Assembly: GCA_000697665.1 (NCBI GenBank)
Contig: KL197716.1
Span: forward strand, 1,016,922 to 1,080,921
Reading direction: 5' to 3'
Length of the DNA: 64,000 bases
From: Jaapia argillacea MUCL 33604
Lineage: Eukaryota > Basidiomycota > Agaricomycetes > Jaapiales > Jaapiaceae
Shown here: positions 1-64,000 of the stretch, one piece after another
Layout of the letters: each line of letters opens with the position of its first letter
How positions within the stretch are numbered: the stretch's first letter is position 1
Position numbers and translations under genes: made by a program
Notes under the pieces: model-generated
Databases searched by the model: none
Seen by the model: the letters and a program-made list of their open reading frames with translations, nothing else
Told to the model about the DNA's origin: nothing

Positions 1-248
1 GAGATGAACGAGCGAGAGACAATCGATAGCAGACACGGAATCCATCTATCATCGAAAAATTATGGAAACAAAACCAGATTTGGTGTCGGACATTCAATTT
101 ATTTCCTGCCATGCGCGTCACAAAGGTTGTCACAGGTGACACCTGTGACCGCCTCTAAAATGACATCACACTGCACGCAGTCAACCTCCTGGTCACGGCC
201 AGTTTTCAACAGCATCGGAGTTCTCGCCGCCACCGACAACAACTCGGA

Positions 249-958
249 ATGCGAAATCTGATCCTCATTTTCTGTCTCTATGTCTTGTATGCTTGCCATG
301 TCGCCGCACTGACCACTACAGTCGTCAATCCGTCAGTATCAATGTCCGATATCTCCATAATTTCATTCGGCTTACCACACACCCCTTAAGTGTTGGGCAG
401 ACCGTTGTCGAAATCATCACTACCGGTGCTGCGGGACTTACAACAACATCCACTATGTAAGCCATGGAGTATGCGCCATCTATTGCATCTCCTCTGATCT
501 GGTTCCCATAGATCAACCCTGACAACTTCCGCACCCACTACCACTGCGGTAGTCACAACACCTTTGCCAGGTCAACAGGGTCCTGTCGGCCAGCCAGGTG
601 CCAGCCCTCCTAACGGAGCAATTCCATATTATTGTGCGTGGTCTCGAGGATTTGAGGATTTTGAGTCCTAATCGTGCAATACTATTTAGACACCACCACG
701 AATGCTGCAGGCAACACCATAGTTGTTGAAGCGACGTTTACGCCCTCATTCCCCGCCACCCAAGCCCCACCACCTCTCTCGACGACTGGTACCATCCTCC
801 AGTATTCCGACTGGTTGACTGTCATTGGCTCGAACACGGCAGCAGCCAACCCAACCCAGAATAGCAGTGCCTCGTCAAGATTCCACCCATCATCCCAGGG
901 GCCCCTCGCTTTTTTGGCGGTAGTTCTCGCGAGTGGTGTGTGGCTGGTTTTGAGTTGA
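249..958 (+). CDS. Small secreted Ser/Thr-rich protein with GPI-type C-terminus
   Basis: Four exons (249-335, 401-456, 512-633, 690-958) keep frame across three introns of 55-65 nt and give 177 residues. The first 20 or so residues (MRNLILIFCLYVLYACHVAA) are a clear signal peptide. The mature part is rich in Thr, Ser and Pro with a short Gly/Pro/Gln stretch, and the protein ends in a hydrophobic tail (FLAVVLASGVWLVLS), as in GPI-anchored cell-wall proteins. I recognise no catalytic domain. The role is inferred to be structural, at the cell surface. Its last 35 bases or so are repeated at 5389, so the left breakpoint of the neighbouring tandem duplication lies inside this gene. The start was chosen because it gives the signal peptide; the intron borders are visible but not proven. 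Confidence 0.7.
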
Positions 959-1428
959 GCTCATGGACTGTACACGGTGTGATCATGATTGGGCTGACGC
1001 TGAACTGGATATTATACCTTACTTTACGATGTAGCCTCTAGATGACATGTTCGCAGTTAGTATGTCCAAAGAATGGGATGTCGATGTTGTAGTATTTCTT
1101 GAAATTCTTCCGCAGATGCGGTGGACGCCAAATAATGTGACCCTTGAATGCCCACCCGAACTATGTACAAACCCGGACTGGATCACATGCCATAGGATGG
1201 TTGAACGTTCGGAACGACCATGGTTTCGTGTCACAACAATTATTTTGCTAAAACAACACGACTACGTGCACAGCATACATCCAACACCGTCAATCACCAA
1301 GACATAGTAGGGACAGACATTTTCAACCACAATCGTCCTTGAGTTTCATAATAAGACAGCAATCGGAAGAAAGAGTGAGTGATAAGAAAGAACGAATGTC
1401 CGAGCAAAGACCCAAGAAAACCGTCAAA
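959..1428. other. Flank without a supported gene
   Basis: This stretch separates the small GPI gene from the stop codon of the minus-strand paralog. It is part of the duplicated unit and recurs at about 5400-5808. Open frames on the plus strand are short, have no recognisable domain and are not conserved as protein between the copies. Most of it is probably 3-prime UTR and terminator sequence of the minus-strand gene. Confidence 0.5.
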
Positions 1429-3724
1429 TTAAAGAGCCCCGAGAAAGATGGGGGTCAAAAACGACACAAGCACCATCACGTTCCACCCGCCAGGATGGCG
1501 TTCCACAAGTCCACCACTCTTCACGACGCCACTGCCATCGATCGCTTTTTGGAGGTCGGCTGGGACTGGAGTGGCTTTCACCAACTGCGTGTAGTTGACG
1601 TTCGTCGGGAGATGTCCCTGAGCAGAATAATATGACTCGATCTTGGGGATGTTAAACGTCGGGACTGCGGACGCTGCCATGACAAGGGTGCCGGTCGAGG
1701 CAGGTATCAAAGTCTGAAGGGATTTATCGATGTAGCTGGCGGTGGTACTGGGAGCATCGCCGGCGATGATAAAACATTTGTGCACGCCCTGATCAAGCTC
1801 CGGTATAAATGGGAGCGGATCCTCCCAGAAGGTATGCTCCCAATCTTCGGAGGGAATCGACCTGAAGCTGGAAGAGCCCAAGGTAAACGATGCTACTGTG
1901 GTGAGATTCATACTGGCTTCGAGAGAGAAAGCAACATCGAAGCTTTCGAAATCGTCGTCGCCGATCGGGTTGCACTCGCGGTTGACTTGCGCGACCACAG
2001 CCGAGCCGAAGTGGATGAGCGGAATATTAGGGGTGATACGTGCTGTAGCACCATTATTTGATCCGACGTTGATAGCCACTTGTATGAAGGGGGATAGCGC
2101 CGCCGTGGCACTCAAATTGAAACTACCGCCGTTCAGCCTGAAGGGGATTATCTTCACCCCTGCACCATCCCTACCACAACCGCGGATTAGAGAAGTGGAT
2201 GGGGAAACAAAATGGGACCTCACCATCCGGTGGCATGATTAGATAAATTAGCAAAGTCGACACCTGCAGATGCGCCCTGGGGAATCTAAAAAACAGGGGG
2301 CATGAGCATGGGGCGATGCAACGATAAGCTGGCACCTACAGAAGCATTGGCGCCAAAGGAGAAGTTGGCACCGCCGTACATCTCAAAGTCGAAAGACACT
2401 GCTAAACCAACGCTCGGGCCGATATCAAAGAGACCGAGAATCTGGAAATGAGACTGTTAATGAGAAGGCTTTAATACTGCTGGTGGTTATTCGTACACTC
2501 CAACCTGGTTTAATTGGGGTGAAGGCAACTTCGTGTGTATAGGTCACCGATAATGATTCTTGCACACTAATCTCCAGTTCCGCCAACTGCTCAAATTCTT
2601 CGACCTGGAAGTCGGCGGAAGCTGCTGTCAGATTGTAGCAGTAATCAGGGGTCTCGAAGCAGGTCGTGACGTTCGTGAAATGACCCTCGAAATCCAAAGC
2701 CAAGCTGAAGTTGGTGCGAGATACGCAACCGACACAATAGATTTCAAGTGATGCGTCAATCATGGCCCTATTCGACATGTCATTGAGAATATAGGCGTGA
2801 AAGCGAGAGGGCTGACTGACTGTTCAGACTGTCCTGGCTGCGTCAAGTTTATGGAGTCCGAATAGGAAAAGAGTTCGTAGCGGGGAGACATGTCGGAATC
2901 GTGCGCCAAAGTGAAAACATCCGATACCGGTTCTCGGGAATGGATTTTCGGGCCTTGAGAGCCCCACCCTCCGAGGATATTCGATTGTCCGTAATGTACC
3001 TTGAATGATTGCCCGACTTGTATCAGGTCCAGGGTCTCAACAAATAAAATCAGAGCCAGACGATGATGGTCACTGTTGACCGCTACAACACTGCATCATA
3101 GCGGCTGAGACTGCGAGGGATAAAATGTAAGACAATCACTCACTGCCAGGCGCCTCGCTCGTCATTCGTATTGCACGTTGAGTGGGATGTGACCAGTCGA
3201 AACTCGTCAAGGGAACTCCAAAGCGATAGAGCCGTATTGAACGTGGCTTCGAACCAAAACTTCAGTTCGACTACATGAGTCTGGGCTTGCGGTCTGTCAT
3301 CGAAAGTACAAGCGACGGATTTGAGGAGGTGATCTATCTCTTCCAAAAGAACGATGGGAAGATCCTCGTGAGCGGCGAGAGTGACAGAAGCCAATGGCGA
3401 ACCCGGCGAAGCTAGAAATCCAGCGTCAGAGATATTAAGAGGGCATAACGTGATCGCCTCACGATGGTTGTAGTCGAGGGTGATTGTATCTTTAGGAGTG
3501 AGTTGGACCGCTTCTGTATCACGAATTGTGAGGGGCAAAGTTCGTCTGAGGGGAAGAAGCTTCCGGCTGCTGAATGGGTTCGGTCGCTCTGCGAGAAGAG
3601 TGCCGGCAGCTTTCCCGCAGAAACAGGGAAGGACCAGCAAAAAGAATGTGGTGCAAAAGAGAGAAACGCGAAGGGCGAAGGAGAAGTACATCGCTGTGAA
3701 CGAACAGGAGATGGGGACCCTCAA
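1429..3724 (-). CDS. Secreted GPI-type protein, tandem paralog A (DUF7029/DUF7223-like)
   Basis: Six exons on the minus strand (3724-3144, 3090-2928, 2811-2497, 2441-2340, 2285-2224, 2170-1429) are phase-consistent and give 654 residues. A signal peptide lies in residues 1-38; a second Met at residue 13 may be the true start. The first 250 residues contain a Cys-containing module ending in a TSHSTCN segment. The middle has paired Cys (EIYCVGC) and a Gly/Phe-rich stretch (GLFDIGPSVGLAVSFDF). The tail is hydrophobic (VMVLVSFLTPIFLGAL), as for GPI attachment. The order resembles the DUF7029 plus DUF7223 surface proteins expanded in mushroom-forming fungi; that match is from memory. The function is unknown, probably cell wall or extracellular. 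A close paralog lies directly downstream on the plus-strand map at 5809-8069. Confidence 0.75.
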
Positions 3725-5808
3725 CCAGTCGCAGGGTTTTTATATCGTCGTAGACAGCACTGTGAAATCAAGAATGTGTCCCCGGGGAGATCTTATTTGA
3801 CGTGGGGTTCAATACCGCAAGATGAAACGAGAGTGTCTGTCCAGGGACCGGTCATTCCGAAGAGGTGAAGGGCAACAATCATTAGCTTTGGCAGATGAGC
3901 GCTGAGGAAGCCAAGCGACAGACGGAAGGCGGTACTGATTTGATAATTGGATGGGATTAAAGGAGGATATGCACCAAGTCGCACGGAGCAGAAACCCGCG
4001 TCTATCATCGAGGACTTCTCACCGCGTCCATCATTGATTGAAGAAGGCGAGTCGTCAGCGAATCCCGCCTGGTCCTATCAGGGAAAGAAACCCTGATGAG
4101 TGGGTGCATGGGAAAGTCTTGACATGGCGAAGCACGACGGCATTAGGGGGGGCATGGGTCACGGATCCCCAGGCTCGAGATTGCGGACGATAAACTACTT
4201 GTTGCCATGAAACGATACTTGGGAGCGGCACTTGAGAAGGAAATCGGATTTCAGCGCTCACAGGTAACATCAATTCCCTTCGACGGCTTGTTACCTGTCG
4301 GTGTCGTTAAGATATGGGTAGTTCGCTCAGGGGAATCACGGCCCTCACACGGAGGGTCATGTCGACCAACTGTGAGGTTGCCGAGAAAATCCCATCGACG
4401 GCATCACAAATCCTGCATCTACGGGGATTCGCAGCTCGAGAGACTATATTAAAAAAGGACGAAACGTGAGCGCTCAACTCTCAATCAAAGTCACGAAAAA
4501 AGCTCACCCGGTGGGACCAGGTGCCAAAACAAGTGCTCATGCCGGCAGCATACCGATCTTCTCCCCATGGCCAGAATTGATCTCTACGCCAAAGCCCCCT
4601 CACGGCCAAGAATATTCGTCGACTCGATGTGAGATAGACTCGAGGGGAAAATACGAGGGAAAGTTGAAGTATCTTTGAGCTTCAGTGTCCGGCCTTCTGA
4701 CGGATAACGTCAATCACGGTCATAGATTGATTAAACGGTCTTTATCAGCTTGGTCGATGTCGGCTTGGCAACTATCGAGGGATTTGATCAAAACTGCTCA
4801 ACGAACTTATTTGGGGGCTGTGACAGTGCTGGCAGATCGTCCTCTGCGGAGATAGCAAATCGATTGGACAAGTACATAGACCAGTACACAGGATGGACAG
4901 TGGATTCGGGTACCCGACACTGGATGGGGATCAAGGGAAATGATGAGAGCAGAGCAATCAATGCAATACATACCTGAGTACCACCTCCCATAGGATAGAA
5001 AACTACTTCCATCCTTCGCTTTACTTTATAGGTGGATCGACGTCCGACTCACTTCATCGTGAAAGTCGCGGTTGATAATGAAAGTCAGGGAAGGTTGTTG
5101 ATCCCCGAGTCCAGGTATTTTGCGCGTCAAGCTCGAGGGTACCTTGGTTCTAGTCGGCGAAGATTGATACCGGGATTTCCCGAGAAGCGCCAACCACCAA
5201 GTCGATGACAATGGCGCGAAAGTCGGTGAGCACAATGACAAAATAGTCCCGCTCGTCAGCGATGTCATCGTCGACGACGTTAGAAATCAATGATAATTTG
5301 ACTTTCAAAAATTGTACACTAGTGATAAAGTGATATACTGCATGTGTGCATTTAATAGTTACGCAGTGAATCAGATGTTGTTGACGATGGTTCTCGTGAG
5401 TGGTGTGTGGCTGGCTCCTGGACTGTACACGGTCCATAGAATGGGACGCCGATGTTGTAGTATCTCTTGAAATTCTTCCACAGATGCGGGGGACACCAAA
5501 TAATGTAACCCTTGAATGCGAACCCGAACTAGAAACCCGGACTGGATCACCTGCCACAGGACGGTTGAACGTTCGAAACGACCATGGTTTCGTGTCACAA
5601 CAATTATTTTGTCAAAACAACACGAAATTCGAATACGTGCACGGCATACATTCAACACAGCCAATCACCAAGACGCAGTAGTGACAGACATTTTCAACTA
5701 CAATCGTCCTTGAGTTTCATAATAAGACAGCAATCGGAAGAAAGAGAGAGTGATAAGGAAGAACGAATGTCCATCAAAACGGAGCAAAGTCCCAAGAAAA
5801 GTGCCAAA
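3725..5808. other. Upstream region of paralog A, inter-unit spacer, 3-prime flank of paralog B
   Basis: About 3725-5040 is the duplicated 5-prime flank of paralog A and should hold its promoter. A small possible minus-strand ORF starts at 5012 (MEVVFYPMGGG...) with an intron-like break, but the second copy does not keep the same frame after that break, so I do not call it a gene. The stretch 5040-5388 is unique to this side. A minus-strand frame ending at 5150 (DERDYFVIVLTDFRAIVIDL) looks protein-like but has no start or partner exon that I can support. From 5389 to 5808 is the repeated 3-prime flank. Confidence 0.4.
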
Positions 5809-8800
5809 TTAAAGAGCCCCGAGAAAGATGGGAACCAAAAACGACACAACCACCATTACTTTCCACCCGCCAGGACGAAGTTCCATAAGTCCACCACTCT
5901 TCACGATGCCATCGATCGCTTTTTGGAGGACGCCTGGAACTGGGGTAGCTTTCACCAACTGCGTGTAATTGACGTTCGTCGGGAGATGTCCCTGAGCAGA
6001 ATAATATGACTCGATCTTGGGGATGTTAAATGTTGGGACTGCGGACGCTGCTATGACAAGGGTGCCGGTCGGGGCAGGTATCAAAGTCTGGAGGGATTTA
6101 TCGATATAGCTGGCAGTGGTACTGGGAGCATCGCCGGCAATGATATAACACTTCTGCACGCCCTGGTCAAGATCTGGTAAAAATGGTAGCCAATGCTCCC
6201 AGAAGGTGGTGTTCCAGTCGTGGGGCAGCGACTCGAAGCCGGCGTCCAAGGTAAGCGACGCTACTGTGCTGAGGTTCATGCCGGCTCCGAGAGAGAAAGC
6301 CACATCGAAGCTTTCGAAGTCATCGTCGCCGATCGGGTTGCACTCTCGGTTGACTTGCTCCACCACAGCCGAGTCGAAGTACACGGTCGGGACATTGGAG
6401 GTGATGCGTGCTGTAGCACTATCCGATCCAGCTGTGAGAAGCACTCCTATGAAGGGGGACAGGGCCGCCGTGGAACTCATATTGAAAGAACCACTGTTCA
6501 ACCTAAAGGGGATTATCTGCACCCCTGCTCCATTCCTACCACAAAGGTGAATTAGAGGGCTGGACGAGGAAACAAAATGGGATCTCACCATCCGGTGGCA
6601 TTAGCAGATGGACCAACGAAGTCGACACCTGCAGATGCGCCCTGGGGAATCTAGAAAAGGGGGCATGAGCATGGGGCAATGCAATAATAAGCTGTGACCT
6701 ACAGAAGCATTGGCGCCAAAGGAGAAGTTGGCACTGCCGTACATATCAAAGTCGAAAGCCACTGCTAAACCAATGCGCGGGCTGATTGTAAAGAGATCGA
6801 AAATCTGGAAGTGAGACTGTTAACGAGAAGGCTTTACTACAGCTGGTAGTAATTCGTACGTTCCAACCTTGTCCGATTTGGACGTTGATAACATCTTGTG
6901 AATAGGTCACCGATATCGCTTCTTGCATACTGATCTCCAATTCTACCAACTGCTCAAATTCTACGACCTGAAAGTCGGCGGAAGCTATTGTCAGATTGAA
7001 GCACTGATCAGGGTTGGTCACGCAGGTCTCGATGCCTGAGAATTGACCATCGAAATCCAAAGTCAAGCTGAAGTTGGTGCGAGATACGCAACCGACGCAA
7101 TAGATTTCAAGCGATGCGTTGATCATGGTCCTATTCGACAAGCCATTGAGAATATATGTGTGAAAATGAGAGGGCCAACTGACTGTTCGGACTGGTCTTG
7201 CTGCGTCAAGTTAAGGAGTTGGTAGCGGGGTGACATGTCGGAATTGTACGCCATATCGATCGGATACGATTCTCGGGAATGGATTTTCGAGCCTTGAGAG
7301 CCCCACCCTCCGAGGATATTCGATTGTTCGTAATGTACCTTGAACGATTGCCCGACTTGTTTCAGGTCCAGGGTCTCAACAAATAAAATTAGAGCCAGGC
7401 GATGATGGTCACTATTGACCGCTACAACACTGCATTATAGCGGGTGAGACTGCAAAAATCAGGGATAAAATGCAAGACAATCACTCACTGCCAGGCGCCT
7501 CGCTCGTCATTCGTATTGCACGTTGAGTGGGATGTGACCAGTCGAAACTCGTCAAGGGAACTCCAAAGCGATAGAGCCATGTTGAATGTGGCTTCAGACC
7601 AAAACTTCAGTTCGACTACATGCGTCTGGGCTTGCGATCTGTCGTCGAAAGTACAAGCGACGGATTCGAGGAGGTGATCTATCTCTTCCAAAAGAACGAT
7701 GGGAAGATCCTCGTGAGCGGTGAGAGTGACAGAAGCCAATGGTGAACCTGGCGAAGCTAGAAATCCGGCGTCAGAGATATTAAGAGGGCACAACGTGATC
7801 GCCTCACGATGGTTGTAGTCGAGGGTGATTGTATCTTTAGGCGTGAGTTGGACCGCTTCTGTATCACGAATTGTGAGGGGCAAAGCTCGTCTGAGGGGAA
7901 GAAGATTCCGGCTGCCGAATGGGTTCGGTCGCTCTGCGAGAACAGTGCCGGCAGCTTTCCCGGAGAAGCAGGGAAGGACCAGCAAAAAGAATGTGGTGCA
8001 AAAGAGAGAAACGCGAAGGTCGGAGGAGAAGTACATCGCTGTGAACGAACAGGAGATGGGGACCCTCAACCAGTCGCAGGGTTTTTATATCGTCGTAGAC
8101 AGCACTATGAGATCAGGAATGCATCCCCGGGGAGATCTTATTTGACGTGGGGTTCAATACCGCAAGATGAAACGAGAGTGTCTGTCCAGGGACTGATCAT
8201 TCCGAAGGGGTGAAGGGCAACAATCATCAGCTTTGGCAGATGAGCGCTGAGGAAGTCAAGCGACAGACAGAAGGCGGGATTGATTTGGTACTTGGATGGG
8301 ATTAAAGGAGGATATGCACCAAGTCCCAAGGAGCAGACACCCACTTCTATCATTGACGACTTGTCACCGCGTCCATCATTGATTGAAGAAGGCCAGTCGG
8401 TCCTATCAGGAGGGGGACGCTTTGATGAGTGGACACAAGGGAAGTCTTGATACGGCGAAACGCGACGGCATTAAGAGGGCATGGGTCATAGATCCTCAGG
8501 CTCGAGATTACGAACGATAAACCACTTGTTGCCACGAAACGATACCTGTGAGCGACACTCGAGAAGGAAATCGGATTCCGAGCGCTCACAGGTAACATCA
8601 ATTCCCTTCGACGGCTTGTTACCTGTCGGTGTCGTTAAGATATGGGTGGTTCGCTCAGGGCACTCCCTGCCCTCACACGGAGGGTGAATCATGTCGATTA
8701 ACCGTGAGTCTGCCGAAAAAATGCCGTCGACGGCATCACGAATCCTGCTGCTACGGGGATTCGCAGCTCGAGAGACTATATCAAAGAAGGACGAAACGTT

Positions 8801-9410
8801 AGCGCCCAACTCTCAATCAAAGTCACGAAAAAAGCTCGCCTGTTGGGGCCAGGTGCCAGAACAAGCGCTCATGCCGGCAGCATACCGATCTTCTCCCCAT
8901 GGCCAGAATTGATCTCGATGCCAAACCTCCTCACGGCCAATAATATTCGTCGACTCGACATAAGACAGACTCGAGGGGAAAATACGAGGGAAAGTTGAAG
9001 TATCTTCGAGCTTCAGTGTCCAGAAATTTGACTAATAACGTCGATCAATTAATCAATGGTCATAGAGTTGATCAAACTGTCTCAAACAGCTTGGTCGTTA
9101 TCACCTGGCAACTGTCGACGGACTTGATGATCAAACTTACTCAAGAAACTTTCTCTGGGGCTGTGGCAGCGCTGGCAGATCGTCCTATGCGGAGATAGAA
9201 AATCGATTGCAGAGGGACAAGTACGCAGACCAGTACACAGGATGGACAGTGGTTTTCGGTACCCGACACTGGATGGGGATCAAGGGAAATGATGAGAGCA
9301 AAGCAATCATCCACAATGTAATACATACCTGCGTACCAGAACAATCGACCTCCCATAGGAAAGAAAACTACTTCCATCCTTCGGTTTACTTTATAGGTGG
9401 ATTGACATCT
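5389..9410. repeat. Tandem segmental duplication, copy 2
   Basis: This is the second unit of the direct tandem duplication, beginning with a copy of the last 35 bases or so of the small GPI gene. It is slightly shorter than copy 1 through several small indels. Similarity is lost near 9410, close to the upstream region of the MED25-like gene. Confidence 0.85.
5809..8069 (-). CDS. Secreted GPI-type protein, tandem paralog B (DUF7029/DUF7223-like)
   Basis: Six exons on the minus strand (8069-7489, 7429-7268, 7178-6860, 6804-6703, 6650-6589, 6535-5809) match paralog A exon for exon and give 650 residues in one frame. The signal peptide, Cys-containing N-terminal module, Gly/Phe-rich centre and hydrophobic GPI-type tail (VMVVVSFLVPIFLGAL) are all kept. 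Exon 2 ends in phase 2 here and in phase 0 in A, and the acceptor has shifted to compensate, so both copies stay open: good evidence that both are functional. Identity to A is about 94 percent over the first 190 residues, only about 70 percent in the middle, and high again near the C-terminus. Function unknown. Confidence 0.75.
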
Positions 9411-9872
9411 GAATGCATCCCAGCGACTGACTGAGCCTCAGGGAATCGATGCGAGCCTACCTCAGCCGTCACCGCAACTGAACGAGAGAAAAGAGTTGTG
9501 TTGATAACGCTGAAGCAAACCCGACAAGGAGTCGACTTTTGGCCTTGCAGAGGATGTTCTTGGACGAAATGGTAGTGCCAGTCGAGGTGCCAGTGTTAAG
9601 GATATCGGTTGATCGTGAAAGTTGCAACTGATATGGATGTTTGTGGCATGGCGGACAATGGAGGGCTTGAAGCTTCAATGGTGGTTGAACAGTGGACTGG
9701 ACCGCTGGTCTTGCGAATTCCACCCACCCGGGCCGTTCACTGAACTTGAAGCTTGAAGTCCACAAGTCATTGCAACCCTTCATACGCCTCGACATCTACA
9801 TTTGCTTGATGCTAACACTGGCTAGTCTCTGCCACTGAGTCTCTGAAGACATTCCAGTTTCTTGCATCCGAC
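8070..9872. other. Upstream region of paralog B and of the MED25-like gene
   Basis: About 8070-9410 is the second copy of the duplicated 5-prime flank. A minus-strand frame at 8809-8486 is open for 107 residues here, but the other copy has stops and a one-base shift, which argues against a conserved protein. From 9410 to 9872 the sequence is unique and should hold the promoters of paralog B and, facing right, of the MED25-like gene. I see no convincing gene, RNA gene or other element. Confidence 0.4.
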
Positions 9873-12387
9873 ATGGCTGACATCGTCGCCGTCGCACTCG
9901 TCGTCGATTCATCGCTCACCTTGGCTGCAGATTGGCCCTTCATCTTGAACAACTACATCTTTCCTCTCCTCCAACGCCTACATGAAGCTTATGCGAACCA
10001 TCAGGTAGTTCACATATCCTGAATGTTTGCCTTATACTTATGCATAGTTCTAGTCGAGGCTAGCTGTCATTACCTACGCCACGGCGGAGACTCGTCCCTC
10101 ACCCCTGGTAGCCAAGCGGTTCTTCACTCCGTTGCAGCTCTTAATCAAAGAGCTGGCAGAGGAAGCGCCGAAGCTGGGTATCGGGTTGACCGGCTCTGGG
10201 GGTGATGTTGGGATGGCTGTTCTCGAAGGAATGACAGCCGCGCTAGAGGTTCGGACTCTTCACCTCCCCATCTGCCCTGTTGAGTCGCGGACAAAAAGTG
10301 GTTTCTAGCTTTTCGATCAACTGCAAGCAGCTTGCCAACGCAAGCCATTGGTCCCTCAAGCCGTGAACCAACCCATTCCCAAGTCCGGACCACAAATATC
10401 GGCATCCCACATCATTCACGTTGCAGCTGCGCCTCCAGATCCTTCGCAACATCCTTTGTGGAACAGCTCCCCAAAATTGGACCGCATGTCATGGGACAAT
10501 CTTCCTATGCAGTTGCAGAAAGTTCGTCTTGTTTTGCTATCAGCTAGGTTTTGTGCGCAAGATCTAACAGATTTACCCAAGAGGAAGATCCAATGGAGCT
10601 TGATGCTACTGCAACCACTCCCCCGACTAAAGGAGTACTATTCCAAGGTAAGGATCCTTCTTGTTCCTGTATGGTCGCCCTGACGAATATTCCACGTTTC
10701 CCAGGCTGTCACGAGTCCCCTACCTCCTTGGTTCTCGCCTCGCCCCGAGCACACAATACTACTCACTGGCTTTCCTCAGAAGGGTACGTTTGATCTCAAT
10801 TTGGTCCCCCTTCCTCTATTTGGAGCCCCGCCGATGCCTTCTTCCCCAGTCGTTAAACGACCGGCAGAGGCACAAGCCTCTCCCGATACAAAGCGAGCCA
10901 AGATATTTCCTCCCGCAACCACCCCATCAGCTCCTCACACATCTCCTAACAACAAGCCTGTCGTTTCTTCGTCTGACATCGTACCTTTGGCAGCCCCTTC
11001 AGCTTCTACCATCGTTCCATCTCAACCTCCAGCCCCTGCACTGCAGCCACCTCAGGCATCGCCACTCATAGCTCAAGCACACCCACGATCTCAGGCGCAG
11101 TTATCCACTCAGCAAATCGTTGAACGAATCAAGTCTATGGATGCAGAGATCAAAGTCCTTGGTGCCAAAATGCAAGAAGCCAAGATGTCTGGGAATGAGG
11201 AAGAGGCAGAGAGACTCAGAAAAGAACTTGAGCCGAAGACTCTCGTCTTCACGAAGGCTCGGCAATCTTTTGCTCAGTACGTGCACCAGATGCAGAATCA
11301 AGGCCAGGCGCGCAGTGGGCCTCCGGCCTCATCAAACCCTGTCAACCCGCAAGCATCGACAAACCCAGCTTCCTCCTCAGCTGAACCTGTTCAGATCAAG
11401 CATGAGCCACCGTCCCTTCCCGACTCTCAAATGCCGGTTCAAAGTCAGCATGCCCGCCACTCTTCCAACCCATTCCCCGGAATGTCCTCTGCCAGTCCAT
11501 CAGGGTCTCAGTCTATTCCTGGGATTCTACCAAATGCTCCTCCGGGTGTTACCGCCCAGATGCACAAACTTGTCGATCAGCATCGGAATTTGAGGCCGCA
11601 ACAACCGGCGCCTGCGCAGCAGCCACCACCCGCCCAGCCTTCAGCGAGTACATTCGATCAGGCCACTGCTGGATTATTGCCCGGACAACAACCAAGGCGA
11701 CATCGTTGGGAAGGTGTTATTCATTGGGGTGGTGTTGACCCTACGACACAAGTCAGAAAAGACCTGAACGTGGAGGTGGCCGTTGAAGCGCCGAAGCAGT
11801 CCGATTTGTGAGTTTAATCCCTCTGAATGGTAGGCACCCTACTCATGTCATTTCTTTTGGTTCGCCAGACAAATGGAGAACTGGCCTCAAACACTCGACC
11901 TATCTCCAGCCCCTCTTGGAACTATGACAGATATATCAGCATTCCTGAAGCGAGTCGGAGCAGTGGGATGCCTGCTGAGCTTACACTCTCGTGCGCTGGA
12001 CGCGAAGCTGAATGAGAGGTTCCTTCAGATGTTCTCCGGGTTCCTCAAGTTACGTGGCCTCGTAAGTTACGATGTGCGATTGGATGTCATCTCTGCATCT
12101 AAACTTACGTTTTCCAGTATGCCATGGCTTCTTGGCGTCGGCCCACGGATACTCGACAAAGCAACCTACTCCTCTTCGTCATGGCGGACGGCAAGTTGGT
12201 GACGGTCTTCTTCTTCAGCGCGGGACCTCCCGATATGCCGAAGCCCCCGCCCAAAATCGACATTTCAAAAATCGATCTTTCCAAACTTCCACCCGATGTG
12301 CTCGCCCATCTGCAAACTCTGACACCGGACGCTCGTCGACAATATTTGCAGGATATGCTGCGCCGCCACCTCGAGACCCAAAGACAG

Positions 12388-12418
<31 letters not shown>

Positions 12419-12741
12419 GCCAGATGCTTCAGCAACAACCTGATCCGTCCATGAATAATGGGATGAATCCACTGATGCTTGCTGCTGCTAACCAAAGCAT
12501 GAATGGTATGAATAATCTATTGGGTCCAATGATGGGTCAACCCGGCTCTGCGTCTAACCCCATAAATGTCAATATGGGAGGTGCTATGGGCCAACCCCAA
12601 CTGAACATGGGCGGAGGGTTCCCTCAGGCGCAGCCGAATCGAGGTCAGGGTCCAATGGGGAACGTGAGCTATGAGATGCTTCAGTCTTTTATGCAACGAA
12701 ATGCGGATGGCTCGATGTTGCCTGGGATGGAACAAAGTTGA
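9873..12741 (+). CDS. MED25: Mediator subunit 25-like protein (VWA plus ACID-type domain)
   Basis: Eight exons (9873-10004, 10054-10248, 10309-10521, 10582-10647, 10705-10783, 10850-11807, 11869-12061, 12118-12741) give 819 residues. Residues 1-228 form a VWA-type fold as in MED25: it opens DIVAVALVVDSSLTLAADWP and later shows GGDVGMAVLEGM and HIIHVAAAPPD. A Pro/Ser/Gln-rich linker with a short charged helix follows. Residues of about 510-640 (RRHRWEGVIHWGG, ENWPQTLDL, FLKLRGLYAMASWR) resemble the activator-interacting ACID domain. The tail has a run of about 11 Gln encoded mostly by CAG, then Met/Asn/Gly-rich sequence. MED25 links activators to RNA polymerase II in the nucleus. The gene lies next to the secreted paralogs but is functionally unrelated. 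The identification is good; the exact start of exon 4 is the weakest border. Confidence 0.85.
12385..12420 (+). repeat. CAG trinucleotide run coding polyglutamine
   Basis: A nearly pure CAG tract broken by one CAA lies in the last exon of the MED25-like gene and encodes about 11 consecutive Gln near residue 702-714. Such tracts often vary in length between strains. Confidence 0.8.
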
Positions 12742-13158
12742 TTATCGTTCTCGTCCCATCATGTAGCATTATATTGTATCTTAGATCTAGAGTAGCAATG
12801 GTGTCCGCCTGTTCCAACAGTATTTAGGATGTGGTGAGCCTGGTCAACAAGAACTGCGAACATGTGTGCGAACGGCTTGTTCAGTGGGAAGGAAAGCTTG
12901 ACCACGCCCAAAGGTAGGCAGCAGGAGAAGTCGAAGCTGCGTCGGCTAACTGAATTGTAGGTACGGGAAGTCCAGAGTGGGGAGAATGGCCAGTAACTCG
13001 TGCCGCCCAGAATCATGCTTATCCCCTTCAAATTTGTCTGCTCATGCGGGATGGATCGTGGTCGAGATGACAGCGAGAAAGACATTCGGGGAGCTCGTCA
13101 GACATGGCATTGATACAGGCTAACTTGATGATACATCGGTGACACACAACGCGCCTAT
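12742..13158. other. Intergenic region between convergent genes
   Basis: These 417 bases lie between the stop codons of the MED25-like gene (plus strand) and the PITH gene (minus strand). A segment at 12916-12960 resembles an intron with a TAAC branch and TAG acceptor on the plus strand, so part may be 3-prime UTR. No coding region is supported. Confidence 0.4.
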
Positions 13159-14146
13159 TTATAATTGAGGTGAACTGAAATTACCGTCCGTTCCTTGAAT
13201 CTTTTCATGATCGGCCAAGTTCGCCTGGGATTCATAGACGGTGACGACAGCACTCGTATTGCGCTGGACATGATGAGAATGAGGGCATAGAAAAGTTTGT
13301 TTCGGTTTCATACCTCTGTCCAGACGCCAATGAAGCCTACATAGTAGATGCGAACTGTGTCGGCGCCCTGCGATGCGGGGAAGAAGAGGGTGATGGACGA
13401 AATGTTGGAGAACTTGGCTGGGCTGGCGGGTAGGTGTGGTGTTCAATTGAGCAAGAATGCGGCATGGATCTGAGGGAACGCACAGAACAGCATATTCTCC
13501 CACTTCTCGTCCTTGAGGCACAACGAATTCTTGAGTGGGTTTCTTGTCAGAAGCATCCGAAAAGTCGAGATTGTTCTCGTTGGCAAACTAGAGACAATCA
13601 GCCGCTGAACGGACCCGTGGGTAGACCGGGTGGAAAGCTCGGAAGAAAGAGGGCGACGAGTGAGGTAGGGTAGTGAAATGATTCACCAGAGCAACTTTTG
13701 CCGGAGTCTGATCCGCAGGCCCTGTTTTGAGAAGGACGGCGCGAAGTTTGACAGAACCAGTGAAGGGGACGCGTATGATCCTTATTCAGTAGTCAACGAA
13801 CGGGGAAACTAGTTCATGAAGAGGTTCATCCACACATTTGGTCGTCAGCATCGGACTCTAGAGACTGCGCCGATGGTAGATCTCATATCAGGTGCTGAAG
13901 TGCAAGAGCAAAAGGGGGAATGGAAACATGAGCAAGTAGCCATACCGTTTGCTCGTCAAGCCGTTGGTGCCATGGCTTGATAACTTCGGGACCCTCGCCG
14001 TCAGCGTTGAGAGCCACGACGTTGGAGCGATCAATTCGTATGAACAAGCTGTCCTTTGGACCAACGTCTGTTCCGCTATGATCGTGGTCGTGGTCATGAT
14101 CATGACTTTCGTCGTTGCAATGACTGTTTCCGTGGTTGTGAGACAT
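13159..14146 (-). CDS. PITH-domain protein (thioredoxin-like family C-terminal domain), with a one-base frame break
   Basis: Six exons on the minus strand (14146-13946, 13864-13836, 13780-13687, 13587-13484, 13423-13314, 13263-13159) encode about 213 residues. The N-terminus is His/Asp-rich (HDHDHDHDHSG), followed by typical PITH blocks: HQRLDEQTV, SLESDADDQMIIRVPFTGSVKL, FVVPQGREVGEYAVLPAKFSNISSITLFFP and GADTVRIYYVGFIG, ending YESQANLADHEKIQG. PITH proteins bind the proteasome 19S lid in other eukaryotes. In exon 5 the frame changes at a run of five G on the plus strand (13377-13381); four G would keep the whole domain open. This may be a base-call error or a real recent frameshift. All other splice phases agree. 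Confidence 0.8.
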
Positions 14147-14718
14147 TGTGATTGAGGTTGAAGAGTGCAGAATTTATGGATGTGAAGAGGAGTTGTGGAG
14201 TCGAGCAGGCTTCACGCCACCTTTTTCACAAACAACACCAAATGCTGGATATTCAGGGATAAATTTCCTGTGGATTTCATCTGACCTTGAACCAGAACAC
14301 CATCCTTTACTTGCGGAATCCCGCATCTCCTGCAGACTGTGAGTACCAGAATTTAGGGTCGAGTGTTTATGATGTTGTACTAGTAATTTGCGTTCGATCG
14401 CCGTCTTCCCCACAAGGAGGCACCCGCCAGTGCACTCTGAGGTCGACGGTATGAGACAATTTTTTACCATTCTGACTCCGTTTCTTCTATGTACTTCTGT
14501 TCTCTATCTCATTCACTGACATCTCATTCACTGACCTCGGTTTTGCTCTCTAGTTTGTCTTTGGGGCTTTGTGTAACTTGCGTGAGGGGGAGGTTGCTGC
14601 GTTAGGACCATTACATAAGACTGCAGGAGGTGATTGTGTTGCTTGCGTACCTACGGTCATCTTTGTATCCTTTGAACGTCTTGCAATCCACCTCTTCTTC
14701 CTTCCTTCCACCACGATC
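14147..14718. promoter_or_regulatory. Shared upstream region of the PITH and UBX genes
   Basis: These 572 bases separate two divergent start codons. CT-rich stretches (TCTCTATCTCATTCAC, TTCTTCCTTCCTTCCACC) lie just before the UBX start, as in many fungal core promoters. Open frames inside have no recognisable domain. Confidence 0.45.
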
Positions 14719-15741
14719 ATGTCTGATCCAAACGCCAGTTCTGTGCCCACTGAGCCTAAGCCCGACCAGTCCCTGCCAGTCGACTTTAAAGTCTACAACC
14801 CTCCACAATCCGCACCCAACACCCCTCGTGCGTATCTCCCCATTCTGCCATAGCCTTTAATCTGAACCAACTGCAAATAATCGGCCCTAAAGGAGAGCTG
14901 TCGGACGCCTACTTTACACCCACCTCATCCGATCTGAAAGCCGCTCAAGCACAACTATCAGCACGGACAAACGCGCTCGTGAATGCTCCTCTCCTGACAC
15001 GAGAAGTGAGAGAGGCGGCGCAGAAGAGCAAACTCGAGAGATGGCCTACAGTACGTTCGGAGATTCTGATCTCCCTCAACTTGAAAGATTGACAATGCAG
15101 TTGAGTAGACGACGATTAGAGTCAAATTCCCCGATCGGACCATGTTGGAGAAATCGTTCCCTTCTTCTGACAAGATTAGAGCAGTGTATGCGTTTGTGAG
15201 GAGCTCGTTGAGGGACGATGTGAAGCCTATCAAATTCATATTATGTTCGTCCGTTCTTCGCCACATTTGATCGTCGATTGACTAACTTGTTTCCGATTCA
15301 GACCAAAGCCCTCCGAAACGAGATTTAAAAGTGTCAGATCCCCAAGTGCGCGATCTATCCCTGTCTCAACTCCAACTTGCACCAGCGTCTATCCTTCTAC
15401 TCAGATTCGAGGATGAATCTCTGAACCGTACGTCACCACTTCCCTCTTTCATCACAACGAGCTTTGAAGTGGTTGACTCATCCAACGACAGACTCCTCCC
15501 TCCCCGCCCCTCTCCTGCCGTCAATCCTATCCCAATCTCAGGATCTCCCCCCTCCACCCGATTTCGACGTGGAATCTCCTCCCCCTTCTCAATCAAGCAC
15601 TGCGTCTGGGTCTAGCTCGGCAAAGACAGCGACTACATCAGGGGAGAAGAAGATTCCAAAGTGGCTGAAACTTGGTCAGAGTGAGTGAACTGTCTTATCT
15701 GTGTAACGTGCTGTTGTTGATTTGTATCTGTAGAAAAATAG
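14719..15741 (+). CDS. UBX-domain protein (ASPSCR1/Ubx4-like, short form)
   Basis: Six exons (14719-14827, 14893-15050, 15109-15244, 15302-15427, 15492-15680, 15734-15741) give 241 residues. Residues of about 90-175 form a ubiquitin-like UBX fold: TTIRVKFPDRTMLEKSFPSS, RAVYAFVRSSL, KPIKFILYQSPPKRDL, LQLAPASILLLRFEDESLN. UBX proteins are adaptors of the Cdc48/p97 ATPase. The block YQSPPKRD replaces the usual FPR loop, as in the TUG/Ubx4 branch, and no N-terminal TUG ubiquitin-like domain is present. The C-terminus is basic (KIPKWLKLGQKK). The last exon is only eight bases long and carries two Lys-codon ends and the stop. It converges with UBA4, 154 bases away. Confidence 0.85.
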
Positions 15742-15895
15742 GGAGGTGGGCGGTGATGATATGCTGGGCATTTGTTGTCTACGTCACGAGTGGTTGTGTA
15801 CATCTGTATATCTCACCGCGAACTCCTCCGTGGCATTGGCAACGATTGCTTGTCAAAGCGCAGGAGTTATGGTTCGCGACATCCGTACACATGGA

Positions 15896-17410
15896 TCAAT
15901 ACACAGGGAAAGTATCATCTACATCCCTCGCCCAAGCGTTCAATCCACCGATCAGATCTTGGATGACACAATTCTGCGCGAGACTATTACTACTGTCATG
16001 AAGGCCACGGTCGAGGGAAGACCGTACAGCGTCTGCTGCGATCTGAGAATCGTTTCCGAGTCGGCAAACGAGATAGATGGCTTTGGGGCCCGAGTCCAGT
16101 CCATCGCTTCCTGCAGAACTTGAGGGAAGGATTGCAGAGGGATCTGCCGCTAGAATGGAGAGGGGGATGTCTGTCGGTGGTGATTTTCAGGACGTTGTTT
16201 ATCAGAGACTCGGGGAGGTAAATACACTCACTAATGGAATCGGGGAGATGGCAGATCCCAAATTCGATTTCGGATCTAACGTCTATAATCTTGATGTTCC
16301 TTCCCTGCTCGAGGACATCCTTGAGTTCCTGTTATTGGTCACGATGAATGGTTCACGTCACTCGACAAGAAACATGGCGGAATGCACCTTTGCCCGAATC
16401 CTCATCCCCTCATCCCCTTGGACTAATCCATTGGCATACCAATTGGGTGTTAAGCCACCACAGAACGCGACGTAGTCAGTCTGCTGGATGGGAGGGATTG
16501 AGGTCGAAGGAAAGCAGGCAGGACATGTGGGACGACGGGATCGGAGTTTGATTGACCGGAACGGAGGGGATGCAAGGGCTGAGAAGATCAGTAGGGATGG
16601 TATGCCGTCTCACGAAAGGATTAGTTAATTGGTGGATGGGCAGGCAGAAGAAGGCCAACCATGTAATCCGGTGATGATCTTGATCGCCTCTAAAGCTTGT
16701 AAATTACCAATAGTGCCAGTCACAGCTCCCAAAATCCCTGTCTCCTCACAGGTCCCCACCAGCTCATGGGCCGGTGGTTTCGGGAATAAACATCTATAAC
16801 AGGGGCCCGTGTTGTTGAGGTTATACGTAGACAACTGACCGTCGTATTTCTGAGCTGCGCCGCTGACGAGTGGCTTGCCTAGGGCAACGGCGGTATCGGA
16901 GAGGAGGTAGCGAGTTGGAGCGTTGTCTGTACAGTCTAGGATAACGTCGTAGGGTGAGAGCGTGGCGAGGGCGTTGGAGGGGGATAGTGCTGTGGTGTGG
17001 ACGTCGAGGTCGATGGATGAATTTATTCTAGGGAAAGGATCGGATGGAGTCATGGAGGACGGGGAGGGAATGGACGCACTCCTTGAGGGCTTGAGCTGCA
17101 GAGTCAGCCTTTGGGATCCCGATCCTGGATTCTGTGTGGAGGATCTGTCTCTGTAGGTTTGATAGTTCGACGACATCGTGATCCATGATTCCGATGCGGC
17201 CTGGCAATACAATTCGGACACAACAGCGAGCACGAAAGGAGAGTACGCACCGACACCTGCAGCGGCGAGGTACTGGAGAGCGGGACATCCGAGGCCGCCT
17301 GCACCTACGACGAGGACGGAAGAACTTTTGAGTTTGAGCTGTGCTGGCAGCCCAAACTGATGAAGGATCATCTGACGGCCATAGCGTTTGTATTCTGGGA
17401 GGGAGAGCAT
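15896..17410 (-). CDS. UBA4: UBA4/MOCS3-like E1 enzyme with rhodanese domain
   Basis: Six exons on the minus strand (17410-17251, 17200-17080, 17027-16660, 16608-16388, 16328-16232, 16170-15896) give 413 residues. The N-terminal ThiF/E1 fold shows YKRYGRQMI, the nucleotide loop [37 protein letters not shown] and DVILDCTDN. Two CxxC pairs (CYRC and CPAC) should bind zinc. The rhodanese domain ([22 protein letters not shown]) has its active Cys in [14 protein letters not shown]4 adenylates and thiocarboxylates Urm1 for tRNA wobble thiolation and protein urmylation, in the cytosol. The start at 17410 lies just before the RYGRQM block and only 11 bases from the APC10 start; a longer in-frame start at 17488 is less likely because the extra part is low-complexity. 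Confidence 0.9.
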
Positions 17411-17421
17411 CGTTCGCGTCG
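17411..17421. promoter_or_regulatory. Eleven-base gap between divergent UBA4 and APC10 start codons
   Basis: The chosen start codons of UBA4 (minus) and APC10 (plus) are separated by 11 bases, so each 5-prime UTR and core promoter must lie within the other gene or be extremely short. Confidence 0.55.
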
Positions 17422-18245
17422 ATGGCTGCCGCTCTCCCGCCAGCACTGCCAGGCCCACCCGTCGTCGCTGTCCCCACCGACGGCGCACCCCTCATCCACT
17501 CTGGCCGCAGGATCCCTGAACTCCCCTGGCCAGACATTGGCCATCTCGCAAAATGGTCCGTCTCATCCTTCAAGTTTGGCTTTGGTGCAGAGTGTCTCCG
17601 TGACGCAGACCCAGATACTTTTTGGCAGTCCGTTCATTCCTCCATCTCTTCTTCATAATCTCACCCACCCTCCCCCAGTTCTGACGGCCCTCAGCCTCAT
17701 TTTATCACCATCGAGTTTCCTCGCAAGATCGCAATTCAGGTCATCAACTAACCATATCTGTCTGTGGCCAACCCTGACCTCCCTACAGAAAGTCAGCCTG
17801 CACCTGAGCTTCCCCCTCGACGACTCTTACACCCCATCAACAGTCGCAATCAGGGCTGGAACAGGCCCAAGCGACTTGCAAGACATTCGTATCGCCACTC
17901 TCGACAAACCAGACGGTTGGATCACCTTTGACGTCGCCTCAGAGCCCAATGAAGAGGGTGATGGCTTGCAAGTCCTCTCCCCCTACTTGCCACACAACTC
18001 TGATAACCTGCTCCTCCAGTAAACCGGTACACGCTTACGTCCTCCAAGTCATCATAGCCGCAAACCACATGAACGGTAAAGACACCCATGTACGCGGTCT
18101 ACGGATCCTCGGCCCAATAGAGTACGTCCACTAATCCCCATTTCTCTCTCATCCTCACCATCCATTTACCAGAGATCACGTAGGCAACGACGACCCTTTC
18201 CCTTTCATCTCTCCAAATTTCAAAATGTACGAATGTATTCGTTAG
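17422..18245 (+). CDS. APC10: Anaphase-promoting complex subunit 10 (DOC domain)
   Basis: Five exons (17422-17627, 17679-17739, 17789-17967, 18020-18121, 18173-18245) give 206 residues, the usual family length. DOC-domain blocks are [63 protein letters not shown] and [20 protein letters not shown]. The protein ends in Ile-Arg, the IR tail with which APC10 docks on TPR subunits. APC10 helps the APC/C ubiquitin ligase recognise D-box substrates at mitosis. Intron 3 starts with GCAAGT, not GT: this is the only choice that restores the frame (GDGFKPVHAY), so it is probably a GC-AG intron. The gene is head-to-head with UBA4 and tail-to-tail with the PHD gene, 38 bases away. Confidence 0.9.
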
Positions 18246-18283
18246 CCATTACTTTCATATACAACATATATATCCACCCATCT

Positions 18284-21200
18284 CTACGAAGGCGACATGT
18301 GGTACGATGGATAGTCAACAGCTTGATACCCCAATTGGTGTCCATTGTATTGACCTCCCTGGTTCTGTTGAGGCCACCATTGCCCACTCGCTGTCCCTCC
18401 CTGCCCTCCGCGCCCAACCCCATGTCCACCAGGTATCCCATTCCGTTGCTGCACATCCACAGAAGCCCCATACCCATAAGGAACCCCGCCATTCTGAGCC
18501 CCATAACCCACTCCGTTCTGCCCACCGTACCCATTCCATTGACCATGTGACGTCCATCCCATGTTCTGAGTTGGCGGCTGCTGGGACGACGATCCCACTC
18601 GCTGTATCACTGTCAGATCACAGACACCCTCCACAGAGTTGATGCTTACCTCGATAGGCGGCGCAGCGGCATTCCCGTAATATCCAACACTCGTCTGATG
18701 TCGTGCTACTGGCGCGTACCCAGGCTCTCCAGGAGGTCCAGCCGAGACGGCCATCGGCGGACGCGGCTGCGGTTGAGGATACTGAGGAGGACCACCTTGT
18801 ACAACATTAAAGCCATGTCGCTGAGGCTCATAATGAGCAAACGTGATCTGATTCCGAGAGCCGTACGAAGCCACAGGCCCGTTCGAATGTTGACTCGTCC
18901 CCGCATATATTGGTGCAGACGGCGGCGCAACTAGTCGGTTATAATCGTTCACGGGCCCGACTCCCGAACTTTCGGCTCGAGGATGATGCCCATACGAAGC
19001 CTGCTCGTGAATACGAGATCGAGAATGCTGCCACTGTAGAGCCATGTTCTTTCGAGCATCCATATGGTCGAGCTGCGACTGAGGGGCATGGGGGGGTGCT
19101 TGGCTGTATGAGCTGCCGCTACCACCCATACCACGACAGCGGCGACACGTAAACTCTTCCGCTTCCCAGTTACGCCTCAGTCGACCTGCCTGTCGGTCAG
19201 CATTATCATGACACGCAATGTGCTGCCATTTTGAGCAACTTCCGCAGCACATCATCGGTACGCCCTCGTCCTGTACATGAAGATCTCAAGGTCTGCAATC
19301 AGTGCCGAAAACAAGGGGCAAGACGCACCTGATTGATGCCATGGCGATGACATATCTCACAATCAAGTTCCCAATCCTCTCCAGAGGGTGTTTGTAACCC
19401 ACTGCTGGAGCCGTTAGTGTAGGTCCCATTACGCCCGACTTGGGGTGGTACACTCCGGTCCGACTCAGTTTGTGCGCTATAGTTTGGTGTCAGCACATAC
19501 AACCAGCGCAAACGGAGATGGAAGACTGACGATGGTGGTTCCTCCTCCTTCGCAAGAGCTCGTTGATCACGCTCTTCTCGTTCTCGACGTCTCTGTTCCC
19601 GTGCTTGTTCCCTTCGCTCCCTCTCCTCTTCCTCTTTCTTCAGCCGTGCCTCCAACCGTCGAGCCCTGGATAATTTCTCCTCCTCTTCAGCTTTGCGCTG
19701 CGCTACAATCCTGGCCTCTTCCTTCGCACTCTCCTTTACAGCTATTCGAGAGGAGCGTTTTCGATGGACAATGGCCTCCTCTATTCGACGCTTCCGGTCA
19801 ACCTCCTAGTCACGACGATTAGATGTTGTAAAATGAATGCAGCTGTGGGATATCTACCTTGAGTTCAGTAGTCACGGCGGGCACGATTTCACTCGTCAGC
19901 TTCTTTAATAGCGCCTTCTCCGCATAATGGTTGGGTTTCTCGAAGCGTTCCGTGACGTGTTCCCACTCGTACAATGTAACACAGATCTAAGTCAAAATGT
20001 TCAATGACCCTCCAGCTCGAACAGACCCACCCACTCACAGTTTCCCATTCAACAAAGTCCGCAGGATACTTTCTCGGTGGATTGTTGTCAAACTCAGCCC
20101 AGTCGTCCGCCTCCTCCTCATGTTTGGTATCATCTTGTACTATTGGCTCCTCTTTAGTTTCATCTAGCTGGTTATCCACCTCATCACTCAAGTCTGTGAG
20201 TTCGCTGTCACTATCTGACTCGAGCCCTGTCCCTGCAGCCTTTCCAAGACCCTTCGTTGCCGGTGAGGAACTTGCGGGTTTCTCCTCCTCGTGAACCGGT
20301 TCTCGGTCCTCGGGGTTGTTGGCATCATCTGCCAACCACTCGTCAGGTATCTGCTGCCACTCGTCTTCCTGAGTGGCCCCTCTCAGGCGGGCACTGGCTC
20401 GCGTCCCAACCGGCCGTGAAGGAGTTCTCGTCAGGTCTCGGGTCTTCTGTCGCTTCGACGGAGTTTCGCCATCCAGAACCACACCGCGTTTAAACGCGGC
20501 TAGGGCTTTTGCTTGAGCGTCAAGTTTAATGTTGGCTTGGCTTTTCGCAGCTCTTTCCTTTCCTTTGCCAGAAGTACCAGTCAATGTTTGCCCACCCCTC
20601 TTCGAAGCGGCATCACTAGCACGGGAACGCAGAGACTTTGTGCGAGGTGGTTTCGATGGTTTGGGCGGGTCCTCCCGAGCATGGCTCGTCGAAGCATGAG
20701 ATGTAGAGTCATTGCCACGTCGAGTAGGAGCACCACGCTTGCGCTTCAATGATTTCGGTGGCTTTGGGGGTTCGCGCTGAAGCCATAGCCGATCGGCTGG
20801 AACGGAGGGACACAGTCAACAAAGGCTGGGAACGTGTGAAGTGGCAAACATACGTCCTATTAACCAATACCCATTGCCTTGGCTGTCATACCCAACTGGT
20901 TCTATTCGCTAAACCAGAGGGAATGTGAGTGACGAAGATTATGCGACAACCAACAGGGAAGGAGGGAAGTATACTTGACAGAGGCTGTAGAGGACAGAAA
21001 CGATCACTCACCCAGTCGTCCTCGCCATCCATCTTCATCAACGACCTTAGCCGCAATGCATTGTCAAACTGCCATTCGGCCAAGATATGGAGAGAGTCCA
21101 GTTTAGCCACCATCGGAAGGTCAAGCCAGTCCTTGGACTCTTCAGGGGACAGATCGGCAACCTTGTCTTCTACTGGATCAATAGTCGAGCCGTTCGCTTC

Positions 21201-21899
21201 CTGAGATATGTCCTCTTCGACGATCAAAGTTGTTGGAGCATCTAGAACGGTGTCAACATCTTCAGCTTTGGGAGGTGTCAAGGGGTCCGCAATGTCAAGT
21301 TCGTTCGCCTGAGAAGGAAGACGCGATGGGGGTTCAGGGCTGGGTGAAGGTGAGGCCACCTGGGGTTCAGGGCCGAGGGGATTGGCTTCAGGCTTTCTCT
21401 TGAAATATTGCTTCCGTAGTGATGTTTGCCAGTTTTCCAGTCTAGTGGTGAATTAGTGGTGAAGGTATTTTGGAGCGAATAATGATACGAACGTGAGCTT
21501 CTTGTCCAGGGTAAGGGTGTAAAGTAGGCGATACATAATACGAGGGAGTACGAGTGTTGTGGAACGCGTGAGATCGTCTTCGACGTCCTGGTTGAAGATG
21601 ATAGCTCTGTTAATATCAATCGTCATCCAGGCGCCCCAGACCTGACCAGGGTCCCAGCAAAAACGCCAGGGAATGAAGGATTGACTTACCAACAAAGTCA
21701 CGTCCTCCATGGCAAGCAACCGGTTAAAAGTGTAGAAGAATTGGCTGAAAGCAGCCCACTTCCATTGGCGTCTGAGTAAGGCTTGGTTTGACAGCGAGGA
21801 GGTTGTCGGAGGAGGAGGGGACGAGGGTAGTGCATGGGGAGCAGGAGATTGAAAGGAAGAGGCGCGAGTTGTAGTGCGAGTGGAAGATCGACGAGGCAT
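18284..21899 (-). CDS. Chromatin protein with DDT/WHIM-like region and PHD finger
   Basis: Ten exons on the minus strand (21899-21690, 21587-21493, 21441-21012, 20908-20854, 20796-20039, 19986-19858, 19805-19531, 19476-19329, 19270-18650, 18601-18284) give 1012 residues. The N-terminal helices (RRQWKWAAFSQFFYTFNRLL, IMYRLLYTLTLDKK) resemble a DDT-type domain. Then come LHILAEWQF, RLRSLMK and EPVGYDSQGNGYWLIG, the WHIM-type motif of ISWI-complex partners such as RSF1. A basic/acidic region, a long charged coiled coil (KEEEERERREQAREQ) and a C4HC3 PHD finger (CEICHRHG to CRRC) follow, then a Gly/Gln/Tyr-rich tail. It is probably an accessory subunit of a nucleosome-remodelling complex; which one cannot be said. 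Residue phases agree across all nine introns. Confidence 0.8.
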
Positions 21900-22241
21900 G
21901 ACCACTTCGTACCGGTCGGAGATCAACACTCACACGCCGGTACTTTGTCTACAGATAATAAATTAGAATAAAGCCAAGGACTTGGACCGGTATCGACAGT
22001 GTTCGGACGCTCCAGATACGATGCAAGGATTAAGCAAAAGACAGCCCCAGATTCGAGCTGACTGGTTACCCTCGACAAAAAAACAGTGCAGGCGGCGAAT
22101 TCAACAGTGGCGAACAACACAACTCTCTGACATGGCACTTTCAATGTCCGCATTCAGTCGCTGATGTAATCTATGCTCTAATAGGTGGCTACTCGCAGGG
22201 GGGATGCAGTGCGGGGACCATTCACTATATTACAATCGTAC
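21900..22241. other. Intergenic region between two minus-strand genes
   Basis: These 342 bases lie between the start of the PHD gene and the stop of the Alba-like gene and should hold the PHD gene promoter. No coding region is visible. Confidence 0.5.
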
Positions 22242-23075
22242 CTACTCCTCAATCATCTCCTCGGTCGCAGCAAACTTCTCCCCATCCTTCTTACTTCTCT
22301 TCTTAGCCCGAGCCCGAGCTGACCTCGACAGAGTCTTCGTTATGGGTGTTTGGTACCTGCTTGCTTGTGAGAATTGGATAGTAAGTACAAACCAAGAACT
22401 CACGTTACTTTGTCTAAAACTGTTTCGGGGAGCCTTTGCCGACTTAATGTAACCTTTATAAATGGTGTCCTTTGTTGTTTGAGGCTTGGATGGCAAGTAA
22501 GGGGAGAATGAAATAGGTTTCATTATGCATTGAAACGTACAATTTAGACCCATTGAGCTGGAGTACAATGTGTAGGTCTGCGGCGGAACCGTTCTCTTCG
22601 ACATACCCAATCTCGTTGTACTGATGGAGGCCGCCAACCTGCCCTGCCGTCGCAGGAGCTTTCTTCAGAAACTCCCTTTTGATTATTTCAACCACAGAGA
22701 CCAAGCGGGGAATGCAAGCGGCAGAGGATGCTAGCTTCTTGGATGATTTTGATTCTGCTGGAACATGGCCTTCAATTGAAGTGCCCGTGTCGTCGAGTGT
22801 ACGCGATTCAACAGATGAATTCTCGGTCCTTGAACTTGACTTTGGAGGGGGGAGGGTATGAAAGGTTACTGCAGCATCGGCAGTGTTCTGCATGGGTGAG
22901 TGAGTACTCTGTTGTGTATCTGTCGATGACAATCACACCCTACCTCCAAGAGATTCAACGAATATTCCACCCAAGTCCGAATCTTACCATGCGAAGTGAT
23001 GCGGATTTGGGGAACCGCCCTGAGTTCAGTCTCGGGGACTAATGGGACGCTGATTTCTTCTGTATTCGAGGACAT
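22242..23075 (-). CDS. Alba-like DNA/RNA-binding protein
   Basis: Four exons on the minus strand (23075-22944, 22887-22541, 22484-22404, 22356-22242) give 224 residues. The Alba-type core is IRITSHGKIRTWVEYSLNLLE, IPRLVSVVEIIKREF and GLHQYNEIGYVEE, followed by TPFIKVTLSRQRLPETVLDKVTYQTP. The tail is highly basic (SARARAKKRSKK). An insert of about 60 Ser/Glu-rich residues separates the first two blocks. Alba proteins bind nucleic acids, in fungi mainly RNA in RNase P/MRP or mRNP contexts. Function is inferred from the fold only. Confidence 0.75.
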
Positions 23076-23335
23076 GACCAGGAGAGCCCAACAGCCAAAA
23101 TGTGGGTACGCGGTCTGCCTAGGGTGTCGAACCACGTAACTAAATGTGGTCAGAGCTTGAGTCAGAGCATAGCCACCACCATCGACTTTACATGCACTGT
23201 TCATAATCGTTCCCAACACCCCAGCTATTTACTCAGTTACTGTCTTGCATCACAATTATCATCGTCTTTTCCACGATCCTACAACATACCTACTTTGACA
23301 AACCACTATACTCCTTATAAATGAAACCCTCGACT

Positions 23336-24428
23336 CTATTGGATTACTACTTCTTCCCAGATGAAGGTCGCCATAGTATCCACCATCTCCTGCGTACACT
23401 CATGGCCACATTCGGGATAAACCACGGCCTTCTTCTTGCCATTCGTCCCAACCTCAAGCTTCTCGACGAATTCCTGGGAAAACGTCCAAGGGACCAACTT
23501 ATCCTTCCCTCCACATAAAACCAATACTTTCTTGCCGAAATAGGGGTTCGTTTCATCGGCGATTGTGTATGGCGAGTACGCAGGATCTTTCTTGTGTATG
23601 AGCTGGAGCAACGACTTGGGCACATACGGTGGTGCGAATGGAACAGACGACTTGGCTGCCCGGTCGGACATCAGGGCCAGGTAGTCGGGGCATCCAATGA
23701 TGGGTATCCCCGCCGATATCCTCTTATCTGAATCATTGAAATTTGGTGTAAGTATCTCACGGCGTCATTCAACAGAACTCACCATTCTTCAGCGCAATCC
23801 ACGACGCGTGCCCCCCAAGGCTCACACCTGCCACCACCCAGCATGCAATATCCTTCTCATCCATTGGATACAGATAAGATGGAAGGAAGTCGATCAAGAA
23901 TGACACGTCGCTTGCTGTTCCAGCTGCGAAAAATGCACGTCGTTATCCAACTCACAAACCACCCACCTGAGATATCGACGTACTTTGGATACTGTACATG
24001 TCCAGGCTAGCAAATCGACAGAGTCACTACTAGATTATTGCCAGGTAAACGGCAAAGAGGACCTACGCGTGATGGTCGTTCTTATCTCTCGCGTCGCTTG
24101 TCTCGTTCCAACCATTGTTGGCCTTGGCTGTCACCAGTCGATTTCCATGATTCCTCTGGTCCTGCACCCATGTTGTCATATACAGTCCATCAATGTTTTT
24201 GGAAGAAAGACTCACGAAGGTGATCACTATCGGAGCGCGATCAGTTCCCGCTTCCTCTTCCTTCGCACTGAAATTACGAATAAGGGCTTCCGCAACCCAT
24301 TCGATGCCTTCAGCTGAGCCTTGTCTGCCATGGAGCAAGAATATGCCAACGCTCTTGGGCGTAATTCCACTTCGAGGTGTTTCATAGGTATGGACCGTTA
24401 GGCCGCCAACGTTGAAAGTACGCTTCAT
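23336..24428 (-). CDS. Alpha/beta hydrolase
   Basis: Five exons on the minus strand (24428-24216, 24161-24067, 24006-23963, 23923-23783, 23727-23336) give 294 residues. FLLHGRQGS near the N-terminus should form the oxyanion hole. The nucleophile elbow is GVSLGGHASW (Ser near 154). The acid is probably Asp near 240 (CGGKDKLVPW) and the base His near 273 (PECGHECT). There is no signal peptide, so it is probably intracellular. The substrate is unknown; the family includes small serine esterases and peptidases. Intron 3 is assigned by phase (GTGG/GTGGTT), so its exact border is less sure. Confidence 0.75.
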
Positions 24429-24614
24429 GGGAGACGGATGACTGAAGTAACAAGAAAGACGATACGACTTGTGGGATATCTCATACGCAGTGAAAACTGA
24501 GACAAAATTAGCAATGCGTGTTCCCGCAAGCATTCATTAAAATATCGCAGGACACCACGTCTATCATCTAGGAGGCACAACGATCACAACGGCAGGGGGA
24601 TGGGAGCTGCTACA

Positions 24615-27300
<2,686 letters not shown>

Positions 27301-27596
27301 GATATGAAAGAAATGAAAATAAGGAGGGTAATGGAAGTGGGTGAAAAACTGGACAGCCTGGGGGGTCGACTTTGTTACCTTGAGCCAATACAAGCACAAA
27401 CAAGACGCCTGTGGCGGAGCTCCATCGCGACAGACCGAAATACCGAGATAAATTATTATGAAGCGCGGAAGCCTGTATCGTAAATGCTACATTCCTCTTC
27501 AACGGACCGGTGGCAGGAATATTCTCTTCCAAAACCCACTGCTCCACGCAAGCACTCATCAAGTCTAGGAATGCGAAGGCCCTTCCCCTCTACTTA

Positions 27597-28586
27597 TTAC
27601 ATGACCCGACAATGTTTAGAAGATCCTCTTCTTTTTCTCGTCGCACTATGCGACGGGTATCGGTCTCGCATCTGCCTCACGAGGTCCTCGAAGACTTCTG
27701 AGATGTGCCAATTTCGTTTAGCAGAGGTTTCGTAGAATGGCAATTCCCATCGAGTTGCCAGTTGTTGAGTAGTGCTCCGGTGGACCTCACGCTCATTCGT
27801 GAGGTCCATTTTTGTCCCAACAACAACAATCGGAATGTTCTGGGGATGGGAGTTAAGTGGTATGCGGCGAGTGAAAGGGATGGCAGCGTACGCTGTTGGC
27901 CCCTTTGACGCGATATATCTGTTGTCGAAGGTTCTCTACTTCGCGCAAGCTGGTCTCCTGCGTCAAGCTGTTATCCAGGCCCAGAAGCAAGAAAGTTGTC
28001 AGAAGTTCACTTTCTTGATGGTGCAGACCGGATCCTGCGTACAGACTTGCCTGAATACCAAAATGAATCCGTGGCCTGACTGTAACCATGCCAGGGACGG
28101 ATGGTGTAAGTCGAGAGAAGACAATCTTTAGAGTGAGATAAACCTTGATGTACACTTCATTGAGGGCGGTAAACTGTTCTGCCCCAGCGGTATCAAGAAC
28201 TTCGAGCTGCGAGGCGCCGGTCAGTTATAAACACAATTGGCCGTGGTGAAATGGAAGAAACGAATCGAAGAGTTGGACACTGCACAAAGTCGATGGAAAC
28301 GAGGTGCCGGTTGAAGGACGCACCGAGTATAACTGGCCATCGACTTCCATGGCCCGGCGATACTGCTCTGAGGGGGCCTTGAGCTGGTCCCAACCCTGTG
28401 CAATGAAACTCATGCATACCCTCGATGGTTGGATCATATGTCTCAACAAAGACGTCTTGCACAAATCGCACAGTGAGCGCTGACTTTCCGACACCTCCAG
28501 CTGGAACTGGGTTCAGAACCAAACGTAGGCTAAGGAAGGATGAGTGTAAACCAACCGCCAAGGACGACGGCCTTGAACTCGCGCAT
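27597..28586 (-). CDS. Ras-family small GTPase, Rap/Rsr1-like
   Basis: Seven exons on the minus strand (28586-28556, 28500-28420, 28367-28324, 28206-28144, 28079-28051, 27967-27892, 27839-27597) give 188 residues. G1 is [14 protein letters not shown], the effector region is [16 protein letters not shown]3 is DTAGAEQF, G4 is VGTKMDLT and G5 is ETSAK. The position of Ras Gln61 is Ala; Rap proteins have Thr there. The C-terminus is basic ([13 protein letters not shown]) with a CAAX-like CRVM, so farnesylation and membrane attachment are likely. Rsr1/Bud1 relatives act in polarity and budding or hyphal growth. Intron 5 needs a GCAAGT donor to keep LVFSLTQETS in frame. Divergent from the cyclophilin gene. 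Confidence 0.85.
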
Positions 28587-28863
28587 GCACTGCGGCCAGG
28601 CTAATGGGATACTGGGTGAGATTTACCGGGGGGAATGAATGGGGAGGACAGACCTAGTCACTGAAGGAGGCAGAGGCCAGATATGATTAATATTGTGAAC
28701 GCTGGTCGGGAATTCGAGAAGGACTGGAGGTTGACACTTTCCATGACCCCTATCTTTGACTCGCGTGAGCATTTGCCCAAGTCCCTTCGCGTTCAGTGAC
28801 AACGTTGCAACTGGACCCGTCCTTGTCTTATTCGTCCTTCCCCGTTTCATACCCCCACAAATC
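28587..28863. promoter_or_regulatory. Divergent promoter between the Rap-like GTPase and the cyclophilin
   Basis: These 277 bases lie between two opposite start codons with no gene in between, so they must serve both. I recognise no specific element. Confidence 0.5.
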
Positions 28864-30121
28864 ATGGTTCGACCAAGAACTTTCATGGACTTTGCTGTCG
28901 ATACCCATCCCGTTGGAAGGTATTTAATTTGCACCCCTCCGTTGACGTCCACCGACTTTGATGCAGGGTTGTGTTTGAGCTCTTCACGGATACCGCACCC
29001 AAGACATGTGAAAAGTAAGTGCACTCCGATTTCCGGTTTTCCTCACCCTGATGGTGTCTGTAGTTTCCGAGCTCTCTGCACCGGCGAGAAGGGCATCTCA
29101 GCAATATCCGAACGGCCATTGTACTACAAGGACAGTATAATCCACCGATCCATCAAAGACTTTATGCTCCAGGGAGGCGACTTCACAAAGCGAAACGGAA
29201 TCGGAGGAGAAAGCATCTACTCAGGCACATTTGAGGATGAAGACCTGTCGCGGCCATTAGATACCAAAGGGTACGCTCCTCACTTTTTCCCCTCAGCTTT
29301 TGATTGTATCCCGGTGCAGTCTGCTGTGTATGGCCAACAAGGGGCCTAACACTAACGGATCGCAATTCTTCATTACCTTGCGCGAATGTCCCCATTTGAA
29401 TGGTAATAACTCTCCCTTTCATCCTTCCATCTCATCTCAACTGCCTTCTAAACTCGTAGGGAAGCACGTCGTCTTCGGAAGAGTCATCAGAGGTTATGAT
29501 GAAGTAATTGAGAAGCTCGCGGACGTGCCAGTCGACGACAAGGATCGCCCCAGGCTTCCTGTGATTATATCCAACTGCGGAGAACTTCAGCTAAAGAGCA
29601 AACCCCAACGTCTGTTTCCCTCGAGCTCACCGTTTCAATTCTTCCTAATCTGACGTACCATTTATCCGCAGAAACTAGGCAGCGATCCCAAGAGAATACC
29701 GTAGAAGAAGATCGCAAGAGCAAAAGGCGTAAAAGGCACCGACACCGGTCGCAAGAACCGTCGCGTTCTCCTTCAAGTGTCCAGAAGCATCCTCGCCACG
29801 GGAAGGACGCGCAACATGCCCACGCAGATGTTTCATCGCTGCTTGACCAGGTTCCCGGCAAGGAAAGCGATGAAGAAACTCCAGAGGAATATGACGCAAG
29901 GCTGGAAAGAGAGGAGCTTGCTCGCTTAGCATCCCAACGAGCAGAGCATTTACAAGATATCCATAGACGCTATGAGGCGGGAAATTCGTCGATTGGCGTG
30001 CGCTTCAAAGGTATGTTCTCAGGCCCAACAGTTGCAACGGACCCTAATTTGTATCGTAGGAAGAGGCAGGATGAAGTACGTTGATCCTGAAGCACGGCAT
30101 GCACAAGCCACAAGACAGTGA
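28864..30121 (+). CDS. Nuclear-type cyclophilin (peptidyl-prolyl isomerase) with charged C-terminal extension
   Basis: Seven exons (28864-28919, 28967-29014, 29064-29270, 29320-29402, 29460-29609, 29672-30010, 30060-30121) give 314 residues. The isomerase domain fills about residues 1-175: [47 protein letters not shown], and CPHLNGKHVVFG, where His takes the place of the Trp that binds cyclosporin, as in PPIG. The C-terminal half is rich in Arg, Lys, Ser and His ([20 protein letters not shown]) and Glu, like SR-type cyclophilins that sit in splicing complexes. It converges with eIF4B, 64 bases away. A nuclear pre-mRNA role is inferred from the extension. Confidence 0.88.
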
Positions 30122-30185
30122 ACAAAATACGGGTCTCCGAATTACTACAGAATCCAGAAATACTATTTCAGCCCGTGCCATGTGA

Positions 30186-32020
30186 TTACACGGAGTTCTT
30201 CTCCTCGTTCAACTTGTCCACTTTTTCTCCATCGTCCCGAACTGCATTAGAGCTCTCCTTCTTCCCACCAGCAGCGCTCGCGAAGCTAATGGTTGGCCTG
30301 ACCGTGGCAGGTGGCGTGGTGGGGGTGGTGACTGGAGGGGGTGTTTTGACCCGATTTGAGGCGTTGCGCTCCGAAGGGGTGTGCGAACTCGTGCGGGAGA
30401 GTGGAGTGCGTGAATTCGTGCGAGACATAGGGTGAGAAACCCGCTCCCTAGTGGCCTCACGTTCCTTTTCCAGTCTATCTGTGACTGCGGATTCTCGGGC
30501 AGACACGTCGACAGGTCTGCTCGTGGATTGGTTATTCAAGCATAAATGAGAGGCAAAATTGTGACCCACTTCGCAGCACCGAAGGGATTGGATCGGGCTG
30601 AACTGGTGCCGGAGGCAGCCTTGGGGGACGAGAGGGGAGACGGTGTCGCGGATGCCCCCGCAGACCGGGGTAAAAGTTCTAATTTCCGGCGTCCCATCTG
30701 AGGAGTCGGAGGTGTGGAGTTTGTTGCTGAAGCAATCGGTATGTTAGACAGGTTATTTGGACGGCTTGTGAGCAACTCGGCAAAGGCTTACGCGATGAAC
30801 TATTCCGAGTGATTGGACGGGGTCGGGAACTCGTCCGCCAATCGTTGTCTTCTTGATGAGTTGGGGATTCCCGAGGAGGGGCCATATCCCCACGTCCTCG
30901 TAAGGATCCGAATCGAGATCCTCCACCCTCTTCCGCACTGGGCTTGAACTTGCTCCCTATTGCCCAATGATCCTCCGACTCAGCTGCTCCGGGGCCTCCG
31001 TCTCCCGCAAGGAAACCCGAACCCCTGCGCTTGAAGGATGGGGCGTCAGCTTCTCCAGTCGAAAGTCGCGCAGGTCGACTGGAGCGCCAGGCAGCAGCAG
31101 AGTCGGAGACTGCAGATGGTCGATCGGCCTGGCTATCGACGCGACGACGTGAGGAATCCCTGGAATCGGGAATGTCTGGTAGAGGGCCGTCTCGCCGCCA
31201 AGGATTGGCAAACTTCGTATCATCGTCTCCTCCACCAAAACCAGCTCGCTCTTTTGCTTCAAAGGGGTTTAAGATGGGAGAGCGCGAACATTGAGTACCA
31301 CTTACGAGGCTCTGCGACGCTCACGCGAATCGTCCGACCGCCGATACTCTTGTGGCTGTACTCAGTATTTTGAATAAGCAGGTACCTATTATCACTCACC
31401 GAGCCCGTCTTTGCGAGAGCATCCTTTAAATCCACCAGGTCCACAAATTCAACATACCCAAAACCCTTGGGTTTTTCGTCACGATCCTTGATGATCTTCA
31501 CAGACTTTGTCTAGACGACACGACTGTTTCGTTAGACTTGGATGAGCCAATGGAAGAAAAAACATGCCTTGGCTGATCCAAAAAAGTCGGCAAGTTCCCC
31601 TTCAGTCAGATCGAATGCGAGGTTGCCAATGAATGCAGTGTAAGGGGGTTGGGTGGGCAGGGGCAAGTCCTCCCTAGGTGGCCCTCGGTCCTCTGAAGTT
31701 CAGTGTGTTAGGAACATTGCAGAGGAAGTGAGAGACAATTACTTACGGCGGGAGGATGCAAAATCGTCTCTCCTACCGAAATTTCTGTCGCCGGGGCGAC
31801 TACGCTCATCGTCGGGCCTACCAGAGGCTTCGGAAGAGGTGAGTGAGTTCTACGACTTCTCTGACAAGGGAGAAACTCACGTGCAGTCGGCAGCTCATCC
31901 ATTTCGTCTGCCCATGATCCTAAGGCTTGGTTTGAACACCGAGTGAGTCAATTGTGGAAGTAACTGGCCCCCTTACGAGGGTCGCTCACCGCTATCGCCC
32001 AAGAATTCATTCAAGGACAT
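30186..32020 (-). CDS. eIF4B: Translation initiation factor eIF4B
   Basis: Nine exons on the minus strand (32020-31990, 31925-31881, 31827-31747, 31692-31568, 31510-31400, 31348-31306, 31256-30792, 30726-30570, 30516-30186) give 462 residues. The N-terminus MSLNEFLGDSALGSWADEMDELPTA is typical of fungal eIF4B. The RRM has RNP2 AFIGNL and RNP1 KGFGYVEF and ends TIRVSVAEP. A long Arg/Asp/Gly/Ser-rich region and a Ser/Thr/Pro-rich tail follow. eIF4B stimulates the eIF4A helicase on mRNA. Intron 4 seems to start with GCATGT, since only that gives phase 0 between GSAK and TKSVKI. It shares a divergent promoter with ARPC2. Confidence 0.88.
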
Positions 32021-32282
32021 TTTCTGACCCTTCTTTGGAGCTGCATTGAAGAACGGTGACGATCGGGGATACAACGTTGGATAGATAAGAAGGTCATACC
32101 CATTTTGAAGATAATCTGGGGTTGCTTTCGTTTCAACAGTAAGAGATTGAACTCAGCACGGATTCTAGGAAATCTTGCCTGGTGGAATGACGGAGCCGTC
32201 GATTGATGTGTGTTTGGATTGTGGCTGGTGGACTTGACCCCGCAACCCTTCAATTACATTCGAATCTCCATCTCACTTTATC
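32021..32282. promoter_or_regulatory. Divergent promoter between eIF4B and ARPC2
   Basis: These 262 bases separate the two opposite start codons. No other coding sequence fits here; elements could not be named. Confidence 0.5.
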
Positions 32283-33481
32283 ATGATTTTGCTGGAAGTA
32301 CGCATCCTATCGCTGTAGGGTGGTCGCAGTAGCTTACTGAAGTCTTGACCAGCCCCACAATGTCATTCTTCAGACAACACTCGCAGAGAAATTCGCCAAG
32401 TCAGAACATTATCTGTCCCATCACATCCACGAACTGACCACCCGTGCACTTGTTCCTCTTCCCTCAGACCCTCGTCTTTGGACGTCCAGTTTGTCGACTA
32501 TGATGGCGTCCGATTCCATCTTTCAACTCCGGATCGAAAAACCGTTCTCTTGCTTTCCATGAGCATCCGATGCTGGGATGAGCTTGCCAAGTACGGCGCA
32601 GCCGATGTGTTGAGGCGAGAGTATGGCCCCCTTGTCAAAGATCAACCAGAGCCAGAGTACAACGTCAGCTTGGAGATTGATCTTGAACAAGCCCCTCCAG
32701 AAGGCGGTTCGTTTGTGGTTTCAGTCTAGTTGTGCTCATCTCATCACAACCTTTATCAGACGAGCGGGATGCTTTCATCAAATCTATTGCCCTCCTGAAG
32801 CGTAACGCTCTGGCCGCGCCGTTTGAACTCGCTTTCAAAACACAGAAACAGTTGGAGGGTTCCGGCTCTGGGGCAGGCGAGCTCATGCAGATTCATTATC
32901 GTGATGAAGAGGCAATCTATGTCCAAGCCTCCCACGATCGCGTGACCGTGATATTCTCCACCGTGTTTAGAGAAGAGACGGATCGCATCTTTGGCAAAGT
33001 GTTCTTGCAGGTGAGTCGTAGGTGACGTGCAAGCGGTTGTTAGCATTGATCGCCAGAGTAGGAATTTGTTGATGCTCGGAGGCTGCCAACAATCCAGAAT
33101 GCCCCCCAGGTGCTGTATTCGAATCGTGACCCCCCCTTAGAAATTCGTGGCGTTCCCGGCCTTCGGGATACTGAGGACATTGGCTATGTCACATTTGTTC
33201 TCTTTCCTCGTCATTTCGCCAACGCAGGTGTTGCGTCGTCCACGATCTCTCACATCCAACTCTTCCGCGACTATCTTCACTATCATATCAAGTGTTCCAA
33301 GGCGTATATGCATTCTCGCATGCGCCATCGGGTCTCCGAGTTCCAGAAGGTGCTGAACAGGGCGAAGGCAGAGACTGCTGCCACGGAAAGGAAGACAGCG
33401 AGGTACGTCACTGCCACCCATATCGCGCTGAGATTGTTCACCCAATGCAACTCTAGCGGACGTACTTTACTTTCACGATAA
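32283..33481 (+). CDS. ARPC2: Arp2/3 complex subunit 2 (p34-Arc)
   Basis: Six exons (32283-32297, 32353-32399, 32468-32706, 32760-33010, 33062-33402, 33457-33481) give 305 residues, the family length. Typical blocks are [72 protein letters not shown] and FPRHF, with the C-terminal helix HIKCSKAYMHSRMRHRVSEFQKVLNRAK. This subunit clamps the mother filament in branched actin assembly, with ARPC4. It is the last host gene before the transposon-rich half. Confidence 0.9.
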
Positions 33482-34633
33482 TACTGTCTTAGCAGCAGAC
33501 GTGCACTTTACAGGAGGACTCTGGATGGATCGTGGGGTTGACAGAGCACATCTTTCATATGGATAGACATCCCCCAGAAAAATAACAGATAGGATCCCGG
33601 ACATATGGATACCAGGCCGTTTGAAGTGCTGCTGGAGTGACTCAGTGGCTGAAATTGATGACCCCGTGAGGGGGCTTGATATGAACCAACCTCCTGAATA
33701 CGAGCCACTGAATAGTGTAAGGACCGGCGTATCCCTCGCGAAGCCGGTCCTAGTGTCCAGCCGAACGGCGAGCCACCCACCCTTCGACCAAACCTCCACA
33801 TTGCGCAGTGTCTGAACTGAGCTAATTGCTGAGTTCTCACCCAACCCAACAGCTAGCATTACAACGGCGATAGATGAGGCTGGAGTCCATGCAAGGCCAG
33901 ACTCCTCATAAAGTGATCGGAAAGTTTTCTGCAAGCAGCACACACAAAGATGCAGGAAATGACTTGCATGGTGTTTGGTCATTGCCCATGTTATTGTTGT
34001 TGACTGGTGGTCGGGTGCAGGTGACTGAGATTTTGCTGGGGTACTATATGATAGCCCAGCCTCGTAGTCAGAACTGGGTGTACTTAGGACTCTTTGACAG
34101 AGCTAGCAAGCAATGCTAGCACACAGTCCATCTACTCATTCTCCTGCTTCCTCCATGACTCTTTGCACTTCATGTGACCCTCCTCATCCTCCATCTTCCA
34201 AGGCTTGATCTTGGCCTTCCTGTTGAGCAGCTGAAGCTTTTGAAGCTGGATAGGCCTGTTCTTCATTCTTAGAGGCTTCCATGTCAGCAAACACATTGGT
34301 GGTCATTTGCTTCTTTTGATATTGGGTTGGTGGACTTTATGTTCAGCTTTGATGCTGATTGTCCAATCATTAGGGTGTTTCATGATCAGATTTTTGGGCT
34401 GTTTTTGAGACATTTTCATTTCTGATTTCAGGTCTTTTTTGGTTTTGGAGAGTCCCAATTTTTAGAAAAACGAGAATTGCTTTTTGACTTGGTGAAAAAG
34501 GCTGTTTTGCACCGTTTTCTGAGTGTTTTTTAGTTCTTTGTTGTTTGATGTACTGCCTGCTTAGCTAATACAACCATTTGAACTGACTTGGTAATAAATT
34601 TACTGATCACTCCTGCATCCTCCTGATACTGCA
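33482..34633. other. Transition zone between host genes and transposon-rich DNA
   Basis: A minus-strand open frame of 169 codons (33982-33473) runs just beyond the ARPC2 stop. It has no recognisable domain, no sure start and no partner exon, so it may be a remnant of a host gene cut by the repeats or chance. From about 33970 the base composition becomes AT-richer and CpG-poor, and 34100-34630 is T-rich non-coding sequence leading into an element-borne ORF. Confidence 0.4.
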
Positions 34634-37600
34634 ATGGCAAAGACCAAGCACAAGCCTCATAACCCCTCCCCTCCTCCTCCCCCTCAATCGACAATGGTGA
34701 AGATGAAGAAGAAGTGCATGGAACTAATCAAATGGGACAAAAATGCAGTGTGGACCCACAAGGCCATCACATACTTCATGGAAAACCCAGCATTCCAAAT
34801 GAAGTTATTCAATGATTCAACAGTTGAGGCAAAGCAGCAGGGTCATTGGAAAGTTGTTGCCATGGAGGGGAAGGTGATCCTTGTTGGAAGGGTTAGGTCA
34901 AGCAGTGCCGAAGGGTTGATGCCGAGGAGAGTTTCTTTATTCCGTCCCTTCCATATGCTTATTCCGTGCTATGCCGTTCTCTAAAAACTATACAGTTATT
35001 TGTTCTGCTGCGTTCCGTAGTATAAAAGACATAGGATATTTGTTGTACACCCTCAGAGACTTGTTATGATCTCTGAGGTGAGCCTATCATATCTACCCTG
35101 TATTTGAGCCTGTACTCATTCTCTTTGTAGTCTGACTTTATTGTTCAGGTACTTATATTGAATATAGAGACTTGTTACGATCTCTGAGTCTTACTTTATT
35201 GTTCAGATATTTGTGCTATGCTGTTAGGTTATGAGCCCCAACATGTCCAACAACACAATCACCTTCTCCGACTCCAAGGACCCGATCTACACTATCCCAA
35301 AGCTCAACCCAAAAGGGACGAACTGGATTGTGTACAAAACTCGTCTTACAGTTGCCTTCTCTGTGCGGAAGCTCATTGGTCACCTAGATGGCATGGATGT
35401 GATGCTAGCACACCCCCTTCCCAATGTCGACATCAAAACCGCCATGCTGACTGAGGCCCAGGAGAAGCTCCACCATGCCTGGCTTGTTTGCTTCCAGGCT
35501 TGGATGGACAAGGAGAATATAGCCCGTCAGGCTTTGGTGATGACCCTTGACAATCCAACCTTGATGAAGGTACATCAGAAGGGAAGTGTTGCTGCAATGT
35601 GGGCTGCGATCACCAAGGTCTATGAGGATAAGACCAAGGTGGTAATATCTGACATGAAGATGTGTATGCATCAGTTAAAGTGTGCCGAGAACGGAGATCT
35701 TCAAACTCACTTTGATAAGCTGCAGACATTATATGAGCAGCTTGCTGGTTTGAAGGAGGCTCCTGATAACACCAAATACCGCTTGATTATCCTCACTTCC
35801 ATTCCAAAGACATACCGAGACTTTGCTCAGTCGCTTATTGCTGCCTTGCATTTGGTCAAGGTTTCAATTTCAACTGAAGACCTCATGACGTACCTTGTTC
35901 AGACATATGATGACCACATCATCGAAGCTTCTTTGAAGAAGTCGAATGATGCTGCTTACACCGTCCATAGCTCCAGGTCTGGCTCCAGTTTCTGCAGTGG
36001 TGGAAATGGTGGGGGCAGTTCTGGAGGTAACAGTGGTGGTGGTGGCAGTGGAAAGTCTTTGTCAACAAGAGAGTTGAAGTGCTGGAACTGTGATGGGGTT
36101 GGGCACAAGTCAGACAAGTGTCCTAGCCCCAAACAGGACAGGAATGGAGGTGGCGCTGGAAAGCCGAAGACACCAAACACGTCATTGAACACCACATCAA
36201 CTGCTACAATTGAAGAAGTCGGAGCATGGTCAGCGATACCTGCTCTCGATGATTTATTTGATGACTTACCTGCCTTGGAACCCATCCCAAACCTGTTTCG
36301 TAATGACGAGGATCCTGATATGCCTGCCCTGATGGAGGTTTCAGATTTGGAGGATGAGGCTGAGGGTGAAGATGGAGAGGTGTGGTTGTTGGAGGTGGAG
36401 GAGGATGATGATGATGAAAATCTGAGGGTGCTGAGAGGATCAAAGTGTACATGTGAGGAGAGTGGGATGGATACCTCAATTAGAGGTGATGCCACACCAA
36501 CTGCCCCTGTCCCTGACATTGAGGTTGTGGCACTTGGGGATACTCATCTGAGGCCTTCAATCCCTGCCAAACATGTTGAGCTCTTCGACTCTGGTGCTAC
36601 TCGTCACATGTCTCCCTACCACAAGAAGTTCATCTTGTACCAAGAAGTTGGTCCAATGCCTATTAGCGCAGCCAATCAGCAATCATTCAGTGTGATTGGG
36701 GTTGGGGACATGGTTATTGAGATCCCAAATGGTGATGAGACCTCAAAGGTTTGACTTACTGATGTCCTACATGCTCCCGATATTGGCTTCACTCTCGTTT
36801 CCGTGGGTCAGATTGATGCTGCAGGAGCTTCAGTGTTGTTCGAGGGTGGAAAGTGTGTGATCTCAGATGTGTCTGGGAAGGTGGTTGGTCAGATCGAGAA
36901 AGTTGGTGGTCTCTATTGCATCCGACATGAATCAGCTCCTGGTGGTGAACCAGCACACTCAGTTGAAGTTCTCACCTTATCCGACTTACATTGCTGCATG
37001 GGCCATATATCCCCCAAGGTCGCAAAACATCTTGTCCAGGATGGATTGGTCACAGGCATAGAGCTGTGTGGTCCACATAATGCTGGTTTCTGTGAGAGCT
37101 GTGTGTTCGTGAAGTCAAAGTGCAAGCCCATTCCAGATGGGAGATCGGGGGAGAGGGTGTCCGAGTTTGGGGGAGAGGTGCATTCTGATGTTTGGGGGCC
37201 TGCACCAATCAAAACTGTTGGTCACCATTGTTACTACGTGTCACTCACAGATGACAAGACCTGCTACACTCACCTCTACCTGATCCAACTCAAGAGCGAT
37301 ACCTTTGAAGCCTACAAACAGTTTGAGGCTTGGGTGAAGACACATTTGCGTGCAGATGTCAAGATCCTACACTCTGACCAAGGGGGAGAATACATGAGCA
37401 ACGACTTTGGCAAGTACCTCACTGACCATGGCACCCATCACAAACTCACTGTTCACAATACACCTCAACAGAACAGAGTGGCAGAGTGTTTGAATGGGAT
37501 CCTATTGGAGAAAGTTCATGCAATGCTGCATGCCAGTGGCCTTCCAAACTACTTGTGGGGGGAGGCGGTGATGCATGCAGTATGGTTGAAAAATCGGATG

Positions 37601-40441
37601 GCGACAAAGGCATTAAAGGGGAAGACGCCATTTGAGGAGGTTTTTGGGAGGAAGCCAGACCTATCAGGGCTGAAGGAATGGGGTTGTTGTGTTTGGGTTC
37701 ATGACACCTTGGGTTTGAAGCTTGATGGCCATGCAAAGCCTGGGCAATGGGTTGGTTTTGATGGAAATAGCAAGGGGCACTGTGTATATTGGGAGGAGAA
37801 AAGGTCAATTACTGTTGAGAGGAACATAGTCTTCAATGAGGAGGAGGTTTTTGTTCCAAGCACCACAACGTTTGAGGGGGAGAGGGAGGAAGTCGGTGAT
37901 GATGGTTTCAACTGCCGTGATGCCACCAAGGACAAATCCAAGCCTATTCCCAAAGAAGTCAGAACCGAACCCTCTGATGAAACTTCTCAGCAAGATACTC
38001 ACCTTGACAACGGCAAACCTACCCCCATTATCCCACTCCCTGATCTCACAATCCCCCCTGAAGAGCCAGCTGGTGGTCGAGGCCCACAGGTTTGCAAACC
38101 TTCTGCCTACACCCATCAAATCCATGGGAATGAGGGCACAGTTTCTGCTCGCCTGAGTGACCCCACCCTCCTGAAAGGGATCCAAGCACCGTCTGCAATA
38201 GTAGATGTGAAGGAGGAAGAAGATGTCGAGGATTCAGGGGGAGTAGAGTTGGTGATGATGAGTGTGGTTGCCGATGCAGAGGGTTTGGAACTGAGGACTT
38301 ATCATGAGGCAACAAGGAGGCCAGATAGGATGAGATGGGAGGAAGCTATGGAGGAGGAGTTGAAGCAATTGAGGGAACTGAGACATTTGAGCTGGTTGAG
38401 AGGCCGAGAGGAGTGAATGTTGTGGGCAGCAAGTGGGTATACAAGGTGAAGAAGGATGCATCCAGATCGATCGACAAGTACCACCCCTGAATTGTTGCAC
38501 AGGGATTCACCCAAGTCGAAGGTGTTGATTACTTCGATATGTTTGCACCCATGGCAAAGCTCTTGTCAATCCACATTGTCCTTGCTATGGCAGCTCGTCA
38601 TGACTGGGAAATTGACCAGATGGATGTCAAGAGTGCTTACCTCAATGGAGTTCTTGATGAGAATGAAGTCATTTACATGTGACAACCACCCAGTTTTGCT
38701 GTACCAGGCAAGGAGGACCATGTCTGGCGACTCCAGAAGGCTCTCTATGGCCTGGAGCAAAGTGGGTGACAATGGTATCAGATGTTGTGCGAGATCCTTG
38801 GGGGTTTCCAGCTTGTATGCTGCACTGTCAACCATGCTGTGTTTCACTGGCACTCCAAAGACAGTGGCTTGACGATTCTTGTTGTCCATGTTGATGACAC
38901 CACTCTGGTAGCCTTGACAAAAGCCTTACTGGACGACATGAAGACAAAACTCAAGTCAGTTCTTGAGATATCAGATCTCAGGAACATCCATTGGCTCTTG
39001 GGTATTGAGATTAAACACGACTGTGATGCCCACTCCATTTCACTCTGTCAGCACTCTTATATCAAATCCATCATCTCTTGCTATGGTCTTGAGGAGGCCA
39101 AAGCTCTGTCAACACCCATGGACCCAAGTGCAAACCTCAGCAAACCTCAGTCTCTGTTGACGGCGAAGGAGTTCACTGATATGCGAGATGTGCTGTATCA
39201 AGAGGCCATTGGTGCTCTCAACTACGCAGTGCTGGGTACTTGTCCAGATATCCAGTATGCAGTCAGTTCCCTTGCTCGTTTCTCGACAAACCCTGGGAGG
39301 CTGCATTGGGAGGCTGTGAAGAGAGTAATGACTGCCGACACCCTCACCAAGCCCTTACCCAGCCTGAAGGCAAAGCATTTTGCCGTTGCCCTTAATCTTT
39401 GTCGTGCTTGAACGGGGAGTGTTGGAAGGGTTAGGTCAAGCGGTGCCAAAGGGTTGATGCTGAGGAGAGTTTCTTTATTCCGTCCCTTCCGTATGCTTAT
39501 TCTGTGCTATGCCGTTCTCTAAAAACTATACAGTTATTTGTTCCGCTGTGTTCCATAGTATAAAAGACATAGGATATTTGTTGTACACCCTCAGAGACTT
39601 GTTATGATCTCTGAGTCTTACTTTATTGTTCAGACATTTGTGCTACACTGTTAATCCTTTATGCAGAACTTGCTGGTGAGATCTTCAGGCAAGATAACAC
39701 CCTTTCTGGTAATTATGAGAAAGATCTGCAAAGGTTTGCAAAGAGCACCCAGCAACAGTTTGCTTGGTGAGTTATGCCATTCCTCCTCCTGACAAAATGA
39801 GAGTGCTGAGCTGGAAAGATGTGACCAGACTCAAGAAATGATATGGTGAGTATGTTTGGGATTTGAAGGAGACTGGAAAGGTAGCAGATTATGCAGAGAA
39901 CTTGCTCAGTATGTGAAGTTCCACATGTTGTCACACCAGAAAGATGCTGAACCTAGCTGGCAGAGCAAACCAGCAAGGAGTGGCCATTTTGGGATTTCCT
40001 CCATGCAATGCAGAGTGAGCTTCTGAATTATGCGCCAGTGGGTGTGTCATCTTCTCAGGCTAGTCAGGATTTTGATGGTGCAGTGGAGGATCTCTTTTGA
40101 TTGAAGTCCCAGGATGAGGAAGTTGATGAGGATGAGGAGGATGATATAAGTGGATTTGATGAGAGAAGCTGGCACAGTGAGCCCCAAATGGGAGAGGCTG
40201 AAGGAGGAAAGGCAGGAGGAATCATGGTGGAACCCCCATCACCAGGTTCTATAATTCATGTTGATGACAACGATGAGGTTGATGGTGATACATCCCAAAC
40301 ACAAACTTCCCCACATCTCACAGCAAAGGAGAAGGCAAGGCAGGCCAAGGTGCTCCAGAAGCACCTGGCATCGAAATCTTTGTCTTCATCACCAGCCACA
40401 GGTGATACTAAGCAGTCAGCAACAAATGGACATCATGCATG
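34634..40441 (+). mobile_element. Older repeat-borne ORF of unknown family, split by a copia-like insertion
   Basis: The left part (34634-34881) opens MAKTKHKPHNPSPPPPP and contains KWDKNAVWTHKAITYFMENP. The right part continues after 39654 with an acidic, Ser-rich end at 40101-40441. Proteins of this look are multicopy in mushroom genomes; I do not know their family or function. The reading sense picks up on the far side of the copia-like element, so that element landed inside it. It is broken in several places and old, judging by CpG loss. Confidence 0.5.
34882..39653 (+). mobile_element. Copia-like LTR retrotransposon with both LTRs (fossil)
   Basis: The LTRs are 34882-35226 and 39420-39653, flanked by the 5-base target duplication ATCCT (34877-34881 and 39654-39658). 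A primer-binding-type site (GGTTATGAGCCC) follows the 5-prime LTR. Gag with a CCHC knuckle and the protease motif DSGATRH lie in about 35231-36754; integrase and reverse transcriptase parts lie in about 36803-39411. It is broken, with about five breaks. LTR similarity of about 93-95 percent outside one length difference suggests a moderately young insertion, the youngest large element in the window. Confidence 0.85.
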
Positions 40442-40689
40442 ACCAGGATCAAAAGTGTGATAGGAGTGTGACAAATAGCCATAAGAAACAGCAGGAGAAC
40501 ACCAGTCAGACTCTAAATAGTATTGGAACTCTGCCTCTACAAACTTGTAATGCATTTTTGACTCAAATCCAAATATTATTATCTTGCACTACTTTCGTGT
40601 TCAGGGTCACTGAGACCACCATCCAGGTGAAGGTGCTTTTATCTGCTTTACTTGTTGTCTCACACTCTCAGCTCTGCCCTCTCCAAGAA

Positions 40690-41320
40690 GGAACTGAACT
40701 AGATCACAGGATTAGTTAGGTAATCAGTCATGTGACAGGACAATTACCCCTATTTCCTTTCCTTTCCTTTCATTTCATTGTTCTAGTTGACCAAATAATT
40801 AGTCGGCATCTATTGTTCGCCAGAATTACAGAGTCTTATTCATCTCCAGGAATGCAGAACAATAGGAAAGGACTGGGTATATAAAGGGTGGTGTGGGAGA
40901 AGGAAGAGAGAGCATCTTGACCAGTAACCAACACCATTGCACAGAGTGATAGTGCCTGTACCAAGTCCTAGTATTTGCAGACTGTAATTCTGTAGCTGTG
41001 CAGAGCAATCCAAGTACTAGATCAACCTAAATTGAAGCCTAGACTGCTTGAGCTTTCTTCTTATCTCATTCTCACACCTTGTCTGGCTTTCATATTGAAA
41101 GCTTAGTGCAGGGAACTTCTATACTATCTCTGAGAAGCTATAACACTGAACAACTGGGTTATATTCACCCACATAACTGGTCCAATAAGCTCAGGACAGG
41201 TTGCTAACTTTTTTCCTCTAGAATCTAGGTTTTATAGGAAGCAATTCTCTTGCTCGTTATCTGAAGCCCACCACAAGGGGGTTTGGCTTCTCAAAACCTC
41301 CTATGACTAATAACACACTT
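40690..41320 (+). mobile_element. Probable LTR and leader of a gypsy-like element
   Basis: A TATA box (GGTATATAAAGGG) at about 40876-40888 and the position just upstream of a gypsy-type gag suggest a 5-prime LTR and leader. No matching 3-prime LTR was found in the window, so the borders are approximate. Confidence 0.45.
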
Positions 41321-44300
41321 TGTTTTTCAGATATATACTTGGACAACCCCCTATCTTCATACTATTAGCAACACCCCATCTACATTCTCACTATTTCCAA
41401 CATAACAACCCAAAATACTTTAATTCATCACCCTTTAAATACATTTCTACAATGGTTGGAACTACATCAATCACAAACCCACACATTTCAGGATATGCCT
41501 GTTCATGGCTCCAAGCAAGCCCCCAAGATATTCAAGGGACAATCCTCTTATGTCAAGAAATTCCTTGACCATTATGAGGAATTCCTTACTTATAATAATG
41601 TGACAGCAGAAGAGGAGAAGTATAAAGGGTTCAGAAAGTACTGCAGTCAAGCAGTATGTGAGGTCATTGAGACCTTGAAGGATTTCTTGACCCCCAAATA
41701 TAATGACCTCAGGAAGGAGTTAGAAAAAGATGCATGATAAAGAAAGGAATGAAAAATGCTTTCAGAAGAAGGACCTCAAGGCCTGTCAGACTTCACATAA
41801 TTATCTTGTGTACAGTTGCGAGCCAAGTGGTCCTTGTGTCTGCACTTGAAGCATTTCCCAGAGGCCATTAATTCCTTCTTATCTTTGTCCAAGAGCAAAG
41901 GTTTACTAGCTGATGTGCAAGAACCAGATTGATGGGATGAATTGCCTCTGTTAGCAGTCCTGTTACCACTCCCCTGGTTCTGATGACATGCATTACTGGA
42001 ATTGGCAGAATAGTTTGGTCTGAACAAACTCTGCCCATTTCCGCTGCCCCCTGGCCCTCTAGGCTTAGGGTTTGGCAGTTCAATATTATTGTTATGACTT
42101 CTGCCCTCAGTCCAGTATGCCCCACAAATCAACCAAGCAATTTATAAAAGTGGATCCAAATAATCTAAGAACATACTAAGACAATGAAAGTTACCGGATG
42201 TCACAATCAAGTCATGTAGCACTATCTATTCAAATCAGAGTTCACCTCACATAACCAAGTGAAGCCTCAGCCACCTATTTCCATATAGGGACTCAGCAAC
42301 TGATCTTTCTTAACTACAAATCAAACCATGTGATGTGAGAGCGACTAAGGTGAGGAATTCTGGGGTGGTGGATGATGTCATTCAGAAAAAAATAGGGTCT
42401 GACTACCAAATAGAGCAATGTCTGGACCAGATGTAAGACTGATAAGAAACAAACAAGATTGCAGAAAAAATTGGTAAAACAGCAATGCAACAGTTGAATG
42501 ATGCAGGGATGTGATAGAGTAGAATGGGAGACAACAAAGGCAAGGGAAAAATGCAGATAGAAATCAAACCAAAGAAAATCTGTCCAAGCTAGCATGAGAA
42601 AGAAATAGGATAGAAAAGAAAAACAGAGCAAGTTTAGACATAAATCCATTATGTCGTCTGACACCCACGCAACACTTTTGAAGGCAACATCCTCATTGCA
42701 GTGCATTTGAATCCCTCCAATGCTGTGTGATAACTTCTTCCTCCATCCTCTCCAATTCCATTCAACACACCTCAATCTCCACATCCAACATCTGCAACTC
42801 TCTCTCTCTCTCCCAAACCATATCCTCCAAATAATCTCTCTTCTGCTCAGTCCTCCCATCCAACTCATCACATTCCCACTCCAAGGCAACTACCAACTGT
42901 TGCAGCTCTCGGACCTGATGTTCAAAGTTGGCTATAACGGAGGAGCTATGTTCGGCGATACTGTGAACTAGGTAGAGGACAGCATTGTAGATGTCCATGA
43001 TGGCATCAATTGCTCCATAGAATTTTGTAGGAAATCAAGGCAAGGGTCAATAAGATCATTGGCAGATGTAAGGTCATACCAAAGGCATTTCCAGAGAATT
43101 GGAAGATGATTATTGCAGCAGACTGTAATACCAGCAGCCCATTTTGATGAATATTTCTGGAAAGGATTACCCAAGCCCATTCACTCTAGGGTGGAAGGAC
43201 AGGTTTTGTGAGCTCATCCTACACATAACCTCAGGACCCCTTTTGCTGCAGAGCACATGGTGAAAGCATTGGAGGAACTTCTGCAGAGACAGATTTGATG
43301 CTGATGATTCAGATGGCAAGGAGGAGACTAACAGGAACTCTGACTCTGACTTATCAGACAATGAATTATCAGAGAGTGACTCTTCAGATGATTCTGCAGA
43401 TGATAGTGAAGAAGAAATTGTGCAGGTGACAAGGTCTACAAAGAAGAGAAGAAGAGATAGAGTAGGGAGGACAGTGAAAAGATCAGACAATCCCAGGAGG
43501 GAAGGAAACAGAAAGATCTCAGTTGAGGAGCATAGTACCAAGGCAGAGTGAGGAAAAGAAGAAGAGCAGGATGAAATAGAAGGACTTATCAAATGGTTGC
43601 AGTCTATGTCTTTAGATGATCCAAACTACAGTGCATTATACTACCATGCAATCAAAAAAGACCATGATATTGCCTTAGTAATAAGACCACCAAGAGCAAT
43701 TGGAGAAAATACTACTCAAATTCCTCCAGCTATCCCTAGGAATCCAGTCTTCCCTCCCAGAAATCAAAATGGGGCCTGTTTTGGATGTGGAGAGAAGGGC
43801 CACAACATGAATGGATGCCCTAAGTTTATTGAACTAGTTGAAGAAGGAACCATCAGGTGGGATCAGAATGGAAAACTGGGGCAGATCCCAGCTCAAACTT
43901 ATTATATTGCCTGCCCTGTAACCCTGAATGGAGAAGAATTGGACTTGGAGGATGGAGAATTATTGGTCATGCCAGTTGACCAAGCACAAAAGGGAATTAA
44001 GCAGTGTAAAGTGGTTTTTGATGGAGTAGTTCCACCTCCAAGGCCAGATTGGGCTAAGGGAAGACCTAGACCTAGCCCTACAAGCAAGACTTGGACATCT
44101 ACCACACCCACTAATAAAACTCAGATGAGGGACCTCATTCCTGTAGAAGTTTGCAAGCCTCAATTTGACTCAGATGATGATGATGCAATAATGGAGGATG
44201 TACCTTAGCCCCTAATCAAGAAAAAGCTTGAAGAACAGTGGAAGGAAAAGCCCAGGTTCACACCTGTGCAGTCTGCTATATCCCAGGCAGTTAAGCCAGT

Positions 44301-46480
44301 TGAAATTTTGAATAAGATTCTGAACACAGAAGTTACTCTGAAAGTAGGAGATGTGATTGGAAGCTCAAGAGATATCTCCCATCAGCTGAATGAGGTCCTC
44401 AAGAAAACCTAGTGGCAGCATCAGTGGTCACTCAAAATAAGGGACCCCTCATCAGGTTGACAATGGAGTGTGATGGAAGGCCAATAGAGGCTATTGTGGA
44501 CACAGGATCTACCTTGAACATTGTTCACCAAAGACTTCTGAAACAATGTATCAGGAGGTCTTTGGACAAGAGTAAACAGGTAGCAATGAATGATGCCAAT
44601 GGAGGACCTGGGCAAACCTATATGTAGCAGACCATGTTCCCTTCAATTTGCTCCTTGGAAGACCCTGGCAATGTGGAAACCAAATCTCTATAGATGAAAG
44701 ACTGGATGGGACCTACTTGATCTTCAAGAATCCCTTTACTCAAACTCCTGGTTGAGTTGGACCAAATTTCCCAAATAGGGGAGCCTGACCTCAAAACCCT
44801 TCTCACTGTCCATCACAAAAACTCATGATACTACAACCAAACACAGCCAACTATGCCTACCAAAATGTCCATTTCTGCACCCTACTCCATTACTCCCCCG
44901 ACAAATATCTCTCCTTCCAACTTACACTCCTGTACTATTGGGAGCCTCCAAGACCACTACATAATCCAGAATTCTCACCCTCAACACCTGCCTCCACCTT
45001 TCTTTACAACTACTCAGCCTGCAACCCCTTATCTCACCCTGATTACACTCCCTTCCATCCCAACACACCCTGGATTGATGACTTTGAGCACTCTCAGCAA
45101 GCCTAAGGTGCACACAGTCCTCTTTACCCATTTAACTGATTCTATTCCATCTCTCCAATCAGTCTCAACCCCAGATGGAGACTTCAATCACCCTGACACT
45201 CACAAGAGAGACCAATGAGAAAATGACCAAGGGATTTCACAGCTCATAGATGCAGTCCTTCAGTGGCAATGAGAGAATTAATGGGTATACAAGAATGGGC
45301 AGTGGAATGAGTTGGAGCTAGGGGGCTGAAGTATGGATTTGGAGAGTGATGCTGGTATGTTGTCCTATGAGTTGAAGAGTGAAGAGTAAAGAATTGCAAA
45401 AGCCAATTGAGACAATGAGGTCAGCAACTGTGGCAACAACGATGGCCAAAGGCTATTATTTGTTGACCAGTCCACTTTTATCAACAATGCACCTGTCTTT
45501 GCTTACCCAGACGATGCTTGGTTACTCATCAACTCGATCCCAATAGGCTCAATACTGCTTTCTTCTACCCTGCCAACAACCAAAACCACACCTACAACAA
45601 ATGCACCATCTGGCTCTGGCTTCGATAGCCCTCAGCTAGAGCAATACTGAAATTCTGTTATGCTGTGTACTATGCCAACATTTCAAAGAATCCCTGCTGT
45701 ACCCTTAGATCACAGATGCTGAGCTGACATCAATTCCTTTGGCTCTATTATCGCTTTTGCACCACTTCCATGGACACATCACTTTCCACACTGCAGAGGG
45801 ACAGACCTATGACCACAACTTTTGTGACTATCAGTTCCATGGCACTTTGCTCCAGGTGACCAAGCCCAATGGTCCACCTGGTGAATGGCATGGGCTAGTG
45901 GGAGATGGATTTGTCAGGTTGTACATTAACCACAGCTATAATGTGAAGAAAGGGGAGGATGAGAGGGATGGACAAGGAGCCTTTGGGGCTTTAAGAAGGA
46001 GCTTGCAGAGATTGTGTTTGACAAAATATCTGACCACATCTATCTGCCCACTCCACCACCTTCCACGACAACCCTTTTGCCTTCCCCCATGCACCTGTCA
46101 TTCCTATCACCTCATTCTTTGTCCCAAGAATCTACTTTGTCACCTTATCCTCCAGTTGCTGAATGATGAAGCGCTGAGGTGTTTTGGAGGAGAGACCTAT
46201 AGTGATCCCAGCCTCCTAGCCTCCTTCATTGCTGTCATGAATGGATCCTTCACCAACTTGCATTCCTCCATGACATGTATGGCATCTCTGGCAATGCCTA
46301 TGAGTACCACATAGGGATCTTAACCCTTTCCTTTGACCTGTATGAAGGGGTGTTGGCTGTTGCAACAGGTATGTCCAACCTAATTCATAAGTGGGATGTT
46401 AGGTTGGCTAGAAAGGAGCATTTGAAGCAGCACAATAAAGGGACATTGTAGCCTCAAGTGGGGGCGGATATCAGGTAATG
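41320..46480 (+). mobile_element. Gypsy-like gag/protease fossil with a nested insertion
   Basis: Gag parts lie at about 41456-41760 and 43185-44208, the latter with an acidic Ser/Asp stretch and a CCHC knuckle (CFGCGEKGHNMNGC). A protease part with DTGS lies at about 44412-44720. Further degraded element sequence continues to about 46480 (45739-46314 is still partly open). Reverse transcriptase and integrase are not recognisable. It is broken in many places and is split by a second element at about 41760-43185. Old. Confidence 0.6.
41760..43185 (-). mobile_element. Minus-strand retroelement fragment nested in the gypsy-like gag
   Basis: A gag-type C-terminal part with a CCHC knuckle (CFKCRHKDHLARNC) reads on the minus strand at 42132-41776. 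The stretch 42998-42700 codes a coiled-coil-like segment on the same strand. No LTRs were identified. The borders are approximate because the host gag fades into this insert. Broken, old. Confidence 0.5.
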
Positions 46481-46779
46481 TCCCAGGTTGCATACCTGAA
46501 CCCTTCCAATTATCATATTTCTAAGCTTTTCATGTATTTCTTCAATCCCTACTCCAGCTCTTTTCCCCATCACTCTGAATAACCTCTGCAGTGTATCATT
46601 GATAGGTATCTGTTGTGTTATTCCCTTTTGGTGCTTCTGAAATGCTTAATGATGCTATCCAGTTAAGCCTCTGGATGAACCTTAGAAGCCTAAGGATGTC
46701 ACTGACATGTTTGAAGGCAATTGGGAATGACATGTTGGGCAGATAGATCCTTAGTGATATTCTTCCATTTATTTTCTCG

Positions 46780-46930
46780 TGGGTTTGTCTTCACAGGGAG
46801 ATATGATAGAACACACATCTTGCCCCTGAAACTCAAATCTCCCAATCAATGACTGATCCAGAGGTAGAATATTTGGTTGTTGGTGTTGGTTGTTTTTGGT
46901 TGATGATTTGTGATCAACATCCTTCTCCAC
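46780..46930 (+). repeat. Dispersed repeat, copy 1 of 2
   Basis: About 150 bases here (starting near TTGCCCCTGAAACTCAAATC and ending after TTTGGTTGATGATTTGTGATC) recur at 49290-49450 with moderate divergence. They are probably the end of an LTR or the flank of an element. Between 46480 and 46780 I see nothing else. Confidence 0.5.
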
Positions 46931-47169
46931 ACCACTGCTTTGCTGTGTGATAGCAGCCTCTATTCAAATTGCAAAGGACTATGAACAGATCGTGAATGAC
47001 TATGCACAGATAAAGGTATGGATAGTGAGAATGAGTGATTACATGGCAAGGTTGGATTGGGAGGCTGAGATAAAGAAGATTTATGTTGAGATGGGGCTGA
47101 AGTTGAAGGACCAGAAGAAAATCACTGCTGACCATTACAAGGAGCTGGCGCAGCTCAAGCTGCCTCTGA

Positions 47170-47341
47170 ATCCCATGCTTCACACAATACTAATCAAACT
47201 CCTTCCCATGTACTCCCCCACCCTTATCATCTTGCATCACCTCAGTCTTCTCCCCTGTGGCCTTCTCAGCATAAGCCTTGTAGATTTTGAAGGCCAGCAA
47301 AGCATCTTCTTTTTTAAGGAGGAAACAGCCCAGAACCACCC
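47170..47341 (-). mobile_element. Fragment of copia-like family B (integrase part)
   Basis: Read on the minus strand, this piece resembles the integrase segment at 51140-51310 of the larger family B element (AFKIYKAYAEKA). It is an old, short fragment abutting the LTR piece at 47342. Confidence 0.55.
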
Positions 47342-48564
47342 TGTGAAGTGCTAGAGTAATCTAGCACTCAGAAAACCTCATTTGAGCTGTGTCTGAGATA
47401 GTATTCATTACAAAATCAATATACTACACACCTGAGTCAAGCTGTGTCAGAGATGATAAACACAAGCCCAACTCTGCAGAGAACAAGTTAACAATTACAT
47501 AATACTGTGGGTCTCCTCGCTCTGAAAAGCGGCCTGGAGCTTCTTCAAATTGAGATCAGAGAGTAGAAGAAGGGAGGAGACAAAAGTGTTGTATTCTGCT
47601 GGCAGGGCGTGAATGAGGGCCATGGAATGGAGTTCAGCGTTGAGTTTTTTGATGGTGTAGTCTGAGGGGCGCAGGGCTTTGAGATCCTGCATCCCCTTGT
47701 CTGCTCAAGCCATGAGGGAGGCAAAGGATCTGTCAAAAGGATCTGTCAGGGACTTTCCTGATGCTGAGAAAAATGTTCATAGCCTTGAAATGTGTACCAG
47801 GACATTGCTGAAGATGTACAGCCTGCAAAGCCTTCCAAAACTCAACAGCATCATCCTCCTTCCCCTTCACATAAACCTTCTGCCCATCCTCCAAAGCCAA
47901 CCACAACAACCCAGTCACCTCTTCCTCCTTCACCTTCCAAGCTCTCAGCAGCTCCTTCTCATCCCCAGTAGGCTTCCCCTCAATAGCAGGAGTAGGACAA
48001 GGAAGCATTATACCACTGACAAGATCCCACAACCCTTTAGTCTTCAAAAGGGCCTTCATATTCTCGCTCCAGAGGCCATAGTTCGATTCTGAGAGTGCTG
48101 GGAAGGTTTGCTTGTACTCAGTCATGAAGAGGGCGAAAAATGGGGTATGTGGGGTGAAGGATAGGGTGAAAAAAGCGACAGGAGAGCAGGGGAGAGATAG
48201 GTCGAATTTTGAGTGAATTTAGATCGATCCAGATAAGAGTAGATGGTGCAGATAAGAGCCAGAAAATTGACAGGGAGCTGCAAGACTGCAAAGGCAAGTT
48301 TCTGAGGCAATTAGAGGCTGGGGCTCGTAACCTGTGAAGCACTGGAATAATCTAGCACTCAGAAAACCTGAGTTGAGCTGTGTCAGAGATGATGAACACA
48401 AGCCCAACTCTGCAGAGAACAAGTCAATGATTACATAATACTGTGCAGTTCCAAGCCACGTCCACCATGGACCAATCCTAACCCCAATCTCCAGCCATAC
48501 CAGAAGGTCCTGAGTTCAATCCCCTGTGGGGACAGATGTGGTCACAGTCAATCAGCTTCCAACA
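47342..48564 (-). mobile_element. Copia-like family B element, shortened, minus strand
   Basis: The 5-prime LTR is 48564-48333, followed by the primer-binding-type site GGTTACGAGCCC and a gag part (48125-47507, UBN2-type copia gag). The far end is a partial LTR at 47506-47342. Pol is not present between gag and that LTR piece. Broken, few breaks in the gag part. Confidence 0.7.
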
Positions 48565-49340
48565 AATTCCTTAGGAAATAATGCTTTGGACACTACAGAC
48601 CAATGATTCACCCCTGAAAGGAGTATGGTACTCTCAACTGACCAATATTAGGGGTTCTAGGATAACACACATCTTGAGATAATTCCTAGGATGGTTTGAA
48701 AGCATAAGGGAATTTTTGGTGATTTTTCCTGTGATTTTAGAGGCCTTGGGAGGACAGAGGGAGAGCGATCCTAAGGAGGGGATCAGACTGTCCAAGGCAA
48801 AAGAGGACAAGGAAGCACATAGACCAGACAGCATCTCAGCAGAGTGATAACAGGAGAGTCTGGAAGCCATGATGTCATAGGGAAAGAAGTGTCTAGGCTG
48901 GCACAGCCACAGACCTGTCCAAATGGTACCTGTCCACATGGGTCCTGACAGGATCACAAGGGTGTCTGCAGCTGCAGCATGGTTCTGATTGATTGCAGTC
49001 TGGGCTTTGAAGGACTCTGATTGGATACTGATTATATTTTGCAGCTTTTTGGACTATTTATACTTGTTTAATGCAGTCAAGTGCCACACTATATAAGGAC
49101 TGCTAGGATAGAATGATACCAACTTTTGCACCCCAAGAATATCAGTGTGACTCAAGCTCAACCAGCTGTTGAGCCTCAGCCCTTAGTGTGTCCTGAGCAG
49201 TTCCAAAGTAGTGACCAGTCTTTGAGAAGCCTTAAAATATCCTCTGAGAAGCCATCAGACCTGACTTCTTCACAGGAATGAATCCTTGACTACTGAGATA
49301 AGATAGAACAGGCTTCTTGCCCCTGAAACTCAAATCTCCT
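48565..49340 (+). mobile_element. Probable LTR-like sequence of an unassigned family
   Basis: This stretch has no coding sequence. A TATA-like box (CACTATATAAGG) lies at about 49088-49100, and the end of the stretch overlaps the dispersed repeat also seen at 46780. Its borders are not resolved. Confidence 0.35.
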
Positions 49341-49450
49341 GATTGACAACTGATCTGGAGTCAGCATATTTGGTTGTGGGTGTTGGTTGTTTTTGGTTGA
49401 TGATTTGTGATCATCATCCTACTCCTCACCTCCACTTTCACTGTGTGATA
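49290..49450 (+). repeat. Dispersed repeat, copy 2 of 2
   Basis: This is the second copy of the repeat seen at 46780-46930. It directly precedes a copia-like pol fragment. Confidence 0.5.
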
Positions 49451-50506
49451 ATGGTCTCCACCTTCAACCGCATCCCCACTTCTGCTTTACCCAATTCAAC
49501 TCCCTACCTTCAATGGAAGAAGAAGACTCCAGATATCTCCTACTTTCGACTTTTTGGCTGCCTGGCCTATGTCCTCATCCCCAAACAGCATTGCAAAGTG
49601 CTCCAATCCCACATGCACAAGTGCATCTTTGTTGGATATGTTGAAGGGACCAAGGCCTGGTGCTTCTGGGATCCAGTCACCCAGAAGTTCTTCATCAGTA
49701 GCCATCCAGTCTTTGACGAGAGGTGCTTTCCAGGTAACCCAACCTCTGAGGTTTCAGTCCCTAATGACAAGCCTCATATGGTTGAGCTGCCAGATCATGG
49801 GTTTGATGATGATTGTGTTCATCAGGCACCTAATGAATCAACCTCAGTAAGGAATGAAACCATCATGAGAAAGGCCAACATTTGTCCTCAGCATCATGCC
49901 ATTCCTATTCTTGCTCCAGCCCAACCTGCACCTGCTCCCCCTCACCTACTCTCCTGTCAGATTTTTCACTCTATCCTTCACCCCAGATGCACCATTCTTC
50001 ACCCTCTTCATGACTGAGTAAAAGCAAACCTTCCCAATGCTCTCAGAATTGAATTATGGCCTCTGGAGTGAGAATATGAAGGCCCTGCTCAAAACTAAAG
50101 GGTTGTGGGGTGTTGTCAGTGGTATGCTTCCTTTCCTAAACCTGCTGTTGCTGCCACACCTACTGCTGCTGAAGCAGAGTTGGTAAGGGTTTGGAAGGCT
50201 AAGGAGGAGGAGGTGACTGGGTTGTTGTAGTTGGATTTGGAGGATGGGCAGAAGGTGCTGTTGTGTTTTGGACAGCTTTGCAGGCTGTACACCTTCAGCA
50301 ATGTCCTGGTACACATTTCAAGGCTATGAACATCTTTCTCAGCATCAGGAAAGTCCCTGACAGGTCCTTTGCCTCCCTCATGGCTTGAGCAGACAAGTTG
50401 ATGCAGGATCTTCTACTCTCTGATCTTTTCAGAGTGAGGAGACCCCATGCCAGCCTCAAACGACCCATGGCAGTTGCAGCACCAGAAGAGTATCTTTCAT
50501 CAACAA
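49450..50506 (+). mobile_element. Copia-like family B fragments (pol piece, then leader and gag piece)
   Basis: About 49450-49960 matches the integrase C-terminal part of the family B element at 51480-51830. At about 49962 it joins a leader plus gag start that match the minus-strand copy at 48165-47700. The order pol then gag shows two separate fragments brought together. Both are broken. Confidence 0.6.
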
Positions 50507-51007
50507 TGTTGGGTGTGTTGGTGTCAGGAGTCAGCATTTCTATTTCCTTAAATGGTCATATCACATGACCAGTCACATGATGATAGAAGAGAATCTGCTG
50601 GAGTTTACTAGAATCTTCTAGAATAATTAGTCAGCACTAGCTTACTCAGCCAATGCTTAGTCAGCAAGCCTTGGCATAGGTATATAAACCCCTGTAATGT
50701 AGTTCTACCCCAGCTTCAATCTCTTTGGATTACCACTATTATGTGGATGTCTGCCTAAGTCATTGGTCGTCGGCCTATAAACTCATCCTCGTCAGCATAT
50801 CCTTAATCTTACCTTTAACCATCACCAGTATTCCACATCCTTTAAGACTGGTGGCCTTGTTGTTTGGATAGTGTTGCCCTAACAGTTGGGAGCTGATTGA
50901 CTGTGACCACATCTGTTCCCACAGGGGATTGAATTCAGGACCTTCTCGTATGGTTGGAGATTGGGGTTAGGATTGGTCCATGGTGGATGTGGCTTGGAAC
51001 TGCACAG
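50507..51007 (+). mobile_element. Partial family B LTR carrying a nested solo LTR
   Basis: The family B LTR starts TGTTGGG at 50507-50513 and resumes at 50885 with GTTGGGAGCTGATTG. It stops at about 51007, so only the first half of the LTR is present. The intervening 50514-50884 is a different LTR. Confidence 0.65.
50514..50884 (+). mobile_element. Solo LTR inserted in a family B LTR
   Basis: The 371-base unit starts TGTGTTGG and ends CCCTAACA. It has a TATA box (GGTATATAAACC) and is flanked by GTTGGG on both sides (50508-50513 and 50885-50890), as expected of a target duplication. No internal region is attached. Confidence 0.65.
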
Positions 51008-54000
51008 CCAGTCCCGCTCCATCAATTCTACCACCTCCCTTGCTTTTAGAGCCTCTACCACACCCCATATCACTCAAAAACCTGCTGCTTCAATGTCCGA
51101 TTAGAGGATACATCAAAGCTGGCAAAGGGGGCCAGGCAGTGTCCCCCTTGAAAAAGAAGAGTGATGCTTTGACAGCCTTCAAAATCTACAAGGCTTATGC
51201 TGAGAAGGCCATGGGGGAGAAGATTGAGGCAACGTGAGATGATAAGGGTGGGGAGTACATGGGGAAGGAGTTTCATGAGTATTGCGCAGAGAATGGGATT
51301 CGGAGGCAGCACATGGAGCCTGATGAGCTGCATCAGAATGGAGTGGTGGAGAAGGCTAACCGGGACATTGCAGATGGTGCCACCACCATACTCCAGGAGG
51401 CCAAGCTACCCCCATCATTCTGGGCCATTGCTGTCTCCACCTTTGTTCATACTCAAAACCACACCCCCACCTCTTCTTTACCCAAGTCAACTCCCTACCT
51501 CCAATGGAAGAAGAAGACTCCTGATATCTCCTACTTTCGACTTTTTGGCTGCCTGGCCTATGTCCTCATCTGCAAACAGCATTACAAAGCACTCCAATCC
51601 CACATGCACAAGTGCATCTTTGTTGGATATGTTGAAGGGACCAAGGCCTGGTGCTTCTGGGATCCAGTCGCCCAGAAGTTCTTCATCAGTAGCCATACAG
51701 TCTTCAACAAGAGGTGCTTCCCAGGTAACTCCAAATCAATTAATGTCTTTGGAGTTCCCACCTCTGAGGTCTCAGTCCCTAGTGATGAGCCTCACATGGT
51801 TGAGCTGCCAGATCACAGGGTGACAATGATGGTGTTGATCAGGCACCTCCACCTCCAAATTTTGATGATCCAGCTCCTCCAGCCCCTCCTGCTCCTCCTC
51901 GTGCTCCTTCCCCTCCTCCACCTGCTCCTCGTACTCCCTTAACCTCCACCAACTCCTCCACCATGAAATCAACCTCAGCAAGGTTCCCTGAATGAAACTG
52001 CCATAAGGAACGCCAACATCTGTCCTCAGCACCATGCTGCTCCCATTCTTGCTTCAGTCCAACCTACACCTGCTCCTCCTGCTCCAACTCCTCCTCCTCA
52101 CCCCCCCTTCACCTGCTCCAGCTCCACAACATCATGATCCTTTGATTGAGGAAAGTGAAGATGCAGAAGATGGAGATGCAATGCAAGCAGCTTTGGAGTA
52201 TGTGGCTGATGGCACTACTCTGGATGACTTGTCTTGGGAGCAAGCAATTGAATTTGCCTTCAATTGCTATGCTGAGACGTCATTCAAGGCCCAGGAGCAC
52301 TTTGGTGAACCTAGGACTTTCCATGAGGTGATGCAGCATCCTGAGGAAGAGAGGGACAAGTGGTTTAAGGCAGCATCTGAAGAGATCCAGTCTTTGATAG
52401 ACAATGGAACCTTTGAATTGGTGCACCTTCCACCTGGTCGACATGTGATTGGGAGTTGATGGGTATTCAGAGTGAAGCAGAAGGCGGATGGCTCTATTGA
52501 GTGGGCCAAGGGGAGATTGGTGGCTAAGGGCTTTTCACAGTGACCTGGCTTTGACTTCAACAAAACCTTCACCCCCACTCCCAAATGGGCATCTCTTTGC
52601 ACTGTACTTGCTCTCACTGCTCTGGAGGACTTGGAGTTGGAGAGTGTCGATATTTTGGCTGCTTATTTGAATGGTGACCTTCAGGAGGAAGTGTACATGA
52701 AGCAGCCTGAAGGATTTGAGGAGAAGGGTGATGATTGGGTGTGGAAGCTGTTGAAGTCGTTGTATGGGTTGAAAGCAGGCAGGGTGGTGTTGGCATGAGA
52801 AGTTGAATGAGGTGTTGGTGGAGAAGATGGGATTTGTTCGATTGGTTTGTGAGCACAGCATCTGGGTTTTCAAGTGAGGAGATGCGAGGGTCATTGTTCC
52901 TGTCTTTGTCGACGATGTGACCATTGCAGCTCAGTCCAAGGCAGCCATTCAGCGTGTCAAGGATGAACTCAGCTCTCACTTCAAGCTTCGTGACTTGGGT
53001 CCCACTTCATGGCTTCTGGGTGTTCAGATTGAACGAGACCACTCCAAGCAAACCCTCTCCCTCTCCCAGCACCAATACACCATCAATATACTTGACCGCT
53101 TCCAGATGAGCAACTGTAACAGCATCACCACCCCCATTGATCCTGGTGCAAACCTTACCACCAAGATGTCACCTCAAACTCGAGAGGAAGAGTTAGAGAT
53201 GTGCTCCATTCCCTACATCAATGCTGTTGGTGCCCTTGCTCACCTTGCAGTTGCCACTCATCCAGACATTGCCTATGCAGTGGGAGTATTGGCTCGCTTC
53301 AGCAAGAACCCTGGGATGCAACACTGGAAAGCCGTTCAACACCTCTTTCGCTATTTGAGAGATATGCTTGACTACAAGTTGACCTATTCACCCTCCTCTT
53401 CCCCAGAGCTGTTCACCACCTATTCTGATGCTGACCATGCTGGGAACTTGGACAATGGTCGCTCCACAAGCGCCTATGTTGTCAAGATGGGTACTGGTGT
53501 GATCGGCTGGGCAAGTCAACTTCAAACTGTGGTAGCCCACTGCTGTCTCTGCTGCTCAAGAGATCCTGTGGTTGTGCAACCTATTCACAGAGTTTGGCTT
53601 CACATTTGACAAACCCTCCCTCCTCTACATCGATAACCAGTCTGCCATCTCTGTTGCCAAGAACCCTGAACACCATGGTCGCATGAAGCACATGGACCTT
53701 TGCTTTTTCTGGCTAGGTGGCCAAGGGGAAGATTAGGGTGGCACATCTGAGGACAGATGAGATGCCAGCTGACATCCTGACAAAGGAATTGCATAGGGTG
53801 AAGGTTGGTGAGATGGTGGAGACGTTGGGACTATGGTCTGGAGGATTGACAGATGTGTCTGGTCAGGGGGGAGTGTTGGGAGCTGATTTACTGGGACCAC
53901 AACTGTCCCCACAGGGGATTGAACTCAGGACCTCCTGTTATTATGGCTGAAGGTTGGGGTCAGGATTGGTCCATGGTGGATGTGGCTTGGAACTGCACAG

Positions 54001-54140
54001 TATTATGTAATCATTGACTTGTTCTCTGCAGAGTTGGGCTTGTGTTCATTATCTCTGACACAGCTTGACTCAGTTGTGTAGTATATTGGTTTTGTACAGC
54101 TCAACTCAGGTTTTCTGCTAGATTATTCCAGCACTTCACA
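51008..54140 (+). mobile_element. Copia-like family B element with pol and 3-prime LTR (fossil)
   Basis: Integrase parts lie in about 51140-51750, reverse transcriptase in about 52140-53250 and RNase H in about 53400-53700. A purine-rich tract (GGTCAGGGGGGAG, 53861-53873) precedes the 3-prime LTR (53874-54140, 267 bases, TGTTGGGAG to CTTCACA). It is broken, with roughly ten breaks. The partial LTR at 50507-51007 may be what is left of its 5-prime LTR. Confidence 0.75.
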
Positions 54141-54611
54141 ATGCTTTCATCGATTGGCCCTCTTCTCTTTCCTGCATCTCCTTCTCCCTTATTCCCTGCC
54201 ATCTGCTCCCTTCCTCCCCACCATTGATCTGTTCCCTTATAATTTTCTCCACCCTCCATCTCCTCTGTCCATATATTCTTTGGAAGTTCATCCCTTCTCA
54301 CCTCACTCCTACCCTCCTCACTCCTCTATCCCTCTATTCTTCTAAGCTTTTCATTCCTCACCTCCCTCTCCAGTCCCTTCACCTTCCTTCTTTCCACTTT
54401 CATGAAATCACCTTCAAATTCTTCCCCTCTCGACCTATACCTCCCCCATTCCATGATGCCTCCCTCACCCCTCCTTTCCCTATCATACTCCAACTTCTAC
54501 TCTCTCATCCTCACACTCTTCTTTCACTTACTCTCTTACCCCCTACTCTGCTGGTAGTCATCTACCCACCTCTTCCCCCCTGTCTTCTTCCTGCTTTTCC
54601 ACTCCCCTCTC
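54141..54611. other. CT-rich non-coding stretch
   Basis: A long pyrimidine-rich stretch on the plus strand. Its open frames are low-complexity Ser/Pro/Leu and not credible as protein. No repeat partner was seen in the window. Confidence 0.4.
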
Positions 54612-55075
54612 TGTTAAAGCACTGTGATGTCACAGTCATGGATGTGCTGCTTGTCCTTGATGGAACTTGCTAGAATGCAACTTGCACAGTCACAGTCAGC
54701 ATGATGTCATCTGGTAGGTAGCTGAGTAAGATAGTTAGTCAGTAGATAGAGCAATCCTTTGCCCATCCTTGCATCATCCTTGCTCAGTATTGCACGATCA
54801 CAGTTTCTACCCTTTTCTATGCATTTCTTTCTATGACATCATGCTATCCTCTGCAGTTTATATAAACTGTGTGGGTTGTGTCCTCAGCTCCTCAGATCAA
54901 GTCTTACAAGCCTGGTCTGAGGAGTAAGTCTCTTGTATGATCCTATGTACTTCCTGGACTAACCTGACTTGTAGTTTATCTCTTTGTACAGGTATTTACC
55001 ATTCTAACAGATCAAGTCTTACAAGCCTTGTCTGAGGATTTATCTCTTTGTACAGACATTGTGTCACAATTTCAC
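54612..55075 (+). mobile_element. LTR-like unit with TATA box and an intron-plus/intron-minus repeat
   Basis: The sequence begins TGTTAAAGC, has GTTTATATAAAC at about 54857, and reaches CATTCTAACA at 55009. A segment starting CAGATCAAGTCTTAC occurs at 54893 and again at 55007. The first copy contains a 51-base insert (54924-54974) with GTAAGT, CTAAC and TTGTAG; the second lacks exactly that insert. The 3-prime border is uncertain. Confidence 0.5.
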
Positions 55076-56690
55076 ATTTTCCCACCCCTTCACCTTCTCA
55101 TTCCTGAACATTCTTTGAACTTCTAAGTATGTCATCTTAACTGAGCATTACTGAGCATTCCACAGTTCTGTAGTATTACTCCACTTTGTATTGCTGAGCA
55201 CTCCACAGTTCTGCAGGTATTCTGTAGTCTGTAGTCAGAACTGTATTCTCCCATGAATATATAAGCTACTCTTGATGAGTGATACTCCCCATCTTCGAGT
55301 TGGCATTTCCTACATCTCTTTGGTTGTGTCATTAACTCAAAGATACCTCTTCATCACCATTCAGATCTACAACATTTGCACTTACCAAGTAATCTGCTCA
55401 TCTCTTCACCCTATCCCCTGGCTGCATCATTGAAATTTAGCATTTGCACCCATTTATGACTTCTTACCTGATCATCCTTCTCATCAAATTCACCGTTGCC
55501 ATCATCCAACTCTTCATCACTGTAATCAGCCTTACCAACACACTTGTCGTCATCTGCTCCACTCCAAAATGTCAATGAAATTCTTGACTTCCATCCCTAT
55601 CATTCTCACTCAACCAAAACACTATTCACATGGATATCTCTGTGATCACCACTTCACCTATGCCCAAGCTGCTCATGGCCTTCACAAAACCCATGCCAGT
55701 CTTCACTGGCAGTTCTGTCACATTGACTACTACCAATATCACTATTATCAGTAATCCCCCAACACTTATCATCACTGGCCATCACATGGGCCAAAACCAG
55801 GTTCTTGCTTTGTCATCGTCCCACTCTTCTTTCCCCTGTGACCATCTTGATCCCTTCCACCACCCTTATGTGCATTTCTTCATTAATTCAGATTGCTATC
55901 ATCACATCATTAATCTATGAAAACAACTTCATTCTTCCTTTACTTGTCCTGATTGCTTATATTACTAGTCTCTTTTTGTTTGTTTGTACCTCTCCTCATG
56001 ACGCACTTTGTAGAATCAGAAAACTTATATAAAAAAGAGGGTTCCTTGCTAGCATACATCAGTCTTGTTTCAGTATCTTGTGATTGGAAAGATTCAGGTT
56101 ACCTGGTCTTTCTTGATCAACCTTCATTGGTTGATTAATCCCAGATTAAGTTTGTTTGTGCTTTGGTCAATCATACCAGCCAGACTTACAGGGATCAATT
56201 TGATATTAGAATTAGATTGCAATAGTAGGAACAAAAGTTCTGGATGATAGAAGTCAGACAGTGGAAAAGGATTGATCCATGTTTGAATGTCCAAAGAAAG
56301 AAGTGTTGTAGTGATACTTTTGTCGTTGGCAACTTTAACCAGGCTATGGCCCAGTTAAGACAGACCAGCAGGATTGGCAATCCTACTTTGTTCTTTCCAA
56401 CATATTCTCATCCTAAAGCAGAAGACAAGGGTTGTGCACCCTCTGCATAGGTCTATTTGTCGAAAATGTCATGCCATTCCACACCAACTGGGTTTACCTG
56501 ACACCCAGTTGCACCAAACCCAGTTGTTGTGCCACTACTATTTGCACCATTCCTCCTTCCACACATTACTATCCCTCCACCACTACCAACATATCTGATC
56601 ATGGATATTCGAAATTCCCAGCATTTCCTATGCTATAATCCAACACCTCTGACCCCTCTGACCCCTAATCTACAACAGGTTTCGACAGGA
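55076..56690. other. Non-coding, repeat-derived stretch
   Basis: A TATA-like box (GAATATATAAGC) lies at about 55255, preceded by short internal repeats around GAGCATTCCACAGTTCTG and GAGCACTCCACAGTTCTG (55150-55215). This may be the promoter end of another LTR. From about 55400 to 56690 only low-complexity frames are open; the end probably is the leader of the gypsy-like element that follows. Confidence 0.35.
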
Positions 56691-59600
56691 GATGGAGTCC
56701 CATTATCACGACAAACATTGCATAGGAGATATTGAGAATCTTTCCCTTGAATACAACCACCACGACAATATGTTCCTGGGGAAGACCAACCCACTATTGC
56801 CATACCCACTATACAATCCCACATTCACTAATGCATCTCAACATACATCACCAAGAAGCCGACCTTTACCCACACCTCCAGTTAACCCTATGGATCAAAT
56901 GATTGCCACTATGATTATGGCATTCTCTGGTCTACAAGGAGGGGATAAACCTGTTTCTGTTGCAAAGCCAGACAACTTCAATGTAAATAAGGAAAAATAT
57001 GAAGACTTCCTACAACAATGTCAGATCATCTTCTTATTGGATGAAAGAGATACACCTCCACCAAATCCAAAATTCTCTACATGTTGTCATACATGAAAAC
57101 TGGAACTGCTGCAGTATGGGCACAGCAGTACCATATGAATTAAATTGAGAGTCTCATGCCCAAGTTTCAATATTCTGATCTACAGCATTTCATGGGAGTG
57201 ATGGAACAATTTTTCTTGGATCCTGCCATCCAAGAAAGATCATATGCAAAGCTAAAGAATCTAGAGAAAGATTCTAAGCAACACATGGCAGAATGGTATC
57301 AGGACTTTGAACTCCTGATGAAATGTGCAGGAGTAGCTATTGCAAAGATGTAGTGATGTCATCTCGATGACTTGTATTACATGGAAGAATCAACTAATTG
57401 CCATTGATGAAAATTATCAGCAACATGAGGAAGAAACAAAGCTGTATATGTCAGGATTGTATCAGCAGAAGAAGGCCCCACAGACAGGGACAACACAGGT
57501 AACCTCTGCAACACCAAGCAGCTTGAAGGGGCAAACCTTCACTGGGCGAGCAAGCAGCTTGAAGGGGCAAACCTTCACTGGGCGAGGACAGCCTATGGAC
57601 ATGGATTGGAGCATAACTGATCGACCTAGCGTGAAGTGCAAGGCCAAACAAAGTGAAAAGGGTGCTTGTGGGAGCCCTTGACACATCCCCAATTGACCAA
57701 AGGATCAACAGCAGATCTGGAGGACTGAGACCAAGACGGCCTCAATCAAGGAGATCACAGAGAAAGAATCCCCCACTGATCTCATCAACAGAATGAAAGC
57801 CTGGATCAAGAAAGATCCAGAAGCTGTAAAAGTAGCAGGTTTTGGCTCCAGCATGGTCTAGATGCACCAGATCCCCTGCCATCTGTATTCTCTTCCCTGA
57901 ATCGTTTCTCTGCACTACATATTTGAAGACTCATTACCAGAAAGCATAGACATCCAAGAACAATCTATGTCTTTTGTACCACCATGTATTCTATCATTGT
58001 CAGGGGTGTCTTCCTAAAGGAAGTGCGGCAGAATGACATCCGTGCTTAATTCCCCTATGACTCCACTTGTACCAGTAGTAGTGAAGAAAAATAGAAAAGT
58101 CTCCATCAAAGAAATTTGCGATGTTGATGATAAAAAATGACCTAGTGTGAAGGTTGCTAGGGAACTTTGGAGTATCACACCAAAGGACCTAAATTATTTA
58201 AAGTTGTCCAAGGATTGAATCAAGGCATGCAAATGGACTTGCCTGTCACAATCACCAATCCAGTGACCACCTTATCTATTGATACATTAGCACTTATTGA
58301 TTCCGGCAGTACAGGATCATGTGTTAATAGAGATTTCATTGTACACCATGGTCTGGACACTGTGAAGTTTGATGAACCAATAGAAGTCTGCAATGCTGAT
58401 GGCTCTGTTAATGCTGTAGGTTTTATCTATGACAATCAGCAATCATAAAAAAACATGTATGTTTCTGGTCACCAACCTTGGAAAAGCAGATCTTTTCCTC
58501 TGTTACAAAATGGATTGAACATCACAACCCCATAATTCATTGGAAGCAATGCTTAATTGAATTCCCACATTGCCCCGATTCCTGACAATGGTGACAAGTT
58601 GTATATGTTAGATGTGTGACAATGGATGGTGAGTTGAGCTGTGTCAGAGATGAGATTCATTACAAAACCAATATACTACACACCTGAGTTGAGCTGTGTC
58701 AGAGATGATGAACACAAGCCCAACTCTGCAGAGAACAAGTCAATGATTACATAATACTGTGCAGTTCCAAGCCATGTCCACCATGGACCAATCTTAACCC
58801 CAATCTCCAGCCATACCAGAAGGTCCTGAGTTCAATCCCCTGTGGGGACAGATGTGGTTGCAGTCAATCAGCTCCCAACAGTTATAATAATATTAGAATG
58901 AAAGAAGGCAATGAGGAAAAGGCAGCTTTCATCACTAACCAAGGGTTGTTTGAACCTTTGGTTATGTTCTTTGGTTTAACAAATAGTCCATCCACATTCC
59001 AAACCATGATGAACAATGTTTTCTGTGACCTTGTGTTGAAAGGAAAAGTTGTAGTGTATCTTGATGATATACTTTTTTTACTTCTTCTTTGAAGGAGCAG
59101 TGTGAAGTCACAGCACAAGTACTACAGTTGTTGCATGACAACCACCTCACCTGCAAACTGGAGAAGTGCAAGTTTGAAAGGGGGGAGGTTGAATATTTAG
59201 GACATATTATTGGAGATGGATTTGTTTGCATGGATCCATCTAAAGTAGAAGGTTTTCAGGCTAGCCAACCCCAAAATGCAAACATGATATCCAACAGTTC
59301 CTGGGTTTTGCCAATTTTTATTGAAAATTCAAAAAAGTTTTCTCAAAAATTGCTTTGCCAATGACAAAACTCACTGGTCTTGCTGAATGGTCCTGGGGAC
59401 CAGAACAAAATGAAGCTTTCTCTGCTTTGAAAAGTGCTATGACATCAGCACCAATCCTTGCCATTCCAAACAACATTTAATGTTTGCATTAGGTGCAGAA
59501 CTTGCACAGAAACAAAATGGGGTTTGGAAACCCATTGTGTATCTGTCCAAAAGCTTGTCCCCTGCCAAATGCAATTACAAAATTTATGATAGAGAAATGC

Positions 59601-61095
59601 TCTCTATGATCACCACTCTTGATGAGTGGTGTCACTTCTTGTTAGGTGCACAACAGAAGTTTGAGATTCATACTGATCATAAGAATCTTATTTATTATCA
59701 AAAACCCTTACACCTAAGTCTGCAACAGGTCAGCAAAGTTAACACAATATGACTTTGACCTGATTCATAAACCTGGAAAGACTATGATCAAGGCCAACCC
59801 ATTATCTCATCAGCCAGATCATCAGGGAACCACAAATGACAATGAAGATCTTACATTGTTGAAACCAGAGTGGTTCCGAGCCATCATAGTGGAAGGAACA
59901 GATAGACCTCAATCTGAGATCAAAAAGAACCTTAATCTATATGATGAATCAGTCATCAAAGCCATAGAGGATGGTAATAGTGATTATCATCACAACCAAC
60001 AAGGTTTTTTCTGGAGAAAAGAACAACTAGTTGTCCCAAATGACCAGACACTCTGTGGAAAAGTGATTCAATCTCATCACAACTCCATTAGTGCTGGACA
60101 TCCTGGTCAAGAGAAAACCCAAGAGCTTATTTATCACTCTTACTGGTGGCCATCCATATGCAAGGATGTTATAAAATACATAAAAGGTTGTGAGACTTGT
60201 CAAAGAGTCAAGTACAACCAGCAAAAGAAGGCAGCACCTTTGCACCTGAACCCAGTTCCTAGTTGCAATTAGGAATATGTCTCTGTAGACATGATGACAC
60301 ATCTTCCCAACTCTCTGGGTCATACTGCAATCCTAGTGATTGTTGATATGAAACCAAAAGATTATCTTGCTATTCCCACCATTGATGAGTTGAACTCTGA
60401 AGGATGGGCTAATCCTTATGTGCAAAATGTTTGGGCCAAACATGGATTGTCTCATCAGATTACTTCTGATTATGGACCGCAATTTGTGTCCCAATTCATT
60501 AAAGATATCTATAAAGCACTCAGCATAACTGGAAATCCTAGTACTGCTTACCATCCTCAAACTGATGGTCAAACGGAATGGATGAATCATGAGATCCAGA
60601 CCTACCTACAGATCTTCATAATCACCAACAATCAGACTGGTCCAATCAGTTACCCATGGCCAAGTTTGCTTATCATAATAGGAAACACCCCTTGATGGGA
60701 TTTTCCCCATTCTTTATGACTCATGGTTTTGAAGCCTATACTGGCGTTGAAACTAGAAAGGAATTGAAAAGCAAAAGTGCAATCTAATTTTCAGAGCACA
60801 TGAAGAAAATCCAAGCAGAAGCAACCACTGCATTGTTGTTATCCCAAGAAATTATGAAGCACCAATACGACAGGGGTCGTAAAAGTGCTGTAGACTATAA
60901 TATTGGCAACAAAGTCCTCCTAGAGGGGATTAACATTAGAACAGACTGACCTAGCAAGAAATTAGATGATAGACGCTATGGTCCTTTTGAGATTGTTAAG
61001 CACATTAGAAATAGCACATATACTGTACCGGCACAACCTGAGGCAACATCCCATGTCCCAAGGGAATCATTGCAGTTGCCTATTTAGCCTTTTGT
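56691..61095 (+). mobile_element. Gypsy-like element, gag to integrase (fossil)
   Basis: Gag parts lie in about 56692-57690, with a short direct repeat near 57520-57590. A protease part with DSGS lies at about 58280-58440, reverse transcriptase with YLDDI in 58898-59260, RNase H in 59460-59800, and integrase with an HHCC-type zinc site and DYGPQF in about 60050-60720. LTRs were not identified. It is broken, with roughly ten or more breaks, and carries a family B LTR piece at 58631-58880. Old. Confidence 0.7.
58631..58880 (-). mobile_element. Family B LTR piece nested in the gypsy-like element
   Basis: About 250 bases match the family B LTR in minus orientation, ending CCCAACA at 58880 on the plus strand. 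Its other end is incomplete. It interrupts the gypsy-like element between the protease and reverse transcriptase parts. Confidence 0.7.
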
Positions 61096-61229
61096 CCCAT
61101 GTCCCATAGGGTCTTATCGCCTTGCATCCCCCCAAAATTTGTAGGCCAAAAATAAACAGATAATTTATGAATAAATTACAAATAAATCATATACTACTTT
61201 TGAGAACAAGTACAACACTTGGGGAGTGG

Positions 61230-64000
61230 GGGTGGATGCAAGGTGTCCAGATCATTGGATGCCTTCCACTTTCAACCCCAACCGCCTCCTGCTGTTTTCT
61301 TTGCCCGAGGTGGTGCTGTGTCACCACTGCCACTACCAACATCCTCCTCCTTCCCTTCACATGGTGTTCTTGGCTTTTTTGGAGCCTTGTCCTTCACATG
61401 AGCCTCTGCATTGGTCTGGTGGGCTGTGAAATTGGTTCCACCTTGAACAGCAATGTCAAGGCAAAAAGTTGATACTGGATCAAGGGGAACTGTCTCTGAG
61501 TTAGAGGTGGTAGATGGGGACAGCTGAGTTGATGTGGATGGTTGAGCCAATGTGGAAGGCTGAGTCAATGTGGAAGGTACTGGACCGCAATTCATGGTCA
61601 AGTCACCAGGTGACTGTGACTTTCGTGATCAGGTTTGGCAGCAGCCAAAATCCAGTGGCAGTTGGGCAATGAAGTCAGTTTCTGCTTCAGGATCTGGAAC
61701 AATAATGTCAGTATCAGTGGGGTCACCAGGGGTGAGGGTGAGAAGTTGTGCAACACTGCTGACTGAGTTATCATCAGGATCAGCAGCAAATGGGTCTCCC
61801 TCCTCCTCTTTGTCTCCTGTGATTGAAGAGAAATCCAGCTTGGCCACCTCAGAGGCAAACTTTGGATCTGATCACATCAGCTGTTGGCAATGATTCCAAG
61901 CTGTTGTGCTGGTGATTGACTCATGAGAGGGATTAAGTTCGCTGAGTTTGCAGTTTCCCCAAGCTTGCCTGATAATCTCCAGATTTGTGATGAAGTAGTG
62001 GTAGGCATTAACAAGCCAGGCCACAGTGGCATTCCAAAGGACAGGGAGATCTGAGGGTAGGGAGACTTTATTGGTGGGGACACCAGCAGCAAGTTGTTGG
62101 GTGGCAGTTGCCACAATGAAGTCTGTTGTGCTCTGCCTGACCTGGTGCTTCAGCAACCTCTGCTGACCAACATCAGCCAGTTGGCCAATGCTGGTGCCTA
62201 TGGAAAATTTGGAGATAAGAATGTGGATGACACAAATGAATTGAGATAAGGACTTACAACCCCCAGGCACAACGACTAGAAGAATGTCTGGATGCTCTCA
62301 AAGCATCCATAACAGGAAGTCATTGGGACTTTTCTTCGTGATGTGGACAGGCCAAACATCCAGAAGAAGAAGAAGGGACTTAGAGTCTGGAGGAAGGTTG
62401 TGCTTTTGTCGCATCCTGTTGAGGTAAGGAATCAATTTTTCTAGAACCTACTTGAGGAACATCAGCAAACAAAGAATGGCAGCAAATTTACAATAGATAC
62501 ACACCTGCTTTGTGGTGTCTTTTGAACTCCAGCGCCGTTTGTTACTATGACTATAGGTGAACCCCAAGGCATCAGCCTCATCTTGCGTTGCAGCTCTTGT
62601 ACATGGCAAGCTTGCAGCTGTAGTACCACCCCAGATGGATTGAAAGGGCAGCATGTTGCCAGACATTGAGGAGGCAGTGACAACTGTTGTCTGAGGGAAG
62701 ATTAGTTTGAGATCAATATGACCAAAATGGAAAGGGAAAGCTTGTGTACCTGACACTTCTCCTCATGACCAGCAACCAATACATCTTTTGAACCTTTCTC
62801 TTCATATGTATACTTTCCGGTAGGAAAGAGACTTAAGCCAGTTTGGTCAGCATTAACAATATAATTGGGGTGGATGTTGTGGATTCTGCATGCAAATGTG
62901 ATGTGAGCATGCATTGCAGAACGCAACTCTTCCCAGTTCTCAGGAACTTTTTGTGTGGCCCGAGTGGCTTTCCGCATGGTCCAATTTAGAGTACCAGAAA
63001 GAAACTTGTGAACCCATAAGTCAGAGATCTTGAAACCCTTCTCGAGAAGGTGTGGGGCACTGTGTGAGATGTGAGACCAGATGACAGCACCAGCAATCGG
63101 CTGCTGAACACATCCTCCAAATGTATGAATTGCCTTGAGCTGGGCAACAATTGCATTCTCAAGATCTGGATAGGGTGTCTAAAATGTTGTCAATTTGTAC
63201 CCATCAATTAAGAGACTTCGAAGAAAACCTACCAATATTTTTGAGCAGCAAGTTACTCCAATCTGCCCAACCTTTGCTTGCTTGAGGACTTTATCCTTCC
63301 ACTTCTTTCCACCATTCTTGTCATCCACAATCCATTCTGTAACCATCTGATGGTGCAAGCCACCAACCTCTCTGACAATGGGCTTGTACCACTCAGGTTT
63401 ACCCACCCATAGATGTTGGCAGATCTTTGCTGGGCTCCATCCAACCTTTTGCTGTGCTTCTAGGATATCAACCCAATAAAAATGAAGCTGCCAATTTGTC
63501 CAAAAGGGTGGTTCAGGCAACCCAGTCTTTAAAGCCTTCTTCTCTCAGAGGTGGATGGTTGTGCCAGAAACAGTCTTCCGAGCATTCTGCTGTTTGAGGG
63601 TTAACAGGAGCTACAATGAATTCAATGAGCCACAGAATTTTCTAACAGCTGAGAAACTCATACCTGTTGGGCTGGGATCAAGGCTGGGCAATCAGTATCA
63701 TCAATCTCGATGACATCCACTTTGTGGCTCTCAGCTTCCTTTCTCTTCCAGAAATGGTATAGCACCTTCCTTTCCCATTCAAATTCTCACTTCTCCTCCT
63801 CTTTCTTCTGGGCCTTTTGTCAATCTTCAAACCACTTCCTTTCTATTCATGCTCAGAGAACTTCTAAATTGCGCAAGTGCTGTTCTGCAGCTTCTTCTGG
63901 GCTGATGGCAGCAAACAGAAGCTTTGATTGTGTTTTCCTTGATTGGTGAAAAGAGATGCTGGTACAAAATACTGGGGATGGCAAACGAGATATTACCATA
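61230..64000 (-). mobile_element. DDE-type DNA transposase, decayed, running off the right edge
   Basis: Minus-strand coding blocks are EPPFWTNWQLHFYWVDILEA (near 63510), a helical DNA-binding region, LNWTMRKATRATQKVPENW, IVNADQTGLSLFPTGKYT (first catalytic Asp), LPFQSIWGG, LLLDVWPVH (second Asp), VVPGGC and WNATVAWLVNAYHYF. This is the pogo/Tigger-like DDE family common in mushroom genomes. Introns with canonical borders remain at 63232-63179, about 62756-62700, about 62505-62452 and 62257-62198. An in-frame stop lies near 62298-62300 in the conserved part, and several lie upstream of 63540, so it is not functional. The C-terminal part is acidic, then Ser/Thr/Pro-rich. Terminal inverted repeats were not found; the right end is cut by the window. 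Confidence 0.75.

Follow-up and report, generated by a model that had tools for sequence, protein, structure and literature searches.

Copia-type retrotransposon families of Jaapia argillacea carry an intron-bearing LTR leader followed by a precisely intron-less copy

The window analysed here is a stretch of 64,000 nucleotides from Jaapia argillacea MUCL 33604 (contig KL197716.1, positions 1,016,922 to 1,080,921 of the forward strand; C8 below), and positions 54893-55060 within it are the leader of a solo long terminal repeat (LTR) of a family that we call F2. The leader contains two pairs of short repeats, A1/A2 and B1/B2, and the last part of the LTR lies beyond the window, on the far side of a second, nested element. 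The features are as follows:

54607 to 54611, plus strand: 5' target-site duplication (TSD), CTCTC, with the identical five bases after the LTR end at C8:1081673-1081677 (stretch L106)
54612 to 55061, plus strand: first part of the F2 LTR, made up of U3, the leader and the first bases of U5
54859 to 54865, plus strand: TATA box TATATAA, 35 nt before A1
54887 to 54925, plus strand: inverted repeat with arms of 13 + 13 nt (54887-54899 and 54913-54925), which straddles the predicted RNA start and takes in the donor GT
54894 to 54923, plus strand: A1, 30 nt, predicted exon 1, from RNA start to donor
54924 to 54974, plus strand: intron 1, 51 nt, GTAAGT..CTAAC..TTGTAG, predicted to be spliced
54975 to 54991, plus strand: B1, 17 nt, predicted exon 2
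54992 to 55008, plus strand: x, a 17-nt spacer with a donor-like GTATTT at its start
54992 to 55055, plus strand: predicted intron 2, consisting of x-A2-B2, 64 nt, GT..AG, putatively spliced
55009 to 55038, plus strand: A2, the second A copy
55039 to 55055, plus strand: B2, the second B copy, joined to A2 without an intron
55062 to 64000 and on to about C8:1081610, plus strand: second LTR-type element, nested in the U5 of the F2 LTR and starting TGTCACAATTTCAC
C8:1081616-1081672, beyond the window and about 9.6 kb further on the same contig: the rest of the U5 of the F2 LTR

Read directly from the sequence, the order of the leader is A1-intron(51)-B1-x-A2-B2, in which A2-B2 equals A1-B1 minus the intron; A1 and A2 differ at one of 30 bases, and B1 and B2 do not differ. 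This agrees with the original prediction, made from the letters of the window, of an intron-plus unit followed by an intron-minus unit at this place, and of a 51-base insert at 54924-54974 with GTAAGT, CTAAC and TTGTAG signals. The second copy that it announced is also present, and only its position needs correction: A2 begins at 55009, and 55007, given for the preceding C, is off by one. Both halves of the tandem belong to one LTR and not to different elements; its TG..CA ends (from TGTTAAAG at 54612 to TTTATCA) and the CTCTC on both sides mark a solo LTR. The nested element is about 9.6 kb long, has CATTG at both junctions, and has a similar LTR in L101, beyond the window (L101, L106).

A genome search with a 301-base F2 query returned 24 matches including the query, and in 13 of the others the match extends over 219 bases or more. 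In the 14 copies that were parsed, the insert is 51 nt long with identical borders in all, and these are splice-like (GT..AG) in 13, as the original prediction needed them to be in other copies, with TAA in the remaining one (L095). F2 copies start TGTTGAA, end CTTCATCA and have 5-bp TSDs, and each of the ten in which both ends could be read is a solo LTR with a TSD: the window copy and L002-L005, L007, L094-L096 and L119, the TSD of the last having one mismatch. The ends could not be read as a pair in L006, L091, L092, L093, L097, L098 and L099, and several other F2 copies adjoin runs of N. In L119 (C24:352950-354200) a run of N is followed by another incomplete copy that shares its flank and was apparently duplicated in assembly. 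None of the F2 copies fetched had a visible internal region beside it, so that the tentative copia assignment of F2 rests on the similarity of its intron to those of F3 (z 2.9) and F1 (z 3.0), two families with copia primer sites.

The family F1 is represented in the window by an element with both LTRs, flanked by the TSD ATCCT at 34877-34881 and 39654-39658:

34882 to 35226, plus strand: F1 5' LTR, tandem form, with A1 at 35055-35077, intron at 35078-35130, B1 at 35131-35148, x at 35149-35165, A2 at 35166-35188 and B2 at 35189-35206
35227 to 35239, plus strand: F1 primer-binding site GGTTATGAGCCCC, complementary to the tRNA-Met anticodon region
39420 to 39653, plus strand: F1 3' LTR, single spliced form A-B, lacking both the intron and the second copy

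Members of the copia superfamily of the Drosophila copia and Ty5 type are LTR retrotransposons primed by half of an initiator tRNA. F1 resembles them in its copia-type gag, integrase and RVT_2, its 5-bp TSD, and a primer site that matches the anticodon region of tRNA-Met. A domain search placed PF14223 (Retrotran_gag_2) first, SH3_retrovirus and rve next, and RVT_2 last, which is the copia order (the rve match scored 30.9 bits, against a cut-off of 32.6). The sequence GGTTATGAGCCC follows the LTRs of F1, F3 and F7, and this 12-mer lies over the anticodon in six tRNA-Met genes, pointing to a putative half-tRNA primer. As had been noticed, the leader of the F1 5' LTR has the same order of parts as that of F2, with a different base sequence.

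A scan for an A-(GT..AG)-B unit followed by A-B found exactly two places in the window, the F2 and F1 leaders, and none in 12 dinucleotide-shuffled windows; chance origin of the layout, which the original prediction had thought unlikely, can be set aside on that count. Its further contention that the two cases are independent is unlikely to be right. They are probably related, given weak homology between the introns of some pairs of families, the presence of the layout in five families, and the copia features of F1, F3, F4, F5 and F7; in our view the layout was passed on within a single copia group, A1/A2 and B1/B2 then changing together, and separate origins are less probable. Similarity between introns is highest for F4-F7 (z 5.2) and F1-F5d (4.0), followed by F1-F2 (3.0) and F2-F3 (2.9), with 22 of the 36 pairs below 2.

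Several copia-type retrotransposon families of this genome have an LTR with an intron-bearing leader and then a precisely intron-less copy. Families were sought through the primer site GGTTATGAGCCC (23 places), copia gag (28 matches) and LTR queries, and the intron-like difference next to the predicted RNA start, which the original prediction proposed to look for in other LTR families, was found as the full tandem in five of them: F1 (1 parsed LTR), F2 (14), F3 (11; C49, C8 and others), F4 (3; C6, C29) and F5 (7; C54, C33, C6, C3, C58, C68, C18). These 36 tandem LTRs are a set of 35 plus one interrupted LTR added afterwards. An extra, partly readable F2 copy at C26 (L097/L098) and partial F3 and F5 pieces (for example C8:143611-144742, C16:707990-708447 and C11:509028) were left out. 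Copia gag matches, a tRNA-Met-type primer site, or both, accompany F1, F3, F4, F5 and F7. Palindromic, MITE-like insertions interrupt two LTRs, one of them inside the x of L075 and the other between the end of L083 and the start of L084. A further copia-type LTR family, F6 (window 53903-54137; 82 genome matches; L034, L107-L118, L120), lacks intron 1 and shows a simpler tandem, R1-x-R2, whose x-R2 part forms a GT..AG unit of 54 nt (L034), and other F6 copies have a single R; by eye, its repeat does not start at a TATA-defined position, and F6 was therefore left out of the evidence.

Among 53 stretches examined, 33 tandem LTRs could be read whole, and in these the insert is in the first copy, with none between A and B in the second (in L091 a small deletion gives an A-B gap of -3 there). 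No A-B-x-A-B, A-i-B-x-A-i-B (i, the insert) or triple arrangement occurs among the 33. Single forms also exist: eight LTRs are A-i-B (L071, L077, L080, the second LTR of L064, L040, L105, L029 and L090), six are A-B (the F1 3' LTR, L099, L076, L078, L079 and L085), and F7 is A-i-B only, in both of its copies. Of the forms met with in the LTRs fetched, the tandem is the most frequent, with 36 parsed versus 14 single. As regards individual readings, L072 ends within x; L104 shows only its two B matches in the form count, its A being too diverged; an extra overlapping match to the B reference in L040, L088 and L089 makes a 54-nt insert read as 42 (L040 checked by eye); and in L008 an A-B recurs after a run of N, next to the same flank, which was taken as an assembly duplicate.

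The insert in the first copy has the borders and length of a short spliceosomal intron, GT..AG in 34 of 35 units and 51-58 nt across families, and in F2 a branch-like CTAAC can be recognized by eye. It might instead be a spacer or small insertion gained later in copy 1 of a tandem duplication, which we regard as very improbable in view of these constant borders and lengths and of the presence of the same insert in eight single-copy LTRs. The original prediction overlooked a second unit. The spacer x begins GTR in 34 of 36 parsed LTRs and ATA, a single substitution away from GTA, in the other two. B2 could be read in 34 LTRs, and in 33 of these it ends AG; x-A2-B2 measures 58-67 nt (or 56 in the truncated parse of L066), and beyond its GTR start x differs between families. 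Judged by these borders, x-A2-B2 is itself an intron-like unit. Taking out both units leaves A1-B1-U5, the order in which A2-B2-U5 is already encoded, and it is these borders on x-A2-B2 that would make a stable cycle possible.

The left edge of A2 marks the start of the A repeat, and in 31 of 35 LTRs a TATA-like box (TATA or TATG) precedes this point by 30-35 nt, the distance at which an RNA would be expected to begin; no such pattern was found upstream of A in the other four. One way to obtain a spliced duplicate with this edge is an occasional accident of strand transfer: in each family on its own, spliced strong-stop DNA would have been linked to the RNA 3' end although it had not annealed correctly, and the duplicate would be the scar. 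An A2 that is spliced and starts at the expected RNA start is what such a product should look like, but the tandem is the commonest form (36 versus 14 single) and is common to families some of which have related introns, and in the single A-i-B forms U5 follows B directly, with no x in between, so that the tandem did not arise by mere addition of a duplicate to such a form. We consider this origin quite improbable.

An inverted repeat spans the predicted RNA start and extends to the intron-1 donor. Eleven LTRs were folded, and with 12 upstream bases included their z-scores run from -1.2 to -4.7, versus -0.6 to +1.6 when folding begins at A1; the window hairpin (54887-54925) reaches -22.4 kcal/mol and z -4.7 with the 12 upstream nt, and z -0.6 from the A1 start. 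Over 35 LTRs the mean fold energy is -17.1 kcal/mol with the upstream arm and -5.2 kcal/mol without it. In two of the 11 the hairpin is unremarkable, since 27 and 19 of 200 shuffled sequences fold just as stably. RNA from the 5' LTR would begin inside the repeat, and read-through RNA of the 3' LTR would hold all of it. Accessibility of the donor, averaged over eight positions, does not drop with the upstream arm (0.303 versus 0.295), and masking of the whole donor by the hairpin is not supported by this first, broad measure. In a narrower window chosen after that result, positions -3 to +2, accessibility falls from 0.25 to 0.11 with the arm (0.22 with a shuffled arm), and at +3 to +6 it rises from 0.35 to 0.51.

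The two copies of each repeat within an LTR have changed together. In the six F5 LTRs other than L104, whose A1 is unlike its A2, identity within the same LTR is 97.0% (A) and 93.5% (B), versus 75-78% and 60-63% between LTRs, and pair-sites of the concerted kind exceed positional ones by 98:2 (A) and 83:1 (B), or by 109:5 and 106:1 with L104 included. When partners are permuted among all seven F5 LTRs, 2 (A) and 4 (B) of 5040 permutations reach the true pairing, and among seven family representatives the true pairing stands alone (1 of 5040), for A and for B. Concerted to positional counts are 0:0 (A) and 5:0 (B) in F4, and 30:1 for A in F2, where the 30 amount to one site (3 copies versus 10); F2 has no informative sites in B. 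The pairing signal in F3 is weak, at 48:25 (A) and 42:7 (B), transitions only, with 534 and 2230 of 20000 permutations. L093 and L075, the latter with its insertion in x, are incomplete in the parse and were dropped from these counts. Of the mismatches between copies of the same LTR, 57 of 68 are transitions (F5e was excluded, F5b was not part of this set, and copies of unequal length were passed over), an excess in line with decay after insertion. In an old tandem handed down passively, the A1 copies of different families should be alike; A1 instead resembles its own A2, and the preponderance of concerted over positional sites disposes of a simple ancient duplication inherited by position. 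The co-evolution of the two copies suggests that a spliced RNA end may be written back into DNA when the element copies itself.

The explanation that we consider best, and to which we give an even measure of belief and doubt, is that the R region is split in DNA and rebuilt by splicing. Transcription would start at A1 and yield a leader containing a pair of short introns, the first separating A1 from B1 and the second being x-A2-B2, and removal of both would give an RNA 5' end A1-B1-U5. In the 3' LTR the transcript would pass through A1-intron-B1-x into A2-B2 and end there, which places a predicted poly(A) site in or just after A2-B2. As A-B is also encoded pre-joined as A2-B2, strong-stop DNA made from the spliced 5' end could anneal there, at the RNA 3' end, and U3-A1-intron 1-B1-x would then be copied from the unspliced 3' end, by which the intron could survive a cycle that uses a spliced 5' end. 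A2-B2 would be overwritten from A1-B1 in every cycle, and the hairpin, we infer, may mask the intron-1 donor in the 3' copy. A split R rebuilt by splicing explains why the order is fixed and the second copy free of the intron, where the A2 edge lies, why x-A2-B2 has intron borders, why other tandems are absent and why the copies evolve in concert. The original proposal that leader splicing is coupled to reverse transcription fits the data in the same way; what it missed is that x-A2-B2 may be removed as well.

Elements with both LTRs read provide a further view. Six have identical 5-bp TSDs, and their 5' and 3' forms are respectively tandem and A-B in F1 (ATCCT), tandem and tandem in C6 (TAAGA), A-i-B and tandem in C3 (AGTTA) and in C36 (ATAGT), A-B and A-B in C76 (GCTAC), and tandem and A-i-B in C8 (C8:209451; CAGGC). 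The two forms are unequal in four of the six, which speaks against a split R, since ordinary reverse transcription would then need a template switch or a later deletion. The two single forms are just what deletions between A1 and A2 and between B1 and B2 would produce, whether these happened in the course of reverse transcription or afterwards, and repeat-mediated deletion is the likely source of the unequal pairs. That C76 has A-B in both LTRs, and that F7 has A-i-B only, indicates that the tandem is not strictly needed. Two observations favour passive inheritance, in which unspliced genomic RNA is reverse transcribed, splicing serves mRNA only, and the copies are kept alike by repeat-mediated template switching or gene conversion: both deletion products of A1 x A2 and B1 x B2 recombination are seen (six A-B and eight A-i-B LTRs), so that the A and B repeats probably do recombine, and the four unequal elements are as expected. 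It leaves unexplained, however, why in every family the A2 edge coincides with the point at which the RNA should begin, why no tandem read has an intron in its A2-B2, and why the GTR of x and the AG of B2 are kept, and it calls for repeated conversion of 17-33 bp repeats without ever swapping the intron or losing x. We judge passive inheritance to be rather unlikely. Returning to the split R, its fullest version would make splicing a working part of terminal-repeat inheritance: R would be contiguous at the RNA 5' end only after removal of the two leader introns, the pre-spliced R inside intron 2 would be the landing site for strong-stop DNA, rewritten in each cycle, and the start-spanning hairpin would keep the 3' copy unspliced. 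This we hold tentatively, at somewhat short of an even measure of belief.

Among open-licence papers, taking the best matches by title or abstract opening, we found none on a copia LTR whose R holds two intron-like units and a pre-joined spliced copy. The introns of the plant elements Ogre and EVADE lie in gag-pol and not in the LTR. These LTR retrotransposons have functional introns that serve subgenomic RNAs, and the available portion of the source mentions no LTR copy of the spliced product (PMC12786077). A paper on a viral vector leader is, in its accessible part, not relevant here (PMC5542766). In foamy viruses, according to the portion available, the R region has a splice donor upstream of the poly(A) signal in the LTR, and bases -13 to -1, present in 3'-LTR RNA only, alter the fold of the donor and so separate 5' from 3' behaviour (PMC3694450). 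The likeness to the present families would be that upstream bases exclusive to 3'-LTR RNA shape the donor fold, the effect of the hairpin being a prediction here and the accessibility result mixed; the foamy virus donor serves poly(A) choice, and that portion of the paper mentions no spliced duplicate (PMC3694450).

When an element moves through RNA, any intron in its terminal repeat should disappear as soon as a spliced transcript is copied. If the split R is real, a pre-spliced copy serving as the site of strand transfer would have let these families keep their leader introns, and the concerted changes of A1/A2 and B1/B2 would preserve in genomic DNA the trace of RNA that was first spliced and then reverse transcribed. 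Foamy viruses have one answer to the old problem of how two identical LTRs can act differently at either end of the RNA, and these families would then offer another.
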